Source: Exiguobacterium sp. Helios (GTDB lineage Bacteria > Bacillota > Bacilli > Exiguobacteriales > Exiguobacteriaceae). Taken from it: DNA of 64,000 bases. Below the pieces are notes generated by a model. The model did not search any database. It saw nothing but the letters and a program-made list of their open reading frames with translations, and was not told the origin of the DNA. Positions 1 through 64,000 of the stretch are shown here, piece after piece (position 1 is the stretch's first letter; the number at the start of each line of letters is the position of its first letter). The position numbers and the translations under genes are program-made. Location: NCBI RefSeq assembly GCF_014524545.1, contig NZ_CP053557.1, forward strand, positions 1,761,501 through 1,825,500. The letters run 5' to 3'.

Positions 1-120
1 ATTCGTCGTCAAGGTGGAAGTGGATGTGTGCGTGGTTTCTTTCATCAAGAAGTCTCCCTTAGTGGATCGTTGGAACGTAATGGGATTAGTGTACCATCTA
101 CCTCAAAGAGATTTAACTAA
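1..120 (+). CDS. Possible 3' end of a gene cut by the window edge
   Basis: Frame 1 is open from the first base to a TAA at 118-120, giving 39 residues that end in VPSTSKRFN. The composition is protein-like but I do not recognise the family. It is too short to distinguish from chance with certainty. No terminator follows before the convergent lipoprotein gene. Confidence 0.3.
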   Translation: MRRQGGSGCVRGFFHQEVSLSGSLERNGISVPSTSKRFN

Positions 121-177
121 CAAAATCGTAAGGTTCAATGGGACGGTCGTCTCGAACAGAGAAGGATTTCGCACCCA

Positions 178-546
178 TCAGCCTTCCGGAATGGCCGTAT
201 ACCGGTAAGCGGTCGTTCCTTTGAAAACAAACAGCACACCGGTCGCGTCTTCACTCCGGTATAACTTCGTTCCGGATTGCCAGTCTGTCGCCGATTGGTC
301 CGTCAACGGTTGTTTGGCGGTAAGTTGTTTCGTGACAGTCGAAAAGGAAATCACGTTCTTTTTTTTGATTGTCGCATCTTTTCCGTCGAGCCGATACACC
401 CGGTCGTCTGCCCGGATTAAATCAGCTGCCGGATCTTGACGGGCTTCCGTCGCAATCGAATCCGTCGTCGAAGTCGTTATGTCAGTCGTACATCCTGCTG
501 TAAAGAATAGACTGCTCATGACGAACAGTGTGATTCGTTTTTTCAT
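178..546 (-). CDS. Small hypothetical lipoprotein
   Basis: The 122-aa product begins MKKRITLFVMSSLFF and has a lipobox FTAGC around residues 15-19, so it should be lipid-anchored at Cys19 on the outer face of the membrane. The mature part is Thr/Asp-rich and then forms a compact domain with regularly spaced hydrophobic residues (DRVYRLDGKDATIKKK, TKLYRSEDATGVLFVFKG). No family is recognised. It is divergent from the MarR gene at 632, and the shared intergenic region holds a palindrome over a -10 element, so both may be controlled together. Confidence 0.75.
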   Translation of the reverse strand: MKKRITLFVMSSLFFTAGCTTDITTSTTDSIATEARQDPAADLIRADDRVYRLDGKDATIKKKNVISFSTVTKQLTAKQPLTDQSATDWQSGTKLYRSEDATGVLFVFKGTTAYRYTAIPEG

Positions 547-580
547 GTTCTGTCCTCGCTTTCCTGGCTGTTTATTTATG

Positions 581-599
581 TCGTAATTTACGATATAAT
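581..599 (+). promoter_or_regulatory. Palindromic operator over a -10 box upstream of marR-like gene
   Basis: TCGTAA-T-TTACGA (581-593) is a perfect 6-1-6 inverted repeat. It abuts a consensus -10 TATAAT at 594-599, 33 bp before the proposed ATG of the MarR gene. A second TATGTCGATATA motif follows at about 604-615. Position and symmetry suit autorepression by the MarR protein; binding is inferred. Confidence 0.55.
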
Positions 600-631
600 C
601 GGATATGTCGATATAAAAGGGAGTGAACGAG

Positions 632-1042
632 ATGTCAGCGATTCATGAAGACTTTGCCCGGTTGTACTATCATCTGCATCCGAAATGGACGGAAAATTTG
701 TCGCATCAAAGTGTCCGGATCTTGCAAACGATTCAAATGACAGGCGCCATGACAGTGAAGGAGATTGCAGCCCGGTTTAATTTGTCTCCGAATACCGCGT
801 CGGAGCATGTAAAGAAACTAGAAGGGCTTGGGTATGTCGTCAAACAACGGTCATCTGTCGACCAGCGTGTCGTTCAAGTCAGTTTGACGCGTGAAGGACG
901 GACGGCCGTCAAAACGCATACCGAACTCGACGCAAAGCGTGTCGAGCATGTTTTAAAACAATTATCTCCTGCAGAACAACACATGATTCAAACGGCATTT
1001 CAGCTGTTTCGCGAGGCGACCGATGACTGCTTTTCTGATTAA
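632..1042 (+). CDS. MarR-family transcriptional regulator
   Basis: A 136-aa winged-helix protein. A dimerisation helix at residues 5-40 is followed by a helix-turn-helix (MTVKEIAARFNLSPNTASEH) and a wing (VVKQRSSVDQRVVQVSLT). I chose ATG 632 over the upstream GTG 623 because the Shine-Dalgarno AAGGGAG (617-623) overlaps that GTG but sits 8 nt before the ATG. The last 20 nt overlap the DUF3147 gene, so the two are probably translationally coupled. Such regulators respond to small aromatic ligands or oxidants; the ligand is unknown. Confidence 0.88.
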   Translation: MSAIHEDFARLYYHLHPKWTENLSHQSVRILQTIQMTGAMTVKEIAARFNLSPNTASEHVKKLEGLGYVVKQRSSVDQRVVQVSLTREGRTAVKTHTELDAKRVEHVLKQLSPAEQHMIQTAFQLFREATDDCFSD

Positions 1043-1370
1043 GATTCTGACCAGTACCGTCATTATCGGTTTTGTCACGGAATTGGCCCGACGTTCCCCG
1101 ACGTACGGCGGGGTGATTGCGGCCCTGCCGCTCGTCAGTCTGATCAGCCTCATCTTGCTCGTCCGACAGAGTCAATCAAAAATGGAAGTGACGGCGTTTG
1201 TCAAAAGTGTCCTGTACGGCTTGCCGGCGACGTTTCTTCTGTTGCTTGTGTTGTACCTGTTATTGAGCCGGGGCGGATCGCTGATTGTCAGCGTCCTCTG
1301 CGCCGGAGCATGTTGGTGGGTTGTTTGGATGCTGCAGCAACAGCTGATGTTGTTCTGGAGTCGACAATAG
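1023..1370 (+). CDS. DUF3147-family small membrane protein
   Basis: 115 aa with about four hydrophobic helices: residues 4-22, 31-47, 63-83 and 87-107. The TYGGVIAALPLVSLISL segment is typical of DUF3147, a family of unknown function often beside MarR-type regulators. The start lies inside the preceding MarR gene, so it is probably co-transcribed and possibly the regulator's target. The 3' end overlaps the convergent epimerase gene by 83 bp without an intervening terminator. It ends at a TAG stop. Confidence 0.75.
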   Translation: MTAFLIKILTSTVIIGFVTELARRSPTYGGVIAALPLVSLISLILLVRQSQSKMEVTAFVKSVLYGLPATFLLLLVLYLLLSRGGSLIVSVLCAGACWWVVWMLQQQLMLFWSRQ

Positions 1371-2265
1371 CCCCGGATGTCATTCGCGCGGCCGGTAGAG
1401 AAAACAAGGCCAGCAATGCATCCATCGTTTCGTCAAACGATCGAACCGGCTCGTAGCCGAGCGACCTGATTTTGTCCGTTGCATACGTCGGGCGTTCAGC
1501 CGCACGGGCCGGAACCTGATACGGTTTGCTGGAGGCTTCAATCAGGTGCATCCGAAAGTCCGTTTCCGGAATATTGGCATCGACGGCATGGAACACGTCA
1601 CCAGCTTTTCCACGTGTAAGGACGAGGACGACCATCTCGGCAATGTTATCGGCATGGACCCAGTTGACAAGATCAGCCGGGTGGACCCAGGTCACGCGAT
1701 CCGCTTCCTGCATCCGTCTGACTTGCCGGTCCCCCCAGTGCGAATCGTGTTCAGCGCAAATGGCCCCGGGGCGCAGAATCCGGACGTCCAAGCCGCGGGC
1801 GGCATAATCGAGGAGAATCTGTTCCGACCGGATTTTGGTACGGATATAAGGGGCCGGATGATCAACCGCAAGTGGAGACGACTCCGTCATGTGACCATTT
1901 GCCGGTTCGCCATAGACGGATGTCGTCGAGATGTGGAGGACACGTGCTCCTGCATCTAACGCGGCCGTTGCTAAATGAATGACACCTTCAACATTCGACT
2001 GGTGGGCGAGATTTTCATCATCACCGAGATAGGCGGCGCAATGGACGACCCAGTCGATCTGATCCATCGCTTTTTCAAGTGACATTTGATTGGTCAAATC
2101 ACCAAAAACCGGCGTGATCCCGAGTGATTCGAATTCATTGAACCGCTCCGCCTGTCGTATCAATCCCCGGACTTCAAGCGCCTCTGACAATAATCGTTTT
2201 GCGATGCGTAGTCCAAGCGTCCCGGTAACACCGGTGACGAGAATCCGTTTTCCGGACAGTTCCAT
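1288..2265 (-). CDS. NAD-dependent epimerase/dehydratase (extended SDR)
   Basis: 325 aa. An N-terminal Rossmann fold has GVTGTLG (residues 12-18), a conserved HCAAYLGD segment, and the active-site YxxxK seen as YIRTK near residue 139, with an upstream STTSVYGEP Ser/Thr motif. These place it with 3beta-hydroxysteroid dehydrogenase/isomerase-like or nucleotide-sugar epimerases; the substrate is unknown. The Shine-Dalgarno GAGAAGG lies 9 nt before the ATG. The last ~37 residues (MTSGAIVDSRTTSAVAAA and on) look non-globular and are read from the antisense of DUF3147, suggesting a lost original stop codon. Confidence 0.85.
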   Translation of the reverse strand: MELSGKRILVTGVTGTLGLRIAKRLLSEALEVRGLIRQAERFNEFESLGITPVFGDLTNQMSLEKAMDQIDWVVHCAAYLGDDENLAHQSNVEGVIHLATAALDAGARVLHISTTSVYGEPANGHMTESSPLAVDHPAPYIRTKIRSEQILLDYAARGLDVRILRPGAICAEHDSHWGDRQVRRMQEADRVTWVHPADLVNWVHADNIAEMVVLVLTRGKAGDVFHAVDANIPETDFRMHLIEASSKPYQVPARAAERPTYATDKIRSLGYEPVRSFDETMDALLALFSLPAARMTSGAIVDSRTTSAVAAASKQPTNMLRRRGR

Positions 2266-2286
2266 CTGTTCAACCTTCTCTCTGGA

Positions 2287-2580
2287 TTATTTGACCCGCT
2301 CAATCGTTGCGAGGAGCGGTTTTTTGTCGTTTCGGTATTCAAAGCGGATAACATCACCCTTTTGGAGAACGGATAATTGATTCGTCCGCCCATCAATTTT
2401 CGTCTCGCCGTCCAGCGTGACTTCGGTCAAGGCATACTGTTCCTCCGGATTTTGCTCATCCGGACCGAGCGAAAGCTGATTGCCGTTCATCTCTTCGATA
2501 ACGTATGCCTGATCGGAACAACCGGATAAAATGGCTACGATAAATAGACTCAACAGCATCAGCCAAATGGTTCGACGCAT
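2287..2580 (-). CDS. Small lipoprotein, possibly DUF3221-like
   Basis: 97 aa with a signal peptide and lipobox LSGC (Cys21). The mature part (AYVIEEMNGNQLSLG, then VTLDGETKIDGR and a final LATIERVK) reads like a small OB-type beta barrel as in the YobA/DUF3221 lipoproteins; that match is by eye. It lies upstream of, and codirectional with, the epimerase gene with a 21-bp gap, so the two may form an operon. Confidence 0.7.
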   Translation of the reverse strand: MRRTIWLMLLSLFIVAILSGCSDQAYVIEEMNGNQLSLGPDEQNPEEQYALTEVTLDGETKIDGRTNQLSVLQKGDVIRFEYRNDKKPLLATIERVK

Positions 2581-2729
2581 GTTTCCACCACACTTTCATT
2601 GGTAGGATTCAGAGATTAATTGGTTATGTTCATTGTAGGGATAGGAAACGAAATGCGAAAGTGAAATATGGATGGATTTAGTCAATTTGATAAAAAGGAT
2701 GGTAATATTAAGAAAAAAGGAGGGGCTTC

Positions 2730-3377
2730 ATGAATACTTTTGCTAAAAAAGTACTAATCCTTTTCGGCGTCATAATCGTGATGTCCGGTCTGGTGATTTT
2801 CCTGTATGTCCAGTCGATGGAACCGGACCAACCGGAAGCGGATCGTGTCGTACGCGAGACAAAATCGTATATCACAAAACACTTCAAACAGGCAGAGCTG
2901 GAAGGCGTCTTTTACGACGCTGCGGGAAAATACTCTGATTTTGATTATGCCGTACAATTACAGGATCCAAAAACTGATACGGAATTTTTTGTCTACATCG
3001 ATCAGCAGACAAAGCAGGTTACGGATACCTATTTGTCTGAACAGTGGTCGCAAAAACTGACGGAACAGATCCGTCCGCTTGTCGAAAATATCTTCGGTTC
3101 AGGGACAGCTTACAGGGCCGTCTATTATCCGGACGATGTTCAGCAGTTGAAGTTGGAGCCGACATCGTCAAGTGAGTATCAGAAAGCTAAAATTCCGCCA
3201 TTCATTACGATTACACTGCAACGGGACCGGTTACCGACGGAAGAAAAAAATCTGACACGGCTGGCAACGGCTATAAAGAAAGAGAAATTACTCCGGCACG
3301 GAAATCTGACCACGGAATACATCAATGAAAAAGGTGTTCTGCGGGAAGATGAAATCGGATTTAATACGTACTTTTAA
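2730..3377 (+). CDS. Membrane-anchored extracytoplasmic protein, unknown function
   Basis: 215 aa with one N-terminal hydrophobic helix (residues 7-28) and no lipobox, then a charged soluble domain of about 185 residues. A good ribosome site (AAAAAAGGAGG) precedes the ATG. The domain is rich in Tyr, Asp and Gln (FFVYIDQQTKQVTDTYLSEQ) and resembles the many secreted Bacillales proteins of unknown role. A monocistronic arrangement is suggested by the strong terminator immediately after the gene. Confidence 0.7.
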   Translation: MNTFAKKVLILFGVIIVMSGLVIFLYVQSMEPDQPEADRVVRETKSYITKHFKQAELEGVFYDAAGKYSDFDYAVQLQDPKTDTEFFVYIDQQTKQVTDTYLSEQWSQKLTEQIRPLVENIFGSGTAYRAVYYPDDVQQLKLEPTSSSEYQKAKIPPFITITLQRDRLPTEEKNLTRLATAIKKEKLLRHGNLTTEYINEKGVLREDEIGFNTYF

Positions 3378-3380
3378 CAA

Positions 3381-3418
3381 AAGAGCGGACCGCCTGACAC
3401 GACAGGTGGTCCGCTCTT
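3381..3418 (+). terminator. Intrinsic terminator, possibly bidirectional
   Basis: AAGAGCGGACC and GGTCCGCTCTT form a long stem, with further CTG/CAG pairing around a short loop. It separates the 2730 gene from the convergent 3421 gene. The downstream T-run is weak on this strand. Confidence 0.75.
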
Positions 3419-3420
3419 GT

Positions 3421-3909
3421 TCAGTTTCCAGTTACCATGCTTTGAAGGTAAACGATTCCCATGAACAAAATCCAGACACCAATCGGAATTTCTAGACTCA
3501 TCAAGGCTTGCGTCAGCCGGTACGAAGCCCGTTTGTTTTGTAAGTAACGATCCGTCACGAAAAACAGGAATGCTGCAGCTAAGCTGAGGATACCGGCGTA
3601 AGGATTCAGGAGCAGGAAAAACCCGGCTCCGAATGCCAGGTGCAGCACACCCGACACAATGAATTCAGCTTTTTGATGTTTAGTGATCCGTCGGCTGATG
3701 ATCTCACTGAGCAGTGAAGTAATCCCGCCGTAAATCAGGATGAACGGAAAACTGTACATCAGGTAGGCTGGAATGCTGATTAAAACACTTGAAAGATACT
3801 GCCAAATTGAGTTGTCAGGTAAGCTAGTCGGACCCGGAACAAACAGACCGAACAAAATGGCGAAGATAGGGCCGGAGATGGAAGCCGCGATTATTTTCCG
3901 GTAAATCAT
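3421..3909 (-). CDS. Hypothetical four-to-five TM membrane protein
   Basis: The reading frame extends far upstream, but the real start is ATG at 3909, where it overlaps the MFS stop codon as ATGA. This gives 162 aa. Hydrophobic helices occur near residues 5-23, 35-58, 85-125 (two helices) and 140-158. I do not recognise a family. Tight coupling to the MFS gene suggests an accessory membrane partner or a second effector of the same response. Confidence 0.7.
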   Translation of the reverse strand: MIYRKIIAASISGPIFAILFGLFVPGPTSLPDNSIWQYLSSVLISIPAYLMYSFPFILIYGGITSLLSEIISRRITKHQKAEFIVSGVLHLAFGAGFFLLLNPYAGILSLAAAFLFFVTDRYLQNKRASYRLTQALMSLEIPIGVWILFMGIVYLQSMVTGN

Positions 3910-5132
3910 ACGATGTGTCTCCCTTCTTGCTCTTGTACATGTTTCGCTTCCCGTACCGGAAACAACAGACCTACTCCGATAATCAGAGCACATCCGATAA
4001 AGATGGCCGGTAATCCGAGGGTCGCGACAAATGACATTGTTCCGAGAATGATTAAGTCGAACGCGGAATCGACGAGATTGAGCAGTGAGAGTGTCGTCGC
4101 CCGGCTGCCGGACGGGATGTGTTCGTTGATTATGCCGGAATAGAGCGGCTGGCGGATCGACCGGATCATTCGAAGGACAAAAAAGAGCACTAAGGCAATC
4201 CATAAACTGTCAAACAGGAAACTTGTCAGCGTAACGGCAAGCAGTGTCACGATTCCGGACAGTTGCATCAGCGTCGTTCGTTTAAACCGGAGGAGAAGCC
4301 ACGCGAGATGACGAGTGATCAGCATGCTGAGTAGAGCGGCGCTTGCGTACAAAACACCGAGCCATGCAACTGGAAGTCCGGCTCCCGTCACATACGGTTG
4401 CTCAAACTTTCCGAAAATGACGACAGATGGAATCAACACAATCGTGAAGTTGAGAAAAACTTTAATCAGATCCGGTGATCGGCGGATGATCTGCCAACCA
4501 TTTTTGACATGGGTATACGGGTTGTCCCGGAACTGATCAAACGATTTAGGATTGATCAGACTGAAAATCAACAAGAATTCGATGATTTTGAAGAGAATTC
4601 CAATGAGGATCAGAAATTGGAACTGGCTTTCCGCCAAATCGCGGACGAGATAGGCGCCGATCAGGCTGGTAAAAATCGTGACGAAAAACATAACGGACGA
4701 GATCTTTGCCATGACCTGACTCATCGTCTTTTCCTGTCCACTTTCCTTTAATGATTCATAAATCAAGGCATCGTCTGAACCGGAAAAGAAGGATGTTGAT
4801 AATCCCCACAGCAGTCCCTGAATGGAAAACCACCAAAGGTCATCCGCAATCAGCAAGAGACTGGTTGAGAAAATACTGATCAAGCTGCCGGTTAAAAACG
4901 ACGCTTTTGGTCCGAAGCGGTCGGCAAAGGCACCGGTCGGGATTTCCGATACTAATGTGGCGGCACAATACATGAAGAGGATGATCAGAATGTCAGATGC
5001 CGATAAGCCGCGATGAAAATAAAACAAGGTGATGACCGGATCCAGAAGATTGATCGTGCCGAACAAAGTAATGAAATAAAAGACACGGACATTATGGGTA
5101 GCTAAATTATGATGATTTCGTTTGATAAACAT
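3906..5132 (-). CDS. MFS transporter
   Basis: 408 aa with 12 predicted helices. The loop-2 signature appears as GAFADRFGPK (around residue 70), after LVSEIPTG, which is typical of drug/proton antiporters of the major facilitator family. It is the first gene of a two-gene unit with the 3421 membrane protein. The substrate cannot be read from sequence; efflux is more likely than uptake because no catabolic genes are adjacent. Confidence 0.85.
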   Translation of the reverse strand: MFIKRNHHNLATHNVRVFYFITLFGTINLLDPVITLFYFHRGLSASDILIILFMYCAATLVSEIPTGAFADRFGPKASFLTGSLISIFSTSLLLIADDLWWFSIQGLLWGLSTSFFSGSDDALIYESLKESGQEKTMSQVMAKISSVMFFVTIFTSLIGAYLVRDLAESQFQFLILIGILFKIIEFLLIFSLINPKSFDQFRDNPYTHVKNGWQIIRRSPDLIKVFLNFTIVLIPSVVIFGKFEQPYVTGAGLPVAWLGVLYASAALLSMLITRHLAWLLLRFKRTTLMQLSGIVTLLAVTLTSFLFDSLWIALVLFFVLRMIRSIRQPLYSGIINEHIPSGSRATTLSLLNLVDSAFDLIILGTMSFVATLGLPAIFIGCALIIGVGLLFPVREAKHVQEQEGRHIV

Positions 5133-5246
5133 GCTGTTTCCTAACTTGACCTGTAGTGATGAATCGGTGATAAACTGTATCTTATATGATTATAATGATG
5201 AAATATGGAATTTGAAAGTAATAATTAGGGGGTTAGGAGGGGTGAT

Positions 5247-5759
5247 ATGAAAATTCAGTTGAAGGCCTGTACGGCACTGGACGCAGAAGAGTTATATGTA
5301 TTTGAACTCGAGAACCGTCTGTATTTCGAACAGTCGATTCCGTCGCGAGGCGAAGACTATTACCTGCCTGAGATTTTTAAGCAACGGCATGCGTCACTCT
5401 TACAGGAACAGCGAGATGGCACTTCGTTCTTTTACCTGATTAAAGATGAAGGCGGAGAAATTATGGGTCGCATCAATCTCGTCAATCGGGATGTAACTAC
5501 TAAACGGGCAGAACTTGGGTACCGGATCGGACAGAATCATACGGGAAAGGGGATTGCCAAAGAGGCCGTCCGGCTGTTGATTGGACAATGTCGGAAACTT
5601 GATATTAAGGAAATTCAAGCAAAAACGACGGACGGAAACATCGCTTCTCGAAAAATCCTGACAGGTAACGGATTCCAACAAGAAAGCAAAGCAGTAGAAG
5701 TCGAACTGAACGGTCAACGGATGATGCTCATTCAGTTCAAACGGACGATGCTCGACTGA
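5247..5759 (+). CDS. GNAT acetyltransferase, RimJ/RimL-like
   Basis: 170 aa. The acetyl-CoA binding motif A appears as ELGYRIGQNHTGKGIAKEAV (residues 88-107), followed by motif B with NIASRKILTGNGFQ. An N-terminal EELYVFELENRLYFEQ segment is typical of RimJ/RimL-type N-acetyltransferases acting on protein N-termini or small amines. The ribosome site is GTTAGGAGGGG. The gene is monocistronic and ends in a bidirectional terminator. Confidence 0.85.
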   Translation: MKIQLKACTALDAEELYVFELENRLYFEQSIPSRGEDYYLPEIFKQRHASLLQEQRDGTSFFYLIKDEGGEIMGRINLVNRDVTTKRAELGYRIGQNHTGKGIAKEAVRLLIGQCRKLDIKEIQAKTTDGNIASRKILTGNGFQQESKAVEVELNGQRMMLIQFKRTMLD

Positions 5760-5763
5760 CGTC

Positions 5764-5803
5764 AAAAATGACTCCGGTAGTTTTAACCACGAGTCATTTT
5801 TTT
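5764..5803. terminator. Bidirectional intrinsic terminator
   Basis: AAAAATGACTC and GAGTCATTTTTTT flank a 16-nt loop between convergent genes. The right arm contains the stop codon of the minus-strand gene at 5794, so the stem serves both strands. Confidence 0.8.
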
Positions 5804-6225
5804 AGGAGTGTTGTCCGTTTTTTTAGAATCCTTTGCGAAATCCAAAAATACAGAATCGCGGATGCACAAAAAAGCATAAGAAGAGATAACAGGCCAGACA
5901 GCTCACTTGAGCGAATAGCTCCATCATGAAGCAGTAAAAGAAGGACCAAGCCGATTAGAATGCCGGATACACCATATAGCAAAGGGACAGCCTTCCGGCG
6001 CGTAGGAAAGATTGAAATGAATCGTTTGTTCAGCCAGTCGACGAGGATTCCTGAAAAGAAGATGACCGGAAACGAATAGATCGTGTAAATGACGAAAAGA
6101 TCGAAAGATGAGAAATAGACGTCATCTCCTAAATCTTCGAAAAATGCATAAACGGATAAAACCAACGTCAATAGACCGGAAGTGGCGATTGCGGTCAGAG
6201 CGGCCGCGAAAAATTTGTTCAACAT
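5794..6225 (-). CDS. Small four-TM membrane protein (paralogue of the broken 6219 gene)
   Basis: 143 aa with helices near residues 5-27, 44-63, 77-97 and 109-131. It has the same length and layout as the reconstructed neighbour at 6219-6657: MLNKFFAAALTAIATSGLL here versus MLRSIIAGIFTSVLISGVL there, and FPVIFFSGILVDWL versus LPIILISGFLTDVL. A local tandem duplication probably produced the pair. Function is unknown; both precede (in transcription follow) the XRE/DUF3169 pair. Confidence 0.7.
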   Translation of the reverse strand: MLNKFFAAALTAIATSGLLTLVLSVYAFFEDLGDDVYFSSFDLFVIYTIYSFPVIFFSGILVDWLNKRFISIFPTRRKAVPLLYGVSGILIGLVLLLLLHDGAIRSSELSGLLSLLMLFCASAILYFWISQRILKKRTTLLKK

Positions 6226-6657
6226 ACAGGAGTCTCCTTTTTATGAACACGCCGGAAGGCTCGTTCAATCAGCTGATTTACGAGATAGTAGAGCAGGGCG
6301 GAACCTCCGGCAATCGCAAGGGAAACCTGAACATCGAAATCATCTTTTGAAAGTGTCAGAATCAAAAGCATTCCAATCAAGACGCCGGACAGTCCATACA
6401 AAACAGCCAGCATGAAAAATCGTACCCGGGTGGAAAGATGTATTAATCTGTTTCTGATTAATACATCCGTCAAAAAACCGGAAATTAAAATAATTGGCAG
6501 GACATAAATCAAATAAAGAATGAAGAATGAAGACGCCGCTTGATGAAATATATATCGTGTCACGGGCTCGTTCCGACACGGGTGTGTAGTACCAGCAGGT
6601 TAAAACGCCGGAAATCAAAACGGAGGTGAATATACCGGCAATAATGCTTCGAAGCAT
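6219..6657 (-). pseudogene. Four-TM membrane protein, frameshifted by a 7-bp tandem duplication
   Basis: Two overlapping frames carry the two halves of one protein. The first half starts at ATG 6657 (MLRSIIAGIF) and the second ends at 6219. At 6518-6531 (plus strand) GAATGAA is repeated exactly twice. Removing one 7-nt copy restores one open frame of 432 nt, or 143 aa, precisely the length of the adjacent paralogue at 5794-6225, and joins IYISSSGVF to ILYLIYVLPII in register with it. The lesion is therefore a slippage-type insertion. It could revert by loss of one copy. Confidence 0.85.
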
Positions 6658-6674
6658 GCTGATTTCTCCTGTTC

Positions 6675-7370
6675 TTAACGATTACGAATCGTCAGATAGT
6701 ATTTTGCGTTACTGACAATCAAGATGAACGTGATGACAAAAATACTGAATAACTGAGAGCTCGACGTCGACAGCGAGTAGAAGAGCAATAATATGATTCC
6801 GACAATCAGCATCATATTAACAAGCGAATGTGTTTTATACAGACCTTCGAGCATGACATGTTTTTCCCCGTCATCTGATGCTGCGAGGAGCTTCTTTGCA
6901 TAATCGCTCTCGCTGATGTCAGGAAGATTCCGTTCCGGGTACATCTGTTGGACCAACGTTTGAAAACGAAGAGAACCGAGAAGTCCGACAATCATGAAAA
7001 GAAAGCCGATTATCACAAGCGGAAGCTGCTGATCGAGCACTAAATTCAGACTGACGAGAACAAGGCTGAGTGGAAGGATTACGTTTAAGCTCAGCGTGCC
7101 ATCGCTGAACCAGCGATACATCTGTTGATCGGCCAAGTCTTCAGCGTCTCCTGTCAACGGCTGATTCAAAAGCCGATGGATTTGCCGGTAACGAATAAAC
7201 GAAAACAGAAGCAATCCTGTCAGGACAATCAGCAAGCATCCATTCACCCACACGCTGTACTCTGAAAAGGCGACTCCTTCAAGCGGACTGCTTAAAATCC
7301 AATACATCAAGAAAAATCCAATGGCACCGCCGACAAGCATCCGTAACGTTGATTGCAGATTTTTGTTCAC
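6675..7370 (-). CDS. DUF3169-family membrane protein
   Basis: 231 aa with about six helices: residues 9-27, 40-58, 98-114, 118-136, 187-202 and 208-224, with a soluble mid-region (PERNLPDISESDYAKKLLAA). This matches DUF3169, a membrane family usually encoded right after a small XRE regulator, as here: the start overlaps the XRE gene by 4 nt. The function of the family is not established. The regulator plus membrane protein may form a stress-sensing pair. Confidence 0.75.
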   Translation of the reverse strand: MNKNLQSTLRMLVGGAIGFFLMYWILSSPLEGVAFSEYSVWVNGCLLIVLTGLLLFSFIRYRQIHRLLNQPLTGDAEDLADQQMYRWFSDGTLSLNVILPLSLVLVSLNLVLDQQLPLVIIGFLFMIVGLLGSLRFQTLVQQMYPERNLPDISESDYAKKLLAASDDGEKHVMLEGLYKTHSLVNMMLIVGIILLLFYSLSTSSSQLFSIFVITFILIVSNAKYYLTIRNR

Positions 7371-7582
7371 AGTAACTCCTCCTCGTCGAATTGAAATATA
7401 TCCTCGATTGTTGTCTCAAAGACGCGGGCAATTTTAGTGGCAATCAGAAGCGACGGCATGAACTCCTCCCGCTCAATCAAACTGACCGTCTGGCGTGAAA
7501 TATTGGCGCGTTTTGCCAGTTCGGTCTGATTCCATCCGTGGCGTGCCCGCAATTCCTTTACTTTTGACTTCATGTTCTTCAC
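7367..7582 (-). CDS. XRE-family (YgzD-like) small HTH regulator
   Basis: 71 aa, almost entirely a Cro/CI-type helix-turn-helix: WNQTELAKRANISRQTVSLI (residues 17-36), then the helix EEFMPSLLIATKIARVFE and an acidic C-terminus. Such stand-alone proteins bind DNA as dimers and usually repress their own operon. It is translationally coupled to the DUF3169 gene by an ATGA overlap. Confidence 0.85.
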   Translation of the reverse strand: MKNMKSKVKELRARHGWNQTELAKRANISRQTVSLIEREEFMPSLLIATKIARVFETTIEDIFQFDEEELL

Positions 7583-7810
7583 CTCACTTGAAGTGTAAAT
7601 GATGGTAGTCTAAATGACAATGATAATAGTCAAAATGATTAAGTTAATTGTCATCAAAACTAAGGTGCGTATTAAATTTATACGAGGAATAAACTATAGT
7701 GGCAGGGAGAGAAACATATTTCGTTCCTATAAAATAATCTTTAAAGAAACAGATGGAAAAAATCCGATTCTTCAAAGATAGAATGTAGATACATGTATCC
7801 GGATGATCGA
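7583..7810. other. Intergenic region with a repeated CATTT/GACTA pattern
   Basis: No gene is seen. Next to the XRE start, the minus strand contains TTGACTATTATCATTG and further GTCATTTAGACTA-type near-repeats (about 7590-7640), which may form the promoter and operator of the XRE unit. The remainder to 7810 is AT-rich, without a clear hairpin or ORF. Confidence 0.4.
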
Positions 7811-8335
7811 TTATGTAGGTATTGAGGGAAATGCTACATATTCTTTTACTCCTAGGTCATAATATTGTTTTTGATAATGGATCATCGTCGCTTTGGCGTT
7901 CAGCGGTTTACGGGCGCCAGTTTCGACGTAGCCCATCTTTTCGTACAACTGGCACGTCTTCGTCTCTTCGAGCAGACTGGACAGTTCCCATGTCTCAGCC
8001 TGCGGATAACGGACTTCCGCAAGCAGCATGGCTTTTTTGGCAAATCCTTTGCCTTGTGCATCCGGGGCCAGAAATAGCGGACTGATCCGGAAGTGAACGT
8101 CTTCTTTCCAACGAATACAGATTGCGCCGACGAGCTGTCCGTCCGCGATGATCTTTAAGAAACAGCTCGCTGGATGATGAATTCGCGTATAGACCCGGTC
8201 AATCGTTTCATTGGCCGGATTGGTATCATAATCTTGATACTTCTCAAGCAAGGGACTGAAGGCTGCGACTTGCAACTTCCATAAAGCGTCGGCATCGTTA
8301 TCGATTGCCGGTTCCAAGTGAATCATCGTATCCAT
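7811..8335 (-). CDS. GNAT acetyltransferase
   Basis: 174 aa. Motif A reads ISPLFLAPDAQGKGFAKKAM (residues 83-102), followed by WELSSLLEETKTCQLYEKMGYVETG as the motif-B/C helix. The N-terminus EPAIDNDADALWKLQVAAF is typical of GNATs acting on small molecules. It is monocistronic and divergent from the Nudix gene. The acceptor substrate is unknown. Confidence 0.85.
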   Translation of the reverse strand: MDTMIHLEPAIDNDADALWKLQVAAFSPLLEKYQDYDTNPANETIDRVYTRIHHPASCFLKIIADGQLVGAICIRWKEDVHFRISPLFLAPDAQGKGFAKKAMLLAEVRYPQAETWELSSLLEETKTCQLYEKMGYVETGARKPLNAKATMIHYQKQYYDLGVKEYVAFPSIPT

Positions 8336-8436
8336 CCTTCCTATTTGTCCGGGATGGAATTATTTTACCATAAGGTCATTCGCATGGAATTATTTTTCCT
8401 TTTTTAGAGAAGACTGTCCCTGCCTGAAAAAGACTA

Positions 8437-8445
8437 TGGTATAGT
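8437..8445 (+). promoter_or_regulatory. Extended -10 promoter for the Nudix operon
   Basis: TGGTATAGT matches an extended -10 (TGn followed by TATAGT), about 44 nt before the chosen ATG. The -35 region is poor, as expected for extended -10 promoters. Confidence 0.5.
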
Positions 8446-8488
8446 AGATAAGTTAAAAAATACCATCTATTGACTTGGGGGGATGAGC

Positions 8489-8926
8489 ATGACGCGCCAA
8501 AAAAATATCGTCTATAACGTCTTGTTAAACGAGGCACGGGATCAGGTCCTGATGGTCAAAAACATTGGACCGTCGTATTCGTATTACACGTTGCCGGGGG
8601 GGACGGTCGAAGCGGGAGAGACGTTGCCGGAAGCAGCAGTCCGGGAAGCGAAAGAAGAGACTGGTTATGACGTCGCAGTCGGGGAACTGTTGCACGTCAG
8701 CGAAGCCTTTTTTCCGCAAGTCGATGAACATTGTCTGTTCTTCTTTTTCCAGTCCGAAATTCGCGGGGGCGAACTTGGCACGATTTTCCCCGATGAAATC
8801 GAGGAGATTTCGTGGGTCACGATTGCTGAGGCCGTTCAGTTCATGAATCTGTCAAAAGAATACGAACAGATTCTGACGACGCAACAGACGGTCCCGTATG
8901 TCTTCAACGGACAAATCACCCATTGA
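8489..8926 (+). CDS. Nudix hydrolase
   Basis: 145 aa with a complete Nudix box GGTVEAGETLPEAAVREAKE followed by ETG (residues about 37-59), so the Mg-binding REAKEE glutamates are present. Members cleave nucleoside diphosphates linked to another moiety; the C-terminal half sets specificity and is not informative here. I prefer ATG 8489: GGGGGG at 8477-8482 directly abuts ATG 8483 but is well spaced for 8489. The stop overlaps the region just before the next GNAT gene, suggesting an operon. Confidence 0.85.
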   Translation: MTRQKNIVYNVLLNEARDQVLMVKNIGPSYSYYTLPGGTVEAGETLPEAAVREAKEETGYDVAVGELLHVSEAFFPQVDEHCLFFFFQSEIRGGELGTIFPDEIEEISWVTIAEAVQFMNLSKEYEQILTTQQTVPYVFNGQITH

Positions 8927-8940
8927 GTGGAGGGACACGC

Positions 8941-9405
8941 ATGCAGATTGTCGAAACAACGGATCTCGATATACTGGCCCGGCTGAACCGCTACGTCCAT
9001 GAGCCGCATGTCGCGCAGCAGCCGGACTTCTTTAAACCGTATGACTTTGCGATGGTCCGGGCGTTTTTTGCGAAAATCGTCGGAACCGGCAGTCATCAGT
9101 TTTTGATTGCCGAACTCGACGGCGAAGCAATCGGCTACGTCTGGATCGAATATCTCCGGCGTCCGGAAAGTGCCTTTCATTTTGCCAATTCGAAAGCCCG
9201 CGTCCATCATCTCTGTATCGTCGATGATAAACAGCAGCAGGGTTTCGGCCGTCAGTTGTTACTTGAAGTCGAGCGCCGGGCACTCGAACAGGACATACAT
9301 AAAATCGACCTCGACTACTGGATGAGCAACGACGGGGTCGATGTCTTCTACGAACGGCTTGGCTTTGAAAAGATGCGCCAAGTCGTCGTAAAATCATTGC
9401 ATTAA
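8941..9405 (+). CDS. GNAT acetyltransferase
   Basis: 154 aa from ATG 8941, which has GTGGAGGG 6-12 nt upstream; an earlier frame start at 8923 lies inside the preceding gene and lacks that spacing. Motif A is VHHLCIVDDKQQQGFGRQLL, and the C-terminal VDVFYERLGFEK is motif B. It is the second gene of a Nudix-GNAT-small-membrane-protein unit. The pairing of a Nudix enzyme with a GNAT suggests a metabolite detoxification or salvage role, which is inference. Confidence 0.85.
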   Translation: MQIVETTDLDILARLNRYVHEPHVAQQPDFFKPYDFAMVRAFFAKIVGTGSHQFLIAELDGEAIGYVWIEYLRRPESAFHFANSKARVHHLCIVDDKQQQGFGRQLLLEVERRALEQDIHKIDLDYWMSNDGVDVFYERLGFEKMRQVVVKSLH

Positions 9406-9422
9406 GAAAGAGGGAAGTACGA

Positions 9423-9539
9423 ATGGATTATACAGACTTGAATTTTATCTTTGGACTGTTGCATTTGTTTGTTCAGTTCATGGCCGTCCCGGCAGCTATC
9501 TACGCGCTGTATTTGTTACGCAAAATTGCCAATAAATAA
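9423..9539 (+). CDS. 38-aa single-TM small membrane protein
   Basis: A short ORF starting ATG at 9423 with Shine-Dalgarno GAGGGAAG 5 nt upstream and stop TAA at 9537-9539. The product starts MDYTDLNFIFGLLHLF and is one continuous hydrophobic helix (residues 7-31) ended by the positively charged LLRKIANK. It follows the GNAT gene by 17 bp and precedes a clean terminator, which argues for a real last gene of the operon. Confidence 0.65.
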   Translation: MDYTDLNFIFGLLHLFVQFMAVPAAIYALYLLRKIANK

Positions 9540-9542
9540 GCG

Positions 9543-9576
9543 ACACCTTGTTTCCTCGACGGAGACAAGGTGTTTT
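9543..9576 (+). terminator. Intrinsic terminator
   Basis: ACACCTTGTTTCC pairs with GGAGACAAGGTGT around a CGAC loop (one mismatch or bulge), followed by TTTTGT. It closes the Nudix operon. Confidence 0.75.
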
Positions 9577-9653
9577 GTATTATATCCATTAAAAACAGGG
9601 TACTTAAATAATGAACGACGTCTCAAGAAAGCCTTGGAACTAGGAGGGATCAG

Positions 9654-10028
9654 ATGTTATTTTTATTCATCGGTTATTACGATGCAGAAAAGATGAATCA
9701 GTCCTCGCAGCAAGAGCTCGATGCCGTCATGGAACGCTGTAATGTACCGTTGGAAGATTTTTTTACAAAAACGAACGTCTTGTATGAGTGGCATCCGGGA
9801 GCGGAGACGAAACGGGCCCGGCTCCTCGACGGACAGATTCAGCATCAAGACGGACCGGACCCGGATAAAACGGAGCAGATCGGCAGTTTGGTCGTCTTTG
9901 AAGCGGTTGATTTGGAACAGGCGGTCGACTTGGCATTACTTCATCCAACGACCCAGTTACCGGAAGCACAGAAGTACGGCTGGCGGATGGAAGTGCGACC
10001 GCTGATTGATCCAAAAGAAGCAGAATAA
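9654..10028 (+). CDS. YCII/DGPF-domain-like protein
   Basis: 124 aa. The central GSLVVFEAVDLEQAVDLALLHP resembles the YCII-related fold, in which a strand and helix frame a small dimeric alpha/beta barrel. The N-terminus begins MLFLFIGYYDAEKMN. Enzymatic function is unproven for most members. The ribosome site is TAGGAGGGATC. The gene stands alone between two terminators. Confidence 0.6.
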   Translation: MLFLFIGYYDAEKMNQSSQQELDAVMERCNVPLEDFFTKTNVLYEWHPGAETKRARLLDGQIQHQDGPDPDKTEQIGSLVVFEAVDLEQAVDLALLHPTTQLPEAQKYGWRMEVRPLIDPKEAE

Positions 10029-10040
10029 GACGTTCATCAC

Positions 10041-10073
10041 CATACAACGTATCGATGCGTTGTATGTTTTTGT
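10041..10073 (+). terminator. Intrinsic terminator
   Basis: CATACAACG and CGTTGTATG form a perfect 9-bp stem with an 8-nt loop, followed by TTTTTGT. Confidence 0.8.
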
Positions 10074-10136
10074 GTTTTTCGGGTATACCTGTTTCATAGC
10101 GGATCAAAAGAAACCAGAAAGTCAGGTGAAGCAGAC

Positions 10137-10835
10137 GTGTCGATCATTACCTTTGAAGACGTGCAGTACAAACATATACTCCGTGGCATCACGGGAGGAT
10201 TCACGGAAGGCAAAATCACGACGCTCGTCGGACCAAGCGGTGCCGGCAAATCGACGTGCTTAAAACAAATCAACGGATTGATTTCCCCGGACAGCGGTCG
10301 GATTCGTTACCGCGGCGAGGACTTGGAACAGATGAACCTCGTCGAACTGCGGAAACAGATCGGGATGGCGTTCCAAAGTGCGCCGATGCTGCCGGGGTCC
10401 GTCATGGATAATCTCAGTTTGCCGAAAACAATTTTTCACGAGACATTGGCACCGGACGAAGCGAAGCGACTGCTGGAACAAGTCGATCTGCATGTCGACT
10501 TGAAGCAGCCGGTCAAAGAACTGTCGGGCGGTGAACGGAGCCGGCTCGCGATTGCCCGGACGCTCGTCAATCAACCGGATGTCTTGTTGCTCGACGAAAT
10601 CACGGCCAGTCTTGATTTTCGGATGGTCAAGGAAATCGAACAGCTGATTCAGCGCCTGCAACGCGAGCTTCAGGTGACCGTCATCTGGATCACGCATGAT
10701 CTCGATCAGGCACGCCGGGTCAGTGAAGAAGTCTGGTTCTTAAAAGACGGTCAATTGCTCGAGCAGGGGGACGTCTCGTTGCTTGAGCCGGACGGAACAC
10801 GCCCGGACATCGAAGCGTTCTTGAAGGGGGAATAG
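10137..10835 (+). CDS. fetA: Iron export ABC transporter ATPase (FetA/YbbL-like)
   Basis: 232 aa from a GTG start with AGGTGA 9 nt upstream. Walker A is GPSGAGKST (residues 32-40), the Q-loop MAFQS, the signature LSGGERSRLAIA, Walker B VLLLDE, and the H-loop THD. The following gene is a UPF0014 permease, the FetAB arrangement known to export iron and protect against peroxide stress in enterobacteria; B. subtilis has an equivalent pair. Assignment rests on the partner gene. The stop is TAG, two bases before the permease ATG. Confidence 0.85.
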   Translation: MSIITFEDVQYKHILRGITGGFTEGKITTLVGPSGAGKSTCLKQINGLISPDSGRIRYRGEDLEQMNLVELRKQIGMAFQSAPMLPGSVMDNLSLPKTIFHETLAPDEAKRLLEQVDLHVDLKQPVKELSGGERSRLAIARTLVNQPDVLLLDEITASLDFRMVKEIEQLIQRLQRELQVTVIWITHDLDQARRVSEEVWFLKDGQLLEQGDVSLLEPDGTRPDIEAFLKGE

Positions 10836-10837
10836 TT

Positions 10838-11611
10838 ATGAGTTACGTCCAACTGGCGACGTCGCTGATTTTCATTGCGATTCCGCTGATTCTGGCCTTT
10901 ACGCTGAAGCTCGGTCTCGAAAAAGACATCCTGATCGCGACCGTCCGCTCGATCATTCAACTGCTGATCATCGGCTATATCCTGACGTTTGTGTTTGAGA
11001 GCGATAGTCCGATCTACATCCTGCTGATGATTCTCTTGATGATCGGCGCGGCGACACTTAACGTGATCCGTAAAGGTGACGGGATTCCCGGCATTCAGTG
11101 GATTGTCCTCGCGACCTTGGTCTCGGTCGAAGTGTTGACGATGGGACTGATGCTCGGACTGAACATCATTCCGTTTGAAGCCCAGCAAGTCATTCCAATC
11201 AGCGGGATGGTCATCGGAAACTGTATGATTCTGTCGCTGTTGTTCTTGAACAAGTTCAAGGATGAAGTTGAACGCAGCGACGAAGTGATCGAATTGATTT
11301 TATCCCTCGGCGGTGATACGAAAACGGCGATTGATACGAGTCTCAAAAGTGCCATCCGGACGAGTATGATTCCGACGATTGAGGCGCAGAAGACGATGGG
11401 ACTCGTTCAGCTGCCAGGAATGATGAGTGGACTGATCATCGGCGGGGCCGATCCGATGGAAGCCGTCCTGTATCAGCTGCTGATTTTATTCCTGTTGCTG
11501 ACGACAGCAGCGACGTCGGCTGTCCTCGTCGGTTACATGTCGTACCGGAAACTGTTTAATCAGAAATCCCAGTTCATCGGTCTGACGTACCGAAAAAACA
11601 AGCGGAACTAA
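10838..11611 (+). CDS. fetB: Iron export permease, UPF0014 (FetB/YbbM-like)
   Basis: 257 aa with about seven helices. Family-typical segments are ATVRSIIQLLIIGYIL, QVIPISGMVIGNCM, and SMIPTIEAQKTMGLVQLPGMM followed by GLIIGGADP. It pairs with the upstream ATPase, with the start only 2 nt after its stop. Predicted role: ATP-driven export of iron or a related metal across the cytoplasmic membrane. Confidence 0.88.
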   Translation: MSYVQLATSLIFIAIPLILAFTLKLGLEKDILIATVRSIIQLLIIGYILTFVFESDSPIYILLMILLMIGAATLNVIRKGDGIPGIQWIVLATLVSVEVLTMGLMLGLNIIPFEAQQVIPISGMVIGNCMILSLLFLNKFKDEVERSDEVIELILSLGGDTKTAIDTSLKSAIRTSMIPTIEAQKTMGLVQLPGMMSGLIIGGADPMEAVLYQLLILFLLLTTAATSAVLVGYMSYRKLFNQKSQFIGLTYRKNKRN

Positions 11612-11622
11612 TCTGTATCCTC

Positions 11623-11656
11623 AAACAGCCTCTGAGACGCTCAGCGGGCTGTTTTT
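11623..11656 (+). terminator. Intrinsic terminator after the FetAB-like operon
   Basis: AAACAGCC and GGGCTGTTT flank an internal TGAG/CTCA stem, followed by a T-run. Confidence 0.75.
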
Positions 11657-11694
11657 GGTTTTGGAAAATATTAGTTTGAAGATGTCGTCTTGTG

Positions 11695-11700
11695 TATAAT
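11695..11700 (+). promoter_or_regulatory. Putative -10 box of the ABC/FtsX operon
   Basis: A perfect TATAAT lies 38 bp before the ATG of the ATPase. The -35 is not convincing (TTGAAG lies too close), so an activator may be involved. Confidence 0.4.
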
Positions 11701-11737
11701 GGTAAATGGAATTAAATTGTAAAATAGAGGTGTTGGA

Positions 11738-12481
11738 ATGACCAGCTTATTACAGATCGAACGATTGACGAAGACATACATACGAGGAACCGAAACAATT
11801 CATGCACTGGACGACGTCTCGTTTTCGATGCAGGAAGGGGAATTTATTGCCATCATGGGAACGAGCGGATCCGGAAAAAGCACCTTGCTGAACATTCTCG
11901 GGGCACTCGATCAGCCGACCGGCGGGACACTGCGGCTGCGGGACGAACCGCAACGCGATATCTTTACCGAGCCGGCAGCGACGTTATACCGCCAACAAAA
12001 TATCGGATTCATTTTTCAATCGTTTCATCTGCTCGACGATTTGACGGTTTCGGAAAATATCGCCTTGCCGTTGATGCTCAAAGGAGTGGACGCAACGACT
12101 ATCCGGAAACGGACAGATCATCTGCTGGAGCACGTTGGTCTGTCACGGTGGGCGAAACACCGGCCGACCGAGTTGTCAGGCGGACAACAGCAACGCGTGG
12201 CAATTGCCAGGGCTTTGATTGCCGAGCCGCCAATCATTTTAGCAGATGAACCGACCGGTAATCTCGATTTCCGGACATCAACAGACATCATGACATTGCT
12301 GAAAGCCTTGAACAAAGACCAACAGACCAGCATCCTGCTCGTCACGCATGATGCGCAAGTTGCGTCTTACGCCGATCGGATCCTCTACTTCCACGACGGA
12401 CGTATCGTGGCCGATCAACCGTCGACTGGAGAACTTGGCCCGATCATGGAGACGTTTGAGCGTTACGTGAGGTCGGTATGA
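11738..12481 (+). CDS. MacB/LolD-type ABC transporter ATPase
   Basis: 247 aa. Walker A GTSGSGKST (residues 41-49), Q-loop FIFQS, signature [16 protein letters not shown], Walker [13 protein letters not shown], and H-loop LVTHD. The DEPTGNLD form is characteristic of the type VII (MacB/LolD/BceA) group, which powers mechanotransmission through FtsX-like permeases. Its stop overlaps the permease start as ATGA, so the two are one operon. Confidence 0.9.
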   Translation: MTSLLQIERLTKTYIRGTETIHALDDVSFSMQEGEFIAIMGTSGSGKSTLLNILGALDQPTGGTLRLRDEPQRDIFTEPAATLYRQQNIGFIFQSFHLLDDLTVSENIALPLMLKGVDATTIRKRTDHLLEHVGLSRWAKHRPTELSGGQQQRVAIARALIAEPPIILADEPTGNLDFRTSTDIMTLLKALNKDQQTSILLVTHDAQVASYADRILYFHDGRIVADQPSTGELGPIMETFERYVRSV

Positions 12482-14946
12482 AGCAGGAAAAACGGCATTT
12501 GTTCCGGTTGGCCCTGAAATTATACCGGAAAAGCCCGATGATCCTGCTGACGTCGATCGGAAGCGTCATGATTTCGATTTTGCTTGTCCTGTCGATGGTA
12601 TTATTCGTCTCGCAAAGCCAGGCGTCCGTTCAAGCGGATATCGAGCGGCTCTATGGCAAGATGGATTTATCGGTCGGCTATCAAGATAAACGGACGGAAG
12701 TGATTGATCAATCCTTCCTCGACCGCTTAACGCAGGACAAACAGACCAGGCAGCTCTCACCGGTGTTGATTACTAATCTGACCGTGACTGGTCAAACGAC
12801 AGCCGATGTGTATACGATCGGGATAAAAAACGATTCACTTGCGAAAAGCCGCTATCACATCAAACGATCCATCGACCGCGGTGATCTCATTCTGAATGCG
12901 GGATTAGCCGATGCATTTGAGGTAAAAGTCGGACAGGAACTGACCGTTTCAGGTTCTAAGTACGAGGTGATTGAGATTTTGCCGGATGCTGCGGCAAGCG
13001 GGGCGGCACCGGATACGCTTGTAATGAACTATGACGATTTGACACAGCTGAATGCCGGTGTCAGTCAGAAGAAGCGTGCGACGTATGTATTGGTTCAATT
13101 AAAACCGGATGCGGACGTCGTAGACTATGCCGACCGTTTAACTCAAAAAGTCCCGGGATTACGCGTGGATCTCGCAGAAACGGCCGCTTCTGACGTTAAC
13201 GGTGTTTCGGCGATGCAGGTCTATGTCGCCATCATTGCCGGATTGATTTTAATCGTCTCCGCCTTTATCCTGATGACGAATTTTGATGTCTTTCTCCGCA
13301 AACACCGCTATCAATTCGCCATCATGCGAACGCTTGGAGCGACGACGCGGCAATTGTTCCAAATCTTCATGATCCAGTCGAGTCTGATTGTCTGTGCCGG
13401 AGCATTGATGGCTTTTTTATTAAGCGGGTTATTTTACAGAACGCTGCAGGAGCAGTGGCGGGAATTGTTTGCACTCAAGGGGACGGTGATTGCCTTTAAC
13501 TGGCAGCTGGCCGGTCTCGTCACGGTCGGCAGCAGTCTGTTGATTCTGTTGTTGCTGAGTGGTTCCGCATACCGCAACCGACGGATTCTGCCGATTCACG
13601 TCATGCGTCAAAACCATGCCGGACCTAAAGTGTCGCGGCTTCGGGAACGGATGGCCAAGACGTTCGCGGCTCTTACTGTCGGTGCATTGTTATATGCGAC
13701 GATTCTCGCACAAACCGAGAATCACCGGGCCGGCGGTTATCTCGGATCGACCATCAGTTTTCTCGTGCTGATGTACAGCGCAACGCCCTTATTGCTTCAA
13801 CAGCTATTGGTTCGGATTGAGCCGTTGCTTCAAAAAGTAGCCGGGCCGACGACGTTTGTGGCGGTTCGGAGTGTATTACCGCAACTGCGTAAAAATGCGT
13901 TACTGATGCTGATTGTGCAGATTTTACTCGTCGTCGTTGTGCTAGGTTCGACGTTCCTCGAGACGATCAAACAACATGAGCTGACCTATCTGAAAGAACA
14001 GTATCCGACAGAACTTGTTCTGAAAAGCCGCTTGATTGAAGGGACAAAAGCTGATCCGCTAGAACTGACACAGACGATTGAAAAAGAACTGCCGAAAGTA
14101 AAAAGTACGTTCGTTTCACCGGCGAGTGGACTTGAAATTCTCAAGTCTGATCACACGATCACCTTAGATTATGCATTGACAGACCTTGAAAAACTTGATG
14201 CAATTGGGAAACCCGTTCGCTCTTTAAAAAACGATCAATTCATCGTCTCTAAAGCATTTGCGCAAGCGAATGCGTTGGAAGTTGGTGACCGTCTTGAGGT
14301 GGGGCGTTTTATAGATGGAGAAACGGGAACCGTCTCGATTGGTCAATTTGAAGTCGGACAGATTGACCCGGACTTACCAACGGACGCCTGGTTTGACTGG
14401 CGGTCGTCGATCCGTACTTCTGAAGATCGGATTGGTGCACTGTATATCGATGCAACCGACACGGAGCAGATACAGGGCATGTTGCAGGAACTGACGACTC
14501 GTTATCCGACGCTCCAGTTGAACCGGTATGAGACGTCCGTCAACCTAGCGAATCAGCAACTGCAAGAAAGATGGATTGTCTTCATCGTTGCGCTGGCTGT
14601 AATGAGTGTATCCGTCTGGTTTGGTCTCGCCAATTCGTTATTGAATTATTTGGCGACGAAACGACGCGAGTATGCGTTACTCCGGACGTTGGTCTTGACC
14701 CGGTCGTCCCTCCGGCGTTTGATTTTGATTCAAATGCTGATTTTCATCGGTAGCGGCATTGGATTCGGACTCGTCACCGGGATTGGAACCACCTTCCTGA
14801 TCTCACGCGTCGATCGCGGAAACATCGCACTGGACTTGACGAGTATCAGCATGACGGTTACCGGACTTGTCGTGTTAGTGTTCGGACTGATCTGGTTCAC
14901 GACAAGACAGAAACAGGAAAATCTGGTCGAAGAATTGAATCAGTGA
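12478..14946 (+). CDS. FtsX-like ABC permease, large (822 aa)
   Basis: Two FtsX repeats separated by large extracytoplasmic domains: a first helix at residues 22-45, an external domain up to about 240, three helices from 248 to 365 (including FAIMRTLGATTRQLFQIFMI, the FtsX core), more helices near 390-450 and 475-495, a second external domain of about 190 residues, and a final three-helix core (EYALLRTLVLTRSSLRRLIL). This architecture fits export or sensing of lipids or peptides. No two-component system is adjacent, unlike BceAB modules. Confidence 0.85.
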   Translation: MKQEKRHLFRLALKLYRKSPMILLTSIGSVMISILLVLSMVLFVSQSQASVQADIERLYGKMDLSVGYQDKRTEVIDQSFLDRLTQDKQTRQLSPVLITNLTVTGQTTADVYTIGIKNDSLAKSRYHIKRSIDRGDLILNAGLADAFEVKVGQELTVSGSKYEVIEILPDAAASGAAPDTLVMNYDDLTQLNAGVSQKKRATYVLVQLKPDADVVDYADRLTQKVPGLRVDLAETAASDVNGVSAMQVYVAIIAGLILIVSAFILMTNFDVFLRKHRYQFAIMRTLGATTRQLFQIFMIQSSLIVCAGALMAFLLSGLFYRTLQEQWRELFALKGTVIAFNWQLAGLVTVGSSLLILLLLSGSAYRNRRILPIHVMRQNHAGPKVSRLRERMAKTFAALTVGALLYATILAQTENHRAGGYLGSTISFLVLMYSATPLLLQQLLVRIEPLLQKVAGPTTFVAVRSVLPQLRKNALLMLIVQILLVVVVLGSTFLETIKQHELTYLKEQYPTELVLKSRLIEGTKADPLELTQTIEKELPKVKSTFVSPASGLEILKSDHTITLDYALTDLEKLDAIGKPVRSLKNDQFIVSKAFAQANALEVGDRLEVGRFIDGETGTVSIGQFEVGQIDPDLPTDAWFDWRSSIRTSEDRIGALYIDATDTEQIQGMLQELTTRYPTLQLNRYETSVNLANQQLQERWIVFIVALAVMSVSVWFGLANSLLNYLATKRREYALLRTLVLTRSSLRRLILIQMLIFIGSGIGFGLVTGIGTTFLISRVDRGNIALDLTSISMTVTGLVVLVFGLIWFTTRQKQENLVEELNQ

Positions 14947-14952
14947 CGACAA

Positions 14953-15002
14953 AAACCGTGAACCCGATTCCTGAAAGAGGAATGGATTCACGGCTTTTTT
15001 TT
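14953..15002. terminator. Intrinsic terminator, bidirectional
   Basis: AAACCGTGAA and ATTCACGGCTTT frame a second pairing segment ATTCCT/AGGAAT with a GAAAG loop; a run of eight T follows. The stem includes the stop codon of the convergent small gene at 14988. Confidence 0.8.
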
Positions 15003-15176
15003 GTTCTGCGAAGTTTTCAGCAAACGGACGAAAAAGAAGAATGCGACCAGCACAAGTAGAATATTTGTTACGAGCGTCAATCGCGGCAGATCGAGGACGG
15101 TGGTGTTCAGCAGGCTGACGAGAATCAATCCCGCCAATAACAAGCGAAACACTAAAGGAACAGTGCGAGAAGACAA
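14988..15176 (-). CDS. 62-aa two-TM small membrane protein (TTG start)
   Basis: A longer reading frame exists, but a strong GGAGG(T) lies 6 nt before TTG at 15176, and only the part after it is protein-like. The product has two hydrophobic helices (residues 6-23 and 33-52) linked by TTVLDLPRLTLV, and a basic tail KTSQNKKKP. It is divergent from the exported protein at 15281. Function unknown. Confidence 0.6.
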   Translation of the reverse strand: MSSRTVPLVFRLLLAGLILVSLLNTTVLDLPRLTLVTNILLVLVAFFFFVRLLKTSQNKKKP

Positions 15177-15280
15177 ATGAAGACCTCCTTTCTCCTCCTG
15201 CTTTTCTTCAATAAGCAGGAGGTCTGGAATGAACAGCGAATTCTGTCTAAAGAGAACAAAACGGAAACGGGGCGTTCGAA

Positions 15281-15601
15281 ATGCGAAAGACGGTACTGGC
15301 ACTACTCTTATTAGGAATGATTGGCGGCATCGGTTGGTTTTTTCTTGAGCAGGAACAGGATGAGACGTTTGAACAAATCGTGCGTGCCCGGGTGACGAAA
15401 CATGTCGCCGAGCAATATGGCAAAGAGACGATCGTTGCGGTCCGGTCTGCTTATGACAAGACGGCATCTACGAAAGAAGCCCGGCATCAGGTTGCCGTCC
15501 AGCTGAACACCGATCCACGCGGTGAATACCAGGTCTTTCGACTGGCGAAGCAGCAGGTCGTCTTCATTGGACGCACCTGCTCCTTACCGGAACGAAAATG
15601 A
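15281..15601 (+). CDS. Exported or membrane-anchored hypothetical protein
   Basis: 106 aa: MRKTVLALLLLGMIGGIG is a signal or anchor helix, followed by a charged domain of about 85 residues (VTKHVAEQYGKETIVAVRSA, then QVAVQLNTDPRGEYQVF). No lipobox. The ribosome site is weak. No family is recognised. The domain has the size of the small secreted stress proteins common in Bacillales. Confidence 0.55.
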   Translation: MRKTVLALLLLGMIGGIGWFFLEQEQDETFEQIVRARVTKHVAEQYGKETIVAVRSAYDKTASTKEARHQVAVQLNTDPRGEYQVFRLAKQQVVFIGRTCSLPERK

Positions 15602-15611
15602 ACCGTACGCG

Positions 15612-15959
15612 TCAATCCTCCTGCATCCGTAAACGGAGGTAGGAGACAAGCGTCGGCACAGCGATCGCTAAAGCGACAGCCGTTGCGAGCAGGATGGGTA
15701 CGGTATCGAGCGCAATGTACGAGACGAAGGCTGCTACAATCAGTCCGGTTCGAAGGACATTCAATCGAAATGGTGCAGTTGGAACATCCTGATCAGGTAC
15801 GATATACGACATCCGGTACTGAAAGTAGAAGTGGATCAACAGTCCAAGTTGGATGACCAGCAGAAAAGTCGAATCGGATTGTTCGAAAAAGATGGCGTAA
15901 ATCGTCATCATCATGACGAGCAGATACAAACTGGTCGCTAAAAACAGACGTTTCTTCAA
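15612..15959 (-). CDS. Four-TM hypothetical membrane protein
   Basis: 115 aa with helices near residues 5-24, 32-48, 70-86 and 88-106, connected by short loops (MSYIVPDQDVPTAPFRLN). The Shine-Dalgarno sequence GGGAGGACC is well placed before the ATG. Family unknown. The gene is convergent with the 15281 gene without an obvious terminator. Confidence 0.65.
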   Translation of the reverse strand: MKKRLFLATSLYLLVMMMTIYAIFFEQSDSTFLLVIQLGLLIHFYFQYRMSYIVPDQDVPTAPFRLNVLRTGLIVAAFVSYIALDTVPILLATAVALAIAVPTLVSYLRLRMQED

Positions 15960-16074
15960 AACAGGTCCTCCCTTTGGTTCTATAGATTATTCATAATATA
16001 CGTCTGTTCCACCTAAATGTTCCCAGGAGTCTCGAATTAAATAGTCCGTCATTAGATATAATGAGGAGAGAACA

Positions 16075-16377
16075 ATGTATTACGGATTACTCACGAAGTT
16101 CACGACACAATTAGGCGCGGGAAACCGATTGGCGGAATTGCTGTTAGAAGCCGCTTCGTCACTTGAGCATGTGACAGATTGCCGGCAGTATGTCGTCAGT
16201 ATGAATGATGAACCTGATACCGTGATGGTCCGGGAGATATGGACGGATCAAGCGGCACATATGGCATCCTTACAGTTGCCAGCGACACAAAAATTGATTG
16301 AACAAGCGCGACCGATTCTGTTACATGTCGAACGGGTGCTTGAAGATCAGCCGCACGGGGGAAAGGGACTAAAATAA
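16075..16377 (+). CDS. ABM-domain (quinol monooxygenase-like) protein
   Basis: 100 aa forming a ferredoxin-like alpha+beta domain. The N-terminal MYYGLLTKFTTQLGAGNRLA helix, the CRQYVVSMNDEPDTVMVREI strand pair and the WTDQAAHMASL helix match the antibiotic-biosynthesis-monooxygenase family. Such proteins work as dimers and oxidise quinols or degrade haem, but many have no known activity. GAGGAGAG precedes the ATG. Confidence 0.7.
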   Translation: MYYGLLTKFTTQLGAGNRLAELLLEAASSLEHVTDCRQYVVSMNDEPDTVMVREIWTDQAAHMASLQLPATQKLIEQARPILLHVERVLEDQPHGGKGLK

Positions 16378-16438
16378 CCTTTCCAAAAAGAGGGAACTTC
16401 TATAGGCAGAACGCGTATTACCGTAATGAGGTGAGAAG

Positions 16439-16888
16439 ATGAACAAACAAGAACGGATCCAGACCATACAAACCATTCGCAAGCGGATGAAACCAGTGCG
16501 AATGGTATCTGCCTGCTTTGCGGCGATTGGATTCCTGATCCTATTTTTAACCGATCAGCCTATATGGTCGATTTTTCTGATCGTTTTCGCTTTGATTCTT
16601 TTCGGAATATCTTCACGAAAAGAGGGTCTCGAAATCTGTCGGATAACAAACATGAAACAAGCCAAACGGTGGATTCAACTGAGTTATGTTGCTAGTTTTG
16701 TCCTTATAAGTATAGCGATGACTCTTATCACGATCCCTCATGTGGCGGATGTTTCCGATTCGCACATGTTCTATTGGTATTTGGCTAGTTCGGTAATAAT
16801 CATAATGATAGTCGCCGTCGAAACCAACTTAGATCACCGTGTTAGACAAGCCGACCCGGAACAGCCGTTAAGCAACGAATACCGGTAA
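16439..16888 (+). CDS. Four-TM membrane protein, paralogue of the 19529 gene
   Basis: 149 aa. It opens with an amphipathic stretch (MNKQERIQTIQTIRKRMKPV), then helices near residues 22-38, 43-57, 76-94 and 105-123, ending in DPEQPLSNE. The 19529 protein has the same plan: KNKQERTQFIQEAKRHLVK at the start and DPEHPTKKE at the end. The two paralogues are now separated by the IS element and a DMT-type exporter. Function unknown. Confidence 0.7.
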   Translation: MNKQERIQTIQTIRKRMKPVRMVSACFAAIGFLILFLTDQPIWSIFLIVFALILFGISSRKEGLEICRITNMKQAKRWIQLSYVASFVLISIAMTLITIPHVADVSDSHMFYWYLASSVIIIMIVAVETNLDHRVRQADPEQPLSNEYR

Positions 16889-16905
16889 TGAAATTTCTTT
16901 GTTGC

Positions 16906-16917
16906 AAAAAGCATCCG
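16906..16917 (+). terminator. Left arm of a terminator split by the IS element
   Basis: AAAAAGCATCCG here is perfectly complementary to CGGATGCTTTTT at 18366-18377. Without the insertion the two would form a 12-bp stem with loop CGATATC (counting the target triplet once), followed by a T-rich 3' arm, 18 nt after the stop of the 16439 gene. Confidence 0.8.
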
Positions 16918-16919
16918 CG

Positions 16920-16922
16920 ATA
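16920..16922 (+). repeat. 3-bp target-site duplication, left copy (ATA)
   Basis: ATA immediately outside the left end of the IS matches ATA at 18361-18363 outside the right end; 3-4 bp duplications are usual for the IS150 group. Confidence 0.75.
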
Positions 16923-16947
16923 TGAACTGAACCAAAAAAGTTAGACA
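16923..16947 (+). repeat. IS left inverted repeat
   Basis: TGAACTGAACCAAAAAAGTT then AGACA. Matches the complement of the right end at most positions; the outer seven bases are identical. Confidence 0.8.
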
Positions 16948-16959
16948 ATAAATAATTCG

Positions 16960-17802
16960 TCAGGCGACCTTGAGGACCTGAGTCCGGTATTCCACCGGGC
17001 TCAGGTTTTTTAGTCGTCTCTTAATACGACGATGGTTATAGTACTCGATATAACGCTTGAGCTCACATTTGAAGTGGTCCATGTCATCGAACTCCTTGAG
17101 ATATAGGAGCTCTGACTTGAGCACGGCGAAGAAGCTTTCGATGGCTGCGTTGTCGAGACAGTTTCCCTTACGGGACATACTTTGCGTGATGCCGTGCTCG
17201 TGGAGCGTATCGATGAACGCTCGGTATTGATAATGCCAACCTTGGTCGGAATGGAGGATTGGTTGGGCTTCTCCATCGAGCCTTCTGATTGCCTGGTCCA
17301 ACATTTCGCCGACGAATTGGTATGTGGGACGGTCCGACATGGTATAGGCAATGATCTCACGGTTTCCCAAGTCCATCATCGGCGAGAGGTAGAGCTTCTC
17401 CCCGAAGAGGTGAAACTCAGTGACGTCGGTCACCCATTTCTGGTTCAGGCCGGAGGCCTTGAAGTCCCGTTGGAGAAGGTTAGGCGCGACCTTCCCGACT
17501 CGCCCCTTATAGGAGCGGTATCGCTTCATGCGGACGAGGCACTTAAGCCCGAGCTCTTTCATGAGACGGCGTATGGTCTTCGGGTCGTGCCGGAAGCCCT
17601 GGCGTTCGAGGAGTGCGTGGATGCGACGATAGCCACATCGCCCCTCGTGTTCGTGGAAGAGGGTATGGATGGCTGCCTTCACCTCCGCATACTTGTCTTC
17701 GCCCGTCAGGCGCGTCCGCCAGTAGTAGTAGACGCTTCGGGCCATACCGAGCACGCGGAGGAGTCCCGGGACGGGATAGATCGCCCGCAACTCGTCGATC
17801 AC
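16960..17802 (-). CDS. IS3-family transposase OrfB (DDE integrase domain)
   Basis: 280 aa in its own frame; expressed mainly as a -1 frameshift fusion with OrfA (about 448 aa in total). An N-terminal HTH_21 segment ([20 protein letters not shown]) precedes the rve catalytic core, with the DDE residues seen in [17 protein letters not shown] and [14 protein letters not shown]. The frame before its first ATG reads [19 protein letters not shown], typical of the IS150-type OrfAB junction. Confidence 0.92.
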
Positions 17803-18305
17803 TTGCGCCTTGATCCGGTTCGTCGCGCGTTCTCTTCTTGAACCAAGGCTCTCAATTTTTTTAACGCAGCGTTCTCTATCTCTAGGTACTCGATTCGCTC
17901 CTTGAGCTTCTCAACCTCTGTCATCTCTTCAGGATTCTTTTTGCGTCTCGCCATCGGGGCACGTCCTTTCGGTCTGGCGACCAGACCCTCGACCCCTTCC
18001 CGTTCATACGTTGATCGCCAGTTCGAGATCATCCCTGGGGAGGAGATTCGGTATTTTATAGCCGCCTCTATGCGGGACAGCCCGTTGGTCGCCATGTCAT
18101 TTAATACCTCCAGTTTAAATGTCGGCGAGTGGGTTGTATAGGAAGGATCGAAGATCGTCTCCCCCCAACTTTCATAGGGACGCGACCAGTCACGGATCAG
18201 TTGACGCGCTATCCCGAATTCTTTCGCCACACCTTGGTATCCGTCTCGTCCCGTCAGATAACGTTCAGCGACCTGGATTTTAAACGCCTTCGTATATTTG
18301 ACCAT
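17799..18305 (-). CDS. IS3-family transposase OrfA (HTH and leucine zipper)
   Basis: 168 aa from ATG 18305, with GGGGTG 6 nt upstream. Two helix-turn-helix units are visible, [18 protein letters not shown] and [20 protein letters not shown], then a basic linker and a leucine zipper ([20 protein letters not shown]). It binds the IS ends and alone usually acts as a transposition regulator. The A7 tract lies within the zipper end, so slippage yields OrfAB. Confidence 0.9.
17856..17862 (-). other. Programmed -1 frameshift slippery site
   Basis: On the transposase strand the sequence is TTA AAA AAA TTG, a run of seven A. A -1 shift here continues directly into the orfB frame as [16 protein letters not shown]-run slippage is the established IS150/IS3 mechanism. 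Confidence 0.8.
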
Positions 18306-18313
18306 AAAAAACA

Positions 18314-18353
18314 CCCCATAAAAGTTGGATTTTCATGTCCAACTTTTATGGGG
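18314..18353 (-). promoter_or_regulatory. Hairpin at the IS right end masking the orfA ribosome site
   Basis: CCCCATAAAAGTTGGA (18314-18329) and TCCAACTTTTATGGGG (18338-18353) form a perfect 16-bp stem with an 8-nt loop. In a transposase-strand transcript starting outside the element, the stem would sequester the GGGG of the orfA Shine-Dalgarno. A transcript starting inside the stem would not form it. This is the known anti-readthrough device of several IS elements. Confidence 0.65.
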
Positions 18354-18360
18354 CAGTTCA
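18336..18360 (-). repeat. IS right inverted repeat
   Basis: Reads TGAACTGCCCCATAAAAGTT then GGACA on the minus strand, matching the left end except at about four internal positions. It also forms the distal arm of the 18314-18353 hairpin. Confidence 0.8.
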
Positions 18361-18363
18361 ATA
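18361..18363 (+). repeat. 3-bp target-site duplication, right copy (ATA)
   Basis: Matches 16920-16922 at the other end of the IS. Confidence 0.75.
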
Positions 18364-18365
18364 TC

Positions 18366-18377
18366 CGGATGCTTTTT
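18366..18377 (+). terminator. Right arm of the terminator split by the IS element
   Basis: CGGATGCTTTTT, complementary to 16906-16917. After insertion it is 1.4 kb from its partner and can no longer end transcription of the 16439 gene. Confidence 0.75.
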
Positions 18378-18470
18378 CTTGTGTTCAACTGATGATATAA
18401 GCAGGCAAATCGCTTTCCCGTCCGTCTCTGACATATGATAGGGACGACTCGTACAAAAGGAGGGCTTCTT

Positions 18471-19397
18471 ATTCTAGCCATTATCATTGGATTGATCATC
18501 GGGATTCTCGTTCCGGTTCAAACGAGTGTTAACACACGGCTGCGTGGAATCGTCGGTTCACCATTCCTTGCGTCCTTGCTGTCCTTCAGCATAGGGACGG
18601 TTTTTTTGATCGTACTGACACTCTTTGTCGAACGCAATTTCAGTCTGAATCCGGGCGTTTGGTCGGAACCCGGCTGGATTTGGATCGGCGGCGTGCTCGG
18701 TGTCATCTTTTTAACCGGAAACATTCTGCTCTTCCCGCGAATCGGCGGTGTCCAGACGGTGATCATGCCGATTTTTGGACAGGTGCTGATGGGACTGCTG
18801 ATTGACAACTTCGGTTGGTTTTCTACAAATTCCACACCGCTTTCGTCCACAAGACTAATCGGTGCGGGATTTGTTTTACTTGGTGTCGTTGGAACGGTTG
18901 CGCTCGGCGATTGGCTCGCGAAACGCCGGCATCCGGAGCAGGCAAAGCCGGTCGATTCGACGATTTACGGTTGGCGAATTCTCGGTGTCGTCATGGGGAT
19001 GATGAGTGCCGCCCAAGCCGCGATCAACGGCCATCTCGGAGTTGTGCTCGAGTCCGCTATTAAAGCAGCGTTGATTTCCTTTATCGTCGGCACGGTGACG
19101 TTGTTGCTCGTGAACGTGATCGTCCGGACGAAGTGGCAGTTCAACCGGTCGCTCCCGACTCCATGGTGGATTTGGATCGGCGGGTTGATCGGCGCCTTGT
19201 TTATCGCCGGGAATGCAGTTATCGTCCCGCTCGTTGGAACGGGCGTTGCCGTCGTCATCGTCACGATCGGTCTGTTGACCGGCAGTCTGTTGATTGACCG
19301 CTTCGGATGGTTTGGCGCAGCGAAAACGCCGGTCACCGGTGTTCAATTATTTAGCCTTGGTTTGATGATTGTCGGGATCATTTTGATTCGCTTGTAA
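18471..19397 (+). CDS. DMT-superfamily (DUF606/YdcZ) exporter, tandem-duplicated form
   Basis: About 308 aa with ten helices in two homologous halves: WIWIGGVLGVIFLTGNI followed by LLIDNFGWF, and again WIWIGGLIGALFIAGN followed by LLIDRFGWFG. DUF606 proteins are often single-half and paired; here both are fused. The frame is open from ATG 18435, which lacks a ribosome site. A perfect AAAAGGAGGG (18455-18464) sits 6 nt before ATT 18471, where family members start, so an ATT start is likely. The substrate is unknown. Confidence 0.8.
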   Translation: MLAIIIGLIIGILVPVQTSVNTRLRGIVGSPFLASLLSFSIGTVFLIVLTLFVERNFSLNPGVWSEPGWIWIGGVLGVIFLTGNILLFPRIGGVQTVIMPIFGQVLMGLLIDNFGWFSTNSTPLSSTRLIGAGFVLLGVVGTVALGDWLAKRRHPEQAKPVDSTIYGWRILGVVMGMMSAAQAAINGHLGVVLESAIKAALISFIVGTVTLLLVNVIVRTKWQFNRSLPTPWWIWIGGLIGALFIAGNAVIVPLVGTGVAVVIVTIGLLTGSLLIDRFGWFGAAKTPVTGVQLFSLGLMIVGIILIRL

Positions 19398-19399
19398 AG

Positions 19400-19446
19400 A
19401 AATGTCTCCTTTTTGGATCTAATCAATCCGAAAAAGAGACATTTTT
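19400..19446 (+). terminator. Intrinsic terminator
   Basis: AAATGTCTC and GAGACATTT, extended by TTTTTGGAT/ATCCGAAAAA inside, followed by further T residues. Confidence 0.8.
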
Positions 19447-19528
19447 AGTTTTAAACACTCCATTCTTTCCATACTATGATTCATCATCTCCTATAAATTG
19501 TATAATGAAAGTGGAAGGAGCGAAGAAC

Positions 19529-20005
19529 ATGAAAAATAAACAAGAACGTACCCAGTTCATCCAAGAAGCGAAACGACATCTGGTGAAGCAACGGATGATG
19601 AGCGCATTATTATACGGAACAAGTATTGTCCTGATTGTCGCCAACCGCGGTGCCTACTGGCCGTTCGCCGTTCTCGTAATTGCGCTGGTACTGATTGCCC
19701 GGTTACATTCCAAAGAAGTCAACCGGGATATGGCGCTGACGCCTTATCCGGCAATGAAGCGGATCATCCAAATCCAGTACGTAATTGATTACTGTTTCAT
19801 CGTCTTGGTCGGTCTTTTTCTGCCGGTCGTATTAAATCTGAGCTTGCCGTTCTTCACGAGCATCGGTGTGTATCTGTTGCTCGCCATCATGCTCTTGATG
19901 GCGGATACGATCCTTGAACGCCGTGGAAAAGTACTCGATCCCGAGCATCCGACAAAAAAAGAGTTGCGGACCTATCCGAAGACGTGGAAAAAGTTGAAGA
20001 CTTAA
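19529..20005 (+). CDS. Four-TM membrane protein, paralogue of the 16439 gene
   Basis: 158 aa. ATG 19529 is preceded by GGAAGGAG; the upstream ATG 19505 overlaps a TATAAT promoter-like box (19499-19504) and is unlikely. The plan is an amphipathic start (KNKQERTQFIQEAKRHL), helices near 24-36, 44-58, 80-99 and 105-128, then ERRGKVLDPEHPTKKE. Shares both ends and topology with the 16439 protein. It is followed 14 bp later by the nucleotidyltransferase gene. Confidence 0.7.
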   Translation: MKNKQERTQFIQEAKRHLVKQRMMSALLYGTSIVLIVANRGAYWPFAVLVIALVLIARLHSKEVNRDMALTPYPAMKRIIQIQYVIDYCFIVLVGLFLPVVLNLSLPFFTSIGVYLLLAIMLLMADTILERRGKVLDPEHPTKKELRTYPKTWKKLKT

Positions 20006-20019
20006 ATGGGGGCCAATCG

Positions 20020-20562
20020 ATGCAAGAAACCAATGACATTTACCATGTCTTAAGTGAAAATGAAATACTGCACGAACAGTTAACTTTCGTCGACCGGCTC
20101 GGACTGCCGGATGCCTGGATTTGCACCGGTTACATCCGGTCGTTGATTTGGGGGCTGACTTTGACTGAGGAACAGGATATCGATGTCGTCTATTACGACG
20201 CGACCGATACATCGGAAGCGACGGAAAAACAGTATGAAGCGTTATTGAAATCTTGGCAACCGTTGCCGTGGTCCGTTAAAAATCAGGCGCGGATGCATCT
20301 GAAAAACGAGTTACCACCGTATCAATCGACCTGTGTCGCGATTGCGCATTTTCCGGAGACGGTGACGGCGATTGCGGCAAAGTTAACGGACGGACAATTT
20401 CAGTTGTACCTGGCATATGGCGCATCCGATTTACAGACCCGGACGATTCGTCCGACCCCGCTGTTCTCAAAAGGGTTACCGCATCATACCATCTTTCAAA
20501 AACGCGTAGCCGACAAGGGATGGGACAAGCGGCATGATTTACAGATAGTCAATCAGTTCTGA
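20020..20562 (+). CDS. Nucleotidyltransferase-fold protein (DUF925-like)
   Basis: 180 aa. LGLPDAWICTGYIRSLIWG resembles the glycine-containing start of a minimal nucleotidyltransferase core, and EEQDIDVVYYD supplies the paired acidic residues D-x-D expected for metal binding. Later YGASDLQTRTIRPTP and FQKRVADKGW are typical of the COG3575 family of unknown acceptor. ATG 20020 is chosen for its GGGGG at 20008-20012; the upstream in-frame start lies inside the previous gene. Confidence 0.75.
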   Translation: MQETNDIYHVLSENEILHEQLTFVDRLGLPDAWICTGYIRSLIWGLTLTEEQDIDVVYYDATDTSEATEKQYEALLKSWQPLPWSVKNQARMHLKNELPPYQSTCVAIAHFPETVTAIAAKLTDGQFQLYLAYGASDLQTRTIRPTPLFSKGLPHHTIFQKRVADKGWDKRHDLQIVNQF

Positions 20563-20596
20563 ATAATTCATGATCGGCTGTAAAAGGAGGGTACAG

Positions 20597-20974
20597 ATGA
20601 ACTTTCAAAAGATGTTGCTTGTCAGTCTCGGAGCCTTGATTGTCTTTTACCTATTCCGGGAACCAGCACCGCCACCTGACTACAAAAAGAAGTTTAACGA
20701 ATCCATCGATACCGTGATTAAACTGGAAAACGAAGAACTCGTACGACGGAACCACGATCCGATCGTCCGAAAAGAAACGGGAATTGAAGTCAGTGATGAC
20801 GGGGACTGGATTGAATTGTCCTATGATGCACCTGTGCAGGGAGGTAAGAAGTCACTGCAAGAAAGTGTCTATCAAAAGCAGGGTGACCAGTACGTAAGGA
20901 AAGAATTGAAAAAGGTGTCGGATGAACTCGACAAGGCAAAAACGACGTATATCGAGAACTTGGGAATCAAATGA
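20597..20974 (+). CDS. Membrane-anchored hypothetical protein
   Basis: 125 aa from ATG 20597, with GGAGGG 6 nt before it. One N-terminal helix (residues 6-18) is followed by FREPAPPPDYKKKFNE and a charged soluble domain with regular Lys/Glu spacing (VRKELKKVSDELDKAKTTYI). No family recognised. It lies at the end of the 19529-20974 run and precedes a clear terminator. Confidence 0.6.
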   Translation: MNFQKMLLVSLGALIVFYLFREPAPPPDYKKKFNESIDTVIKLENEELVRRNHDPIVRKETGIEVSDDGDWIELSYDAPVQGGKKSLQESVYQKQGDQYVRKELKKVSDELDKAKTTYIENLGIK

Positions 20975-20995
20975 CAAAATTTTTTATTGTAACGG

Positions 20996-21039
20996 AAAAA
21001 CGCTTATGCCCTGAATATACGAGGCATAAGCGTTTGTTT
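20996..21039. terminator. Bidirectional intrinsic terminator
   Basis: AAAAACGCTTATGCC and GGCATAAGCGTTTGTTT form a 13-bp stem around a 12-nt loop between convergent genes. Confidence 0.8.
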
Positions 21040-21041
21040 GA

Positions 21042-21443
21042 TTATTCTTTGATCGTCCACGTATCCCGTAGTTCGATGATCGTTCCTTCCGGTGCCTTCA
21101 GTTTACTGAGATGACCGTCGACGACGAAGTAAATATTACCGCCATGTTTCGGCAAAAACGGCATGCCGAGTTGTTCGAGCCGTGCGACTTCCGCCTGTAA
21201 ATCATCGACATACAATGCGAAGTGGACGGGACCGGCCGCATGTTTCGTATAGGACTTCAATGTCTCGTCGACTTTGTTTGTCTGGAGTTCGATATAGAAG
21301 TCACCCAGCTTTAACCAACTGTTGAAGGCACGTGTATGGAAATTGGGTGATTCCTGGATCAGCTCGAAGCCGAGTTGTTCGTAAAAGGTTTTTGACGCGA
21401 TGTAATCAGTCGTCTGGATACAGAGATGATGGATTTGTTTCAA
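21042..21443 (-). CDS. VOC-family (glyoxalase-like) protein
   Basis: 133 aa with two beta-alpha-beta-beta-beta modules: an N-terminal IHHLCIQTTDYIASKTFYEQ with the metal-position His, and a second module starting PVHFALYVDDLQAEVARLEQ with His and ending IIELRDTW with Glu. The pattern H...E, H...E fits a metal site. Substrate unknown: glyoxalase, dioxygenase and resistance proteins share this fold. Confidence 0.8.
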   Translation of the reverse strand: MKQIHHLCIQTTDYIASKTFYEQLGFELIQESPNFHTRAFNSWLKLGDFYIELQTNKVDETLKSYTKHAAGPVHFALYVDDLQAEVARLEQLGMPFLPKHGGNIYFVVDGHLSKLKAPEGTIIELRDTWTIKE

Positions 21444-21517
21444 TGAAATAACGTCCTTTCCAGTCAGTCACAAAATAGATTATGTTCAGCGATTCCGGTT
21501 TAAATTTTAGCATAAAC

Positions 21518-21554
21518 AAACGTCCGCTTCCTATGAGGAAACGGACGTTTTTCA
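21518..21554 (-). terminator. Intrinsic terminator downstream of the chemoreceptor
   Basis: AAACGTCCG/CGGACGTTT with TTCC/GGAA inside and loop TATGA. T-rich on both sides, so it may also stop readthrough from the plus strand. Confidence 0.75.
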
Positions 21555-23300
21555 TGATTCCAGTTCAAACTTCTCTGTCTGATCAGTCAAGTAAGCCGAT
21601 GTTTCATTCAACGTCTCAACCAGGACATGTAATCCGGTAATCGTTGCAATCATCTGTTCCGATGCTGCGGCGACTTCTTCATTACCGGCCGTATGTTCTT
21701 CGGCAACGGCGGCAATTTCTGTCAACGCACTGCGAATCCGGGCTTCCGTCCGGGCGACATCAAGCATTTGTCTGCGCATATCGGACGCCGACGCAGCGAC
21801 AGTTCCAACTTGTCCCGCGATTTGCGAAAACGAGCTGTCCGTCGCTTGGATTTCCTGCTGCCCGAGTCGTGTCTCTTGGAGGGTCTCAACAAACCGGACT
21901 TCCATTTGTGTTGAATTCCCGGTGATATTTTGGACGATGGCAGCGATTTGATCGACACTGCTTGCGACATGGGTCGACAGTTTCTTGACTTCGGTCGCGA
22001 CGACAGCAAATCCTTTTCCCTGTTCGCCGGCACGGGCGGCTTCGATGGCGGCGTTCAATGCCAGTAAATTCGTTTGCGCCGCGATGTCACGGATGATCGT
22101 CACGAGCGCCTGGATATCGTTCGATTGTTGTTTCAATTGTCGGACCTGCTCCGTGGCTTCGGCGACGTGCGTATGAATCGTGTTCATCCGGACAACGGAT
22201 TGTTTCATCTGCGTTTGTCCTTCTTGCGACACGCTTCGCATCGTTTCGACCGTCTGTTCGATGTCTTGACTGTCGTCAGCCGTCTTTTGGACAAGCGCGG
22301 AGAAGCCGGTCATCTCGTCCGTCAAGGCGAGTGTCGTATGTGTCTGACTTTCGGTCCCCATCGCAATTTCCGACATCGTTTCGGCAATCTGCGTTGAACC
22401 GTCGAGCACTTCCGTCGTGCCGGCGTCGATGGCTTGACTGGTTTCTGTCACGAGCACCGTCGTCCGTTTGATGTCGACGATCATCAACCGAAGCGTTTCA
22501 TTCATTTGCTGAATCGAGCGGGCGAGTGCGTAGATTTCATCTTTTGCCGGAATCGTCAAACGGTGCATCGTCTGATGGGCCAGCTCGAGTTTTCCATCGG
22601 CAATCATCTTCGCGACGGACTGCAGGGTCTCAAGCGGTTTCAGTTTCCGGCCGAGTATGTAATAGAGAAGCCCCAGCGTCACAGCGAGTAAACCGATCAA
22701 CAGACCGATAAAAAGCGGCAACGTTTGTTTGAGCATCGCCGTCGTCAAGTTTTCGACGTCTTTCGCTGCGATGTCAGTTCCTAGAATACCGATGATGTTT
22801 CCGGTCGGACTTTTTAACGGAACATAGACGCTGATATATTTTCCGAACTTTGGATCATCGATGACATCGGTTGAGTGGGTCTCTCCGCGTAAGACGTCCT
22901 TCATGTCGGAGGCAACAGCACCGGTTGCCGGATCATTAATGTTTGCGGCCTCTGCAACCGGCAGACCGTCAATCAATAGTTTGACCTGATTTTGGTCCAC
23001 TTTTGCCGTGTAGGCATACAACAATCCGTTTTGCTTGCGGAGTTGATCCAGTGATTCGCGTAATTCATCATAGATCGCGTCATTCGTAGGATTTTTTAAA
23101 AATTCTTGATAAGCAGCGGAATCGACGGAGGCTGAAATCCGGAGCGCATCCTGTTCCGCTGTTTTCTTGAGTGTCGATAGTGCAGTTTGTTTAGTTGTCA
23201 GGTAAAGTGAGAAGCTGCTGAAAACAAAGAACAGGATGAGAATCAAGCTGATGATGAGTAGTAAACGTGTTCTGATGGAATGAGTCCGTGTTGTGTCCAT
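21552..23300 (-). CDS. Methyl-accepting chemotaxis protein (transmembrane)
   Basis: 582 aa. TM1 at residues 12-33, a periplasmic-type Cache sensor (about 35-190; [20 protein letters not shown], then [12 protein letters not shown]), TM2 at 195-215, a HAMP linker and a long signalling coiled coil. The hairpin tip is [20 protein letters not shown] followed by [14 protein letters not shown], nearly invariant in the family. It relays ligand binding to CheA/CheW. A sigma-D-like promoter lies upstream. No other che gene is in the window. Confidence 0.93.
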
Positions 23301-23340
23301 ATAATCCTCCTGGTGATGTTTTGCGTGTTGCTTATCTATT

Positions 23341-23366
23341 TTATCGGCTGAAATTTTAAAAAGTTA
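23341..23366 (-). promoter_or_regulatory. Sigma-D (flagellar) type promoter for the chemoreceptor
   Basis: On the minus strand TAAC-N14-GCCGATAA, close to the Bacillus sigma-D consensus TAAA-N15-GCCGATAT, about 40 nt before the start codon. It implies coexpression with motility genes. Confidence 0.6.
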
Positions 23367-23435
23367 TAGCGAGCGTAGTAAATAAAGTACGAGGTGAACA
23401 AAAAAACGTGCGGGATATCCTGTTACTTAAAAAAG

Positions 23436-23471
23436 TTTACAGTTAAATAGTTTAGTGTTAAATTATTTAAC
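23436..23471 (+). promoter_or_regulatory. Promoter with palindromic operator of the MarR-SDR operon
   Basis: TTTACA (23436-23441) and TAAATT (23459-23464) are spaced 17 bp as -35 and -10. GTTAAAT-T-ATTTAAC (23457-23471), a perfect 7-1-7 palindrome, covers the -10, and a half site GTTAAAT recurs at 23442-23448, 15 bp upstream. Autorepression by the MarR protein is the simplest reading. Confidence 0.6.
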
Positions 23472-23526
23472 GTGGTAAGTAAAAATGCTGGTTGGACAGA
23501 ATACCGACCAAAAGGATGTGGGGACA

Positions 23527-23976
23527 ATGGAACAAGATCAACTTTTTAAGATGATTCATACGGTGGAAGCTGTGACAAATGAAGCCATTATTGATTGGAA
23601 CGCTCGTTTTCCGCACAAAATCGGCATCTCACCGATTTTGACATTAGGGGAGTTAAAACGAAAAGGACCTCAAAATCAAATGAAGTTAGCGGAAACACTT
23701 GGTTTTACGGGAGGGGCGATGACGAATATCGCCAAAAAACTGATCCAGCTTGAACTGGTCGAGCGGGTCTACAACGAACAGGACCGGCGGCAAGTCTTGC
23801 TTCAGATTACGCAGCAGGGCGAGCAAATCTTAAGTGAAGCTCAGGCGATCGGAAAACAACAGTATCTTGAACTGTATGACGTGTTGGATGAAGAAGAGAT
23901 TCGGCTTTATTTGGCAATCAACGAAAAACTGTTGACCCATATCCGGGCAAAGCGTGAGAACGGAGTGAAACGATGA
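23527..23976 (+). CDS. MarR-family transcriptional regulator
   Basis: 149 aa from ATG 23527, preceded by AAGGATGTGGGG; the frame opens earlier at 23485, without a ribosome site. Winged HTH: GPQNQMKLAETLGFTGGAMT (recognition helix region) and a wing VERVYNEQDRRQVLLQIT with the conserved D-x-R. It is coupled by ATGA to the first SDR gene, so it probably controls the two dehydrogenases in response to a small organic compound. Confidence 0.9.
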   Translation: MEQDQLFKMIHTVEAVTNEAIIDWNARFPHKIGISPILTLGELKRKGPQNQMKLAETLGFTGGAMTNIAKKLIQLELVERVYNEQDRRQVLLQITQQGEQILSEAQAIGKQQYLELYDVLDEEEIRLYLAINEKLLTHIRAKRENGVKR

Positions 23977-24767
23977 ATCGAGTAGCGGGAAAAGTGGCAT
24001 TGGTGACAGGAGGTGCGTCAGGTATCGGCTTATCGGCAGCAACATTGCTTGCGGAAGAAGGTGCTGCGGTCGTCATCGCAGATTACAACATCAAGGGTGC
24101 AAAAGACGTGGCGGCCGGTTTACGGAGACAAGGAAAATTGGCTCAGGCGGTCTTCCTGGATGCATCGGAAGCCGATTCGATCCAGAATGCCGTTACATTT
24201 ACCGTCGAAGCCTATGGAAAACTCAACATCCTGTTTAACAACGTTGGTCTGACGAATCTTCAAAAAGATCTCGATGTCGTCGCGATGGACCTCGCGGAAT
24301 GGGACCGCCTGATGAACGTTAACGTCAAAAGTGTCTTGCTCGGTGCCCGTTATGCGATTCCCTATATGAAACAGGCTGGTGGCGGCTCGATCATCAATAC
24401 GGCTTCGATGTCGGCTTTTGCGGGCGACAGTATCCGCTCCGCGTACGGAACATCGAAAGCTGCCGTCGTTCAATTGACGAAGTATATCGCGACGCAGTAC
24501 GGCAAGGATTTGATCCGCTGTAATGCGATTGCTCCCGGTTTAATTTTGACACCAGCAGCAAAAGACAACATGAGTCCCAGTCTGCTCGCGACCTTCGAAA
24601 AATACAATGCTCTTCCGTATCACGGTGAGGCCGATGATATCGGACATGCCGTCGTTTATCTTGCGTCAGACGAATCCAAGTTCATGACCGGGCAGACCCT
24701 ACAAATTGAAGGCGGACATTATATCGGCAATCCGACCAGTCCCGATTTTTTAGCAATGCAACCTTAA
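23973..24767 (+). CDS. Short-chain dehydrogenase/reductase
   Basis: 264 aa classical SDR: TGGASGIG nucleotide-binding motif (residues 12-19), FNNVG, catalytic Ser in NTASMSAFAG, and YGTSK (Y-x-x-x-K). The IADYN after the second strand suggests NAD preference (acidic residue). It ends with GGHYIGNPTSPDFLAMQP. It is the second gene of the MarR-SDR-SDR operon and probably oxidises an alcohol or reduces a ketone. Confidence 0.9.
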   Translation: MNRVAGKVALVTGGASGIGLSAATLLAEEGAAVVIADYNIKGAKDVAAGLRRQGKLAQAVFLDASEADSIQNAVTFTVEAYGKLNILFNNVGLTNLQKDLDVVAMDLAEWDRLMNVNVKSVLLGARYAIPYMKQAGGGSIINTASMSAFAGDSIRSAYGTSKAAVVQLTKYIATQYGKDLIRCNAIAPGLILTPAAKDNMSPSLLATFEKYNALPYHGEADDIGHAVVYLASDESKFMTGQTLQIEGGHYIGNPTSPDFLAMQP

Positions 24768-24791
24768 CATCAAGAAACGGAGTGGATGAAA

Positions 24792-25535
24792 ATGAATCGA
24801 TTAGCAGAAAAAATCGTGTTAGTGACCGGTGCCGGAAGCGGCATGGGAGAAGCAACGGCAATGATGACGGCGCGTGAAGGTGCCGTCGTCGTCGCGACCG
24901 ACATCAATGAGGAGGCCGTCCGTGCGGTCGTCAAACAGATTCTGCTTGAAGGCGGTCAAGCGTATGCGTTACGCCACGACGTCTCTTCCCGTGAAAGTTG
25001 GCAAGGCGTCATGGACATGATTGAGCGGGAGTTTAATCGACTGGATGTTCTGGTCAACAATGCCGGCATTGCGTTGAGTACCCCGTTTTTAGAGCAGAAC
25101 GAAACCGATTGGTCCCGAATTTTTAACATCAATGTCAACAGTGTTCTGCTCGGGATGCAACAGGCGATTCAGTTGATGCAGGAGACCGGGGGTTCAATCG
25201 TCAACATCGCCTCGATTTCTGCCATCAGCGGAATGGCAGGAGCCGGTGGTTATACGGCATCAAAAGGCGCCATCGATGCGGTGACACGGGCGGCGGCTGT
25301 CGATTACGGCAAGTACAACATCCGGGTCAATGCCGTTTACCCGGGTTACATCGAGACGAAGATGAGTGCCCCGTCGATGGCCGCGTATAAAGACTATTTT
25401 GAACAGGTAATTCCGCTTGGTCATGTCGGACAAGCCGAAGAAGTCGCGCACGCTGTTCTTTTCCTCGCAACAGATGAAGCGAGCCATATTTCGGGAATCG
25501 GTCTTCCGGTAGATGGTGGCGTCACAGCCAGATAA
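24792..25535 (+). CDS. Short-chain dehydrogenase/reductase
   Basis: 247 aa classical SDR: TGAGSGMG, VNNAG, Ser in NIASISAISG, YTASK, and the C-terminal SGIGLPVDGG. Asp in ATDIN again points to NAD. The ATG at 24792 is preferred because GGAGTGG (24779-24785) abuts the earlier ATG 24786, and because MNRLAEKIVLVTG then aligns with MNRVAGKVALVTG of the preceding paralogue. The two enzymes may act in sequence on one substrate. Confidence 0.9.
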   Translation: MNRLAEKIVLVTGAGSGMGEATAMMTAREGAVVVATDINEEAVRAVVKQILLEGGQAYALRHDVSSRESWQGVMDMIEREFNRLDVLVNNAGIALSTPFLEQNETDWSRIFNINVNSVLLGMQQAIQLMQETGGSIVNIASISAISGMAGAGGYTASKGAIDAVTRAAAVDYGKYNIRVNAVYPGYIETKMSAPSMAAYKDYFEQVIPLGHVGQAEEVAHAVLFLATDEASHISGIGLPVDGGVTAR

Positions 25536-25548
25536 CTGAAATGAAATG

Positions 25549-25580
25549 AAAGACGCTGTCCATCCGACAGTGTCTTTTTT
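25549..25580 (+). terminator. Intrinsic terminator of the MarR-SDR operon
   Basis: AAAGACgCTGTC and GACAGtGTCTTT with loop CATCC, then a T-run. Confidence 0.78.
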
Positions 25581-25688
25581 ATGGAACAACAGGTCAATTG
25601 GTAATGAAAATCCGTTTTCAAAGAATTTTTTTACAAAAAAAGCGGTACAATGGAAGGTGAAAATGACAAACGAAATGAGTGGATATTC

Positions 25689-26867
25689 ATGCTTCAATCA
25701 TGGAAAAAACGAATGCTGTACGGATCGGCGGGCCTGGTCGTTCTTGTCAGTGCAGGTGCTTTATATCTCGGATTGCGTCCGGAGGAACCAAAAGCCGTTT
25801 CCTATCCGGTCATTTCGAAGGATCTCACGACGATGACGTTTACACCGAAAGATGGTCAGGTCATCCTGCTGTATGGAAGCGATATTAACCGTTATAAAGA
25901 AACACAGGATGATCCGCAAGAACCGGGATTGATGACGACACTATCGAAAACGGGTAAAGAGCTGAAGACAGAAGCAATTGCTGACCCGGATTTCTATCTG
26001 ATGATGCTGTCGCAAAAAGGAACCGACCCGCGCCACATCTATGCGCATCACCCGGATGGCATCGAAGCCGATCACTTTTTTACGTATGATTTAAAACGGG
26101 ACACGTTTACAAAACATGAGGTGCCGAATACAGCGATCACATCCGTTGCCCATTACGGGAAAGATGTCTGGCTGGAATCGAATGCCTCGAAGCCAAAGGA
26201 AAAAATTCAGTTGATCAACGTCCGGACAGACAAACGGTATCCGATTGAAGACCGGCTGATGCCGGTCTTTGATTCACCGATTCTTGAACTGGATCAGACG
26301 ATTGCTTATGCCAACAACGGTACCGAGGATGATAAAGAAGGGGCGGCCGGAATGGTCCTGCTCGACCAGACGACCGGAAAATCACGCGTCATTCGAAAAG
26401 CGGACGAACCGTATGCCTATACGGCGTTATACGGTGCGAAAGAGACCGCATATTTTGCAACGACCGACGGCGTGATGATCCGGCTGAAGACGGACGGAAC
26501 GATGCAGCAAAAGTCATTTTCAGTATTGGATGATGTCAACTACTGGGCGACGGAACCGATGCGGATGATCAACAAACAGACCGGTTATCAAATCATCGGC
26601 ACCGGTGAAAACGATACGGATCAACGGCTCGTTAAGTGGACGTTCGGACAAGCGTTCCGGGTTGAACCGGTCCGACCTGATTTTTGGAAGGAGGGAAACT
26701 ATTACCGTTACCTCTACCGGAATCCATATAAGAAGACGTCATATTTCACGGAAAGTAAAACGTCATTTTCCGGAAAAGGCCGATTGATTATCACGGATGA
26801 CAACTTAAAAACGTTACGGACGATACCGGTCGAAGGAGCAAATGGTGTGGACTTTGTGATGGATTAA
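25689..26867 (+). CDS. Membrane-anchored extracytoplasmic protein, beta-propeller-like
   Basis: 392 aa from ATG 25689 (GAGTGG upstream), with a single N-terminal helix (residues 9-29) and a large external domain. Repeating short strand pairs (VILLYGSDINRY, HFFTYDLKRDTF, AAGMVLLDQTTGKS, DGVMIRLKTDGTM) suggest a WD/PQQ-type propeller of the sort also seen in the lipoproteins at 35992 and 42020. No enzymatic motif. The function is unknown. Confidence 0.65.
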   Translation: MLQSWKKRMLYGSAGLVVLVSAGALYLGLRPEEPKAVSYPVISKDLTTMTFTPKDGQVILLYGSDINRYKETQDDPQEPGLMTTLSKTGKELKTEAIADPDFYLMMLSQKGTDPRHIYAHHPDGIEADHFFTYDLKRDTFTKHEVPNTAITSVAHYGKDVWLESNASKPKEKIQLINVRTDKRYPIEDRLMPVFDSPILELDQTIAYANNGTEDDKEGAAGMVLLDQTTGKSRVIRKADEPYAYTALYGAKETAYFATTDGVMIRLKTDGTMQQKSFSVLDDVNYWATEPMRMINKQTGYQIIGTGENDTDQRLVKWTFGQAFRVEPVRPDFWKEGNYYRYLYRNPYKKTSYFTESKTSFSGKGRLIITDDNLKTLRTIPVEGANGVDFVMD

Positions 26868-26887
26868 CAGCAAAGGGAGGAAATAAA

Positions 26888-27391
26888 ATGGCTTTTGAAG
26901 AGGTGTATTTGACGGCAATTCAAGCACGGTTCCGGGCCGTCCGCGAACCGGCAGAGCAGGCACTCGGCTGGCTGAATGAGGAACAGTTCCATCAGATACT
27001 GGCACCGGATACGAACAGCGTCGCGTTGTTGATTCAGCATATGACGAACAATATGACCTCTCGTTGGACCGACTTTTTGACGACAGACGGGGAAAAGCCG
27101 GATCGTAACCGGGATGCCGAGTTTGTCGACCAGGGTCATGACAAAGGGACCTTGCTGACACTGTGGAACGACGGCTGGCAACTCGTCGAATCAACGCTTG
27201 CCTCCTTGACACCAAACGATCTGGAACGGACCGTTTTGATTCGCGGTGAACCGCATCTCGTCGTCGACGCGATTGAACGGCAGCTCGCGCATTATGCCTA
27301 TCACACCGGACAGCTGATTTTTTTGATGAAAATCCTGCTTGGACCGGACTTCAAACCATTGACGATCCCCTTGCCGCATCAGCGGCACTGA
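26888..27391 (+). CDS. DinB-superfamily protein (DUF1572)
   Basis: 167 aa four-helix bundle. The metal-binding histidines of the DinB/BSH fold appear as LLIQHMTNNM (about residue 42) and QLAHYAYHTGQLIFL (H-x-x-x-H, about 135-139). LGWLNEEQFHQILAP opens the family pattern. Relatives include bacillithiol S-transferases, so a thiol-transfer role is possible but not shown. Ribosome site GGGAGG. Monocistronic. Confidence 0.82.
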   Translation: MAFEEVYLTAIQARFRAVREPAEQALGWLNEEQFHQILAPDTNSVALLIQHMTNNMTSRWTDFLTTDGEKPDRNRDAEFVDQGHDKGTLLTLWNDGWQLVESTLASLTPNDLERTVLIRGEPHLVVDAIERQLAHYAYHTGQLIFLMKILLGPDFKPLTIPLPHQRH

Positions 27392-27393
27392 AC

Positions 27394-27435
27394 AAAACAG
27401 ACCTGCCTCTTTTTACGAAGAGACAGGTCTGTTTT
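27394..27435. terminator. Bidirectional intrinsic terminator
   Basis: AAAACAGACCTG and CAGGTCTGTTTT with an inner CTCTT/AAGAG pairing, between convergent genes. Confidence 0.8.
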
Positions 27436-28049
27436 CATAGTGTACGTGCACTTGGGGTACCGAAGGATTTAGTCGATAATGAAATCGTAAAAGCATGCTC
27501 GCCCTTTTTAAGTTTGATGCCTTCAGGAGAATTGATACCAGCTAATGATCTTCCGACCATGGACTCATTAATGGTCGACTTTTCTAACATCAACAGGTCA
27601 TATTCAGATGCGTGGAATGATTGGTTCTGAAACTCGACACCCGTCATCAAGGATTTTTTCAAATCATTTGATTCTTCGGACCACTCATTCATCGTATCCT
27701 CCAGCTCATATCTGTAGGACCGGTAGCCTTTTGTGCGATCAGACTGTTGACTGAGTTTCAGTGATTTTCCGTCATATTGACCGGGTTTGATGGTCTCGGA
27801 AAACTAGATTTTCTGCTTGCCCGACGCAAAATACTCGATTCCGGTCAGGTAAAGGGGTTGATCCGTTTGACCGGTCATGAGATAGGTCGCGCTATTTACA
27901 AAGGCATCTGCCGGTTTTTTGGACTCAACTAATTTAAGTGTCAACGGCAGTTCCGTTGGTTTGATGACTTTTTTCGGACCGGTTTCTTCCGTACTGCAAC
28001 CGGCAAGTAAAAGTGCCGATAGTGAACAGACAAGCAGTTGTTTCAACAT
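27435..28049 (-). pseudogene. Lipoprotein gene with one in-frame TAG
   Basis: ATG 28049 starts MLKQLLVCSLSALLLAGC, a signal peptide with lipobox LAGC. The frame meets TAG at 27806-27804 after ASGKQKI and then continues uninterrupted (FSETIKPGQYDGKSLKL, YRSYRYELEDTMNEW) to 27435. The total would be 204 aa. Sequence on both sides is protein-like and in the same frame, so the lesion is a single nonsense change, plausibly CAG (Gln) to TAG. The truncated product would be about 81 aa. Family unknown; resembles secreted immunoglobulin-like stress lipoproteins. Confidence 0.8.
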
Positions 28050-28142
28050 CCACGTCACGCCCCTCATATGTAAGTACATTCAGTGTAAGGGGAATGGATG
28101 ATATTTACAATCGGATTAGGTTTCATAGGAAGGAAGGGTTAT

Positions 28143-29453
28143 ATGAAAAAACGTTTTATTCTCTTGCTGTCGCTCGGACTGTTTGGCTGTTCGACGACTT
28201 GGAATCAAGAACCGGCGGAGTCGACAGCAGCTAAACACATTCTGTATGTCGCTCCGACCGGCAAGGATACGAATTCCGGTTCGCTTAAGCAACCGCTGAA
28301 AACGCTGAAACGAGCCAGTCAGCTCGCGAAAGCCGGGACAACGGTCTATCTGCGTAAAGGAACATATCCGGAAGCGTTAACCGTCAAGTACAGCGGGACG
28401 AAACACGCACCGGTCGTCTTCCGGAACTATCAAAAGGAGAAAGTGGTGTTAAGTGGTAAGACGCTGAAGCAGAAAGACGGGGACACGGCACTCGTCCGGA
28501 TCGAAAATCGACAGTACGTGACGATTCAAGGACTGGTGGTCGCCGACATCGCGACGACACGAACCAATGAGACACCGATCGGAATTTTTGTTACCGGCAC
28601 CGGGCGGAACATTCAACTGATTGGCAACCAGGTCCGGCGAATTCAAACCAATGCGAAAGACGGCAACGCCCACGGGATTGCAATCTATGGAACCGGTCGT
28701 TTGAAGCAGATCACTGTCCGGGGTAACCGGATCGAAGATAACCGGCTCGGGGCCAGCGAAGCCTTGGTGCTGAATGGTAACATCAACGGTTTTTCCGTCA
28801 CGGACAACACTGTTCGACGGAACGATAACATCGGCATCGACTTAATTGGCTATGAAGGGGTCGCAACGAATCCGGCCGAGGATTATGCACGGAGCGGGAC
28901 GATTGCCGGGAATCACGTTTCCGACAGTTCAAGTTACGGAAATCCGGTCTATGGCAAGGAGTACAATGCAGCCGGCATTTACGTCGACGGCGGCAAACAG
29001 CTGACGATTGAAAACAATACCGTCGAGCGGAATGATATCGGGATTGAAGTAACAAGTGAACATGCAAAGCAGTATGCGGAAGACGTCACGGTCCGCGGCA
29101 ATCTGATCCAACAAAACCGGTTTACCGGTATTTCGATTGGCGGCTATGACAAGAAGCGCGGCGGAACGAAGCAGGTCCGGATTACGGACAATCAAGTCAC
29201 TGGCAATGATACGAAAGGTCTCGAAGGCGGACAACTGCTGGTCCAACACGATGTCCGCGATAACCGGATCGACCACAATACGTTTACGACGGGACGAGAC
29301 AATCTGTTTGTCGCCCACTGCTTTAAGACGAGCTCCGGGAATCAATTCGAACAGAATACCTATCGTTTGGCGAAAGGAACAGCAAAGCGTTGGATTTGGC
29401 AGGATCAAGAATACCGTACTCAAACCGCTTTTGAGCGGGCAGTCATACGATGA
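28143..29453 (+). CDS. Right-handed parallel beta-helix lipoprotein (PL9/NosD-like)
   Basis: 436 aa from ATG 28143 (Shine-Dalgarno GGAAGG). Signal peptide with lipobox LFGC (Cys17). Then a DUF1565-type start, YVAPTGKDTNSGS and LKTLKRASQLAKAGTTVYLR, followed by about ten beta-helix coils with repeated N-x-V/I-x-x-N patterns (ITVRGNRIEDNRLG, LTIENNTVERNDIG, VRITDNQVTGND). This is the architecture of secreted polysaccharide lyases and carbohydrate-binding surface proteins. Catalytic residues cannot be assigned by eye. Confidence 0.82.
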   Translation: MKKRFILLLSLGLFGCSTTWNQEPAESTAAKHILYVAPTGKDTNSGSLKQPLKTLKRASQLAKAGTTVYLRKGTYPEALTVKYSGTKHAPVVFRNYQKEKVVLSGKTLKQKDGDTALVRIENRQYVTIQGLVVADIATTRTNETPIGIFVTGTGRNIQLIGNQVRRIQTNAKDGNAHGIAIYGTGRLKQITVRGNRIEDNRLGASEALVLNGNINGFSVTDNTVRRNDNIGIDLIGYEGVATNPAEDYARSGTIAGNHVSDSSSYGNPVYGKEYNAAGIYVDGGKQLTIENNTVERNDIGIEVTSEHAKQYAEDVTVRGNLIQQNRFTGISIGGYDKKRGGTKQVRITDNQVTGNDTKGLEGGQLLVQHDVRDNRIDHNTFTTGRDNLFVAHCFKTSSGNQFEQNTYRLAKGTAKRWIWQDQEYRTQTAFERAVIR

Positions 29454-29456
29454 ATG

Positions 29457-29506
29457 AAAAACAGACGTCATTCTTCTCCTTGAGGGAAGGTGACGTCTGT
29501 TTGTTT
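29457..29506. terminator. Intrinsic terminator
   Basis: AAAACAGACGTCA and TGACGTCTGTTT with inner CTTCTCC/GGGAAG, between convergent genes. Confidence 0.78.
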
Positions 29507-29523
29507 ACCGGACTCGTATTTTT

Positions 29524-29739
29524 TTAAGCGTTGTAGCCGACGAACAGTGTGAAAAGCATCAAACAGGCTGAACCGATGATACAGGTCAGGCAGATGACAG
29601 TCGTAAAAATACGCAACGGCAACGGCAAGCTGACCTGTTTTTTCCAAACAACATACACGACGACGGCACTCGCCATCATCAGTAAAGCCAAAATCGAGAA
29701 CGGTAACGCCCGTTCCTGAATCAAATAAAAAATATCCAA
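29524..29739 (-). CDS. Small two-TM membrane protein
   Basis: 71 aa. Helices at residues 13-31 and 43-66 are linked by WKKQVSLPLPLRI. The ribosome site (GAAAGGACGTGAG) is good. No family recognised. Divergent from the PspC gene. Confidence 0.6.
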   Translation of the reverse strand: MDIFYLIQERALPFSILALLMMASAVVVYVVWKKQVSLPLPLRIFTTVICLTCIIGSACLMLFTLFVGYNA

Positions 29740-29875
29740 TGTCTCACGTCCTTTCTGTCAGATTCCGAATCAAAGGGGCTGTCCCCTGCAAAATTGAACT
29801 CCATTACGCTATACTAATTATTGTAACATATGGATGGATCACCCAAAATGAAATTAAAGAAAGAAGGGGAGACGA

Positions 29876-30064
29876 TTGGCACAATCACTACGCAGATCAG
29901 CAACAGACCGCTCGATCCAGGGGGTATGCGGCGGACTCGCGGAACACTTCGGTATTTCGTCATTGGCCGTCCGTCTGATTTTCCTTGTCATTCCGCTTCC
30001 GATTAATTTAATCATTTACATGATTCTCGCTAACGCGATGGCGGATGCACCAAGAACGTTGTAA
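29876..30064 (+). CDS. PspC-domain protein (TTG start)
   Basis: 62 aa, a stand-alone PspC domain: LRRSATDRSIQGVCGGLAEH, then FGISSLAVRLIFLV with the Gly-rich amphipathic start and one membrane helix (residues 31-52). GAAGGGGAG precedes the TTG. PspC proteins sense membrane stress in enterobacteria; in Bacillota short copies usually sit with other small envelope proteins, as here (30092 gene 27 bp later). Confidence 0.85.
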   Translation: MAQSLRRSATDRSIQGVCGGLAEHFGISSLAVRLIFLVIPLPINLIIYMILANAMADAPRTL

Positions 30065-30091
30065 AACAAATGAACAAAAGGGGGCATGACG

Positions 30092-30271
30092 ATGACGAAC
30101 GGAAAGATTGCACTTCGTGTGTTAGGCATTTTGATTGGTGCGATCGTCGGTTTACTGATTGTTTACGAAGCGAAGGGGACCTTTGATGTCAGTGTCCTAC
30201 TCGGATTCGTGGCCGGTGCTCTGATTTTTGCCCTGATCAACATCATTTGGTTACGCGTCAAAAGATCTTAA
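30092..30271 (+). CDS. Small two-TM membrane protein
   Basis: 59 aa from ATG 30092, for which GGGGG (30080-30084) is better spaced than for ATG 30086. Helices at residues 6-24 and 35-53 are separated by VYEAKGTFDVSV. Probably co-transcribed with the PspC gene. Function unknown; a PspC accessory is a reasonable guess. Confidence 0.6.
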   Translation: MTNGKIALRVLGILIGAIVGLLIVYEAKGTFDVSVLLGFVAGALIFALINIIWLRVKRS

Positions 30272-30290
30272 ACAGCAGGGGGAAATAGGC

Positions 30291-31112
30291 ATGACTTACT
30301 TAATTTGTACGACGTGCGGGGTCCAGATGGATGAGAACGTAACACAGGACGACATCTGTCCGATTTGTACGGACGAGCGGCAATATGTGAATCCAAACGG
30401 TCAATCGTGGACGACACTTCCGGATATGATTTCGTCCGATACATATCAGACGACCGTGACGGAGGAACAACCGGGACTTTCGAGTCTCGTCACGACACCG
30501 AAGTTCGGGATCGGGCAGACGGCTTATCTCGTCGCGGGAACCAAACGGATTCTTTGGGACTGCATCACCTATCTCGATCAGGCGGTCATCGATACAGTGG
30601 GTCAACTCGACGCGATGGCCTTGTCGCATCCGCACTATTACGCGACCCAGGTCGAGTGGGCGGAAACGTTTGAAATTCCACTGTACATTCATGAAGCAGA
30701 TCAATAGTGGGTGACGCGACCAAGTGAACAGATTGTCTTTTGGTCCGATGACCGTTTGGAGTTAGCTGACGATGTAGTGTTACACCGGATCGGCGGTCAC
30801 TTTGACGGGGCGACCGTGCTCGAATGGACGACGGGGGACGAAGGACGCGGGATTTTACTGACGGGGGATATCGTCCGTGTCGTTGCCGACCGGGCATGGG
30901 TCAGCTTCATGTACAGTTATCCGAACCTGATTCCGTTACCGGCGGCAACCGTCGCTGAGATGGCGTCTGCCCTAACAGACGTCCGCTTTAATCAAATCTA
31001 CGATGCGTTCCATAAAATCGTCGTGACGGATGCCAAAGCCGCCGTCGCCCGTTCTGCCAGCCGCTACATCGAGGCGCTGAACGGACACGTTAAGGAACGT
31101 GAACGGCAATGA
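30291..31112 (+). pseudogene. MBL-fold hydrolase gene with one in-frame TAG
   Basis: A zinc-ribbon-like start (CTTCGVQM and CPICTDE) leads into a metallo-beta-lactamase fold: YLVAGTKRILWDC, LDAMALSHPHYYATQVEW (partial metal motif), then TAG at 30705-30707 after IHEADQ. The same frame continues WVTRPSEQIVFWSDDRLE, HRIGGHFDGATVLEW and LLTGDIVRV. Together the halves are one 273-residue enzyme of a familiar type, so this is a nonsense change, plausibly CAG to TAG. It overlaps the next VOC gene by 4 nt, like an intact operon. Confidence 0.85.
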
Positions 31113-31585
31113 TTCTTGGTCTGTACGAAGCACATCTGCCCATCCGCGACTTACAGCAGTCCATCGCGTTTTATACGGGACTTGGTTTGAAGGTCGATCA
31201 CATCGTGGATCAGAAAATCGCCTTTCTCTGGATTGTTGAAGAGCAAAGTTGGCTTGGTCTCTGGCAAGCGGACCAAGTCGAACTGCCGTATCATCCGTCG
31301 ATCCGGCATATCGCCTTTCACGTCTCGCTCGACGGCTTACGAGATTCGGTCCGTTGGCTGACGGAACGTGGTTATACGCCACGCAAGGCATTTGGTTTTG
31401 AAGGGACGGAACCGTTCGTCATGCCGATTGCCCAGCATGCTCATGCGAAGATCCATTTTAACGATCCGGACGGCAATAGTCTCGAGTTCATCACGAAGCT
31501 CGACAATCCGCTCGGGGCGCAGGAGTATATGTACTTAAGTGAATGGGAGACTCTTTTAAATGACCGTGGTTTCACTCTGAAATAA
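31109..31585 (+). CDS. VOC-family (glyoxalase/dioxygenase-like) protein
   Basis: 158 aa. First module: YEAHLPIRDLQQSIAFYTGL with His; second: PSIRHIAFHVSLDGLRDSVR with His, and a typical ending HFNDPDGNSLEFI with Glu, the signature of metal-binding VOC proteins. It is translationally coupled to the MBL-fold gene by ATGA, suggesting both act on one thioester or xenobiotic. A terminator follows. Confidence 0.85.
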   Translation: MILGLYEAHLPIRDLQQSIAFYTGLGLKVDHIVDQKIAFLWIVEEQSWLGLWQADQVELPYHPSIRHIAFHVSLDGLRDSVRWLTERGYTPRKAFGFEGTEPFVMPIAQHAHAKIHFNDPDGNSLEFITKLDNPLGAQEYMYLSEWETLLNDRGFTLK

Positions 31586-31587
31586 GC

Positions 31588-31627
31588 AAGTCCTCCTCGA
31601 TTCTTCGTGAATCGGAGAGGGCTTTTT
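31588..31627 (+). terminator. Intrinsic terminator
   Basis: AAGTCCTC...GATTC pairs with GAATC...GAGGGCTT, followed by TTTTTT. Confidence 0.75.
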
Positions 31628-31889
31628 TGTGTATTGGATCTTCAAGAATCACTTCCAGCAGAAAGATGTTGTTGATTGGTATTAAGTTGTAAAGAAGGGA
31701 GAAGATATTCCCAAAAAAGACCTGTTTTGAGCGATGGGTCAATGTTTTGAGACGTATGAGCAGAATGATGTGCACGTCAATCATGGCTTGTTATGATAAC
31801 AGCACACTAAAAAATGTTTCGATAAAAAATATCTTTCTACTCATTTTCTAAAAATCAAAGTACTATTCGACCCGAAGGAGATTAACCAC
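31628..31889. other. AT-rich intergenic region, no gene seen
   Basis: About 260 bp before the soluble chemoreceptor. A 70-codon minus-strand frame exists at 31572-31784, but it has no ribosome site, covers the terminator and looks non-coding. The last 20 bases hold the GAAGGAG ribosome site of the next gene. I found no convincing sigma-D promoter. Confidence 0.5.
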
Positions 31890-32801
31890 GTGACGACACC
31901 GCTATCTAACAATCAAACACTTGCCTCTACAGATGTCCTTGAAGCCTTAAACACGAATGTTGCGATGATCCGTTTTGATACGCAACGCCGGGTCGTTGAT
32001 GTCAACGACTTGTTTGCCAAGACCATGAAGTACAAACGCGACGAGATGATCGGTATGCACCACCATCTGTTTTGCCGAGCGGACTTTGTGAACAGTGAGG
32101 CATATCAAAAATTATGGAACAAACTACTGGCCGGTTTCAGCTCGGCTGATAAAATCGAACGGATTGACGCCCGCGGCGACTCGATATGGCTTGAAGCAAC
32201 TTATATGCCGATTTATGAAGCAAACCAAGTCGTCGGCGTCGTCAAGATAGCTTCTGATGTCACGGACCGGCAAGAAACCATCCAAGAGTATGCGACGTCC
32301 TTTGCCGGCATCGCAACGGATCTTGATGACCGTTCCATGCAAGGTAAACAGGAGAGCCGTCAACTGAAACAAACGATCGAGAAGATGGCGGACGATGCCA
32401 AAGAAAATTTACGGACACTCGCGAATCTGCAGGAACAGTCTTCCGAGATCACAAAGATTACCGGGACGATCAAAGAGATTGCGGCGCAGACGAACTTACT
32501 GTCGTTGAACGCCTCGATTGAAGCAGCACGCGCCGGTGAGCATGGAAGCGGCTTTAACGTCGTTGCGACGGAAGTCCGTAATCTCTCGAAGCTTGTTGAA
32601 CTGGCTGTCGTCAACGTCCGAAATACGACGGAACAGATGAACAAGGAGCTGGAGCGGATTCAACAGGGCATCACGCGGGCAAACGCTGATGCCTCGTCGA
32701 GTGTTTCCGTCATGGAAGAGACGTTGCAACGGTTTGAGACCGTCAGTGAGTCGGCCCATGAACTGAATGAAACGGCAAAGAAATTCACGACAGTCATTTA
32801 A
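31890..32801 (+). CDS. Soluble PAS-domain chemoreceptor
   Basis: 303 aa from a GTG with GAAGGAG 9 nt upstream. No membrane helix. A PAS domain at residues 15-130 ([18 protein letters not shown], then [13 protein letters not shown]) is followed by a short MCP signalling domain whose tip is [20 protein letters not shown] and [14 protein letters not shown]. The coiled coil is short and lacks obvious distal methylation helices. Likely a cytoplasmic energy or redox sensor (aerotaxis-like) feeding CheA; the PAS ligand is unknown. Confidence 0.88.
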
Positions 32802-32848
32802 ATGGGAAGTCACGACCTAAGTTCCGACATGACTTGAGACTGAAGACG

Positions 32849-32886
32849 AAGTGGTTTTTCTCTTTTTCGAGAAGGACCGCTTTTTT
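32849..32886 (+). terminator. Intrinsic terminator with G-U pairs
   Basis: AAGTGGTTTTTCTC pairs with GAGAAGGACCGCTT via several G-U pairs, loop TTTTTC, followed by TTTTTT. Confidence 0.65.
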
Positions 32887-32949
32887 GTCATTTTGAATCG
32901 TTTTCCTGAAACATACTTTGATCCGTCAAGTTGTTTTAGAGGATGACTC

Positions 32950-33408
32950 TTATATGTCCTGAGATAACCGAATCATATCGGTGCACCGGATACCGTTTTC
33001 AATAATGTCCCCTTCGTAGTGCCGCAAGAAGAAGTTCAGGTCGACTCCAACAATCCGAAATCCACATTTTTGATAAAGTGCCAACTGGCCAATGCTTGAA
33101 TTTCCTGTCCCGATTTCGATGGTTCCGTATCCCATCGCTTGCGCGGTTTCGATGGCATGTTGTAAGAGATATTTTCCGATGCCGCTTCCTTGAGACTTCT
33201 CGTCTACTGCAATATTTACGATTTCGATCGTTTGCGGTCTCGTGGGTAGAAGCACATGCACCCCGACCAGCTGATCTCTTGTTTCAGCAACGAAACAACG
33301 GCTTCTTTGCAAATACTCTTCGACTATTTTCTGAGACGGGTCCGCTAATAGCAAAAGCTCTATCGGCGGATTCTCATGAGCTGACAGTTGACGGATGTTT
33401 ATCTCCAT
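32950..33408 (-). CDS. GNAT acetyltransferase
   Basis: 152 aa from ATG 33408 (GAGGAG 10 nt upstream). Motif A: VNIAVDEKSQGSGIGKYLLQ (Q-x-x-G-x-G), then AMGYGTIEIGTGNSSIGQLA and LYQKCGFRIVG, typical of small-molecule acetyltransferases close to the YvbK type. Monocistronic. The substrate is unknown. Confidence 0.85.
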   Translation of the reverse strand: MEINIRQLSAHENPPIELLLLADPSQKIVEEYLQRSRCFVAETRDQLVGVHVLLPTRPQTIEIVNIAVDEKSQGSGIGKYLLQHAIETAQAMGYGTIEIGTGNSSIGQLALYQKCGFRIVGVDLNFFLRHYEGDIIENGIRCTDMIRLSQDI

Positions 33409-33499
33409 AGATGCCACACTCCTCACAGTTAGTTTTGATGCACTCGTTCTTCAATGGGTCAAGATTCTGCACTCCTGTTTTTTCATTTCTACAAGTTAA

Positions 33500-33536
33500 A
33501 GTCATATCCCCTGAAACGGGATATGGCTTTTTTTTG
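33500..33536 (-). terminator. Intrinsic terminator
   Basis: CATATCCC/GGGATATG with a 7-nt loop and flanking AGT/GCT. A strong T-run follows on the plus strand, and AAAAAAAAG precedes on the minus strand. The gene it should serve is the minus-strand MFS, whose stop is 7 nt away. Confidence 0.65.
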
Positions 33537-33542
33537 ATGCGT

Positions 33543-34751
33543 TCATCTGATCCGAACAAAGGCAGCACACACCACAAAAACGATACCGTAGCCGCAAAAT
33601 AAAAGAATTTGTTCGAGACGGACCTCAAACGACAATGAGAGGGACAGGGCAGCGTAAGACAATGGAACCAGACCGTTGGACGCGGCATTGACAAGGCTCA
33701 TGACCCGTCCCATCATTTGTGGTCGTGTCGTCGTTTGAATCGTCGTCAAAATCAGGACATTGATGATGGAGGAGATCCCTCCCATTGTCAGCAGCAGCAG
33801 AACGCCTTGCCAAACGTGTCCGATTTGTCCGAGTAACCCAAGACCGACTCCAAGCAGACCAATCAACGACAGCAACAGGCGAAACGACTGGTTGATCGAG
33901 TGGTTGAAGCCGATCCAAGCTGCCCCGAGCAACATGCCGAGCTGATACGCACCTTGAAGATAACTGAGATCAAGGGCTTGACCGCCTAAAACTCGATCGA
34001 CTAGTAACGGTATCCCCATCAGCAACGGACCAAAAAAGAAGAAATTGATGATAATCAGCAGGAAGAGGATCCGTCTTAAGTATTGGTCGGCAAACACATA
34101 ATGAAATCCTTGCACGAGCTCAAGCCAAGCGGAGGTACGAGTCGGATTGTCTACTGGATGTTCACGAATAAACAAGGTACCGAGCGATGCGAGCAGAAGA
34201 AACAGTGCAATCGTCAAAAATAAGAAGTGGAACGATGAGAAGGTAAGCAGTAACCCGCCAAGCAACGGTCCGGAGAACAATGCCATTTGATTGGAGGTTT
34301 GTAGAATTGAATTGGCCCGTGTCAGATCATCTTTTGAAACGAGGAGTGGCAACAGGGACGCACTGGCCGGGGAAAAAAAAGCATCGATGCAACCGAACGT
34401 AAAGGCAAATACAGCGAGTGGAACAATCGTCAACAGTTCAAGGTGATAGACGAACAGCAGGAACAACACAAAGGTGAGCCGTATCAGACTGGAATACCGT
34501 AAGATGATCGATTTCTTGAACCGATCGGCAATCACACCGCCGAACACCATTAAAAAAATCCGCGGCAACAACGTCAGCATCAAGACGAGACCTAAATACG
34601 CATCGAGTTTCAAGACACGGAGGATATACCACTGCTCGGCAAACAGGTAGGTTGATAGGGCGAGAAAGGAACAGGTACTGGCGAGCCACAGCGCTCGGAA
34701 CGAACGGTTCTTTAACAGCGGTTGATGAAGTCCCGATTCAGTCGCCTGCAT
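33543..34751 (-). CDS. MFS transporter (macrolide-efflux/YfmO type)
   Basis: 402 aa from ATG 34751 (GAGGAGGGACG upstream, inside the regulator gene). Twelve helices; loop 2-3 reads VFGGVIADRFKKSIILRYSS and the helix-5 region DLTRANSILQTSNQMALFSG is typical of the MFS_3/MefA-like efflux group. It overlaps the ArsR-type regulator by 14 nt, so expression is coupled. Predicted role: proton-driven drug efflux. Confidence 0.87.
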   Translation of the reverse strand: MQATESGLHQPLLKNRSFRALWLASTCSFLALSTYLFAEQWYILRVLKLDAYLGLVLMLTLLPRIFLMVFGGVIADRFKKSIILRYSSLIRLTFVLFLLFVYHLELLTIVPLAVFAFTFGCIDAFFSPASASLLPLLVSKDDLTRANSILQTSNQMALFSGPLLGGLLLTFSSFHFLFLTIALFLLLASLGTLFIREHPVDNPTRTSAWLELVQGFHYVFADQYLRRILFLLIIINFFFFGPLLMGIPLLVDRVLGGQALDLSYLQGAYQLGMLLGAAWIGFNHSINQSFRLLLSLIGLLGVGLGLLGQIGHVWQGVLLLLTMGGISSIINVLILTTIQTTTRPQMMGRVMSLVNAASNGLVPLSYAALSLSLSFEVRLEQILLFCGYGIVFVVCAAFVRIR

Positions 34752-35355
34752 CTCGTCCCTCCTCATCCTCTTGAAATAACGGTGCATCAATCTCAAACGC
34801 CGTTGCCATTACGTAATATAATTTTTTGTCCGCTTCAGCCGTCGAAGGATCCTGTTCGATGTCCTGCAACAGTTCCCGGTATTGTTTCGTAAACATCAAG
34901 AATTGCTCAGGTGAAAGTCGGAGTTCTTGTTGGAACGACAGGCTTTCCCAGTCCTCTACGTCAGAGGAACGCGGGGCAAACGAACGTTCAGGCGCCGTCA
35001 AGACACGTGTTTTCGCCCTGTCGAGGACCTCGACATAAGACTGGCGTGTCGCTTGTTTCGTCTCAACAAGATTCAGGAGATGATCAGCCGGAATGAATCC
35101 GCGGGCGACCGCCTGATAAAACTTCAATACATTTCCGCCTCGGACTTCTTCCTCGACGAGTTGAATCAACTGATACTTTTCGAGTTCCCGCAGATGATAC
35201 AAAATCTTTGCCCGGGAGACGTCAAGTTTTTGAGCCAATTGCTGACCGGTATGTGGCTGTTCAATCAGATGCATCAGCATTTTTGTCCGCATCGGATCAC
35301 TGATGACTTTGAGTTGTTCATACTGTTCGAGAATCAAAATCGCCTGCTGTTCCAT
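34738..35355 (-). CDS. ArsR/HTH_20-type transcriptional regulator
   Basis: 205 aa from ATG 35355 (AAAGGAGTG upstream). N-terminal winged HTH: LKVISDPMRTKMLMHLIEQP, HTGQQLAQKLDVSRAKILYH, LRELEKYQLIQLVEEEV. No metal-binding cysteines, so it is not a metal sensor. The C-terminal 120 residues are a helical ligand or dimer domain of unknown type. It heads the operon with the MFS pump and should repress it until the pump's substrate appears. Confidence 0.85.
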   Translation of the reverse strand: MEQQAILILEQYEQLKVISDPMRTKMLMHLIEQPHTGQQLAQKLDVSRAKILYHLRELEKYQLIQLVEEEVRGGNVLKFYQAVARGFIPADHLLNLVETKQATRQSYVEVLDRAKTRVLTAPERSFAPRSSDVEDWESLSFQQELRLSPEQFLMFTKQYRELLQDIEQDPSTAEADKKLYYVMATAFEIDAPLFQEDEEGRDAGD

Positions 35356-35372
35356 GACTAACACTCCTTTTT

Positions 35373-35396
35373 ATTAACCGGTTAATTTTTATTAAC
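35373..35396 (-). promoter_or_regulatory. Palindromic operator upstream of the ArsR-MFS operon
   Basis: ATTAACCGGTTAAT (35373-35386) is a perfect 14-bp palindrome directly before the ribosome site; a further ATTAAC half site follows at 35391-35396. Being between transcription start and ribosome site, it is well placed for autorepression. Confidence 0.55.
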
Positions 35397-35518
35397 TATA
35401 AAGTTAGTATACCTGAATGATTGACAAAATAAACCATTTTTCAAAAAGAAGGATTTGTTCAGTTAAAGCAGAACGTTAAACAAAGAACAGATTCTGAACT
35501 TACAGAGGAGTGATTCAT

Positions 35519-35938
35519 ATGAACCAAGCTCAAGAAATTCAGATCCAGACCGTAATCCAACGTCCTGTCGCCGAAGTCTGGACGTATTGGAGGGAACCGG
35601 AACACATCAAAGCATGGAATGCCGCTTCGGACGATTGGCATACGACAGAAGCGACGAACGATGTCCAGGCAGGCGGGCGTTTTTCCAGTCATATGGCGGC
35701 AAAAGACGGCAGTATGGGGTTTGACTTCTCCGGTGTCTACCAGGAAGTCATCTTATATGAAAAACTTGCCTATACGCTCGACGACGGACGGCATGTAACG
35801 GTACGGTTTACAGCGAACGGGGAGGAAACGGAAGTCGTTGAAACGTTTGAAGCGGAGTCGGTGAATCCTCCAGAAATGCAGCAGGCCGGTTGGCAGGCCA
35901 TCCTCGACCGCTTCAAAGCATACGCGGAACAACACTGA
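35519..35938 (+). CDS. SRPBCC (AHSA1/polyketide-cyclase-like) protein
   Basis: 139 aa from ATG 35519 (GAGGAG 9 nt upstream). The START-like fold is plain: TVIQRPVAEVWTYWREPEHI at the N-terminus, then KAWNAASDDWH, GGRFSSHM, and a C-terminal helix ending QAILDRFKAYAE. Members bind hydrophobic ligands in a deep cavity; most in Bacillota have no known function. Monocistronic, terminator after. Confidence 0.85.
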   Translation: MNQAQEIQIQTVIQRPVAEVWTYWREPEHIKAWNAASDDWHTTEATNDVQAGGRFSSHMAAKDGSMGFDFSGVYQEVILYEKLAYTLDDGRHVTVRFTANGEETEVVETFEAESVNPPEMQQAGWQAILDRFKAYAEQH

Positions 35939-35953
35939 ATACGAGCAGACAGC

Positions 35954-35986
35954 AAAAAGCCCGTCCAATCTGGAACGGGTTTTTCT
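35954..35986. terminator. Intrinsic terminator, bidirectional
   Basis: AAAAAGCCCGTCC and GGAACGGGTTTTTC form an imperfect stem between convergent genes. Confidence 0.65.
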
Positions 35987-35991
35987 CATGT

Positions 35992-37077
35992 TCAGTTGTT
36001 GACTTGAATGATGCGGAAAGACACGGATCCATCATCCCGGACGACGCTGTAACCAAGTCGCCCGTTCGTGAAGACCGGTTTTGAATATTCGCCTTCCTGG
36101 TCCGTCAACGGGACGACGGTTCCATTCGACAGGTCCGTATACAGAAGTTGATTGCGTTCTTCCCGGAAGACGATATGATCCGGCGTCAGAAAACAAAACC
36201 CGTCAATCAGATAATACGGTTCGGAGGTCTTGTAACGATAGGATATATGGTTCGACACGTGAGCTTGAAATCCCGCAGAACCTTCCGCTCCCGTCGCCAG
36301 ATAATGCTGTCCATAAGCGAAATCAAACGGCATCGTCGTCTTTTTGACGGCTTTTCCGGAAAGTGTCGTATAGGCGGTCGTCTTTTCGTCCGCTTTGTAT
36401 GTTGTTTGATCGAGAAGAATTCCCGCATCACCGTCCCGTAAGTACTGGGCATAGTCACCACTCCGGGTTTCTGCTTCCTTCACTGTCAGTGTTTTTTGTG
36501 TCGTGACGTATCCGGTCGCCGCATCATATTTTTGGACGAGTGACCGGGTCTGATCTTTCTGACTGATGTGTTTGATCCAAGAGACATGTGCCGTCGTGGC
36601 TTGGAGATCCGGATAAAAACGAGACGATTCTATTCCGTGATCAAGTTGTTGAAGCGAACCGGTTGCTAAGTCCATCACTTCGAGTGTCCAGTTGCTGTCC
36701 TTCCCGTTGTCCTGATAACGGATCCAGAACAGTTGTCGTCCGACACCAACCAGCTTATAGATGGTTTGGCTCGTCGAATATAGTTTCTCCAGGTGCCGAT
36801 CCGTCAGCGAGTAACGGAAAATCGAACTGTCTTTTTCGCTTGAGGCATAAAAGTACACGGCTGCTTCATCGATATAGCTTGGACCGGACAGGTAAGGGTA
36901 ACGTTGATAGACATCTGTTAAGTCGTAACTCGTACTTGGTCCAAGTGTCGAAAAGCCCTCACTGCGGATTAATTCTGTTGGTGCCGGTACCGGCTGAATT
37001 GATTCCGTCTTCGGCTGACCGCATCCGGAAATAAGTAAGATAAGGCTGAATAAGCCCAATTTCATGAAAGTAGACAT
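35992..37077 (-). CDS. Lipoprotein with propeller-like domain (paralogue of 42020)
   Basis: 361 aa from ATG 37077 (GGGAG upstream). Lipobox ISGC. After a low-complexity linker, strand pairs recur (AAVYFYASSEKDSSIF, RQLFWIRYQDNGKDSN, TLEVMDLATGSLQQLDHGI), as in beta-propeller proteins. The 42020 lipoprotein shares the plan and motifs such as DQGIS/DHGIE, HVSWIKH/RVSWMTH, HIVFRE/RVIFRE and KPVFTNGRLGYSV/KPIYANGKLAYGV. Function unknown. Confidence 0.75.
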   Translation of the reverse strand: MSTFMKLGLFSLILLISGCGQPKTESIQPVPAPTELIRSEGFSTLGPSTSYDLTDVYQRYPYLSGPSYIDEAAVYFYASSEKDSSIFRYSLTDRHLEKLYSTSQTIYKLVGVGRQLFWIRYQDNGKDSNWTLEVMDLATGSLQQLDHGIESSRFYPDLQATTAHVSWIKHISQKDQTRSLVQKYDAATGYVTTQKTLTVKEAETRSGDYAQYLRDGDAGILLDQTTYKADEKTTAYTTLSGKAVKKTTMPFDFAYGQHYLATGAEGSAGFQAHVSNHISYRYKTSEPYYLIDGFCFLTPDHIVFREERNQLLYTDLSNGTVVPLTDQEGEYSKPVFTNGRLGYSVVRDDGSVSFRIIQVNN

Positions 37078-37244
37078 ACACACAAAACTCCCATTCTGGT
37101 TTAAGAAAATGAAACTCTATCAGTGTAGAGGGAAAAACGTGCATTGCCCTAAAAAAGAAGGGAAGCTTACAGGAATGTAAGCTGATGTTTCCTTCATGAA
37201 TATTCTGAATGTTCGTTTAGTAACTGAAAGACCGGGAATATATA

Positions 37245-37271
37245 TATCTAAAAGATACTATCTAAAAGATA
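37245..37271 (+). promoter_or_regulatory. Twin palindromic operator of the PadR operon
   Basis: TATCTAAAAGATA occurs twice, at 37245-37257 and 37259-37271, 14 bp centre to centre, each with TATCT/AGATA symmetry. The second ends just before the GGAG ribosome site of the PadR gene. PadR proteins often bind such paired sites. Confidence 0.65.
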
Positions 37272-37283
37272 TAGGAGCGACTT

Positions 37284-37829
37284 ATGCCAAAAGAAAACAT
37301 GACCCGGTATGCGATTTTAGGGCTACTGGCGAGCGGATGTACGTCAGGCTACGAAATGAAACATACGATTGATACGAGTCTCAACCACTTTTGGAAGATC
37401 AGCTTCGGGCAGGTCTATCCGATGTTGAAGACGTTGGTGCAGGAAGGGTTAATCGTCGAAGAAACCGGAGAGGGGGATGACCGGAAGACGTTTGTTCTGA
37501 CACCGGACGGCGAGGCGGAACTCGAACGCTGGGTCCAGGAGCCGACGACCGAACTACCGGTCCAGCGGAATGAACTGTTACTGAAACTCTATTTTGCCCG
37601 TCATGAGTCAAAAGAAACTACGATTCAAAAAATCGATCAGCATGCCGTTCTGCTCCGGGAGCGATTGGAGACATACCAGATGATTGAACAATCGATTTTG
37701 GCCTACAACGAAGCGGATGACGCCATGTATTGGTTGCTGACGCTTGATTACGGCAAACGGAAAACACAAGCTTTGCTCGAATGGTGTGAAGCGTCCGTTC
37801 AGACACTCGAAGGAGGAACATCATCATGA
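37284..37829 (+). CDS. PadR-family transcriptional regulator
   Basis: 181 aa. The N-terminal winged HTH has the PadR hallmarks YAILGLLASGCTSGYEMK and SFGQVYPMLKTLVQEGLI, then GDDRKTFVLTPDGEAELERW. A C-terminal helical domain (Vir_C type, NELLLKLYFARHESKETTIQ) mediates dimerisation. It is coupled by ATGA to the DUF4188 gene, which is presumably its target. PadR regulators derepress in response to phenolic or drug-like compounds. Confidence 0.92.
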   Translation: MPKENMTRYAILGLLASGCTSGYEMKHTIDTSLNHFWKISFGQVYPMLKTLVQEGLIVEETGEGDDRKTFVLTPDGEAELERWVQEPTTELPVQRNELLLKLYFARHESKETTIQKIDQHAVLLRERLETYQMIEQSILAYNEADDAMYWLLTLDYGKRKTQALLEWCEASVQTLEGGTSS

Positions 37830-38293
37830 AACGCGTGATCGCGACACCAAATGAAGACATCGTCGTATTCATCATCGGCTTACGGATCAACCGTCTGCGA
37901 TCGGTCCGGAAATGGTGGCCGACCGTCCAGGCGATGACACCGATGATTGAGGAATGTTATGAGCAGCAGGTTGGTTTATTGTCGCATGAGATGCTCGTCG
38001 GTTGGCGGTCGGTTACGTTGATTCAGTATTGGCGTTCCTCCGACGCTCTGATTGCCTATTCGCACGGTAACCGTCACCTGAACGCGTGGAAAAAGTTTAA
38101 TCAGTCGTCGCGGGCGAGTAACGCCGTCGGGATTTTCCATGAGACGTTTGAAATCAGCAACTATGAGACGATGTATGTCAATCTGCTGACGCGGGGACTG
38201 GCGAAAGCGGTCGGAGAGCGTCCGGTTCAGAAGCATCAGGAACAGGCGAAAGACCGCCTCGCGGAACGCAAGCCGGTGTCGACACGTGAATAA
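37826..38293 (+). CDS. DUF4188 (monooxygenase-like) protein
   Basis: 155 aa. VVFIIGLRINRLRSVRKWWP, GWRSVTLIQYWRSSDALIAY and IFHETFEISNYETMYVNL are characteristic of DUF4188, which has a dimeric ferredoxin-like barrel related to ABM monooxygenases. Frequently linked to PadR regulators. Activity is unproven. Start codon overlaps the PadR stop. A GC-rich terminator follows directly. Confidence 0.82.
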   Translation: MKRVIATPNEDIVVFIIGLRINRLRSVRKWWPTVQAMTPMIEECYEQQVGLLSHEMLVGWRSVTLIQYWRSSDALIAYSHGNRHLNAWKKFNQSSRASNAVGIFHETFEISNYETMYVNLLTRGLAKAVGERPVQKHQEQAKDRLAERKPVSTRE

Positions 38294-38300
38294 CGAAAGT

Positions 38301-38330
38301 AGGGAGCGGACTCCAATGATCCGCTCCCTT
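38301..38330. terminator. Bidirectional intrinsic terminator
   Basis: AGGGAGCGGA and TCCGCTCCCT with a 9-nt loop, between the DUF4188 gene and the convergent DUF1272 gene. Confidence 0.72.
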
Positions 38331-38338
38331 GCTTATGT

Positions 38339-38497
38339 TTATCGCTCAACCCGGACCAATGTTTCCCCGCAATTTTGACAAATCGAATTCATCGTCTCGG
38401 TACACTCTTTACAAAAGATACAGTTGTGCGAACAGTGGTACGTTTCCTGACCGTCTTCAAATGTCTCCGCACAGCGGGTGCAATTTGTTGCCTGCAT
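38339..38497 (-). CDS. DUF1272-family zinc-ribbon protein, 52 aa
   Basis: A short gene with start ATG 38497, AGGTG 8-12 nt upstream and stop TAA 38341-38339. Eight cysteines and histidines are arranged as in DUF1272: NCTRCAETFEDGQETYHCSH, NCIFCKECTETMN, ICQNCGETLVRVER. This should bind two zinc ions. The family function is unknown. Monocistronic. Confidence 0.8.
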   Translation of the reverse strand: MQATNCTRCAETFEDGQETYHCSHNCIFCKECTETMNSICQNCGETLVRVER

Positions 38498-38647
38498 GTC
38501 GTTCACCTCACGTCTCGTTTGATCTGTCTTAATTGTACGAAACGAAACCGTGACCGGACAGCTGGTTTTGTTTGTTTTTCAGTAGCTTCACCTGAAAATG
38601 AATGGTAATTTTAAGATATGTCTTCATAATATTAGGAGGGTTGAAGA

Positions 38648-39091
38648 ATGGACGAAATTGATTACGCAATTATTCGGGCATTGCAGGCAGACGGGCGGAT
38701 GTCCTGGACGGAACTCGGCAAAACGGTGGGTCTTTCGACGCCTGCCGTCAACGAACGCGTCAAAAAACTCGAGGACCGCGGTGTCATCGAAGGATACCGG
38801 GCCGTCATCAATCCCGTTGCGCTTGAAAAAACAATCATGGCGATTTTGATGTTCGAAGACACAAGATGCGACGCGTTTATCGCATTTTGCAAGAGTCATC
38901 CGGATGTCGTCGAGTGTCACCGGCTCGCCGGAACGTTTAACTTCATGGTCAAACTGTACACACCGTCGGTCGAGACATTGGAAGCGTTTATCGATGCCTC
39001 GATGGAATACGGAAAACCGTCGACCTGGATTCGCTTGTCGTCACCGGTCGCGTTTAAGGCGTTTACGGTCGGAGATGGGATTTTGATATGA
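38648..39091 (+). CDS. Lrp/AsnC-family transcriptional regulator
   Basis: 147 aa. N-terminal HTH: DYAIIRALQADGRMSWTELG, KTVGLSTPAVNERVKKLEDR. C-terminal RAM (ligand-binding) domain: KTIMAILMFEDT, VVECHRLAGTFNFMVKLYTP, with the GxxD-type turn replaced by AGTFN. It senses amino acids or related effectors as an octamer. It is coupled by ATGA to the broken phosphotransferase gene. Confidence 0.9.
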   Translation: MDEIDYAIIRALQADGRMSWTELGKTVGLSTPAVNERVKKLEDRGVIEGYRAVINPVALEKTIMAILMFEDTRCDAFIAFCKSHPDVVECHRLAGTFNFMVKLYTPSVETLEAFIDASMEYGKPSTWIRLSSPVAFKAFTVGDGILI

Positions 39092-39805
39092 ACGTTTCTA
39101 TCAAACAACGAATCGAACAAAAAGTCGGTTTGATTCACTCGATCCATCCCGTAGCCAAGCAGGGGGGAACAGCCATCGTCTACCACGTGAAAACGTTAGG
39201 CGGCACCTATATCCTCAAACAGGCAAGTTTACCCCGATACCGCGAGTGGTTGGTGCAGGAAGCGACAGTGATGCAGACGTTCAAGTCACAACATATCATT
39301 ATCCCGACTTATATTGATTATATGGAAGACGAGCAACAGGATTATTTACTGATGTCCTACATAGCAGGTGAGACGTTGACAACGGCACTGGCGGGTGCTT
39401 GCGAGTTGCAACGATTGGCATTGATCCGTTCATTCGGACGGTTCCTCAGACAGTTTCATACGAGCGAGACTATTTCTACCCATTCTTCACAAGACTGGCT
39501 GGACAAATGGTTCGCGCGAGTTGCTTCACACATTATCCATCAAGCAGCCGGAACCTGTTCCGGCGACGTGGATACACGGGGATTGTACGACGGATAATCT
39601 GTTGGTCCGAGACCACGCAATCGTTGCGTTTATTGATGTATCCGGAATGACAATCGGCGATCCACGCTACGATGAAGCCTTGGCGACACGGTCTTTTCGG
39701 TATAATGCCAAGATGCTCGATGCCTTCTACTCCGGATATGGATATTCACCAATATCAGAAGAAACATTTCACTATTTTGATGACGGATTATATGAATTTT
39801 ATTGA
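39088..39805 (+). pseudogene. Aminoglycoside-phosphotransferase-like kinase, frameshifted
   Basis: The first frame gives the N-lobe (GGTAIVYHVKTLGGTYILKQ, then YLLMSYIAGETL) up to SSQDWLDKWFARVA. The next frame gives the catalytic half: WIHGDCTTDNLLVRDHAIVA (Brenner-type HGD...DN) and FIDVSGMTIGDPRYDEAL. Shifting from the first frame to the +1 frame near 39510-39525 joins them, consistent with one extra base (GCGCGAG tract) or a 2-bp loss. The kinase core residues are intact. Substrate unknown. Located after an Lrp gene. Confidence 0.82.
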
Positions 39806-39823
39806 ACAATTTGGAAAGCAAAA

Positions 39824-39860
39824 ACGGCTATCTCCTGAATATTAAAAGGAAATAGCCATC
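39824..39860. terminator. Intrinsic terminator
   Basis: GGCTATCTCCT and AGGAAATAGCC around a 10-nt loop, between convergent genes. Confidence 0.65.
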
Positions 39861-39876
39861 TTGATTATTTTTTCTA

Positions 39877-40077
39877 TTAAGTACAACACCTTGTCGCTTG
39901 ATCGACCTGATCTTGCGGAATCAGTAATTGGTCGCCCTCAACTTTAAACTCAATGTCATTGGCTTTTAGCCGTTCCATTTGAGCGGGTGTACTTTCACCC
40001 CACGGAACGGTTTTCGGTTGCTCGGAAGTACATCCGACGAGCAGTAGACTACTTGCCAACAGTAATAGTTTTAACAT
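39877..40077 (-). CDS. Small lipoprotein, 66 aa
   Basis: MLKLLLLASSLLLVGC forms a signal peptide with lipobox LVGC (Cys16), and the mature protein is only 50 residues (TPAQMERLKANDIEFKVEGD and so on), ending in RCCT. It sits 14 bp downstream of the M50 protease gene on the same strand, so the two are probably co-transcribed. Function unknown. Confidence 0.68.
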   Translation of the reverse strand: MLKLLLLASSLLLVGCTSEQPKTVPWGESTPAQMERLKANDIEFKVEGDQLLIPQDQVDQATRCCT

Positions 40078-40091
40078 GAAATCATCTCCTG

Positions 40092-40562
40092 TCAGTCAGT
40101 CCGTGAGTTTTTGTTAAAGAACAACCGTTTTAATTGCAGTCCGTCGCTTGGAAAGCCACTAGTCAAGCGGATCGGAATCAGATTAAATAAAATGAAAATG
40201 ATGGATATCTGTATAAATGGTGGAGCCAACAGATGCATGACCGGACTTGGAAAGAGCTGACTTAATCCGGCGACGAACAATCCGGCTATAAAATTCGCGA
40301 AAATCCCGCCGAGTAACAAGGCAGCTCTTTGTCCACGTCGAAGCGGGACTGTTGGAGGATATGGTTGATATAAGCCTTCCCATATCTGCTTTTTGGCGAC
40401 GGAAAAATGACCGATTCGTAAGAATGGTTCACCTTTGCCGATGGAAACTGATTTTAGCCTCAGACCGATCAAACGACCGACGAGCGCATGACCGTATTCG
40501 TGCAGAATCAGACTCGGTAAGTAAAAGGCAAACATGATTAGATTGAACCATAGTAAACCCAT
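40092..40562 (-). CDS. M50-family membrane metalloprotease
   Basis: 156 aa. The zinc motif HEYGH (HExxH) lies in the first helix, preceded by LPSLILHEYGHALVGRLIGL. Later helices include LLLGGIFANFIAGLF, where the N-x-x-A/G segment matches the M50 pattern, and FNLIPIRLTSGFPSDGLQL supplies the third-ligand Asp (DG). It is smaller than classical site-2 proteases and lacks a PDZ domain, like the minimal M50B set. The substrate could be the adjacent small lipoprotein, but that is a guess. Confidence 0.83.
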   Translation of the reverse strand: MGLLWFNLIMFAFYLPSLILHEYGHALVGRLIGLRLKSVSIGKGEPFLRIGHFSVAKKQIWEGLYQPYPPTVPLRRGQRAALLLGGIFANFIAGLFVAGLSQLFPSPVMHLLAPPFIQISIIFILFNLIPIRLTSGFPSDGLQLKRLFFNKNSRTD

Positions 40563-40666
40563 GTTCTTCCTCCTCTCATTAACAAAAATAACAAAAAATG
40601 GATGTTGAAAGCAACTTACATAATTGTCATTTATTCATCTAGAGATTGAAAAAGGAGACTTATTAT

Positions 40667-41371
40667 ATGAACCTGTTAACTGATTCAACTTTGCCAATTC
40701 GCATATTTCCAGCTCAGCGTAAGGATTACCGCAAAATCATTTGTTTGTACCACGGCTGGGGATCGAGCGTGACAAAATATGAAGAATTCGCACGGATGCT
40801 CTCGGAACAAGGATTTACGGTCATTGTGCCGGAACTCCACCTGCATGACTGCCGCAATGCGCTAGGTGCGTATTTTGATCAAGGAATAGTCGAACGTCAC
40901 TTTTGGGAAGTCGTGTTTCAAAGCATCGAGGAATCGAGCACACTCGTTCAGCAGCTGAACGTTCCAAGAGAGGACATTATTTGGCTTGGTGTCTCGATGG
41001 GAGGATTTATAGCCAGCGGTGCTGCTGCTAAACATGACGGTAGCGCAGGGGTGATTAACATCAACGGGTCCGGCTCCTTCCTCTTTTCGGAACAGCTTTT
41101 CCGAAGCCGTGACAAAAGAGACGATTTAACGGCGGAAGAAGAACGACACTTGCGGGCGTATGATCCTGTCCTGCAAGAACAGTCTACACCAACGTTATTC
41201 GTACATGGACAACGCGATGCGGTCATTCCGATTGAAACGCAGGAGCATTATGTACGACAAGTGGGCGAAATCCATCACGATTTAACGTTTCTGAAACATC
41301 CGTCGATCAACCATACCGTGTCGGATCAGATGATAGCGGACATCTTCATTTGGTTGAATGATCGTTTTTAA
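40667..41371 (+). CDS. Alpha/beta hydrolase (dienelactone hydrolase/YitV-like esterase)
   Basis: 234 aa from ATG 40667, with AAAGGAG upstream. The nucleophile elbow is LGVSMGGFIASG (Ser in G-x-S-x-G), preceded by the oxyanion segment IICLYHGWGSS. The acid is probably Asp in FVHGQRDAVIP and the His in HPSINHTVSD, so the triad is complete. An insertion helix (FDQGIVERHFWEVVFQ) caps the site. Substrate unknown; terminator follows. Confidence 0.87.
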   Translation: MNLLTDSTLPIRIFPAQRKDYRKIICLYHGWGSSVTKYEEFARMLSEQGFTVIVPELHLHDCRNALGAYFDQGIVERHFWEVVFQSIEESSTLVQQLNVPREDIIWLGVSMGGFIASGAAAKHDGSAGVININGSGSFLFSEQLFRSRDKRDDLTAEEERHLRAYDPVLQEQSTPTLFVHGQRDAVIPIETQEHYVRQVGEIHHDLTFLKHPSINHTVSDQMIADIFIWLNDRF

Positions 41372-41387
41372 CGAGAATAGACAGAAG

Positions 41388-41420
41388 AACCGGACACCTG
41401 CTTGAGGTGCCCGGTTTTTT
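41388..41420 (+). terminator. Intrinsic terminator
   Basis: AACCGGaCACCT and AGGTGcCCGGTT with loop GCTTG, followed by TTTT. Confidence 0.8.
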
Positions 41421-41425
41421 AGTAT

Positions 41426-41530
41426 TTAGTGATTAGATGGGACGCCGTACCGAAGATAATGATCAACGAGGTAAAAACCGTTCATTAACATCGTGACGAG
41501 AGCGAAGAGTGACGCGATGGTAGTCAGCAT
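41426..41530 (-). CDS. 34-aa single-TM small membrane protein
   Basis: ATG 41530 has AAGGAGG about 10 nt upstream; stop TAA 41428-41426. MLTTIASLFALVTMLMNGFY is a hydrophobic helix, followed by the polar LVDHYLRYGVPSNH. It lies 22 bp after the DUF2200 gene on the same strand. The strong ribosome site argues that it is translated. Confidence 0.6.
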   Translation of the reverse strand: MLTTIASLFALVTMLMNGFYLVDHYLRYGVPSNH

Positions 41531-41552
41531 ACGATTTTTCCTCCTTAGATTC

Positions 41553-41900
41553 TTACCGTAAGATTTTCTCGAACGCTTTTCCTTTTGCCAGTTCATCAAT
41601 CAACTTGTCGAGATAGCGGATTTCCCGCATCAACGGATCCTCGACGTCTTCGACGCGGACGCCGCAGACGACACCTTTGATTAACAATCGACGTTCCTGC
41701 ATCTGTGGGGCATCCGCAAAAAATGCTTCGAATGTCGTCTTATCTGCTGTCAGCGTTGCAAGTTGTTGTTCCGAGTAACCGGTCAGCCAGCAGATGATCG
41801 TATCGACTTCCTGTTTCGTCCGACCCTTGCGTTCAGCTTTTGTCACGTAAAGCGGATAGACACTCGAAAACGCTGTCGTATACAAACGGTGTTTCGTCAT
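41553..41900 (-). CDS. DUF2200-family protein
   Basis: 115 aa. [38 protein letters not shown] and [20 protein letters not shown] are signatures of DUF2200, a conserved family of unknown function. The [20 protein letters not shown] stretch is the family's N-terminal consensus. Good ribosome site (GAGGAAATACG). Co-transcribed with the 34-aa gene. Confidence 0.85.
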
Positions 41901-41979
41901 CGTATTTCCTCCTCATGACTAATTATTACAAAAAGTGTAGCATATCGAACGTTGGAAATGGGCCCCTCCAGATAAATCA

Positions 41980-42013
41980 AAGACCGTCCTTTTCGCACGA
42001 AAGGAACGGTCTT
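41980..42013 (-). terminator. Intrinsic terminator
   Basis: AAGACCGTCCTTT and AAAGGAACGGTCTT with a 7-nt loop, directly after the 42020 lipoprotein. Confidence 0.75.
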
Positions 42014-42019
42014 AACCAA

Positions 42020-43195
42020 TCATTTTTTTAAATCGATGACATGGAATTCAATCTGTTCATCGTCCGATACCCCATATGCGAGCTTCCCGTTGGCATAAAT
42101 CGGTTTGGACGTTGTATCGGCCATTTCCGTCAAGGGAGCAACGGTGCCGCGCGCAAGATCGGCGTACCAGAGTCGCGTCATACTCTCCCGGAAAATCACA
42201 CGGTCAGCCGATAAAAAGCGGAATGCATCAACCGTCAAGCGATTGTCCGACGGTTTGAACTGGTACCCCGGTTGTCGTCCTTTCTTAGGCATGAAGAGGG
42301 CGGAGCCTTCTTCGCCGATCGAAACATACTTTTTGTTGTGTTCAAAATCAATCAGCCCGTTCATCCGTCGTTTGAACGTGCCGTCAAACGTCTCGAGTGT
42401 CGGCGTTTGATGACCGTTTTTGAAAGTACTTGTATGCAAAATCAGCCCGGCATCGCTCCGGCGGAAGTCAAATGGATACTGTCCATTCCGTTTTGCGCCT
42501 TCTTTTAAAATATACTGCTGATGGATGATGATGGCGTCTTCCGCGACATCAAACGACTTGAGGATTGTTTTCGTTCGGGTTGGTGTCGCTTCATGCGTCA
42601 TCCAGGATACCCGTTTGGACGACGTATCCAGATAAGGAATCGCCGTGTCATAACGGCTGATCCCTTGATCAAGCGTATTGATTTTTTCCGTCTTCAAGTC
42701 CAGCAAGCGAATCGCCCATTTTTGTCCGGACTTGGTTTGATTGTATTCGACCCAAAACAGGTAATGCGACACTCCGGTCATCATACCGATGGTCCGGTTG
42801 ACCGTATGCAATACTTGATTATCGTTCGACCCTTGGCTGTACCGGTAAATGTAGCTTTTACTGGTGGTGTCACTCGTTTGTTTGATGTGCGTATAGTAGA
42901 TCGATTGCTGATACAGGTAGTCCGGCGCAATGACAACGGTTTGTCCGGTAAAGAACGGGGCCAGATTGTATGTCTGATGGTTTCCAAGCGTAACCGTTTC
43001 TGATTGTCGCTTCAGCGGCACGTATTTTCTATAGTCGGACAATGGAGCAGTGACGGGTTTAAGGGTTGGCGCAGCTTGAGCCTGCGTATCTGCCGGAACT
43101 TTCGAGTGTTGCTTCGTTGCAGTCGAATCGGTGCATCCTGCCGTGACGACAAGCGTCAACGTCAACGCCGCCGTAAAGAAAGTCTTCCGGGACAT
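42020..43195 (-). CDS. Lipoprotein with propeller-like domain (paralogue of 35992)
   Basis: 391 aa. Lipobox VTAGC (Cys20). A Thr/Gln/Ala-rich linker precedes a domain of strand pairs (SIYYTHIKQTSDTTSKSY, VSHYLFWVEYNQTKSGQKW, IRLLDLKTEKINTLDQGIS). It shares order and motifs with the 35992 lipoprotein, so a recent family expansion is likely. A C-terminal KLAYGVSDDEQIEFHVIDL completes the match. A surface-attached scaffold or binding protein is the best guess. Confidence 0.75.
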   Translation of the reverse strand: MSRKTFFTAALTLTLVVTAGCTDSTATKQHSKVPADTQAQAAPTLKPVTAPLSDYRKYVPLKRQSETVTLGNHQTYNLAPFFTGQTVVIAPDYLYQQSIYYTHIKQTSDTTSKSYIYRYSQGSNDNQVLHTVNRTIGMMTGVSHYLFWVEYNQTKSGQKWAIRLLDLKTEKINTLDQGISRYDTAIPYLDTSSKRVSWMTHEATPTRTKTILKSFDVAEDAIIIHQQYILKEGAKRNGQYPFDFRRSDAGLILHTSTFKNGHQTPTLETFDGTFKRRMNGLIDFEHNKKYVSIGEEGSALFMPKKGRQPGYQFKPSDNRLTVDAFRFLSADRVIFRESMTRLWYADLARGTVAPLTEMADTTSKPIYANGKLAYGVSDDEQIEFHVIDLKK

Positions 43196-43235
43196 AGTAT
43201 GTAGTCTCCTTTAAAGTGAAGTGTGGGAATCGAAT

Positions 43236-43475
43236 TCAACGGCGGTTGTGTTTCATTCGCCAACGTATCGAGACCAAAAAAGCAGAAATGCCGGACAAGG
43301 TGAGCAAATAGAAACAGATGGCGAAAGCAAACTCGCCATAATCCTCAAGACTGGCGAACGGATTACCCATAATGAAAGGGTCAGGTAACGCACCAATCAA
43401 AAACAGCGGAATAAACAGCAGAAAAAACCGTTTCCAAAAATAATACTTGTACGGAGTGCCGGTACGTATGTCCAT
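43236..43475 (-). CDS. Small two-TM membrane protein
   Basis: 79 aa from ATG 43475 (GGAAGGAAG upstream; the earlier ATG overlaps that site). Helices at residues 15-31 and 46-66 are joined by PDPFIMGNPFASLEDYG. Tail RWRMKHNRR is basic. It lies upstream of the 42020 lipoprotein on the same strand. Function unknown. Confidence 0.62.
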   Translation of the reverse strand: MDIRTGTPYKYYFWKRFFLLFIPLFLIGALPDPFIMGNPFASLEDYGEFAFAICFYLLTLSGISAFLVSIRWRMKHNRR

Positions 43476-43576
43476 TGATTTCTTCCTTCCCATCTCCAGA
43501 ATCGATTATCCTATTTTTAACATATTATATCATTTATTGTTTAAGTTGATGAATAAATTTAAAATAAGCCATCAAT

Positions 43577-43627
43577 AAAAAGCGGTCCAGCAAACACCCC
43601 ATCGTCGGGTGATTGCTGGACCGTTTT
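43577..43627 (-). terminator. Intrinsic terminator
   Basis: CGGTCCAGCAA and TTGCTGGACCG, with inner CACCC/GGGTG, form a long stem flanked by A- and T-rich tracts, just after the oxidoreductase gene. Confidence 0.8.
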
Positions 43628-43633
43628 AGTCTC

Positions 43634-44632
43634 TTACTTGATCTTTAAAATGACCTTGCCTTTGGCACGACCAGACTCGGAATACTCGAGTGCCGCCTGT
43701 GCTTTTTCAAACGGATAAATTCGGTCGATGACCGGTTTGATTTGTCCCGTCTCAATCCACTCTGAGATGTGTTCCAGTTGGCGTCCGCTCGGTCGCATGA
43801 ACAAAAACGTGTATGTAACACGATGTTTCCGTTCGAGCCATGTCTCGCGAAGAGTCAGCAGACGGAACAGATTGGTCTTCAGGAAACCGGACCGGTAGGA
43901 CTTCCCGAACCGTCCGTTCGGCAGTCCGGAAATCGAGACGATGTGTCCGCCCGGACGGACGATTTTAAACGAACGCCGGAGCGTCTCGCCGCCGATCGTA
44001 TCGTAGACGCCGTCATAATCATGCAGGACTTCGTCAAACGCTTCAGTCCGGTAATCGATGATTTCATCAGCGCCAAGTGACGCAACCAGATCATGTCCGG
44101 CGGGGCTTGCCGTCGTTGCGACGTACAAGCCCATCGCTTTCGCCAGTTGGATGGCAAAGGTTCCGACGCCGCCGGCACCTGCCTGGATCAGGATCTTTTG
44201 TCCCGGTGTCGCCTGCAAGACATCATGTAATGCTTGATAGGATGTCAAGCCGACGAGTGGGATGGAGGCCGCTTCCTCAAAGGAGAGCGAAGCCGGTTTT
44301 AAGGCAAGCATCTGTTCATCAATTGCGATGTATTCGGCAAAGGTGCCGATCCGGTTTTTCTCAGCCCGTCCGTAGACGGCATCACCGATTTGAAACTGTT
44401 TTACGGCATGACCGACCTCAATGATGATTCCAGCGAAGTCATTGCCGAGAATCAGCGGGAACTGATACGGAATCAACAGCTTGACGTCACCTTCCCGAAT
44501 CTTAAAATCAACCGGATTGATGCTCGCTGCGTGAATTTCCACAAGAACATCATGCGGCCGGACGACCGGGCAGGGCTGTTTGGTTTGTTCGAGCGGGACC
44601 TGGCCGTATTTTGAAATCGTCATCGCTTTCAT
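43634..44632 (-). CDS. Zinc-independent MDR/quinone oxidoreductase
   Basis: 332 aa from ATG 44632 (GGAGAGG upstream). GroES-like N-terminal domain (VRPHDVLVEIHAASINPVDF) and a Rossmann domain with ILIQAGAGGVGTFAIQLAK (GAGGVG). The catalytic zinc ligands of alcohol dehydrogenases are absent, as in quinone oxidoreductases; the RTEAFDEVLHDYDGVYDTIG segment fits. Probably NADPH-dependent reduction of quinones or enones. Monocistronic. Confidence 0.87.
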   Translation of the reverse strand: MKAMTISKYGQVPLEQTKQPCPVVRPHDVLVEIHAASINPVDFKIREGDVKLLIPYQFPLILGNDFAGIIIEVGHAVKQFQIGDAVYGRAEKNRIGTFAEYIAIDEQMLALKPASLSFEEAASIPLVGLTSYQALHDVLQATPGQKILIQAGAGGVGTFAIQLAKAMGLYVATTASPAGHDLVASLGADEIIDYRTEAFDEVLHDYDGVYDTIGGETLRRSFKIVRPGGHIVSISGLPNGRFGKSYRSGFLKTNLFRLLTLRETWLERKHRVTYTFLFMRPSGRQLEHISEWIETGQIKPVIDRIYPFEKAQAALEYSESGRAKGKVILKIK

Positions 44633-44767
44633 GAAAATCCTCTCCATTTCCTGGTTCTTCTGCTTTTAGTCTACCAGTTGATCCAGCGGGAGAACACTTT
44701 GAGTGATTCATTCGGACATGATAAGCTAAACAGGAACAGGGAAAAACTGGAGTTTGGGGTGAATGAG

Positions 44768-45007
44768 ATGAACAAGACCGGAGAACGATTGTTACGGCTG
44801 TGGTTACGTGTGCCGCGGTTCGTTAAACGGATGGTGCCGCTCAGTCTGACATTGTACGTCCTCTTACTGGTTGTCACGAACGGAGTGGCAACGATCCTTC
44901 ATTTTGATATCGGGTTAGTCTCATGGCGCGATCTCATCATCAGTTTAGCCGGAGCGGCGATTCTTGTTCCGGTATTCAATCAGTCAAAAGGGGAAGATAA
45001 AATATGA
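44768..45007 (+). CDS. Small two-TM membrane protein
   Basis: 79 aa from ATG 44768 (GGGGTGAATGAG upstream); an in-frame upstream extension to 44678 is promoter-like sequence. Helices at residues 23-44 and 51-70, preceded by the basic LLRLWLRVPRFVKRM. Its stop overlaps the APH-type kinase start (ATGA), which suggests co-expression. Function unknown. Confidence 0.62.
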   Translation: MNKTGERLLRLWLRVPRFVKRMVPLSLTLYVLLLVVTNGVATILHFDIGLVSWRDLIISLAGAAILVPVFNQSKGEDKI

Positions 45008-45801
45008 AACAATCGGAACAGGAAGAACCATTGACGGGCGGGAATGTCTCCGACGTCTCACGGATCGGGGATACGGTCAGACGGGAACAAAAACCGGAGA
45101 GTCTTCGAGTCCACCGGGTACTACAACATCTTGAGCAAAAAGGATTTGAAGGAAGCCCGCGCTATTTAGGAATGGATCCACAGGGGCGCGAAATTCTGTC
45201 GTTCATCGAAGGCGAAGCCGGGAATTATCCGCTTCAGCCGTATATGCGGTCAGACCGTGTCCTCGAGGAGACGGCCCGGTTGTTAAGGGGATACCATGAT
45301 GCCATTGCTGATTTTCCGGTACCAAACGATTGGCAGCCGCTCGACGGAACACCGGAACCGCTCGAACTCATATGTCATAATGACTTTGCTGTCTATAATC
45401 TCATCTTCCGAAGCGAACGGCCTGTCGGAATCATCGATTTCGACGTTGCTGCCCCGGGACCGCGGATTTGGGATGTGGCCTACACGCTCTACACCTGTGT
45501 CCCGTTAAGCCGGCATCAAATGACGGCAGACGGTGAGCCGGCTCATTATAATCCGGTTAACGATCAGGAACGGATTCGGCACCGAATCAATCTGTTTTTG
45601 TCTTCCTACGGCAAAACGGAGCTGAAGGGCGAGATGTACGAAACCGTGCTGCTTCGTGTGGAAGCATTGATCAAAACGATTCACCGGAAAGCGGCGGAAG
45701 GTGACGAAGCGTTTCAACGGATGATCGAAGAGGGGCACGTCACGCATTACGAACAAGAACTCGATTTTCTCGAACGCGAGGAAGCCAACTGGTTCCGGTG
45801 A
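45004..45801 (+). CDS. APH-family phosphotransferase
   Basis: 265 aa. The catalytic loop ELICHNDFAVYNLIFRSERP (H-N-D...N) and the metal site GIIDFDVAAPGPRIWDVAYT (D-F-D) are intact, so an active kinase is likely. The N-terminal GGNVSDVSRIGDTVRREQKP contributes the nucleotide fold with a minimal Lys region. Relatives phosphorylate aminoglycosides, choline, fructosamine or hydroxyacids; specificity cannot be told. Coupled to the 44768 gene. Confidence 0.85.
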   Translation: MKQSEQEEPLTGGNVSDVSRIGDTVRREQKPESLRVHRVLQHLEQKGFEGSPRYLGMDPQGREILSFIEGEAGNYPLQPYMRSDRVLEETARLLRGYHDAIADFPVPNDWQPLDGTPEPLELICHNDFAVYNLIFRSERPVGIIDFDVAAPGPRIWDVAYTLYTCVPLSRHQMTADGEPAHYNPVNDQERIRHRINLFLSSYGKTELKGEMYETVLLRVEALIKTIHRKAAEGDEAFQRMIEEGHVTHYEQELDFLEREEANWFR

Positions 45802-45860
45802 ACCGGAAATGTTGAAAGGGTTCGCCGCCGGTTTAAACGGACGAAGAATGGAGAATCATC

Positions 45861-46250
45861 ATGTTGGAAAAATTGAAGGATACCGCAAAAAAATTAAAAA
45901 AGCAGATTTTTATTTTGTATTTTGCCTACCACTACCAGGACGACCGGGTCGCCTGGTACACCAAATTATTTACGGCCTGTGTCGTCGCGTATGCGTTCAG
46001 TCCGATTGACTTGATTCCGGATTTTATCCCGGTGTTAGGATACCTGGACGACATCATTCTTGTCCCTTTAGGCATCTTGCTTGTATTAAGGATGTTACCG
46101 CAGGAAGTCATCGACGACTGTACCGTCAAGGCAGAACGACGGCTCGGAACGGATAAACCGAAAAATTGGTTTGTCGGCGCTTTGATCCTCTTGCTGTGGT
46201 GCACGCTAATCATGTGGATAGGTCTGCAGATTTACGATGCCGTCCGGTAG
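45861..46250 (+). CDS. DUF1232 membrane protein (YkvA-like)
   Basis: 129 aa. The signature SPIDLIPDFIPVLGYLDDII is exactly the DUF1232 core, flanked by YTKLFTACVVAYAF and VPLGILLVLRMLP, with a C-terminal helix (residues 107-126). Function of the family is unknown; B. subtilis YkvA is the reference. The gene ends at a TAG stop three bases before the convergent kinase-like gene ends. Confidence 0.9.
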   Translation: MLEKLKDTAKKLKKQIFILYFAYHYQDDRVAWYTKLFTACVVAYAFSPIDLIPDFIPVLGYLDDIILVPLGILLVLRMLPQEVIDDCTVKAERRLGTDKPKNWFVGALILLLWCTLIMWIGLQIYDAVR

Positions 46251-46252
46251 GC

Positions 46253-46774
46253 TCAGATTGTCAGTTTCTGATAGGCGGATTTGATTTGTTTGTACATCAC
46301 ATCCGTCGGCAACGCGGCATCGACTTCGATGACAGGGGACGCCGAACGAATTATTTGAAGTCGGTGCTCGGCTAACGTCCCAATCATGGCCGGATCGGTC
46401 GCGGTTCGGTACGTCCGGCACCAATCGAGAAATTCATTGGATCCGTCGAAATCAGGATAGCGTTCTTGTTCCCGTTTGATTAATCGTTGCATTCGTATGT
46501 CTTCGTCCAAAGTTAAAAAGACCAGCAATTCCCGGTTATGAAATCCGGTTTTATTCCAGGAAAAGATTGAACCGGAGACGACATACCGGTGATGCCGCTC
46601 GATATCCGGAGTAAATAACGCATAACGTTCGGCAATCGACCGTTTTTCGGTAAACGTCTGGTCTTTCCACAGATAATGATCCGTGTCGATCCAGTGAATC
46701 CCTTCCTGTTGTCCGATCCACCGGCCGAATGTACTTTTACCGGTGCCGGAACCACCGATGATTTGAATCCGCAA
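46253..46774 (-). CDS. P-loop kinase-like protein (FlaR/topology-modulation type)
   Basis: 173 aa from TTG 46774: an AAGGAGG sits 8 nt upstream, whereas the frame otherwise runs on through non-coding sequence. P-loop GGSGTGKST, then WIGQQEGIHWIDTDHYLWKD as adenylate-kinase-like NMP region, and LVFLTLDEDIRMQRLIKREQ. Annotated relatives are called DNA topology modulation proteins, but their activity is probably nucleotide or small-molecule phosphorylation. Confidence 0.82.
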   Translation of the reverse strand: MRIQIIGGSGTGKSTFGRWIGQQEGIHWIDTDHYLWKDQTFTEKRSIAERYALFTPDIERHHRYVVSGSIFSWNKTGFHNRELLVFLTLDEDIRMQRLIKREQERYPDFDGSNEFLDWCRTYRTATDPAMIGTLAEHRLQIIRSASPVIEVDAALPTDVMYKQIKSAYQKLTI

Positions 46775-46853
46775 TGGAAAACCTCCTTGATGTATGGGGC
46801 ATAGTTTGTATGTATCATACCATGCGGGTCTTAAAACAGAATAGAGCGGACGG

Positions 46854-46887
46854 GAAGACGATAAAGGAATCGTCTTCCTTTTTTTCG
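46854..46887 (+). terminator. Plus-strand terminator upstream of the channel gene
   Basis: GGAAGACGAT and ATCGTCTTCC form a perfect 10-bp stem with a 6-nt loop, followed by seven T. It faces the plus strand, 63 bp before the channel ATG and with no plus-strand gene directly before it. Confidence 0.75.
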
Positions 46888-46949
46888 GGTATTCCTCTAA
46901 CAGATGAGCCGGCGGACAGTCGTGATTACCTGTGAAGGGAGCAACGAAG

Positions 46950-47297
46950 ATGATTGCGTTTTTCATCTTGTTACGCAACATGTACCACGTGCTAAAAATT
47001 CTGTTCCGGCAGGACGAACAAAAAGCCGTCATGTTTTCCGTCGTATTTCTGCTGACGGTCGGGATGTTTTTTTACCACGGCGCAGAGGAACTGAGTTATC
47101 TCGATGCACTGTATTTTTCCGTCATGACGCTGACGACGGTCGGCTACGGCGATATTCATCCGGTCACGCCGATCGGCAAGATTTTTACGATCTGCTATGT
47201 CTTGCTTGGCATTGGTGTCATCAGTGCCCTGATCGTCAACTTCAACCGGGCGTTAAAGGAATTTCATTCCAAGCAGGATCAATCGAAGCGGAAGTGA
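46950..47297 (+). CDS. Two-TM potassium channel
   Basis: 115 aa from ATG 46950 (GAAGGGAG upstream). Two helices (residues about 25-42 and 80-102) flank a pore loop with the selectivity filter LTTVGYGDIHP. There is no RCK/TrkA-N domain, so it is a minimal Ion_trans_2 channel which would work as a homotetramer. A terminator lies in its leader, possibly an attenuation control; a second terminator follows the gene. Confidence 0.9.
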   Translation: MIAFFILLRNMYHVLKILFRQDEQKAVMFSVVFLLTVGMFFYHGAEELSYLDALYFSVMTLTTVGYGDIHPVTPIGKIFTICYVLLGIGVISALIVNFNRALKEFHSKQDQSKRK

Positions 47298-47333
47298 CGA
47301 TTCCTTTGGAAAAAACTTGTTTGATGAACTGCA

Positions 47334-47370
47334 CGAAGACCGGATCTCATATGTTGAGAGCCGGTCTTCG
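47334..47370. terminator. Intrinsic terminator
   Basis: CGAAGACCGG and CCGGTCTTCG with inner CTC/GAG, between the channel gene and the convergent permease. Confidence 0.72.
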
Positions 47371-47387
47371 TTGTCTACTGATTATGG

Positions 47388-50024
47388 TTATCCGGCATCC
47401 TTCAGCTCCTGATATGGATTGACGCGGGCTGCGATTTGCGCCGGCAACAGGGAAGCAATCGTTCCGAACAACACCGGCAGAAGCAATGAAACGCCAATCA
47501 AAAGCGGCTCATTCCACGGGACGAGATCATACAAGACATAAATCGTGAGATAGGAAATACTCAGGCCGACGATTCCGGCGACAAATCCAATCAGCATACC
47601 TTCTAACACAATCAACTGACGGACGGAACCGTTCGTCCAACCGACGGCTTTGAGGATGGCGAGCGACGCCCGGCGAGCGGTGACATTCTGCCACATGATT
47701 TCCCCTGTTGTCAGGATCGCGATCGTAATCGCAACGCCCATCGTCACGTAATGCATCGGTCCGACCTGTAAGGCAACGAACTGACCGAGCCAGGACGTAT
47801 AGAGGACCCCTTGCAGGTGGAATGTCACGAACAGGAAGAATGTCAGCAAGGCTGTTGGTAACGCGATTGACAGAATCGACAGCGCATTACGTTTCCATTT
47901 GCCGAAGATTTCTTTCAGTGCCAGTGTCCAGGTCGACCGGAGAGCGAGTTTGACGTGCGACGACGACGCATATTCGCCCGTCTTGATTGCTTCGTACGGC
48001 GAGATCTTCCGGATTGTAAACGACGACCAGGCCGCACCGGCAAAGTAAATCACGAGACTGAACAGTGTGATCCAGAGCAGACTCCAACCGTTCATCGTCT
48101 CACTTCGGACATACGAGAAAATGCTTTCGACAATTAAAGCGACGATAGAGACAAACCCGGCAAGCAAGGCCGCTTCAATCAGGACAATCCGGTACAGGTC
48201 TTTTGTCCGCCAACCGAGTGCTAGAAAGACGGCAAATTCTTTCCGCCGGGCTAGCATCGATACGTAACTTGTCGCGAGAACATAGACGATCGCGACAGCA
48301 AGCATCGCGAAGATGACACCGGAGAAGCCGACGCTCGTCTCGCGGAAGATTGTCATCGCAACACCGATATGGACCCATGGCTGTTCGATCCAGCCGAGTG
48401 TCTTGCCGTTATCGACGACTTTCGTCACGACCGGTTGCGGGGAAGAACCCTTGGTGATCGTTGCCAGTAGTCCGGTTTTCTGTTCGATTTGAGTCTTAAC
48501 GTTTTGCAGGAGTTGTTCCGACTCCTCACTGACGGTCGTTTCACCTTTGATTTTTAGACGAATCGACGAAATCGCTTGTTCTCCCATAACGCCACGTGCA
48601 CTGTCAAGTGTCGTCAGGATGTTTGGTGAACTCGTCAGCAAACCAACGGGATTGCCGGACGTATCGATTGATTTCGCCGGATTGACCGGCTCACCTTTCG
48701 CATCGAGGACGAGATCGGCAGAGGACGGACGATACGTTTCCATCGGCAGTTCATTAAGCGGATCTTTGGAAACTTTGATTTTGTTCGGATTATACAGACC
48801 AACGACCTTAAAAGCGAGATAAGGAAAGAGGACGTCCACTTCGCCGGGCTTTAGATTCTTTACTTTTTTACCGATAGATTTTACGGCGCGGTATCCTTTA
48901 GCAGGGAAGATACTTTTAGCATGTTCCCAGTTTTTCATGTCAAGCGGTGACGACGAAACTTCGTAAGCCGTATTCCAACGACTCGGGTAAGGGCTGGATG
49001 CCGACTTGAATTGAAGAGGACCAGTGTTATAAAGGAGCATTCCGCCGTCTTCTTCTTCCGAATCGGAATACGTCACGTTTGTATTATTGATCAACATTTG
49101 TAAATACGTTTCTTCCACTTTAGACGTCGGAATATTTACACGTTCGATGACCTTAGAAGGATATGTATTTAAAACCGATTGGTCAAGCGATCGCTTTGGT
49201 TGTTTTTTAATCAATTCATCAACCAGTTTTTGTTGATCTTGCTCTGTTTTGAAGGACGCATTTAATTTTTCGATTTTATAGGTGTAGTTTCCCTGATTGT
49301 AAGAGTTGGGATTAACTAAAACGGGAATCGTATTTTTTCTTGTACTTTTATCGTACTCATAGCGGTCAAGAGACGAGAAATAACGCGATTTATTTTTTGA
49401 ATTGACACTTTTATCTAAACCGACAAGTCGTGCTTCTTCCTTCGGATCAATCGCAACTACAAGAACGGAATTAGTTGCGACTGCATCTTCAAAGGCTTCA
49501 ATCGGTTCCGTCAAAAACGAAACATTTCCTGGGATTGAGATTTTACTTCCTTGTGCCACATGCAGAATAACTTGCGATTGACGTTCTTTGTTAAAACCGT
49601 TTTGAATATAGTTGGTTGTCGTGATGCGGTACAAACCTGGTGTTCTTGGAAACTTCAATTTTTTTTTGAAATTGACCGTCGTATTGACGTAGCCCATCAC
49701 AGCTACTGGTGCGGCAATATCAATCTCTTTCATCTGTTTGATTGCTTCATATTGCTTAAAAGAAATCCCGCCATTGATACCGTTTAAATAATTAGGTTCG
49801 AGCAGGTCACTTGATTCGGTCGACATTTGACTGCCTTTTGGCCGGACGACGATATCGTAAGCGGACGACCATTTTTTCTGTAACGTCTGTTCGACCGTGC
49901 CTTGGCTGGAGTCGGTCAGGTTGAACATCAGACTGAGACCGGCACTGATGATGAGCGCGCCGACAAGCGTCAGGATGAATTTAAACCGTTGCCGGCGCCA
50001 GTGATTCAGGACAAAACGTAACAT
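47388..50024 (-). CDS. FtsX-like ABC permease, large (878 aa)
   Basis: First helix at residues 14-33, then an external domain of about 500 residues (unusually long, rich in Lys/Ser/Asn), an FtsX core of three helices (FAMLAVAIVYVLATSYVSML, EFAVFLALGWRTKDLYRIVL), a linker, and a second FtsX core (RASLAILKAVGWTNGSVRQL) near the C-terminus. The large ectodomain suggests binding of a peptide or lipid substrate. It follows its ATPase gene by 26 bp. Confidence 0.85.
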   Translation of the reverse strand: MLRFVLNHWRRQRFKFILTLVGALIISAGLSLMFNLTDSSQGTVEQTLQKKWSSAYDIVVRPKGSQMSTESSDLLEPNYLNGINGGISFKQYEAIKQMKEIDIAAPVAVMGYVNTTVNFKKKLKFPRTPGLYRITTTNYIQNGFNKERQSQVILHVAQGSKISIPGNVSFLTEPIEAFEDAVATNSVLVVAIDPKEEARLVGLDKSVNSKNKSRYFSSLDRYEYDKSTRKNTIPVLVNPNSYNQGNYTYKIEKLNASFKTEQDQQKLVDELIKKQPKRSLDQSVLNTYPSKVIERVNIPTSKVEETYLQMLINNTNVTYSDSEEEDGGMLLYNTGPLQFKSASSPYPSRWNTAYEVSSSPLDMKNWEHAKSIFPAKGYRAVKSIGKKVKNLKPGEVDVLFPYLAFKVVGLYNPNKIKVSKDPLNELPMETYRPSSADLVLDAKGEPVNPAKSIDTSGNPVGLLTSSPNILTTLDSARGVMGEQAISSIRLKIKGETTVSEESEQLLQNVKTQIEQKTGLLATITKGSSPQPVVTKVVDNGKTLGWIEQPWVHIGVAMTIFRETSVGFSGVIFAMLAVAIVYVLATSYVSMLARRKEFAVFLALGWRTKDLYRIVLIEAALLAGFVSIVALIVESIFSYVRSETMNGWSLLWITLFSLVIYFAGAAWSSFTIRKISPYEAIKTGEYASSSHVKLALRSTWTLALKEIFGKWKRNALSILSIALPTALLTFFLFVTFHLQGVLYTSWLGQFVALQVGPMHYVTMGVAITIAILTTGEIMWQNVTARRASLAILKAVGWTNGSVRQLIVLEGMLIGFVAGIVGLSISYLTIYVLYDLVPWNEPLLIGVSLLLPVLFGTIASLLPAQIAARVNPYQELKDAG

Positions 50025-50050
50025 CTCAAACCTCCTCTATTGTTATTTTT

Positions 50051-50749
50051 TTACACACTCCGAACGGTTTGCTTCCGCCGGTCTTCGACAATCTGCCCGT
50101 CCTGCATGAATAGAATCCGGTCCGCCCGCTCCGCGAGTGCCAAATCGTGCGTGACGAACAGGATGCCGCATTGTTCTTCTTGATGCAGATCGAGCAACAG
50201 TTGAAAGATCATCTCCCCGTTGACCGAGTCGAGATTGCCGGTCGGTTCGTCGGCGAGAATCCAGCGCGGCCGATTGATCAGGGCTCGGGCAATCGCGACC
50301 CGTTGCTGTTGCCCGCCGGACAATTGCGCCGGCAAGGCATCCTGTTTCGCTGTCAGCCCGACTTTTTCCAAGATTTCCGCAATCCGGTCTTCTTTGTTGA
50401 AGTCGGTTTTTTGTTTTAGTAAGGGAACAAGCAGATTTTCTTTGACCGTCAACGCGGGCAACAGGTGAAACTGTTGGAAGACAAAACCGATTTCCTGCGC
50501 CCGGAACTTTGACAATTGCCGGTTCTTCCACTTCGTGATGTCTTGTCCGTCATAGTCGATTTGCCCCGATGTCGGACGGTCGAGCGAGCCGATCAGACTT
50601 AAAAACGTCGATTTCCCTGATCCGGACGGACCGACAAGGGCGGTGATGTCACTCGCGGAAAGCTGACAGGTCAACGCTTTTAAGACTTCACTCTGTAGTC
50701 CCGCCTGGTTGAATGTGTGCGAGACGTCTTTGACTAAGATATCCATCAA
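50051..50749 (-). CDS. MacB/LolD-type ABC transporter ATPase
   Basis: 232 aa. Walker [11 protein letters not shown]-loop [17 protein letters not shown], signature [16 protein letters not shown], Walker [14 protein letters not shown]-loop FVTHD. A paralogue with near-identical layout lies at 63291. Forms an exporter with the 878-aa permease. No adjacent sensor kinase or response regulator is seen. Confidence 0.92.
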
Positions 50750-50872
50750 ACCACTCCTTTTACAAATTAAGGTAAAATAAGTGTAATATTATTTGAAAAT
50801 TTTGTCTATTTATAAAAGATGATTACATAGAGAATAGAAAATCGAAACAGAAGTTTCCGGTCGAATGAGAAT

Positions 50873-50903
50873 AAAAAAATCAGCTAAACGTTGTGTTTAG
50901 CTG
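50873..50903 (-). terminator. Intrinsic terminator
   Basis: CAGCTAAAC and GTTTAGCTG with a 5-nt loop; on the minus strand it is followed by ATTTTTTTATTC, closing the 50947 gene. Confidence 0.75.
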
Positions 50904-50946
50904 AGGCATATTAACACTTTGGCAGATTCGTTCTTTCAGCACAATC

Positions 50947-51351
50947 TCACCGGACAGTCTGCTCGTTCATTGCGTCTAGAATAGTCTGGACCCAGTCTTG
51001 GGGAGGGCCGATACACTTCATAATGCCATCAATATGATAAAACGTGCTCGCTTCCGGACCGGTCCAACAAGTTTCGTCCGTCATGCAAAGAAAAATCGGA
51101 ATTTGAGAGGCAAGAGCAATCCCGAGCTCGACGTGACTGCCTTTTCCGGCAGGGAGGACTAAAATCATGCAATCGATCGCCCGGACGGCATCGAGTTCCA
51201 GCTGTCCAATCCGTTGCAGGGCAGCCGGTGTATCGACCCGTTCCGATTGCGTCCAGTCGTACGTCAAGTGATGACCTTGCTTAATCAGTTGGTCGTTTAT
51301 GAAACGGACGTCTTCGATGTTGCGGAAGCTGCTAGCAGTATAAAAGTTCAT
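50947..51351 (-). CDS. Nucleoside 2-deoxyribosyltransferase-like protein
   Basis: 134 aa. MNFYTASSFRNIEDVRFIND at the start and LPAGKGSHVELGIALASQIP (with the catalytic-type Glu in H-V-E-L) are characteristic of the nucleoside deoxyribosyltransferase/CMP hydrolase (RCL) fold. The Asp pair VRAIDCMI is also conserved. The actual nucleotide substrate is unknown. Monocistronic, divergent from the ECF sigma gene. Confidence 0.75.
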   Translation of the reverse strand: MNFYTASSFRNIEDVRFINDQLIKQGHHLTYDWTQSERVDTPAALQRIGQLELDAVRAIDCMILVLPAGKGSHVELGIALASQIPIFLCMTDETCWTGPEASTFYHIDGIMKCIGPPQDWVQTILDAMNEQTVR

Positions 51352-51388
51352 CTAACGATCTCCTGTCGTATAATTTTTTACAGATTTT

Positions 51389-51418
51389 TGAAACTAAATC
51401 GGCTTTTAATCAGTCTAA
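51389..51418 (+). promoter_or_regulatory. ECF-type autoregulatory promoter
   Basis: TGAAAC (51389-51394) and AGTCTAA (51412-51418) are separated by 17 bp, resembling ECF sigma -35 (TGAAAC) and -10 (CGTC-type) elements. It lies directly before the sigma gene, as expected for autoregulation. The -10 is duplicated by the adjacent tandem repeat. Confidence 0.45.
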
Positions 51419-51438
51419 TGATTTAATCAGTCTAATGA
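51405..51438 (+). repeat. Perfect 17-bp tandem duplication in the sigma promoter
   Basis: TTTAATCAGTCTAATGA at 51405-51421 is repeated without any spacer at 51422-51438. The unit contains the AGTCTAA -10-like element, so a second copy lies 17 bp downstream, 25 bp before the GTG start. Confidence 0.85.
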
Positions 51439-51462
51439 ATAGAGAAGAAAGGGGGGAGTGCT

Positions 51463-51990
51463 GTGTTTCGTAAAAAAATCGCCGGGAGTTGGACGGATGA
51501 TGTGTTTCTCGCAGCGTTATATGCCGAAGAACGCTATATTTACCGGATGTCGTATCTGTATTTAAAACACGAGCAGGAAGCGCTCGAAAACGTGTAGGAA
51601 GTCGCTTTTCGCGCCTGGAAGTACCGAAAGTCACTGCAGGATGTCACCTATTTTAAGACTTGGCTGACCCGGATCACGATCAATGCAGCACTCGATCATC
51701 TTAAGAAATACCAAGTGCTGGTCTGGACAAACGATACGGCACAGGATAGGGGTGAGCCGCAAATCCCGTCGTTTGAACATGTGGTCGTTGATCAACTGTA
51801 CCTGACTGATTTACTTGAACGACTCGATGTCAAGGAACGGTCGTTAGTCACGTTACGGTATCAAGCCGATTATTCCTTTCAGGAAATTGCTGGTTTACTC
51901 GACATTCCGATCAGTACGGTGAAAAGTACGTTATACCGGGCGATTCAAAAACTACAACGCCATCAAGCGAAAGGAGGAGAGTCCGGATGA
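51463..51990 (+). pseudogene. ECF sigma-70 factor gene with an in-frame TAG
   Basis: GTG 51463 (GGGGGGAG upstream) opens a 175-codon frame. Region 2: FLAALYAEERYIYRMSYLYL, then ALENV, TAG at 51595-51597, EVAFRAWKYRKSLQD and TWLTRITINAALDHL. In ECF factors this position is Gln in the conserved D-x-x-Q-E-V/T-F motif, so CAG to TAG fits. Region 4: SLVTLRYQADYSFQEIAGLL, DIPISTVKSTLYRAIQKLQ. Coupled to an anti-sigma gene. As written it is non-functional unless TAG is read through. Confidence 0.85.
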
Positions 51991-52826
51991 AACAGCAACT
52001 GGAGACAGCATTAACCCACATTCCCGTACCGGATACCGTTCATGCCCGGATGGAGCAGGGCATCCGTCGGAACAGACGGAAACACCGAGTACCGCAACTG
52101 ATGTTGGCAGCCGTCCTGCTGATCGGTCTGTTGCAGTATGATCGGATTGAGTCCTGGATCCAGCCGCCGATCGACCAATCGACCGCCTCGATGATTCCAG
52201 GACTTGTCTACCAGAAAGCGATATACCTGCAAAGTGATACGACAATCGCCGAAGAAACGGAGTTTCAGTTGCGTGGACAAAAGTTAGGTGTCTCCAAAAA
52301 TACCTGGACCGAAGGCGCGGAAGCCGTTAACGTCAAGCAATCACTTGGATCGAATCTAGAGAATTATACGATTTACGTCGTAAAAGGATATGATCCCGCG
52401 ATCCGACTGCTCGCGGTCGGACAGGAGGACGGGGCTGAAATCGTCCGCGTGCTGGACCGGTCGACATTCCGTCCGGATTATTTCCAACAGCTTCACCTGC
52501 AACAGACAATTCTTCGTGCTAATTATCAAACGTTCTCGACATGGGAATCGACCAACTCGGAACCGATTTCCGCAGGATTCCGGCTGCGTCAATTATTTGC
52601 TGAATTGAGCAAGGCGGTTCCGTTACGCGAGTCGGATCTTGCGGCGGATGTCGTCGAGTATCAAAATGACACCGATCTGCGGATTCTGAACGTGACGATG
52701 GCAGACGGGGTGACGAACCAATTCCGGTTGATTCGTGAAGGCTATGTTTATTATGAACCGCTCGACCGTTACTTTGCCGTCAACGGGCCAGTATTTGATG
52801 ATGTCTGGGAGCAGTTGAACCAGTAA
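51987..52826 (+). CDS. Anti-sigma factor-like single-TM protein
   Basis: 279 aa overlapping the sigma stop by ATGA. An N-terminal cytoplasmic arm (about residues 1-35, RNRRKHRVPQ before the membrane), one helix (residues 37-51) and a large extracytoplasmic domain (LYVTM-like repeats VYQKAIYLQSDTTIAEET, FRLIREGYVYYEPLDRYF). No zinc-binding HxxxCxxC motif is seen, so it is not a classical ZAS protein. By context it inhibits the upstream sigma factor until an envelope signal is sensed. Confidence 0.7.
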   Translation: MKQQLETALTHIPVPDTVHARMEQGIRRNRRKHRVPQLMLAAVLLIGLLQYDRIESWIQPPIDQSTASMIPGLVYQKAIYLQSDTTIAEETEFQLRGQKLGVSKNTWTEGAEAVNVKQSLGSNLENYTIYVVKGYDPAIRLLAVGQEDGAEIVRVLDRSTFRPDYFQQLHLQQTILRANYQTFSTWESTNSEPISAGFRLRQLFAELSKAVPLRESDLAADVVEYQNDTDLRILNVTMADGVTNQFRLIREGYVYYEPLDRYFAVNGPVFDDVWEQLNQ

Positions 52827-52832
52827 CACCAA

Positions 52833-53228
52833 TTACTCAAAGGACTTCCGAAAGCCGTAAAACGGGCGGAACGCCTGACCGCGGTAAAAACTTTCCGAGC
52901 TGCTTGACGCCAGGACCTCAATCCGGGTTGTCGGATACCAGTCATGAAGACGGGCGAACAGCTGTTGCGCAAGACCTTGGCCACGGAAATCGGCCTCAAT
53001 CAGTAATTCACAGATGTACAACGTGACCTGAGTGTCTGTCATTCCGCGGACATAACCGATGACCTCCCCCGCATGTTCGACGACAAGCGCAGCGTTCGAG
53101 TGTTGCCAAGCGAGTTGGGTCCGTTCATGGAGACGGACGAGCTGGTTCCAGCCTTCCGCAGCATTTAAGCGCTGAATGGCGGGGAAGTCCTGATCTTGGT
53201 ATGGTCGAATCTGGTAAGTAGTTGTCAT
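52833..53228 (-). CDS. GNAT acetyltransferase
   Basis: 131 aa. Motif A TLYICELLIEADFRGQGLAQ, then QLFARLHDWYPTTRIEVLAS and ESFYRGQAFRPF as the C-terminal motif. Compact, near the minimum size of the fold. Start overlaps the broken HAD gene's stop (ATGA), so they were one operon. Substrate unknown. Confidence 0.85.
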   Translation of the reverse strand: MTTTYQIRPYQDQDFPAIQRLNAAEGWNQLVRLHERTQLAWQHSNAALVVEHAGEVIGYVRGMTDTQVTLYICELLIEADFRGQGLAQQLFARLHDWYPTTRIEVLASSSSESFYRGQAFRPFYGFRKSFE

Positions 53229-53753
53229 GAGCGTGACCTTCTTTCTGAATTAAGTTTGATGAGAATGGGTTCGAGTTCCGACCAATCGTTCACAGTGTAG
53301 GAGGACGGACTATTGACGACCGGTTGATTACTTTTTAATACCGCCGTCATGCCAACTGCTTCTGCTCCTTTGATATCGTGCAGTGGATGATCCCCGATAA
53401 ACAGGACCTGTTCCGGTGTGAGTCCCCAGTCTTGTACGGGACGGAGGAACAAAGCCGGTTCAGGTTTTGCAAGACCAACTTCTTCCGAAATCAGGATCGG
53501 ATCAAAAAATGTCTGCAACTGATGGTGGGCGATGACCGATCGTTGCAAGTCACTCCGACCGTTCGTTATGAGCCCAAGGCGAGACGAGACCGTTTTGGTC
53601 AAAGGTCAGAAAGAGGGTTTGATAAGAGTCAAGTGGACAAGTTGGAACGGGCGCAATCAGACGAGCATGTTGAGGTTTCAAAAAGAGCTGCAAAGAAGTC
53701 GTACGATCAAGTAACGTCCCGTCGAGATCAAATAAAACAGCGGAGAGGGTCAT
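53225..53753 (-). pseudogene. HAD-superfamily phosphatase, cap region deleted and frameshifted
   Basis: From ATG 53753: MTLSAVLFDLDGTLLDRTTS gives motif I (DxDGT), continuing to LFLTFDQNG. The rest, in another frame, begins near 53602: SRLGLITNGRSDLQ (motif II T/S), SEEVGLAKPEPALF (motif III Lys), and VLFIGDHPLHDIKGAEAVGM (motif IV). The helical cap, about 60-70 residues in relatives, is missing. An internal deletion of 3n+1 or 3n+2 bp near 53600 explains both the loss and the shift. The C-terminal half ends at 53225. Confidence 0.78.
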
Positions 53754-53906
53754 GAAATAGCAACTCCTATTCATTATGTATATTTCAATTACCGTAATAT
53801 TAACACAAAATTAATCGAAAACTTAAAAAGGATATCTCACATCTGTACAGAACATCAATATCTATATTCGTCTACTTCGTTAAACTGCTTGCACAAGGAG
53901 AGTCAC

Positions 53907-54806
53907 ATGCAAATAAAAACATCTTCATTTAACCCAGTACAGTATCTGGATACACAAACAGCCGGAACACCCATCCTGATTTTGACCGGAATGGGCTGTT
54001 CCTATCATGAATGGTATGAGATTGTCCAAACACTTCAAACAACCAACTGGGTGCTCAGCTTCCACCGGCATTCATGGCGGGAAAGGGACGGAGTTCACCG
54101 GACCAGTCACGCTGTTCAACAACTAAAGACACTATTGACCCATTGCAACGTAGACGAACCGATTCTCCTGGTCGGCCATTCCTACGGGGGACTGATTGCG
54201 CAAGAGTTTGCGATCCGTCATCCCGATCAATTAAAAGGGTTGCTTTTGGTCGATTCGACGTCGGTTGACTTACACGAACTGGATACTCTTGATACACCGG
54301 TGCTTGGCACCCTGTCATCCGATGCCACTTGGATCAAACAATGCCGGTATTATGCGACACAAACGAACGATTAGTCGCGTCGTTTGGTTCAACCGGTACT
54401 GACGCCGGCGCAACATCGATTACCGAAGACGATTCAGTCGGCATTGCTTGACTTCCAAACCGAACCGGCACTGTATGCGATGATGGCGACCGAAGTCACA
54501 CACTGGAAAATGGATGCACAACGGATAAAAAGAAACACGTTTCCCGACTTGCCGCTGATTGTCATCGGACGGGACCAGAGGAAAGCCATTGCCGAAGGAC
54601 TGCAGGACGGATTACCGGAAACGGAAGTTCGTCAGCTGGAAGAGACGTGGCATCAACTCATATTACGACAGGCGAACCTGACAAAAACGGCAACGATTCG
54701 GTTTGCTGAAGGAGCAGGCCATGCCGTTCACCTCGACCGGCCGGAACTTGTCATCGCGGCAATCCGACAGCTCGACCAAACTCCAGTAAAGGACGTGTTG
54801 CAATGA
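53907..54806 (+). pseudogene. Alpha/beta hydrolase gene with one in-frame TAG
   Basis: ATG 53907 (AAGGAG upstream). LLVGHSYGGLIAQEFAIRHP supplies the Ser nucleophile and LLLVDSTSVDLH the following strand. TAG occurs at 54372-54374 after YYATQTND; the same frame continues SRRLVQPVLTPAQHRLPKTI, LPLIVIGRDQRKAIAEGL (Asp) and FAEGAGHAVHLDRPELVI (His). The full product would be 299 aa with a complete Ser-Asp-His triad, two thirds of it on either side of the stop. A single nonsense change is the likely lesion. Confidence 0.85.
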
Positions 54807-54817
54807 AACGGGGCATC

Positions 54818-55726
54818 TTAGTTCAGTCCAACCAGTGATTTAGTCCGCTGCTTCTCACTGTACATCGCTTGATCCGCTTTTTGAAACACGGTTACTACAT
54901 CGGTTGTTGCTTCATCATACGCAAACCCAACGGCAATCGACAGGTCATGTTTGAGGAACTCGCTCCGTAATTGTTCCAGTAAATGGCGACACTGCTGTTC
55001 CGTGTACCCCTGGCAGACGATGACGAATTCATCTCCCCCGAGACGGAACGCTTCTTGGCTGAAACGGCTTAAGCAAAGGGCCGTCTGTTGGAGCAACGCA
55101 TCACCTGCGATATGACCAAACCGGTCATTGACCCGTTTTAGATCGTTCAGATCCAGCGTGAGGATACCCAGCGGAATGGCCTCAGAGGATATCATCTCTT
55201 CGATCAAGCAGTCGAATGCATGGCGATTGTAGAGACCGGTCAACGTATCACGTTGACACAGTTGCTCGAGTTCCTGCTGTTTGGCCTTCGCTGCATTCAT
55301 GTTCCGGATCACACCTTGAACGGCAACGATTTCGCCGTTCTCATAAATCGGAGTCGTATATTCTTCAAACCAAATATATGTACCGTCATTCGTCCGCCAG
55401 CGTTGCAGGAACGGTTCATCGTAGTTGCAGTTACCCGAGATTTTCGACATTAAAATCTCGAGATCATCCGGATGAATCCGGTCGAAACAATCGGACGGGT
55501 CGGCATAACTCGCTTCAACCGTTCCGACACCGATATGTTCATCGAGAGAAGGACTGATATAACGAAAGCGATAGACCGGTCTGACTTCAAAGATATACAT
55601 GATGTCTTTGGAATGGTTCCCGAATGCGGCAATCGTCGAAGGTAGAGACAGCGGACGCATCTTTTTGAATATCCAACAACATAGGAGGGTCAATCCAATC
55701 CCAATTGTCATTCCAAACCACAACAA
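54818..55726 (-). CDS. PAS-GGDEF diguanylate cyclase
   Basis: About 302 aa from TTG 55726 (AGGTG 6 nt upstream; the frame opens at 55768). One N-terminal helix (residues 5-22), a PAS domain (IMYIFEVRPVYRFRYISPSL, then EIVAVQGVIRNMNAAKAKQQ) and a GGDEF domain: DTLTGLYNRHAFDCLI, LDLNDLKRVNDRFGHIAGD, and the active site RLGGDEFVIV intact. The product should make c-di-GMP under PAS control; no EAL domain is linked. Confidence 0.9.
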   Translation of the reverse strand: MLWFGMTIGIGLTLLCCWIFKKMRPLSLPSTIAAFGNHSKDIMYIFEVRPVYRFRYISPSLDEHIGVGTVEASYADPSDCFDRIHPDDLEILMSKISGNCNYDEPFLQRWRTNDGTYIWFEEYTTPIYENGEIVAVQGVIRNMNAAKAKQQELEQLCQRDTLTGLYNRHAFDCLIEEMISSEAIPLGILTLDLNDLKRVNDRFGHIAGDALLQQTALCLSRFSQEAFRLGGDEFVIVCQGYTEQQCRHLLEQLRSEFLKHDLSIAVGFAYDEATTDVVTVFQKADQAMYSEKQRTKSLVGLN

Positions 55727-55961
55727 AAGCTTCACCTGCCTTATTTTTAATGCTTCAGCTCGTATCAAAACGTATGTATGCGTGATAATGTAGATGAGAT
55801 GCTAATAGAACACACTAAATTATAGCAAATGCATTGAATAATACATACAAAAAATGACAATTCACATATTTACTTTCTTGATATTATACTGAGCGATAGG
55901 AGTATATTGATCAGCAAGGTGACGCTTTCTGGAAAGATAAAAGATTTTCTCATTCCACGAC

Positions 55962-56002
55962 AAAAAAGTCAGCAAAATACGAACTGTTTGGCTGACCTTT
56001 TT
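55962..56002 (-). terminator. Intrinsic terminator
   Basis: AAAAAAGTCAGC and GCTGACCTTTTT arms with a 17-nt loop; minus-strand readout ends in TTTTTTG. Confidence 0.6.
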
Positions 56003-56006
56003 GTGT

Positions 56007-57098
56007 TCATAGTCGATGCATTTTTGAGCATGTCGGAATCGTAAACGCGTCCGAGGCTCTATTACTAAACTCACGAAGATAGTGGAGATAGTTCTTACCG
56101 CCATAGTTATACCGTTTATTATACATCCTCACAACAACAAGCTGACTTTCGGGTACTACGAGTAAGAGTGGACCAGTGTTTCCAAGAATTTGATAAGAAC
56201 CCTTTGGAACACGTTCTCCGATCTCACTTCTTTCCTTTGCTTCGTCTTGCACGTACCAAAACAATCCATTGGCAGGAAGTCGTCCATCATCGTACTGAAG
56301 ACTTTGAATGGATGTACAGATTCGAATGACTTCTTCCGGAACAACTTGAATTCCGTCATGACGTCCCATATTTAAATGAAGATTTCCCCATAACGCAAAT
56401 TCTTTTGCAGTCGTGTGCAGATTTGAACCCATTCCGTCATCATACGGGTACAACTGGAACACTGCCTTCTGCTCAGGGTCATCGATGACTTTGACCAAAG
56501 CTTCCGACTCCTCTGTTGACCATTCGGTAGATTTAAATCCTAATGGAGTGAAGACGCGCTCCTTCAATAATTGAGTGAAATCATAGCCATACAGATACTT
56601 AAACAGTTCCGTGATAATCCGGATATTGATTCCACGGTAGGCCCAACTTTCACCTGCAGCGAACTCCCTGTAAATTGATCCGTCATCTCGTTCATCTAAA
56701 CCATGTGAGTGGGTGACCAGATGACGAATGGTCGTGCCTTGGAAAATCTGTTGATCATAGTTCCTCAAGTATTTCGAGACACAATCATCAAGACTGTGAA
56801 TCTTTTTTTCATACAACGCATAACCAATTGCTAACGCTAAATAACTTTTACGAGCGGAAGCAATATTGAACATGGAATGTCTACCGATCGGGTTCGAATC
56901 TTCATTGGAATGAAATCCTTCGTAGTGTTCTAAAATGATTTGATCATTCTGTATGACAACTACCGCTGCGGCACTGCTATGATTTAGATGCTTAATCTCG
57001 CTTACGTAGGAAAGCAGCTTTTGATAGGAAGGGTGCAAATGAACAATGCTCCTTTCGTGTTTTGATGAATTGGTCTCCAAGTTTGTGTCTCTTAACAA
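56007..57098 (-). CDS. Class C beta-lactamase-like serine hydrolase
   Basis: 363 aa. The Ser-x-x-Lys motif occurs as SARK in MFNIASARKSYLALAIGYAL, YRGIN stands where Y-x-N is expected, and the final turn is LGNTGPLLLVV in place of H/K-T-G. So it is probably a cytoplasmic D-aminopeptidase/esterase-type relative, not a true beta-lactamase. No signal peptide. The gene is AT-richer than its left-hand neighbours, and with the genes to 60.1 kb may be a transferred block. Confidence 0.82.
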   Translation of the reverse strand: MLRDTNLETNSSKHERSIVHLHPSYQKLLSYVSEIKHLNHSSAAAVVVIQNDQIILEHYEGFHSNEDSNPIGRHSMFNIASARKSYLALAIGYALYEKKIHSLDDCVSKYLRNYDQQIFQGTTIRHLVTHSHGLDERDDGSIYREFAAGESWAYRGINIRIITELFKYLYGYDFTQLLKERVFTPLGFKSTEWSTEESEALVKVIDDPEQKAVFQLYPYDDGMGSNLHTTAKEFALWGNLHLNMGRHDGIQVVPEEVIRICTSIQSLQYDDGRLPANGLFWYVQDEAKERSEIGERVPKGSYQILGNTGPLLLVVPESQLVVVRMYNKRYNYGGKNYLHYLREFSNRASDAFTIPTCSKMHRL

Positions 57099-57146
57099 TT
57101 AGAATAAAGCTATAAAATCCATCTGCTCTAATCCACTTCTTAAGAC

Positions 57147-57308
57147 TTAAAGCACTAGATACGTCCGAAACCCCCGATTGGCATAATAGGAGTCCGCTCC
57201 ATTGTGATAGACAAAAATGTGATCATACCGCCGGTCGCAAAAAAGGGCGCCATCTTTTGTCCGAATCGATTCCAGCGTCTCGATTCAGCCGGATTTCTTC
57301 AAATCAAA
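57147..57308 (-). pseudogene. 3' fragment of a DUF4256 gene
   Basis: The minus strand encodes FDLKKSG, a TGA where the intact gene has TGG (Trp), then IETLESIRTKDGALFCDRRY and DHIFVYHNGADSYYANRG ending FRTYLVL and TAA. It is clearly homologous to the last 54 residues of the intact 60189 gene, most residues matching. No upstream part of the gene was found. It is a diverged remnant, possibly a trace of recombination at this point. Confidence 0.85.
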
Positions 57309-57515
57309 TTTACCTATGCCTTATGTATGTATTCTTTTGATTCAACAATGGAATGATCTGTAAAATGAGATACATTAAAGTATAGTAAACAACCGAATTT
57401 AAATATACAAAAAAATCCCATTTTAATTTATGGAAGTCCTAAAAATATCAAATACGGCACCTGCCAAAGCGGGTACCGTATTTTCGTAACCTTGAGACGA
57501 CAGATAGGAAGACAG
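57309..57515. other. AT-rich intergenic stretch
   Basis: No ORF with coding character. A terminator at 57451-57484 belongs to the ABC operon; the rest is unremarkable A/T-rich sequence. Confidence 0.5.
57451..57484 (-). terminator. Intrinsic terminator of the ABC-2 operon
   Basis: On the minus strand AATACGGTACC and GGTGCCGTATT pair with one G-U, 31 bp after the permease stop. Confidence 0.65.
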
Positions 57516-58280
57516 TCAATTTTTCAGCTTTTTGCTAGCCCATAGTAAGTTGCAAAAAATCAATACCAAACAAGAGACGATACTTAAATAGGAAACATCG
57601 TATGTTGCCACTAGTTGATGTTCCGCCACGTTTAAGATGGACGAGGGTAACAAATCGGAAAACGCAAGATCAACGTTCTTGATGAGCAGGAGGAAAAAGC
57701 TGATTCCGATGGCTGAAACAGCAATCAAAACCTGATGCTTTACATAGACGCTAATCACAATGACAAGACTGGTCAGGTAAAGAATCCATATGCTGTATAG
57801 AACAGAAAATAAAATCAGTTTTGTAATCGAGAACGAACCGAATAAGTATACCGTGCAGATATAGGATGTCAGGATTCCAAATCCGATACTGAACATACTG
57901 ATGAACCAATGGGCGATCAGTTTGGCATATACATAACAATGTATGGATACCGGGCGTGTCAGAATAAAATCCTGCATCCCGTTTTGACGGTCCGTTGCAA
58001 TCAGTCCCATGAAGCTGATCAGCAGGATGATCAGACCGATTTGATCAAATTGACCAGAGATCGTTGATAAAAAAATTTCACTCGGAGTGGGATCTAGCTT
58101 GTTCGGATCCAGGATGACTCCAATCGAACCGCCTAACTGTTGCAAAATGATGTCCATATACAGATTAATCAAAGGTTGGGTTAAACCAAGTAGAACAAAA
58201 AAAACCGTTAACCAAACGTATTTATATTCCTTTGCAGCCTCCGTTAATTCTACCCGCACAAGCGTCGCTAAATGGTTCAT
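57516..58280 (-). CDS. ABC-2 type transporter permease (YxlG-like)
   Basis: 254 aa with six helices (residues 22-43, 83-103, 118-140, 150-168, 170-190 and 225-247). The RQNGMQDFILTRPVSIHCYV loop is the typical ABC-2 cytoplasmic motif. Its start overlaps the ATPase stop (ATGA). Gene order ATPase-permease preceded by a PLDc_N gene is that of yxlE-yxlF-yxlG in the B. subtilis sigY operon, although no sigma gene is here. Confidence 0.83.
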   Translation of the reverse strand: MNHLATLVRVELTEAAKEYKYVWLTVFFVLLGLTQPLINLYMDIILQQLGGSIGVILDPNKLDPTPSEIFLSTISGQFDQIGLIILLISFMGLIATDRQNGMQDFILTRPVSIHCYVYAKLIAHWFISMFSIGFGILTSYICTVYLFGSFSITKLILFSVLYSIWILYLTSLVIVISVYVKHQVLIAVSAIGISFFLLLIKNVDLAFSDLLPSSILNVAEHQLVATYDVSYLSIVSCLVLIFCNLLWASKKLKN

Positions 58281-59167
58281 AAATCCGCCGCCAGTTCGAG
58301 AAACGCATCTTCTAGTCCTATTTCATGGAAACCAATTGATATCAGGTCAATGTGTTTTAGAGAACAGACGGTTAAGACTTTCTTTAGGTCAAACGGTTGT
58401 GTTCCTGTGATAAGGAATGTGGCGGCTGATAACTTTTCCACAATGACGGATGGGAAAAATTCCCGTATTTGATCTACATGTACAGCATCCCTGAACTTGA
58501 TGCGTAACTGTTTAGGATTAATTGTTTGATCCTTTTGGAATAGGTGTTTGATGATACGACCGTTTTTCATGATGACATAACGGTCACAAATATCTTGGGT
58601 ATCATGCAGTATATGCGTCGATAACAAAATCGTCATCCGTTGCTTCAAACGACCGATTAACTTTCGAATTTCATTTCGGCCGATTGGATCTAGGGAGGCG
58701 ACAGGTTCGTCTAAAATTAAAAACCGGGGCTCATGCAAGATGGCTTGCGCAATTCCGAGACGTTGTTTCATCCCTCCCGATAATTGTTCCACCTGAACGT
58801 CTTGTTTGTCCTGAAGACCAACTTCCTTTAAAGTTTCTGAAATGCGATTCTTCAAGATATCTTTTTTTATGCCGGACAATTTTCCAAAAAAGAACAGTGA
58901 CTCTTGGCAAGTCATCCACGGTTTGAAATCTGTGTATTGAGATAAGTAACCGATCTGTTTTTTATAAACTTCAATTGGCTGAGAATGAAATGTAATATCG
59001 CCTGATTCATACGAAAGGATTCCCATCAGACATTTGATCAGCGTTGTTTTGCCTGCGCCATTTGGGCCAAGCAATCCGATACATTCGTTATCCTCAATCG
59101 AAAGATTGATCCCATCGAGAATCTTTTGTTTATCAATCGTTTTATGCAGATTATGAATCGTAATCAT
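58277..59167 (-). CDS. ABC transporter ATPase (YxlF-like)
   Basis: 296 aa. Walker A GPNGAGKTT, Q-loop LSQYTD, signature QLSGGMKQRLGIAQAI, Walker B FLILDEPVASLD, H-loop STHIL; a C-terminal 90-residue extension (YVIMKNGRIIKHLFQKDQTI onwards) follows. Belongs to the CcmA/NatA type with ABC-2 permeases. Overlaps the PLDc_N gene by 17 nt. Likely exports a peptide or lipid-type substrate and gives self-protection. Confidence 0.9.
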   Translation of the reverse strand: MITIHNLHKTIDKQKILDGINLSIEDNECIGLLGPNGAGKTTLIKCLMGILSYESGDITFHSQPIEVYKKQIGYLSQYTDFKPWMTCQESLFFFGKLSGIKKDILKNRISETLKEVGLQDKQDVQVEQLSGGMKQRLGIAQAILHEPRFLILDEPVASLDPIGRNEIRKLIGRLKQRMTILLSTHILHDTQDICDRYVIMKNGRIIKHLFQKDQTINPKQLRIKFRDAVHVDQIREFFPSVIVEKLSAATFLITGTQPFDLKKVLTVCSLKHIDLISIGFHEIGLEDAFLELAADL

Positions 59168-59393
59168 GACGGGCGTTTCTCCTTCCTATCATCAAGTAGA
59201 GAATTGGACCAACCATTTGCATACTGACAATGATCCATAGCCACAAGTAAGGCAGAACAATTTGATTTTTTCTTTTATACCAATCGAAGAGGGTGATTCC
59301 AATCAACAATACATTTAGGAAAAGAATGGGGAGAATCAGAGGAAGTAGTTGAAGCCAATCGATTTCTAATAAAGGTGTGATACTTGTGTTCAT
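59151..59393 (-). CDS. PLDc_N-domain small membrane protein (YxlE-like)
   Basis: 80 aa. Two helices with the PLDc_N signature: LLPLILPILFLNVLLIGITL, a DWYKRK basic turn, then YLWLWIIVSMQMVGPILYLM ending GRR. In B. subtilis the homologous YxlE accompanies an ABC transporter and a negative regulator of sigma-Y. First gene of the operon, 17-nt overlap with the ATPase. Confidence 0.82.
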   Translation of the reverse strand: MNTSITPLLEIDWLQLLPLILPILFLNVLLIGITLFDWYKRKNQIVLPYLWLWIIVSMQMVGPILYLMIGRRNARHDYDS

Positions 59394-59409
59394 TTAATCA
59401 CCTCTTTCT

Positions 59410-59433
59410 ATTATCATTATCAATAATGATAAT
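59410..59433. promoter_or_regulatory. Perfect 11-bp inverted repeat between divergent units
   Basis: ATTATCATTAT and ATAATGATAAT are separated by CA, 17 bp before the PLDc_N start codon and 185 bp before the HTH gene. It resembles an operator for the HTH protein encoded by the divergent gene; it also resembles part of Fur boxes but with the half-sites in the wrong order. Confidence 0.5.
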
Positions 59434-59617
59434 TAATAAGTCAACTAGTTTTTTACTTTTTATGGACTCAATGAAATTTTAAACATCATGTAGACATATG
59501 GTATGTTCATGTAGCAGGGATAGCCAAAAACAGTTGGCACAATATGATATTTTAAAAAAGAGACTATCAGGACAAGGTGACGTAACAAATATACTGTTTA
59601 ACGAAAGGATAGATAAA

Positions 59618-60142
59618 ATGAATTTAGATTTATTTAAAAATCAAATCAGGTTCAAAATTGCATTGGAATTAATTGACCGTGATAATGGATTATCCATTAT
59701 GCAACTGAATAAGTTACTCTCAGATGTTCCACAAGCTACGCTATATCGCCATGTGAACGCGATGCTTCAAGATTCTTTATTGAAAGTGGTTAGGCTTCAA
59801 CGTGTCGGAAAAGTCGAAGAAAAAATTTATGCATTGAATACATCCGGATACAAAATTAAAGATGAGGACTGGGCTTCAGCGACATATGAGGAGAAGGTTA
59901 ATTTTGTCTCGTTCTATTTTATGTACATTTTACAAAACTATAAAAATTATCATGAGAAGCTAATTACAACCGATTCAGCGGATAAAGCAACATTTTCATT
60001 GGTTAAGTTAAATTTACCAGATGAAACGTTTCATTCATTCCAGTCAGAACTTGCTACATTATTAGAAAAATACTATGCATTATCAATGGAAAAAGAAGAC
60101 AATGAAAATAAAAGAACTGTCTCGCTAGTTATCATCCCGTAA
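59618..60142 (+). CDS. HTH transcriptional regulator (PadR/ArsR-like)
   Basis: 174 aa from ATG 59618 (GAAAGGAT upstream); the frame opens earlier but that part is promoter-like. N-terminal winged HTH: FKIALELIDRDNGLSIMQLN, KLLSDVPQATLYRHVNAMLQ, VVRLQRVGKVEEKIYALNTS. The C-terminal half (NFVSFYFMYILQNYKNYHEK, FHSFQSELATLLEKYY) is helical. AT-rich coding sequence, unlike most of the window. Probably controls the divergent ABC/PLDc_N operon. Confidence 0.8.
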   Translation: MNLDLFKNQIRFKIALELIDRDNGLSIMQLNKLLSDVPQATLYRHVNAMLQDSLLKVVRLQRVGKVEEKIYALNTSGYKIKDEDWASATYEEKVNFVSFYFMYILQNYKNYHEKLITTDSADKATFSLVKLNLPDETFHSFQSELATLLEKYYALSMEKEDNENKRTVSLVIIP

Positions 60143-60144
60143 AC

Positions 60145-60183
60145 AAAAGCAGTACTCACTATCATAAGTGAGTACTGCTTTTT
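60145..60183. terminator. Bidirectional intrinsic terminator
   Basis: AAAAGCAGTACTCACT and AGTGAGTACTGCTTTT form a perfect 16-bp stem with a 6-nt loop, followed by T. Confidence 0.85.
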
Positions 60184-60188
60184 ACCGT

Positions 60189-60713
60189 TCAAAGCGTGAA
60201 GTACGTCCGAAAACCGCGGTTGGCATAATACGAGTCGGCTCCATTGTGGTACACGAAAACATGATCATACCGCCGGTCGCAGTATAACGCGCCGCCTTGC
60301 GCCCGGATGGACTCCGGTGTCTCAATCCAGCTCGACGTCTTTACATCGAACGGTTGAATCGTTTGCAGATGACGATAGAGGACTTCTGTCAACAAGGCGA
60401 CACCGTGTGCAGTGGCTTCCGCGACGGCATTGCCGACAGGCTTATTTTTCTTCCGCTTTTCCAGTGCAGCCTCGTCATAACATAAGCTGCGGCGACCCGA
60501 TGGACTTTCCGCTGCACAATCAACGAAAACCCATTGGCCATTTGGCACTGTTACGATATCCGGTTCACCGCCGGTCTGTTCCATCCAGTCAAGGGAATGG
60601 AGCATTTCCGAGGATAACCGGGACACGATATCATCCCACTTCACAGCGGGATGCCGGTCAGGATGATCCGTGAACCGGTGATGGAGGATGTCAATCAACG
60701 TCGCTTGATCCAT
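60189..60713 (-). CDS. DUF4256-family protein, intact copy
   Basis: 174 aa. LIDILHHRFTDHPDRHPAVK, MLHSLDWMEQTGGEPDIVTV, FVDCAAESPSGRRSLCYDEA, and C-terminal CDRRYDHVFVYHNGADSYYA with RGFRTYFTL are the DUF4256 pattern. Several Cys/Asp/His residues are conserved, but function is unknown. The last 54 residues are duplicated as a degenerate fragment at 57147-57308. Confidence 0.82.
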   Translation of the reverse strand: MDQATLIDILHHRFTDHPDRHPAVKWDDIVSRLSSEMLHSLDWMEQTGGEPDIVTVPNGQWVFVDCAAESPSGRRSLCYDEAALEKRKKNKPVGNAVAEATAHGVALLTEVLYRHLQTIQPFDVKTSSWIETPESIRAQGGALYCDRRYDHVFVYHNGADSYYANRGFRTYFTL

Positions 60714-60771
60714 GTTCTTTCCGCCTTTCGATAGCTAGTTTATTTTCTCTAGAAGATGTATTAAATTTACA

Positions 60772-61314
60772 TCATTTTTCCAAATAACGGTAGAGGGTAC
60801 TTTTGCTGATGCCCGTTTGCTCCCGGATTTCGGACAGACTGTACTGTTTACTTTGATACATGTCGATTGCTCGTTTGACGTTTTCATCCGGCTTTCGCGG
60901 GCGTCCCGTCTGTTTGCCGAGCTCTTTTGCTTTCGACAGTCCTTCGCGGGTCGCCATGCTGACGACGTCACTTTGGAGGGCCACGAGATGCTGGACGATG
61001 TCACGGAACGACTGGTTCAGGGCCTGCCGGGTGTCAATGTCTTCCCGGATTGACAAGAGGTAGGCTTGCTTCGTATCCAAAGCGTTCAACACTTCGATCA
61101 GGTGACGCGTCGAATCCGCCAACACATACAAATGAGAGACAAGGATGATGTCACCCGGTCTGATATCTTCTAACAATTGATCAAGCACGTAACGTCGTTT
61201 CGAGGAACTGTGCTCCTCGATCCTTACTTGATCGGTTTCATAGGTCTTAAGTGCCTCGGCTTGCTTCTCACACGTTGGATCTTCAAAATAGGGGCGCATG
61301 TAACCAATAATCAT
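60772..61314 (-). CDS. Serine-recombinase-fold protein lacking catalytic residues
   Basis: 180 aa. Overall a small resolvase/invertase: IIGYMRPYFEDPTCEKQAEA, PGDIILVSHLYVLADSTRHL, and a C-terminal Hin-type HTH (GRPRKPDENVKRAIDMYQSK, LSEIREQTGISKSTLYRYLE). But the catalytic Ser of YARVS is Tyr (YMRPY), and the LDRLGRD motif (Asp, Arg, Arg) reads LYVLADS. Strand cleavage should be impossible, so the protein is probably a DNA-binding remnant or regulator. GAGGAG precedes the ATG. Confidence 0.85.
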   Translation of the reverse strand: MIIGYMRPYFEDPTCEKQAEALKTYETDQVRIEEHSSSKRRYVLDQLLEDIRPGDIILVSHLYVLADSTRHLIEVLNALDTKQAYLLSIREDIDTRQALNQSFRDIVQHLVALQSDVVSMATREGLSKAKELGKQTGRPRKPDENVKRAIDMYQSKQYSLSEIREQTGISKSTLYRYLEK

Positions 61315-61535
61315 AATGTTCTCCTCGCTCGAATCAAAATACCTGCTGCGATCAAAAGAATACGCGGATCTGTTCTAGATGAAACTCGTATTCAAGATTC
61401 ATCCAGCCGATGTTTATCTGTCACTTCCTAGTATAAGGGAAACCTGGACGAGAAGAAAGGTGGGGTATTATACAGGAAGCGGTGGAGAAATAAACGACAA
61501 GAACACTTTCTGCATGACCTGATTTTTAATACAAT
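61315..61535. other. Intergenic region, no gene seen
   Basis: About 220 bp upstream of the recombinase-like gene. Short frames only; a TAGTATAAG box near 61430 is promoter-like on the plus strand but has nothing to drive before 61573. Confidence 0.35.
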
Positions 61536-61562
61536 AAAAACGTCCTCGTCAGACGAGAACGT
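61536..61562 (-). terminator. Intrinsic terminator
   Basis: ACGTTCTCGTC and GACGAGGACGT (one G-U) on the minus strand with loop TG, then TTTTTATTG; it closes the NAD(P)H-binding gene. Confidence 0.72.
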
Positions 61563-61572
61563 CGGCAATCCA

Positions 61573-62199
61573 TTAAGCGGATACAACAGAAATCCGTTCC
61601 TTATCATGACGATGATGCTCGACTTCATCCGCTAAAGCAACGGCATAATCGGCATAACTGATGTAACTGTCACCCGCAGCATTCAGCGTCAAGACATCCT
61701 GCGCCAATTGATACTTACCGGTCCGTGGCCCTTCCGGATCAAAGAAGGCGGCCGGGCTGATGAACGTCCAGTGTAGATCGACAGTCTGTTGCAAATCTTC
61801 CAGATTTTTCGCCTGATTTTTCGCTGTCGGCAGGTAAGCGGACGGAAAGTCCGGCGTATCTGCCAGACGGTCCGTTTTTTCTTGATCGACGTACAGACTG
61901 CCGGCTCCTCCGACAACAATCAGACGGGTCGAATTGCCGCGTAATTGATCAATCAAATGCCGTCCTAAATCAACATGCTGGTGCTCATTTCCGGGTGACG
62001 CTCCAAAGGCATTGATGACGACATCAAAATCCGCCAATTCCTCCGTCGTCAGCTCAAACGCATTGCGTTCCAGCACCGTATCATGTTTCGTCCGTGTCGC
62101 ATCACGGACGATGGCCGTCAAGGCGTGACCCCGTTCTGCCAACTCCTCTAAGATAACCCGTCCTGCTTTTCCACTCGCTCCAATGATGGCAACCTTCAC
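61573..62199 (-). CDS. NAD(P)H-binding atypical SDR (YwnB-like)
   Basis: 208 aa from GTG 62199 (AAAGGAGG 8 nt upstream; the frame extends through the promoter to 62235). IIGASGKAGRVILEELAERG is the NAD(P)H site (G-A-S-G-x-x-G). DVVINAFGASPGNEHQ, LIVVGGAGSLYVDQ and WTFISPAAFFDPEGPRTGKY mark an atypical SDR of the YwnB/HSCARG type. It is divergent from the Rrf2 gene, a pairing seen for redox or quinone-responsive ywnA-ywnB. Confidence 0.87.
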   Translation of the reverse strand: MKVAIIGASGKAGRVILEELAERGHALTAIVRDATRTKHDTVLERNAFELTTEELADFDVVINAFGASPGNEHQHVDLGRHLIDQLRGNSTRLIVVGGAGSLYVDQEKTDRLADTPDFPSAYLPTAKNQAKNLEDLQQTVDLHWTFISPAAFFDPEGPRTGKYQLAQDVLTLNAAGDSYISYADYAVALADEVEHHRHDKERISVVSA

Positions 62200-62234
62200 C
62201 AAAAACGCCTCCTTTATTTGTATGTAGCTGTACA

Positions 62235-62253
62235 TGTAATTATTTTAGTTACA
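62235..62253. promoter_or_regulatory. Inverted repeat in the divergent promoter region
   Basis: TGTAATTATTTTAGTTACA has TGTAA/TTACA arms with AT-rich centre, between the YwnB-like and Rrf2 genes. A likely site for the Rrf2 protein. Confidence 0.45.
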
Positions 62254-62326
62254 GAATCTATTATTGTCAAGGCAATTGACATTAAAGGGGATGCTCATTA
62301 AAATAAATGCATTGGTGGTGAAACAA

Positions 62327-62743
62327 ATGATTAATAGCCGACTTGCGGTTTCTGTTCATATCCTGGCCTTGATCGCGACACATCCGGACCAAGCCTTGTC
62401 TTCTGACTATATCGCCGGAAGTGTCAATACCAATCCGGTCGTCATCCGTCGCTTGATCGGATCGTTACGCCAAGCCGGATTGCTTTCGACGGTCGCCGGA
62501 AAAACCGGGGCGACGTTGAAGAAAGATCCGCATGACATCACATTATTGATGATTTACCGGGCAGTCGAACCGAAAGAGACGTTATTCTCAATCCATGATC
62601 AGCCGAATCCTGCCTGTCCGGTCGGCCGCGACATCCAATCGGCCCTCAACCAGTCCTTCACACGTGCCCAACAGGCGCTTGAAGCCGAACTCGGGAACGA
62701 AACCTTATCCGATATCCTCCATCGTCTTGTCCAGGCAAGATGA
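62327..62743 (+). CDS. Rrf2-family transcriptional regulator (YwnA-like)
   Basis: 138 aa from ATG 62327, with GGTGG upstream; the earlier in-frame start at 62264 would run over promoter sequence. MINSRLAVSVHILALIATHP and the HTH SSDYIAGSVNTNPVVIRRLI are typical Rrf2. Only one Cys (in NPACPVGRDI) is present, so no Fe-S cluster is expected; single-Cys members such as HypR/YwnA respond to thiol oxidation. The divergent YwnB-like oxidoreductase is the probable target. Confidence 0.88.
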   Translation: MINSRLAVSVHILALIATHPDQALSSDYIAGSVNTNPVVIRRLIGSLRQAGLLSTVAGKTGATLKKDPHDITLLMIYRAVEPKETLFSIHDQPNPACPVGRDIQSALNQSFTRAQQALEAELGNETLSDILHRLVQAR

Positions 62744-62798
62744 TGCTGGTCTGTCTTTTTATGAAAACGCCTTCACATTTGAAAGGAGAAATGTCAAG

Positions 62799-63197
62799 AT
62801 GCGACTGATCAGTTATTCAGCCGTCAGTGCAATCGGATCCTTTTTATTGTTCACTGCGTACGCCTTTTTAACGAATGTCGAAAATGAGTTTTTATATCAG
62901 TTCGGTACGTTCGCGACGACCTTGTTTACATTTGCCGTCGGTCTGCCGATGCTCTTCATTACAAGGCAGTATCCGTTCTCCTTACGCTGTTTGATCTATT
63001 TGACGGCCGGTGTCTTTACGATTTTATTGTTCGTCGGATTTTATGATTATTTCGGTCAGGAGACTTTTGTCGAGTCCCGGCAAAACTTAAGCGGAATCGT
63101 CCGCTTCGCGACACTGGCCTGTCTGTTTTATATCGTCCCGTATGAATGGATGTACTTAAAAAAATCGTCGACGAATCACCCTTCGATGTCTTCTTGA
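62799..63197 (+). CDS. Four-TM hypothetical membrane protein
   Basis: 132 aa from ATG 62799 (GAAAGGAGAAATG upstream). Helices near residues 5-23, 34-52, 66-84 and 103-119. No family recognised. It follows the Rrf2 gene by 55 bp and is closed by a terminator, so it may be a separate unit or part of the Rrf2 transcript. Confidence 0.62.
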   Translation: MRLISYSAVSAIGSFLLFTAYAFLTNVENEFLYQFGTFATTLFTFAVGLPMLFITRQYPFSLRCLIYLTAGVFTILLFVGFYDYFGQETFVESRQNLSGIVRFATLACLFYIVPYEWMYLKKSSTNHPSMSS

Positions 63198-63201
63198 CGC
63201 T

Positions 63202-63227
63202 GACCTTCTGAAAAGAAGGTCTTTTTT
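63202..63227 (+). terminator. Intrinsic terminator
   Basis: GACCTTCT and AGAAGGTC with a GAAA loop, followed by TTTTTT. Confidence 0.8.
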
Positions 63228-63290
63228 GCAGGAATTCCCAATAAAAAGGAGAAACAGGTAGACAGCTACATTTAAAGGGGGAGAACACGC

Positions 63291-63983
63291 ATGCAAGATA
63301 CATTCATTTGCCGGCAACTCGGAAAATCCTTTACCGGTGACGGCATCGAGACCCATGCCTTGTCGGATATTAACCTGACACTTGATGGCGGGGACTTCAT
63401 TTCGATCATCGGTCCGTCCGGCTCCGGAAAATCGACATTGCTCAGCTTGATCGGGACACTTGACCGTCCGACGAGCGGCATGCTGTCATACGGCGATCAA
63501 GCGATTCATCAGCTCAAGAGCAAAGAACTGTCCGATTTCCGGTTTGAGAACGTCGGCTTCATCTTTCAACAGTTCCATCTGATTCCGACACTGACCGCGC
63601 TCGAAAACGTCATGGCGCCGTTATTCGGGCGGAAAGTGACGTACGATAAAAAAGAGCGGGCCTTGTCGCTGCTCGAGAAAGTCGGACTGGCGGATAAAGC
63701 CGGTTCACTCCCGTCGCAGTTATCCGGCGGTCAGCAACAGCGGGTCGCCGTCGCCCGGGCCCTCGTCCACGAACCGAAATGGTTGCTGGCGGACGAACCG
63801 ACCGGCAATCTCGATACCGAAACCGGTGAAATCATTTTTAGCCTGTTGCGCACTTTGAATGAAGAGAAGGGTTGCGGCGTCCTGTTCGTCACCCACGATC
63901 CGGCTCTCGCCGAACGGGCCGACCGCAAAATCGAAATGCGGGACGGTCTGATCATCGAAGACCGCCGGCTCGTCCGCGCCTGA
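63291..63983 (+). CDS. MacB/LolD-type ABC transporter ATPase
   Basis: 230 aa. Walker [11 protein letters not shown]-loop FIFQQFHLIPTLTALEN, signature [16 protein letters not shown], Walker [14 protein letters not shown]-loop FVTHD. Closely parallels the ATPase at 50051 (both DRPTSG after SLIG), so the two are paralogues. Its permease should lie just past the window, as none is found before it. Ribosome site AAAGGGGGAG. Confidence 0.9.
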   Translation: MQDTFICRQLGKSFTGDGIETHALSDINLTLDGGDFISIIGPSGSGKSTLLSLIGTLDRPTSGMLSYGDQAIHQLKSKELSDFRFENVGFIFQQFHLIPTLTALENVMAPLFGRKVTYDKKERALSLLEKVGLADKAGSLPSQLSGGQQQRVAVARALVHEPKWLLADEPTGNLDTETGEIIFSLLRTLNEEKGCGVLFVTHDPALAERADRKIEMRDGLIIEDRRLVRA

Positions 63984-64000
63984 TCCCTTCTTTTTGAATT

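Follow-up and report, generated by a model that had tools for sequence, protein, structure and literature searches.

The locus described here raises a simple question. When the gene of an ECF sigma factor is cut by an in-frame TAG at a conserved residue, while the anti-sigma gene beside it is intact, has the sigma factor been lost, or does the stop codon set how much of it is made? The reading that we prefer, at a probability of roughly 0.83, is loss: a recently inactivated ECF sigma gene (a young nonsense pseudogene), which has left the anti-sigma of an apparently autoregulated operon orphaned. We infer the lost function of the sigma, the autoregulation, the partnership of the two proteins and the harmlessness of the loss. 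A literature search by title and abstract found no publication on this locus among the matches listed.

The interrupted reading frame

The sigma-factor gene occupies positions 51463–51990 on the forward strand of the window (the whole stretch of DNA analysed, 64,000 nucleotides, positions 1,761,501–1,825,500 of its contig). It begins with GTG, downstream of the ribosome site AGGGGGGAG, and its frame ends with a TGA at 51988–51990. Codon 45 (51595–51597, forward strand), which specifies a conserved region-2 glutamine in the relatives, is TAG. The frame and its coordinates, the TAG, the ATGA (51987–51990) by which the anti-sigma frame overlaps the sigma stop and the open anti-sigma frame at 51987–52826 were all confirmed as first annotated.

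This is no chance reading frame, since the 130 residues past the TAG match the Pfam families Sigma70_r2 (profile positions 29–68 of 71, E 2e-5) and Sigma70_r4_2 (E 2e-14), and three relatives have uninterrupted orthologues with 96–97% identity to the entire frame. In the window copy, region 2 is split by the TAG, and regions 2 and 4 are not found in one protein. Since 17 orthologues are uninterrupted, with both regions aligned, the window copy is, judged from its sequence, a broken ECF sigma gene of the usual plan (sigma2 and sigma4, with a short linker). The 44-codon stub alone matches no Pfam family, and would retain about the first 28 of the 71 positions of the region-2 profile. The initial annotation had held that a stop after 44 codons removes region 4 and nearly all of region 2; region 4 is indeed lost entirely, but the statement on region 2 was too strong.

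A split or restarted sigma factor was also considered, and rejected. Past the TAG, the frame offers no ATG or TTG as a start and just three GTGs; a possible internal frame of 91 codons (51715–51990, forward strand) begins at the first of these. This frame would encode nothing but region 4, lacks a clear ribosome site and is probably not used.

The only intact orthologue run against the family models was that of genome G004, which scores 82.8 against a cut-off of 42.9 for the ECF superfamily model TIGR02937. Its best NCBIfam scores, 108 bits for TIGR02954 and 91.3 bits for SigV (NF053879), give it a likeness to the SigV-/TIGR02954-like sigma factors; however, both are well under the respective cut-offs of 188.5 and 190. 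With PADLOC, the intact sigma orthologue had two matches, both weak.

Comparison with related genomes

Nineteen genomes of the genus Exiguobacterium were searched, one per species and including that of the window. A sigma orthologue is present in 17 of the other genomes at 54–97% identity, with an internal stop in none; G006 has distant sigma matches only. Codon 45 is Gln in all 17 orthologues and CAG in all six that align without gaps at the DNA level. The residue is invariant in 24/24 aligned sigma proteins (the 17 orthologues and seven further sigma matches in the genus, without the window copy), which upholds the first description of the TAG as lying at a conserved region-2 Gln. Among the 19 genomes the TAG is private to this one, so that intact orthologues (17/17) stand beside a disrupting TAG found here alone, as in a nonsense pseudogene. 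Comparison with orthologues, which the initial annotation had named as the way to check its claim, therefore shows the sigma to be real and constrained in the relatives, with the same TAG in 0/17; it supports the claim of an interrupted sigma with an intact anti-sigma that lacks its partner.

This genome holds four sigma-like places, the broken copy included. The portion of PMC3171730 bearing on this gives sigma gene counts of 4, 4 and 8 for E. sibiricum 255-15; there, the B. brevis row and the text (41 ECF of 52) show the second number to be the ECF count. Relatives of the anti-sigma occur in the named genomes of E. antarcticum DSM 14480 (91%), Exiguobacterium sp. KRL4 (91%) and E. undae DSM 14481 (59%).

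The sigma frame carries a second private substitution, Asp to Gly at codon 144 in region 4 (D144G; 51892–51894, forward strand), and both this change and the TAG are derived in this strain. As the 130 codons past the TAG contain a single private missense change and no second stop, the lesion should be very young. The retained ribosome site, -35 and -10 boxes and anti-sigma frame, which taken by themselves count against decay, also suggest a young lesion. A further point against decay is that position 144 is variable in the more distant orthologues. The sequence past the TAG cannot by itself tell a lesion from a tolerated or leaky stop.

A sequencing or assembly error, where the true base would give Gln and the sigma gene would be intact, is rather improbable. 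The interruption amounts to one C-to-T difference, seen in this genome alone, which was the sole one of its species searched, as might be expected of an error. Nevertheless, the TAG is outside any homopolymer run, the sigma gene has D144G as another private change, and the 3.15-Mb genome (2 contigs) is rated 100% complete and 0.09% contaminated. Other lesions of the window, including a ~150-bp deletion and stops with changed neighbouring codons, are of a kind that is rarely a base-calling artefact, although this is no proof for the TAG base itself.

The meaning of TAG in this organism

Recoding was tested since three further in-frame TAGs lie in clear genes of the window. These are an MBL-fold-like gene, named from the sequence reading (30291–31112, forward strand; TAG at 30705, codon 139), an alpha/beta hydrolase gene (53889–54806, forward strand; TAG at 54372, where G009, G013 and G004 have Gln, and with extra substitutions just past the TAG) and a fast-evolving lipoprotein-like gene (27438–28067, reverse strand; TAG at 27806, Trp in G009). 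By our own sorting, all four single in-frame stops that lie well inside clear genes of the window are TAG; three of the four align with Gln in the nearest relative (G009), and the fourth with Trp. In the MBL-fold-like gene, G005 has a TAG at codon 89, and the other 16 genomes with a match are uninterrupted; the TAGs of this strain and G005 are in different codons (139 and 89, respectively) and hence independent. A HAD-family phosphatase gene (53225–53774, reverse strand) has suffered an internal deletion of ~150 bp and a frame change compared with G009, and its match is split in G013, G005 and G008 as well. That other genes of the window are broken too supports loss in the case of the sigma.

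Reassignment of TAG to Gln in this organism would account for the three TAGs that align with Gln, yet its probability is negligible. Of 180 first-look tRNA candidates, 150 were scored; this gave 65 tRNA genes for the genome, and on re-reading with ARAGORN not one of them had the CUA anticodon. The gene of release factor 1 (prfA) scores over the cut-off and has no internal stop in 19/19 genomes. TAG also acts as an ordinary terminator: in ORFs of at least 120 codons, sampled from 20 stretches of 20 kb here and 20 stretches of G009, it ends 19 of 355 ORFs (~5%) in this strain and 15 of 342 in G009. The sample and the window together contain 27 TAG-ended ORFs of at least 90 codons, of which 12 had no counterpart in the G009 stretches, three were interrupted window genes and two had distant matches only. 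The remaining ten, which have a close full-length or near-full-length counterpart in G009, could be compared; nine end at the same residue and one within two residues. Finally, a single in-frame TAG occurs in only 6 of the 211 matched G009 ORFs. Reassignment was rejected on the grounds of the tRNAs, the intact release factor and the conserved terminators.

A bias of broken genes towards TAG was rejected as well. When 211 of 474 G009 ORFs were matched in this strain, single in-frame stops were TAG in 6 cases, TAA in 4 and TGA in 3; when 216 of 456 ORFs of this strain were matched in G009, they were TGA in 5, TAG in 2 and TAA in 1, so there is no consistent preference in these raw tallies, which include start-site artefacts. 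For the chance figures, rows with two or more stops, or with single stops in the first 25 or the last codons of the reference ORF, were set aside, the early and late single stops because in such cases the start may well be wrong or the ORF doubtful. In the window this applied to the stops at 8827, 15586 and 34811, and to the double-stop matches at 38350 and 62012. Sorting left four TAGs, all in the window, and a single TAA from elsewhere. Under mutation alone, the chance of TAG in four of four is ~0.014, and that of at least four in five is ~0.05, both being post hoc figures on hand-sorted rows.

A leaky-stop attenuator has also to be weighed. Here a near-cognate Gln-tRNA would read the TAG at a low rate, and sigma output would follow the efficiency of readthrough. 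The rarity of TAG as a terminator and the four TAGs well inside window genes are in its favour, as is the MBL-fold-like gene, which past its TAG is constrained with respect to four relatives (dN/dS 0.08–0.14); however, this constraint may predate the stop. Belinky et al. 2021 (PMC7918605), in the sections relevant here, argue that many bacterial in-frame stops are read through. Against this, the sigma TAG is shared by 0/17 relatives, hence there is no sign of its maintenance; the tallies have no shared TAG preference, and the run of four TAGs was noticed post hoc. The lack of a CUA tRNA among the 65 identified and the intact release factor 1 point the same way. We therefore consider an attenuator quite improbable. 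The idea of partial readthrough as a switch, put forward in the initial annotation, found no specific support from any of these results or from the behaviour of TAG elsewhere as a terminator.

A broader form of the idea, in which TAG would be a weak terminator throughout the genus and the TAG-interrupted sigma, MBL-fold-like and hydrolase genes would still yield some full-length protein, is very improbable. If it were true, stop readthrough would set the dose of an ECF sigma, with the anti-sigma made from its own ribosome site.

In-frame TAG codons opposite CAG in bacterial orthologues have already been described, with an example from Paenibacillus, in the passages cited from Belinky et al. 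2021 (PMC7918605). The present case is similar in having a single in-frame TAG where the orthologues have CAG, in a gene that is otherwise conserved. It differs in that those passages focus on stops common to at least two species at the same position, while the sigma TAG occurs in one genome.

The predicted operon promoter and the probable loss of the sigma factor

A predicted self-promoter is located at 51389–51418 on the forward strand, with a -35 box TGAAAC (51389–51394), an 18-base spacer and a -10 box GTCTAA (51413–51418). In 18/18 genomes, this one included, TGAAAC is found upstream of the orthologue, followed 18 or 19 bases on by GTCTAA (nine genomes) or ATCTAA (nine genomes); 13 of the upstream regions were aligned. 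The predicted promoter therefore has AAC in the -35 box in every genome; its -10 box is not an exact CGT, the other element in the AAC/CGT description of ECF promoters given in part of PMC8103513. The same source, in its account of how ECF sigmas were first defined, lists positive autoregulation and co-transcription with an anti-sigma among their features. The present pair resembles ECF sigma/anti-sigma pairs in the overlapping downstream gene of a membrane protein and in the predicted self-promoter with AAC in the -35 box, and differs from them in that the window sigma copy is interrupted.

In this genome, the sigma operon has the sole occurrence of the exact pattern TGAAAC-N16-19-GTCTAA. Across the 19 genomes this pattern has 24 matches, 9 upstream of this operon and 15 elsewhere, compared with 25 in a backward-read control. 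A wider regulon at the exact pattern was accordingly dropped, and the target promoters of the TGAAAC...GTC type that had been envisaged downstream reduce, for this pattern and in this genome, to the promoter of the pair itself. Judged on the exact promoter pattern alone, we infer that the sigma module would chiefly control itself.

The promoter of this strain also contains a perfect tandem duplication of 17 bp (51405–51438, forward strand; copies at 51405–51421 and 51422–51438), which repeats the -10 box and leaves the first copy at the normal 18-base spacing. It is absent from the 17 relatives. An 18-bp tandem duplication, likewise repeating the -10 box, is present in G002, whose sigma gene is uninterrupted. 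The two are independent events, with the first copy normally spaced in both. Since there is such a counterpart beside an intact sigma, the duplication is no sign of decay, and it was dropped as one.

In ECF sigma factors, the region-2 part opens the -10 box and the region-4 part binds the -35 box. In the ancestor, the module would have been autoregulated: the sigma, kept bound by the membrane anti-sigma, would have become free on an envelope signal and then driven transcription of its own operon at the TGAAAC/GTCTAA promoter. The nonsense codon at position 45 in this strain would stop translation within region 2, and as translation ends there, no protein able to bind promoter DNA would be made. 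The operon would be left without positive feedback and the anti-sigma without its partner. Loss of the sigma first should be tolerable, since an anti-sigma without a sigma has no target to inhibit.

If this reading of recent inactivation is correct, the locus is a clean example of a first step in the loss of an ECF module, with the sigma gone, the inhibitor intact and the promoter boxes still present, and relatives at graded distances could show the fate of an orphan anti-sigma. It would also be a warning for annotation: the sigma may be defunct even where the anti-sigma gene is intact. Apart from this, it would be a case of ordinary gene decay and no new type of switch.

Divergence from the nearest relative

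Between this strain and G009, five codons of the sigma gene differ, four by missense and one by nonsense, with no synonymous change over ~117 synonymous sites. The TAG and D144G are derived here; V109I, R159W and G172R are derived in G009. Other pairs of sigma orthologues that were compared have dN/dS values of 0.16–0.33. The chance that five of five changes are non-synonymous is ~0.01 if dN/dS is 0.2, and ~0.28 if the gene evolves neutrally. Arg159Trp in G009 affects a conserved region-4 residue, which is Arg in the other 16/16 relatives. These counts would fit relaxed constraint on the sigma in both branches, but they come to only five changes, three of them in G009.

An alternative is selected silencing, in which loss or weakening of the sigma was favoured in parallel, by the stop in this strain and by Arg159Trp in G009. 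The five non-synonymous differences without a synonymous one, and the two changes at sites that the other relatives conserve, would be expected in this case. However, neutral loss accounts for the same counts with a probability of 0.28, and a weakening effect of Arg159Trp is presumed; we regard selected silencing as unlikely.

Over 50048–57316, the window is 95–97% identical to G009, as opposed to 82–92% over most of the remaining matching window. This block, which includes the sigma operon, is likely to have been recombined.

The predicted anti-sigma protein

The predicted anti-sigma (51987–52826, forward strand) is an intact membrane protein of 279 residues. Its strong ribosome site, AAAGGAGGAG (51970–51979, forward strand), was read directly; since the gene has this site of its own, its start need not depend on full translation of the sigma frame. 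Counting this genome, 18 have a match to the protein, which spans its full length in 7 and part of it in 11, and in none does a stop fall within the matched stretch. The sigma and anti-sigma matches are neighbours on the same strand in 18/18 genomes with both; the ATGA overlap itself was read in the window.

The protein has a short, presumably cytosolic N terminus, one hydrophobic helix and a large C-terminal part that is presumably external. By composition and hydropathy, the hydrophobic stretch covers approximately residues 35–52, with ~225 residues beyond it. There are no cysteines among the 279 residues, so the usual His/Cys motif of zinc-binding anti-sigmas is absent. The protein thus agrees with its first description as an anti-sigma without the usual zinc motif and with a large external domain, the external side being presumed.

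No Pfam family over the cut-off and no NCBIfam family was found for the anti-sigma, and therefore it is not of the RsiV type by these sequence models. A profile search against solved structures gave nothing up to E 1, and PADLOC nothing for this protein. An AlphaFold model, built on a 4-row alignment, has a mean pLDDT of 45.

The N-terminal and membrane part (residues 1–60; 51987–52166) differs from G009 much more strongly than the remainder does. The first 60 codons have ~12 synonymous and ~12 non-synonymous differences from G009, while past residue 60 there are 2 and 3, respectively. This abrupt shift at residue 60 suggests recombination. By eye, residues ~26–52 resemble those of G005, a sign of possible mosaic exchange of the presumed sigma-binding part of the anti-sigma.
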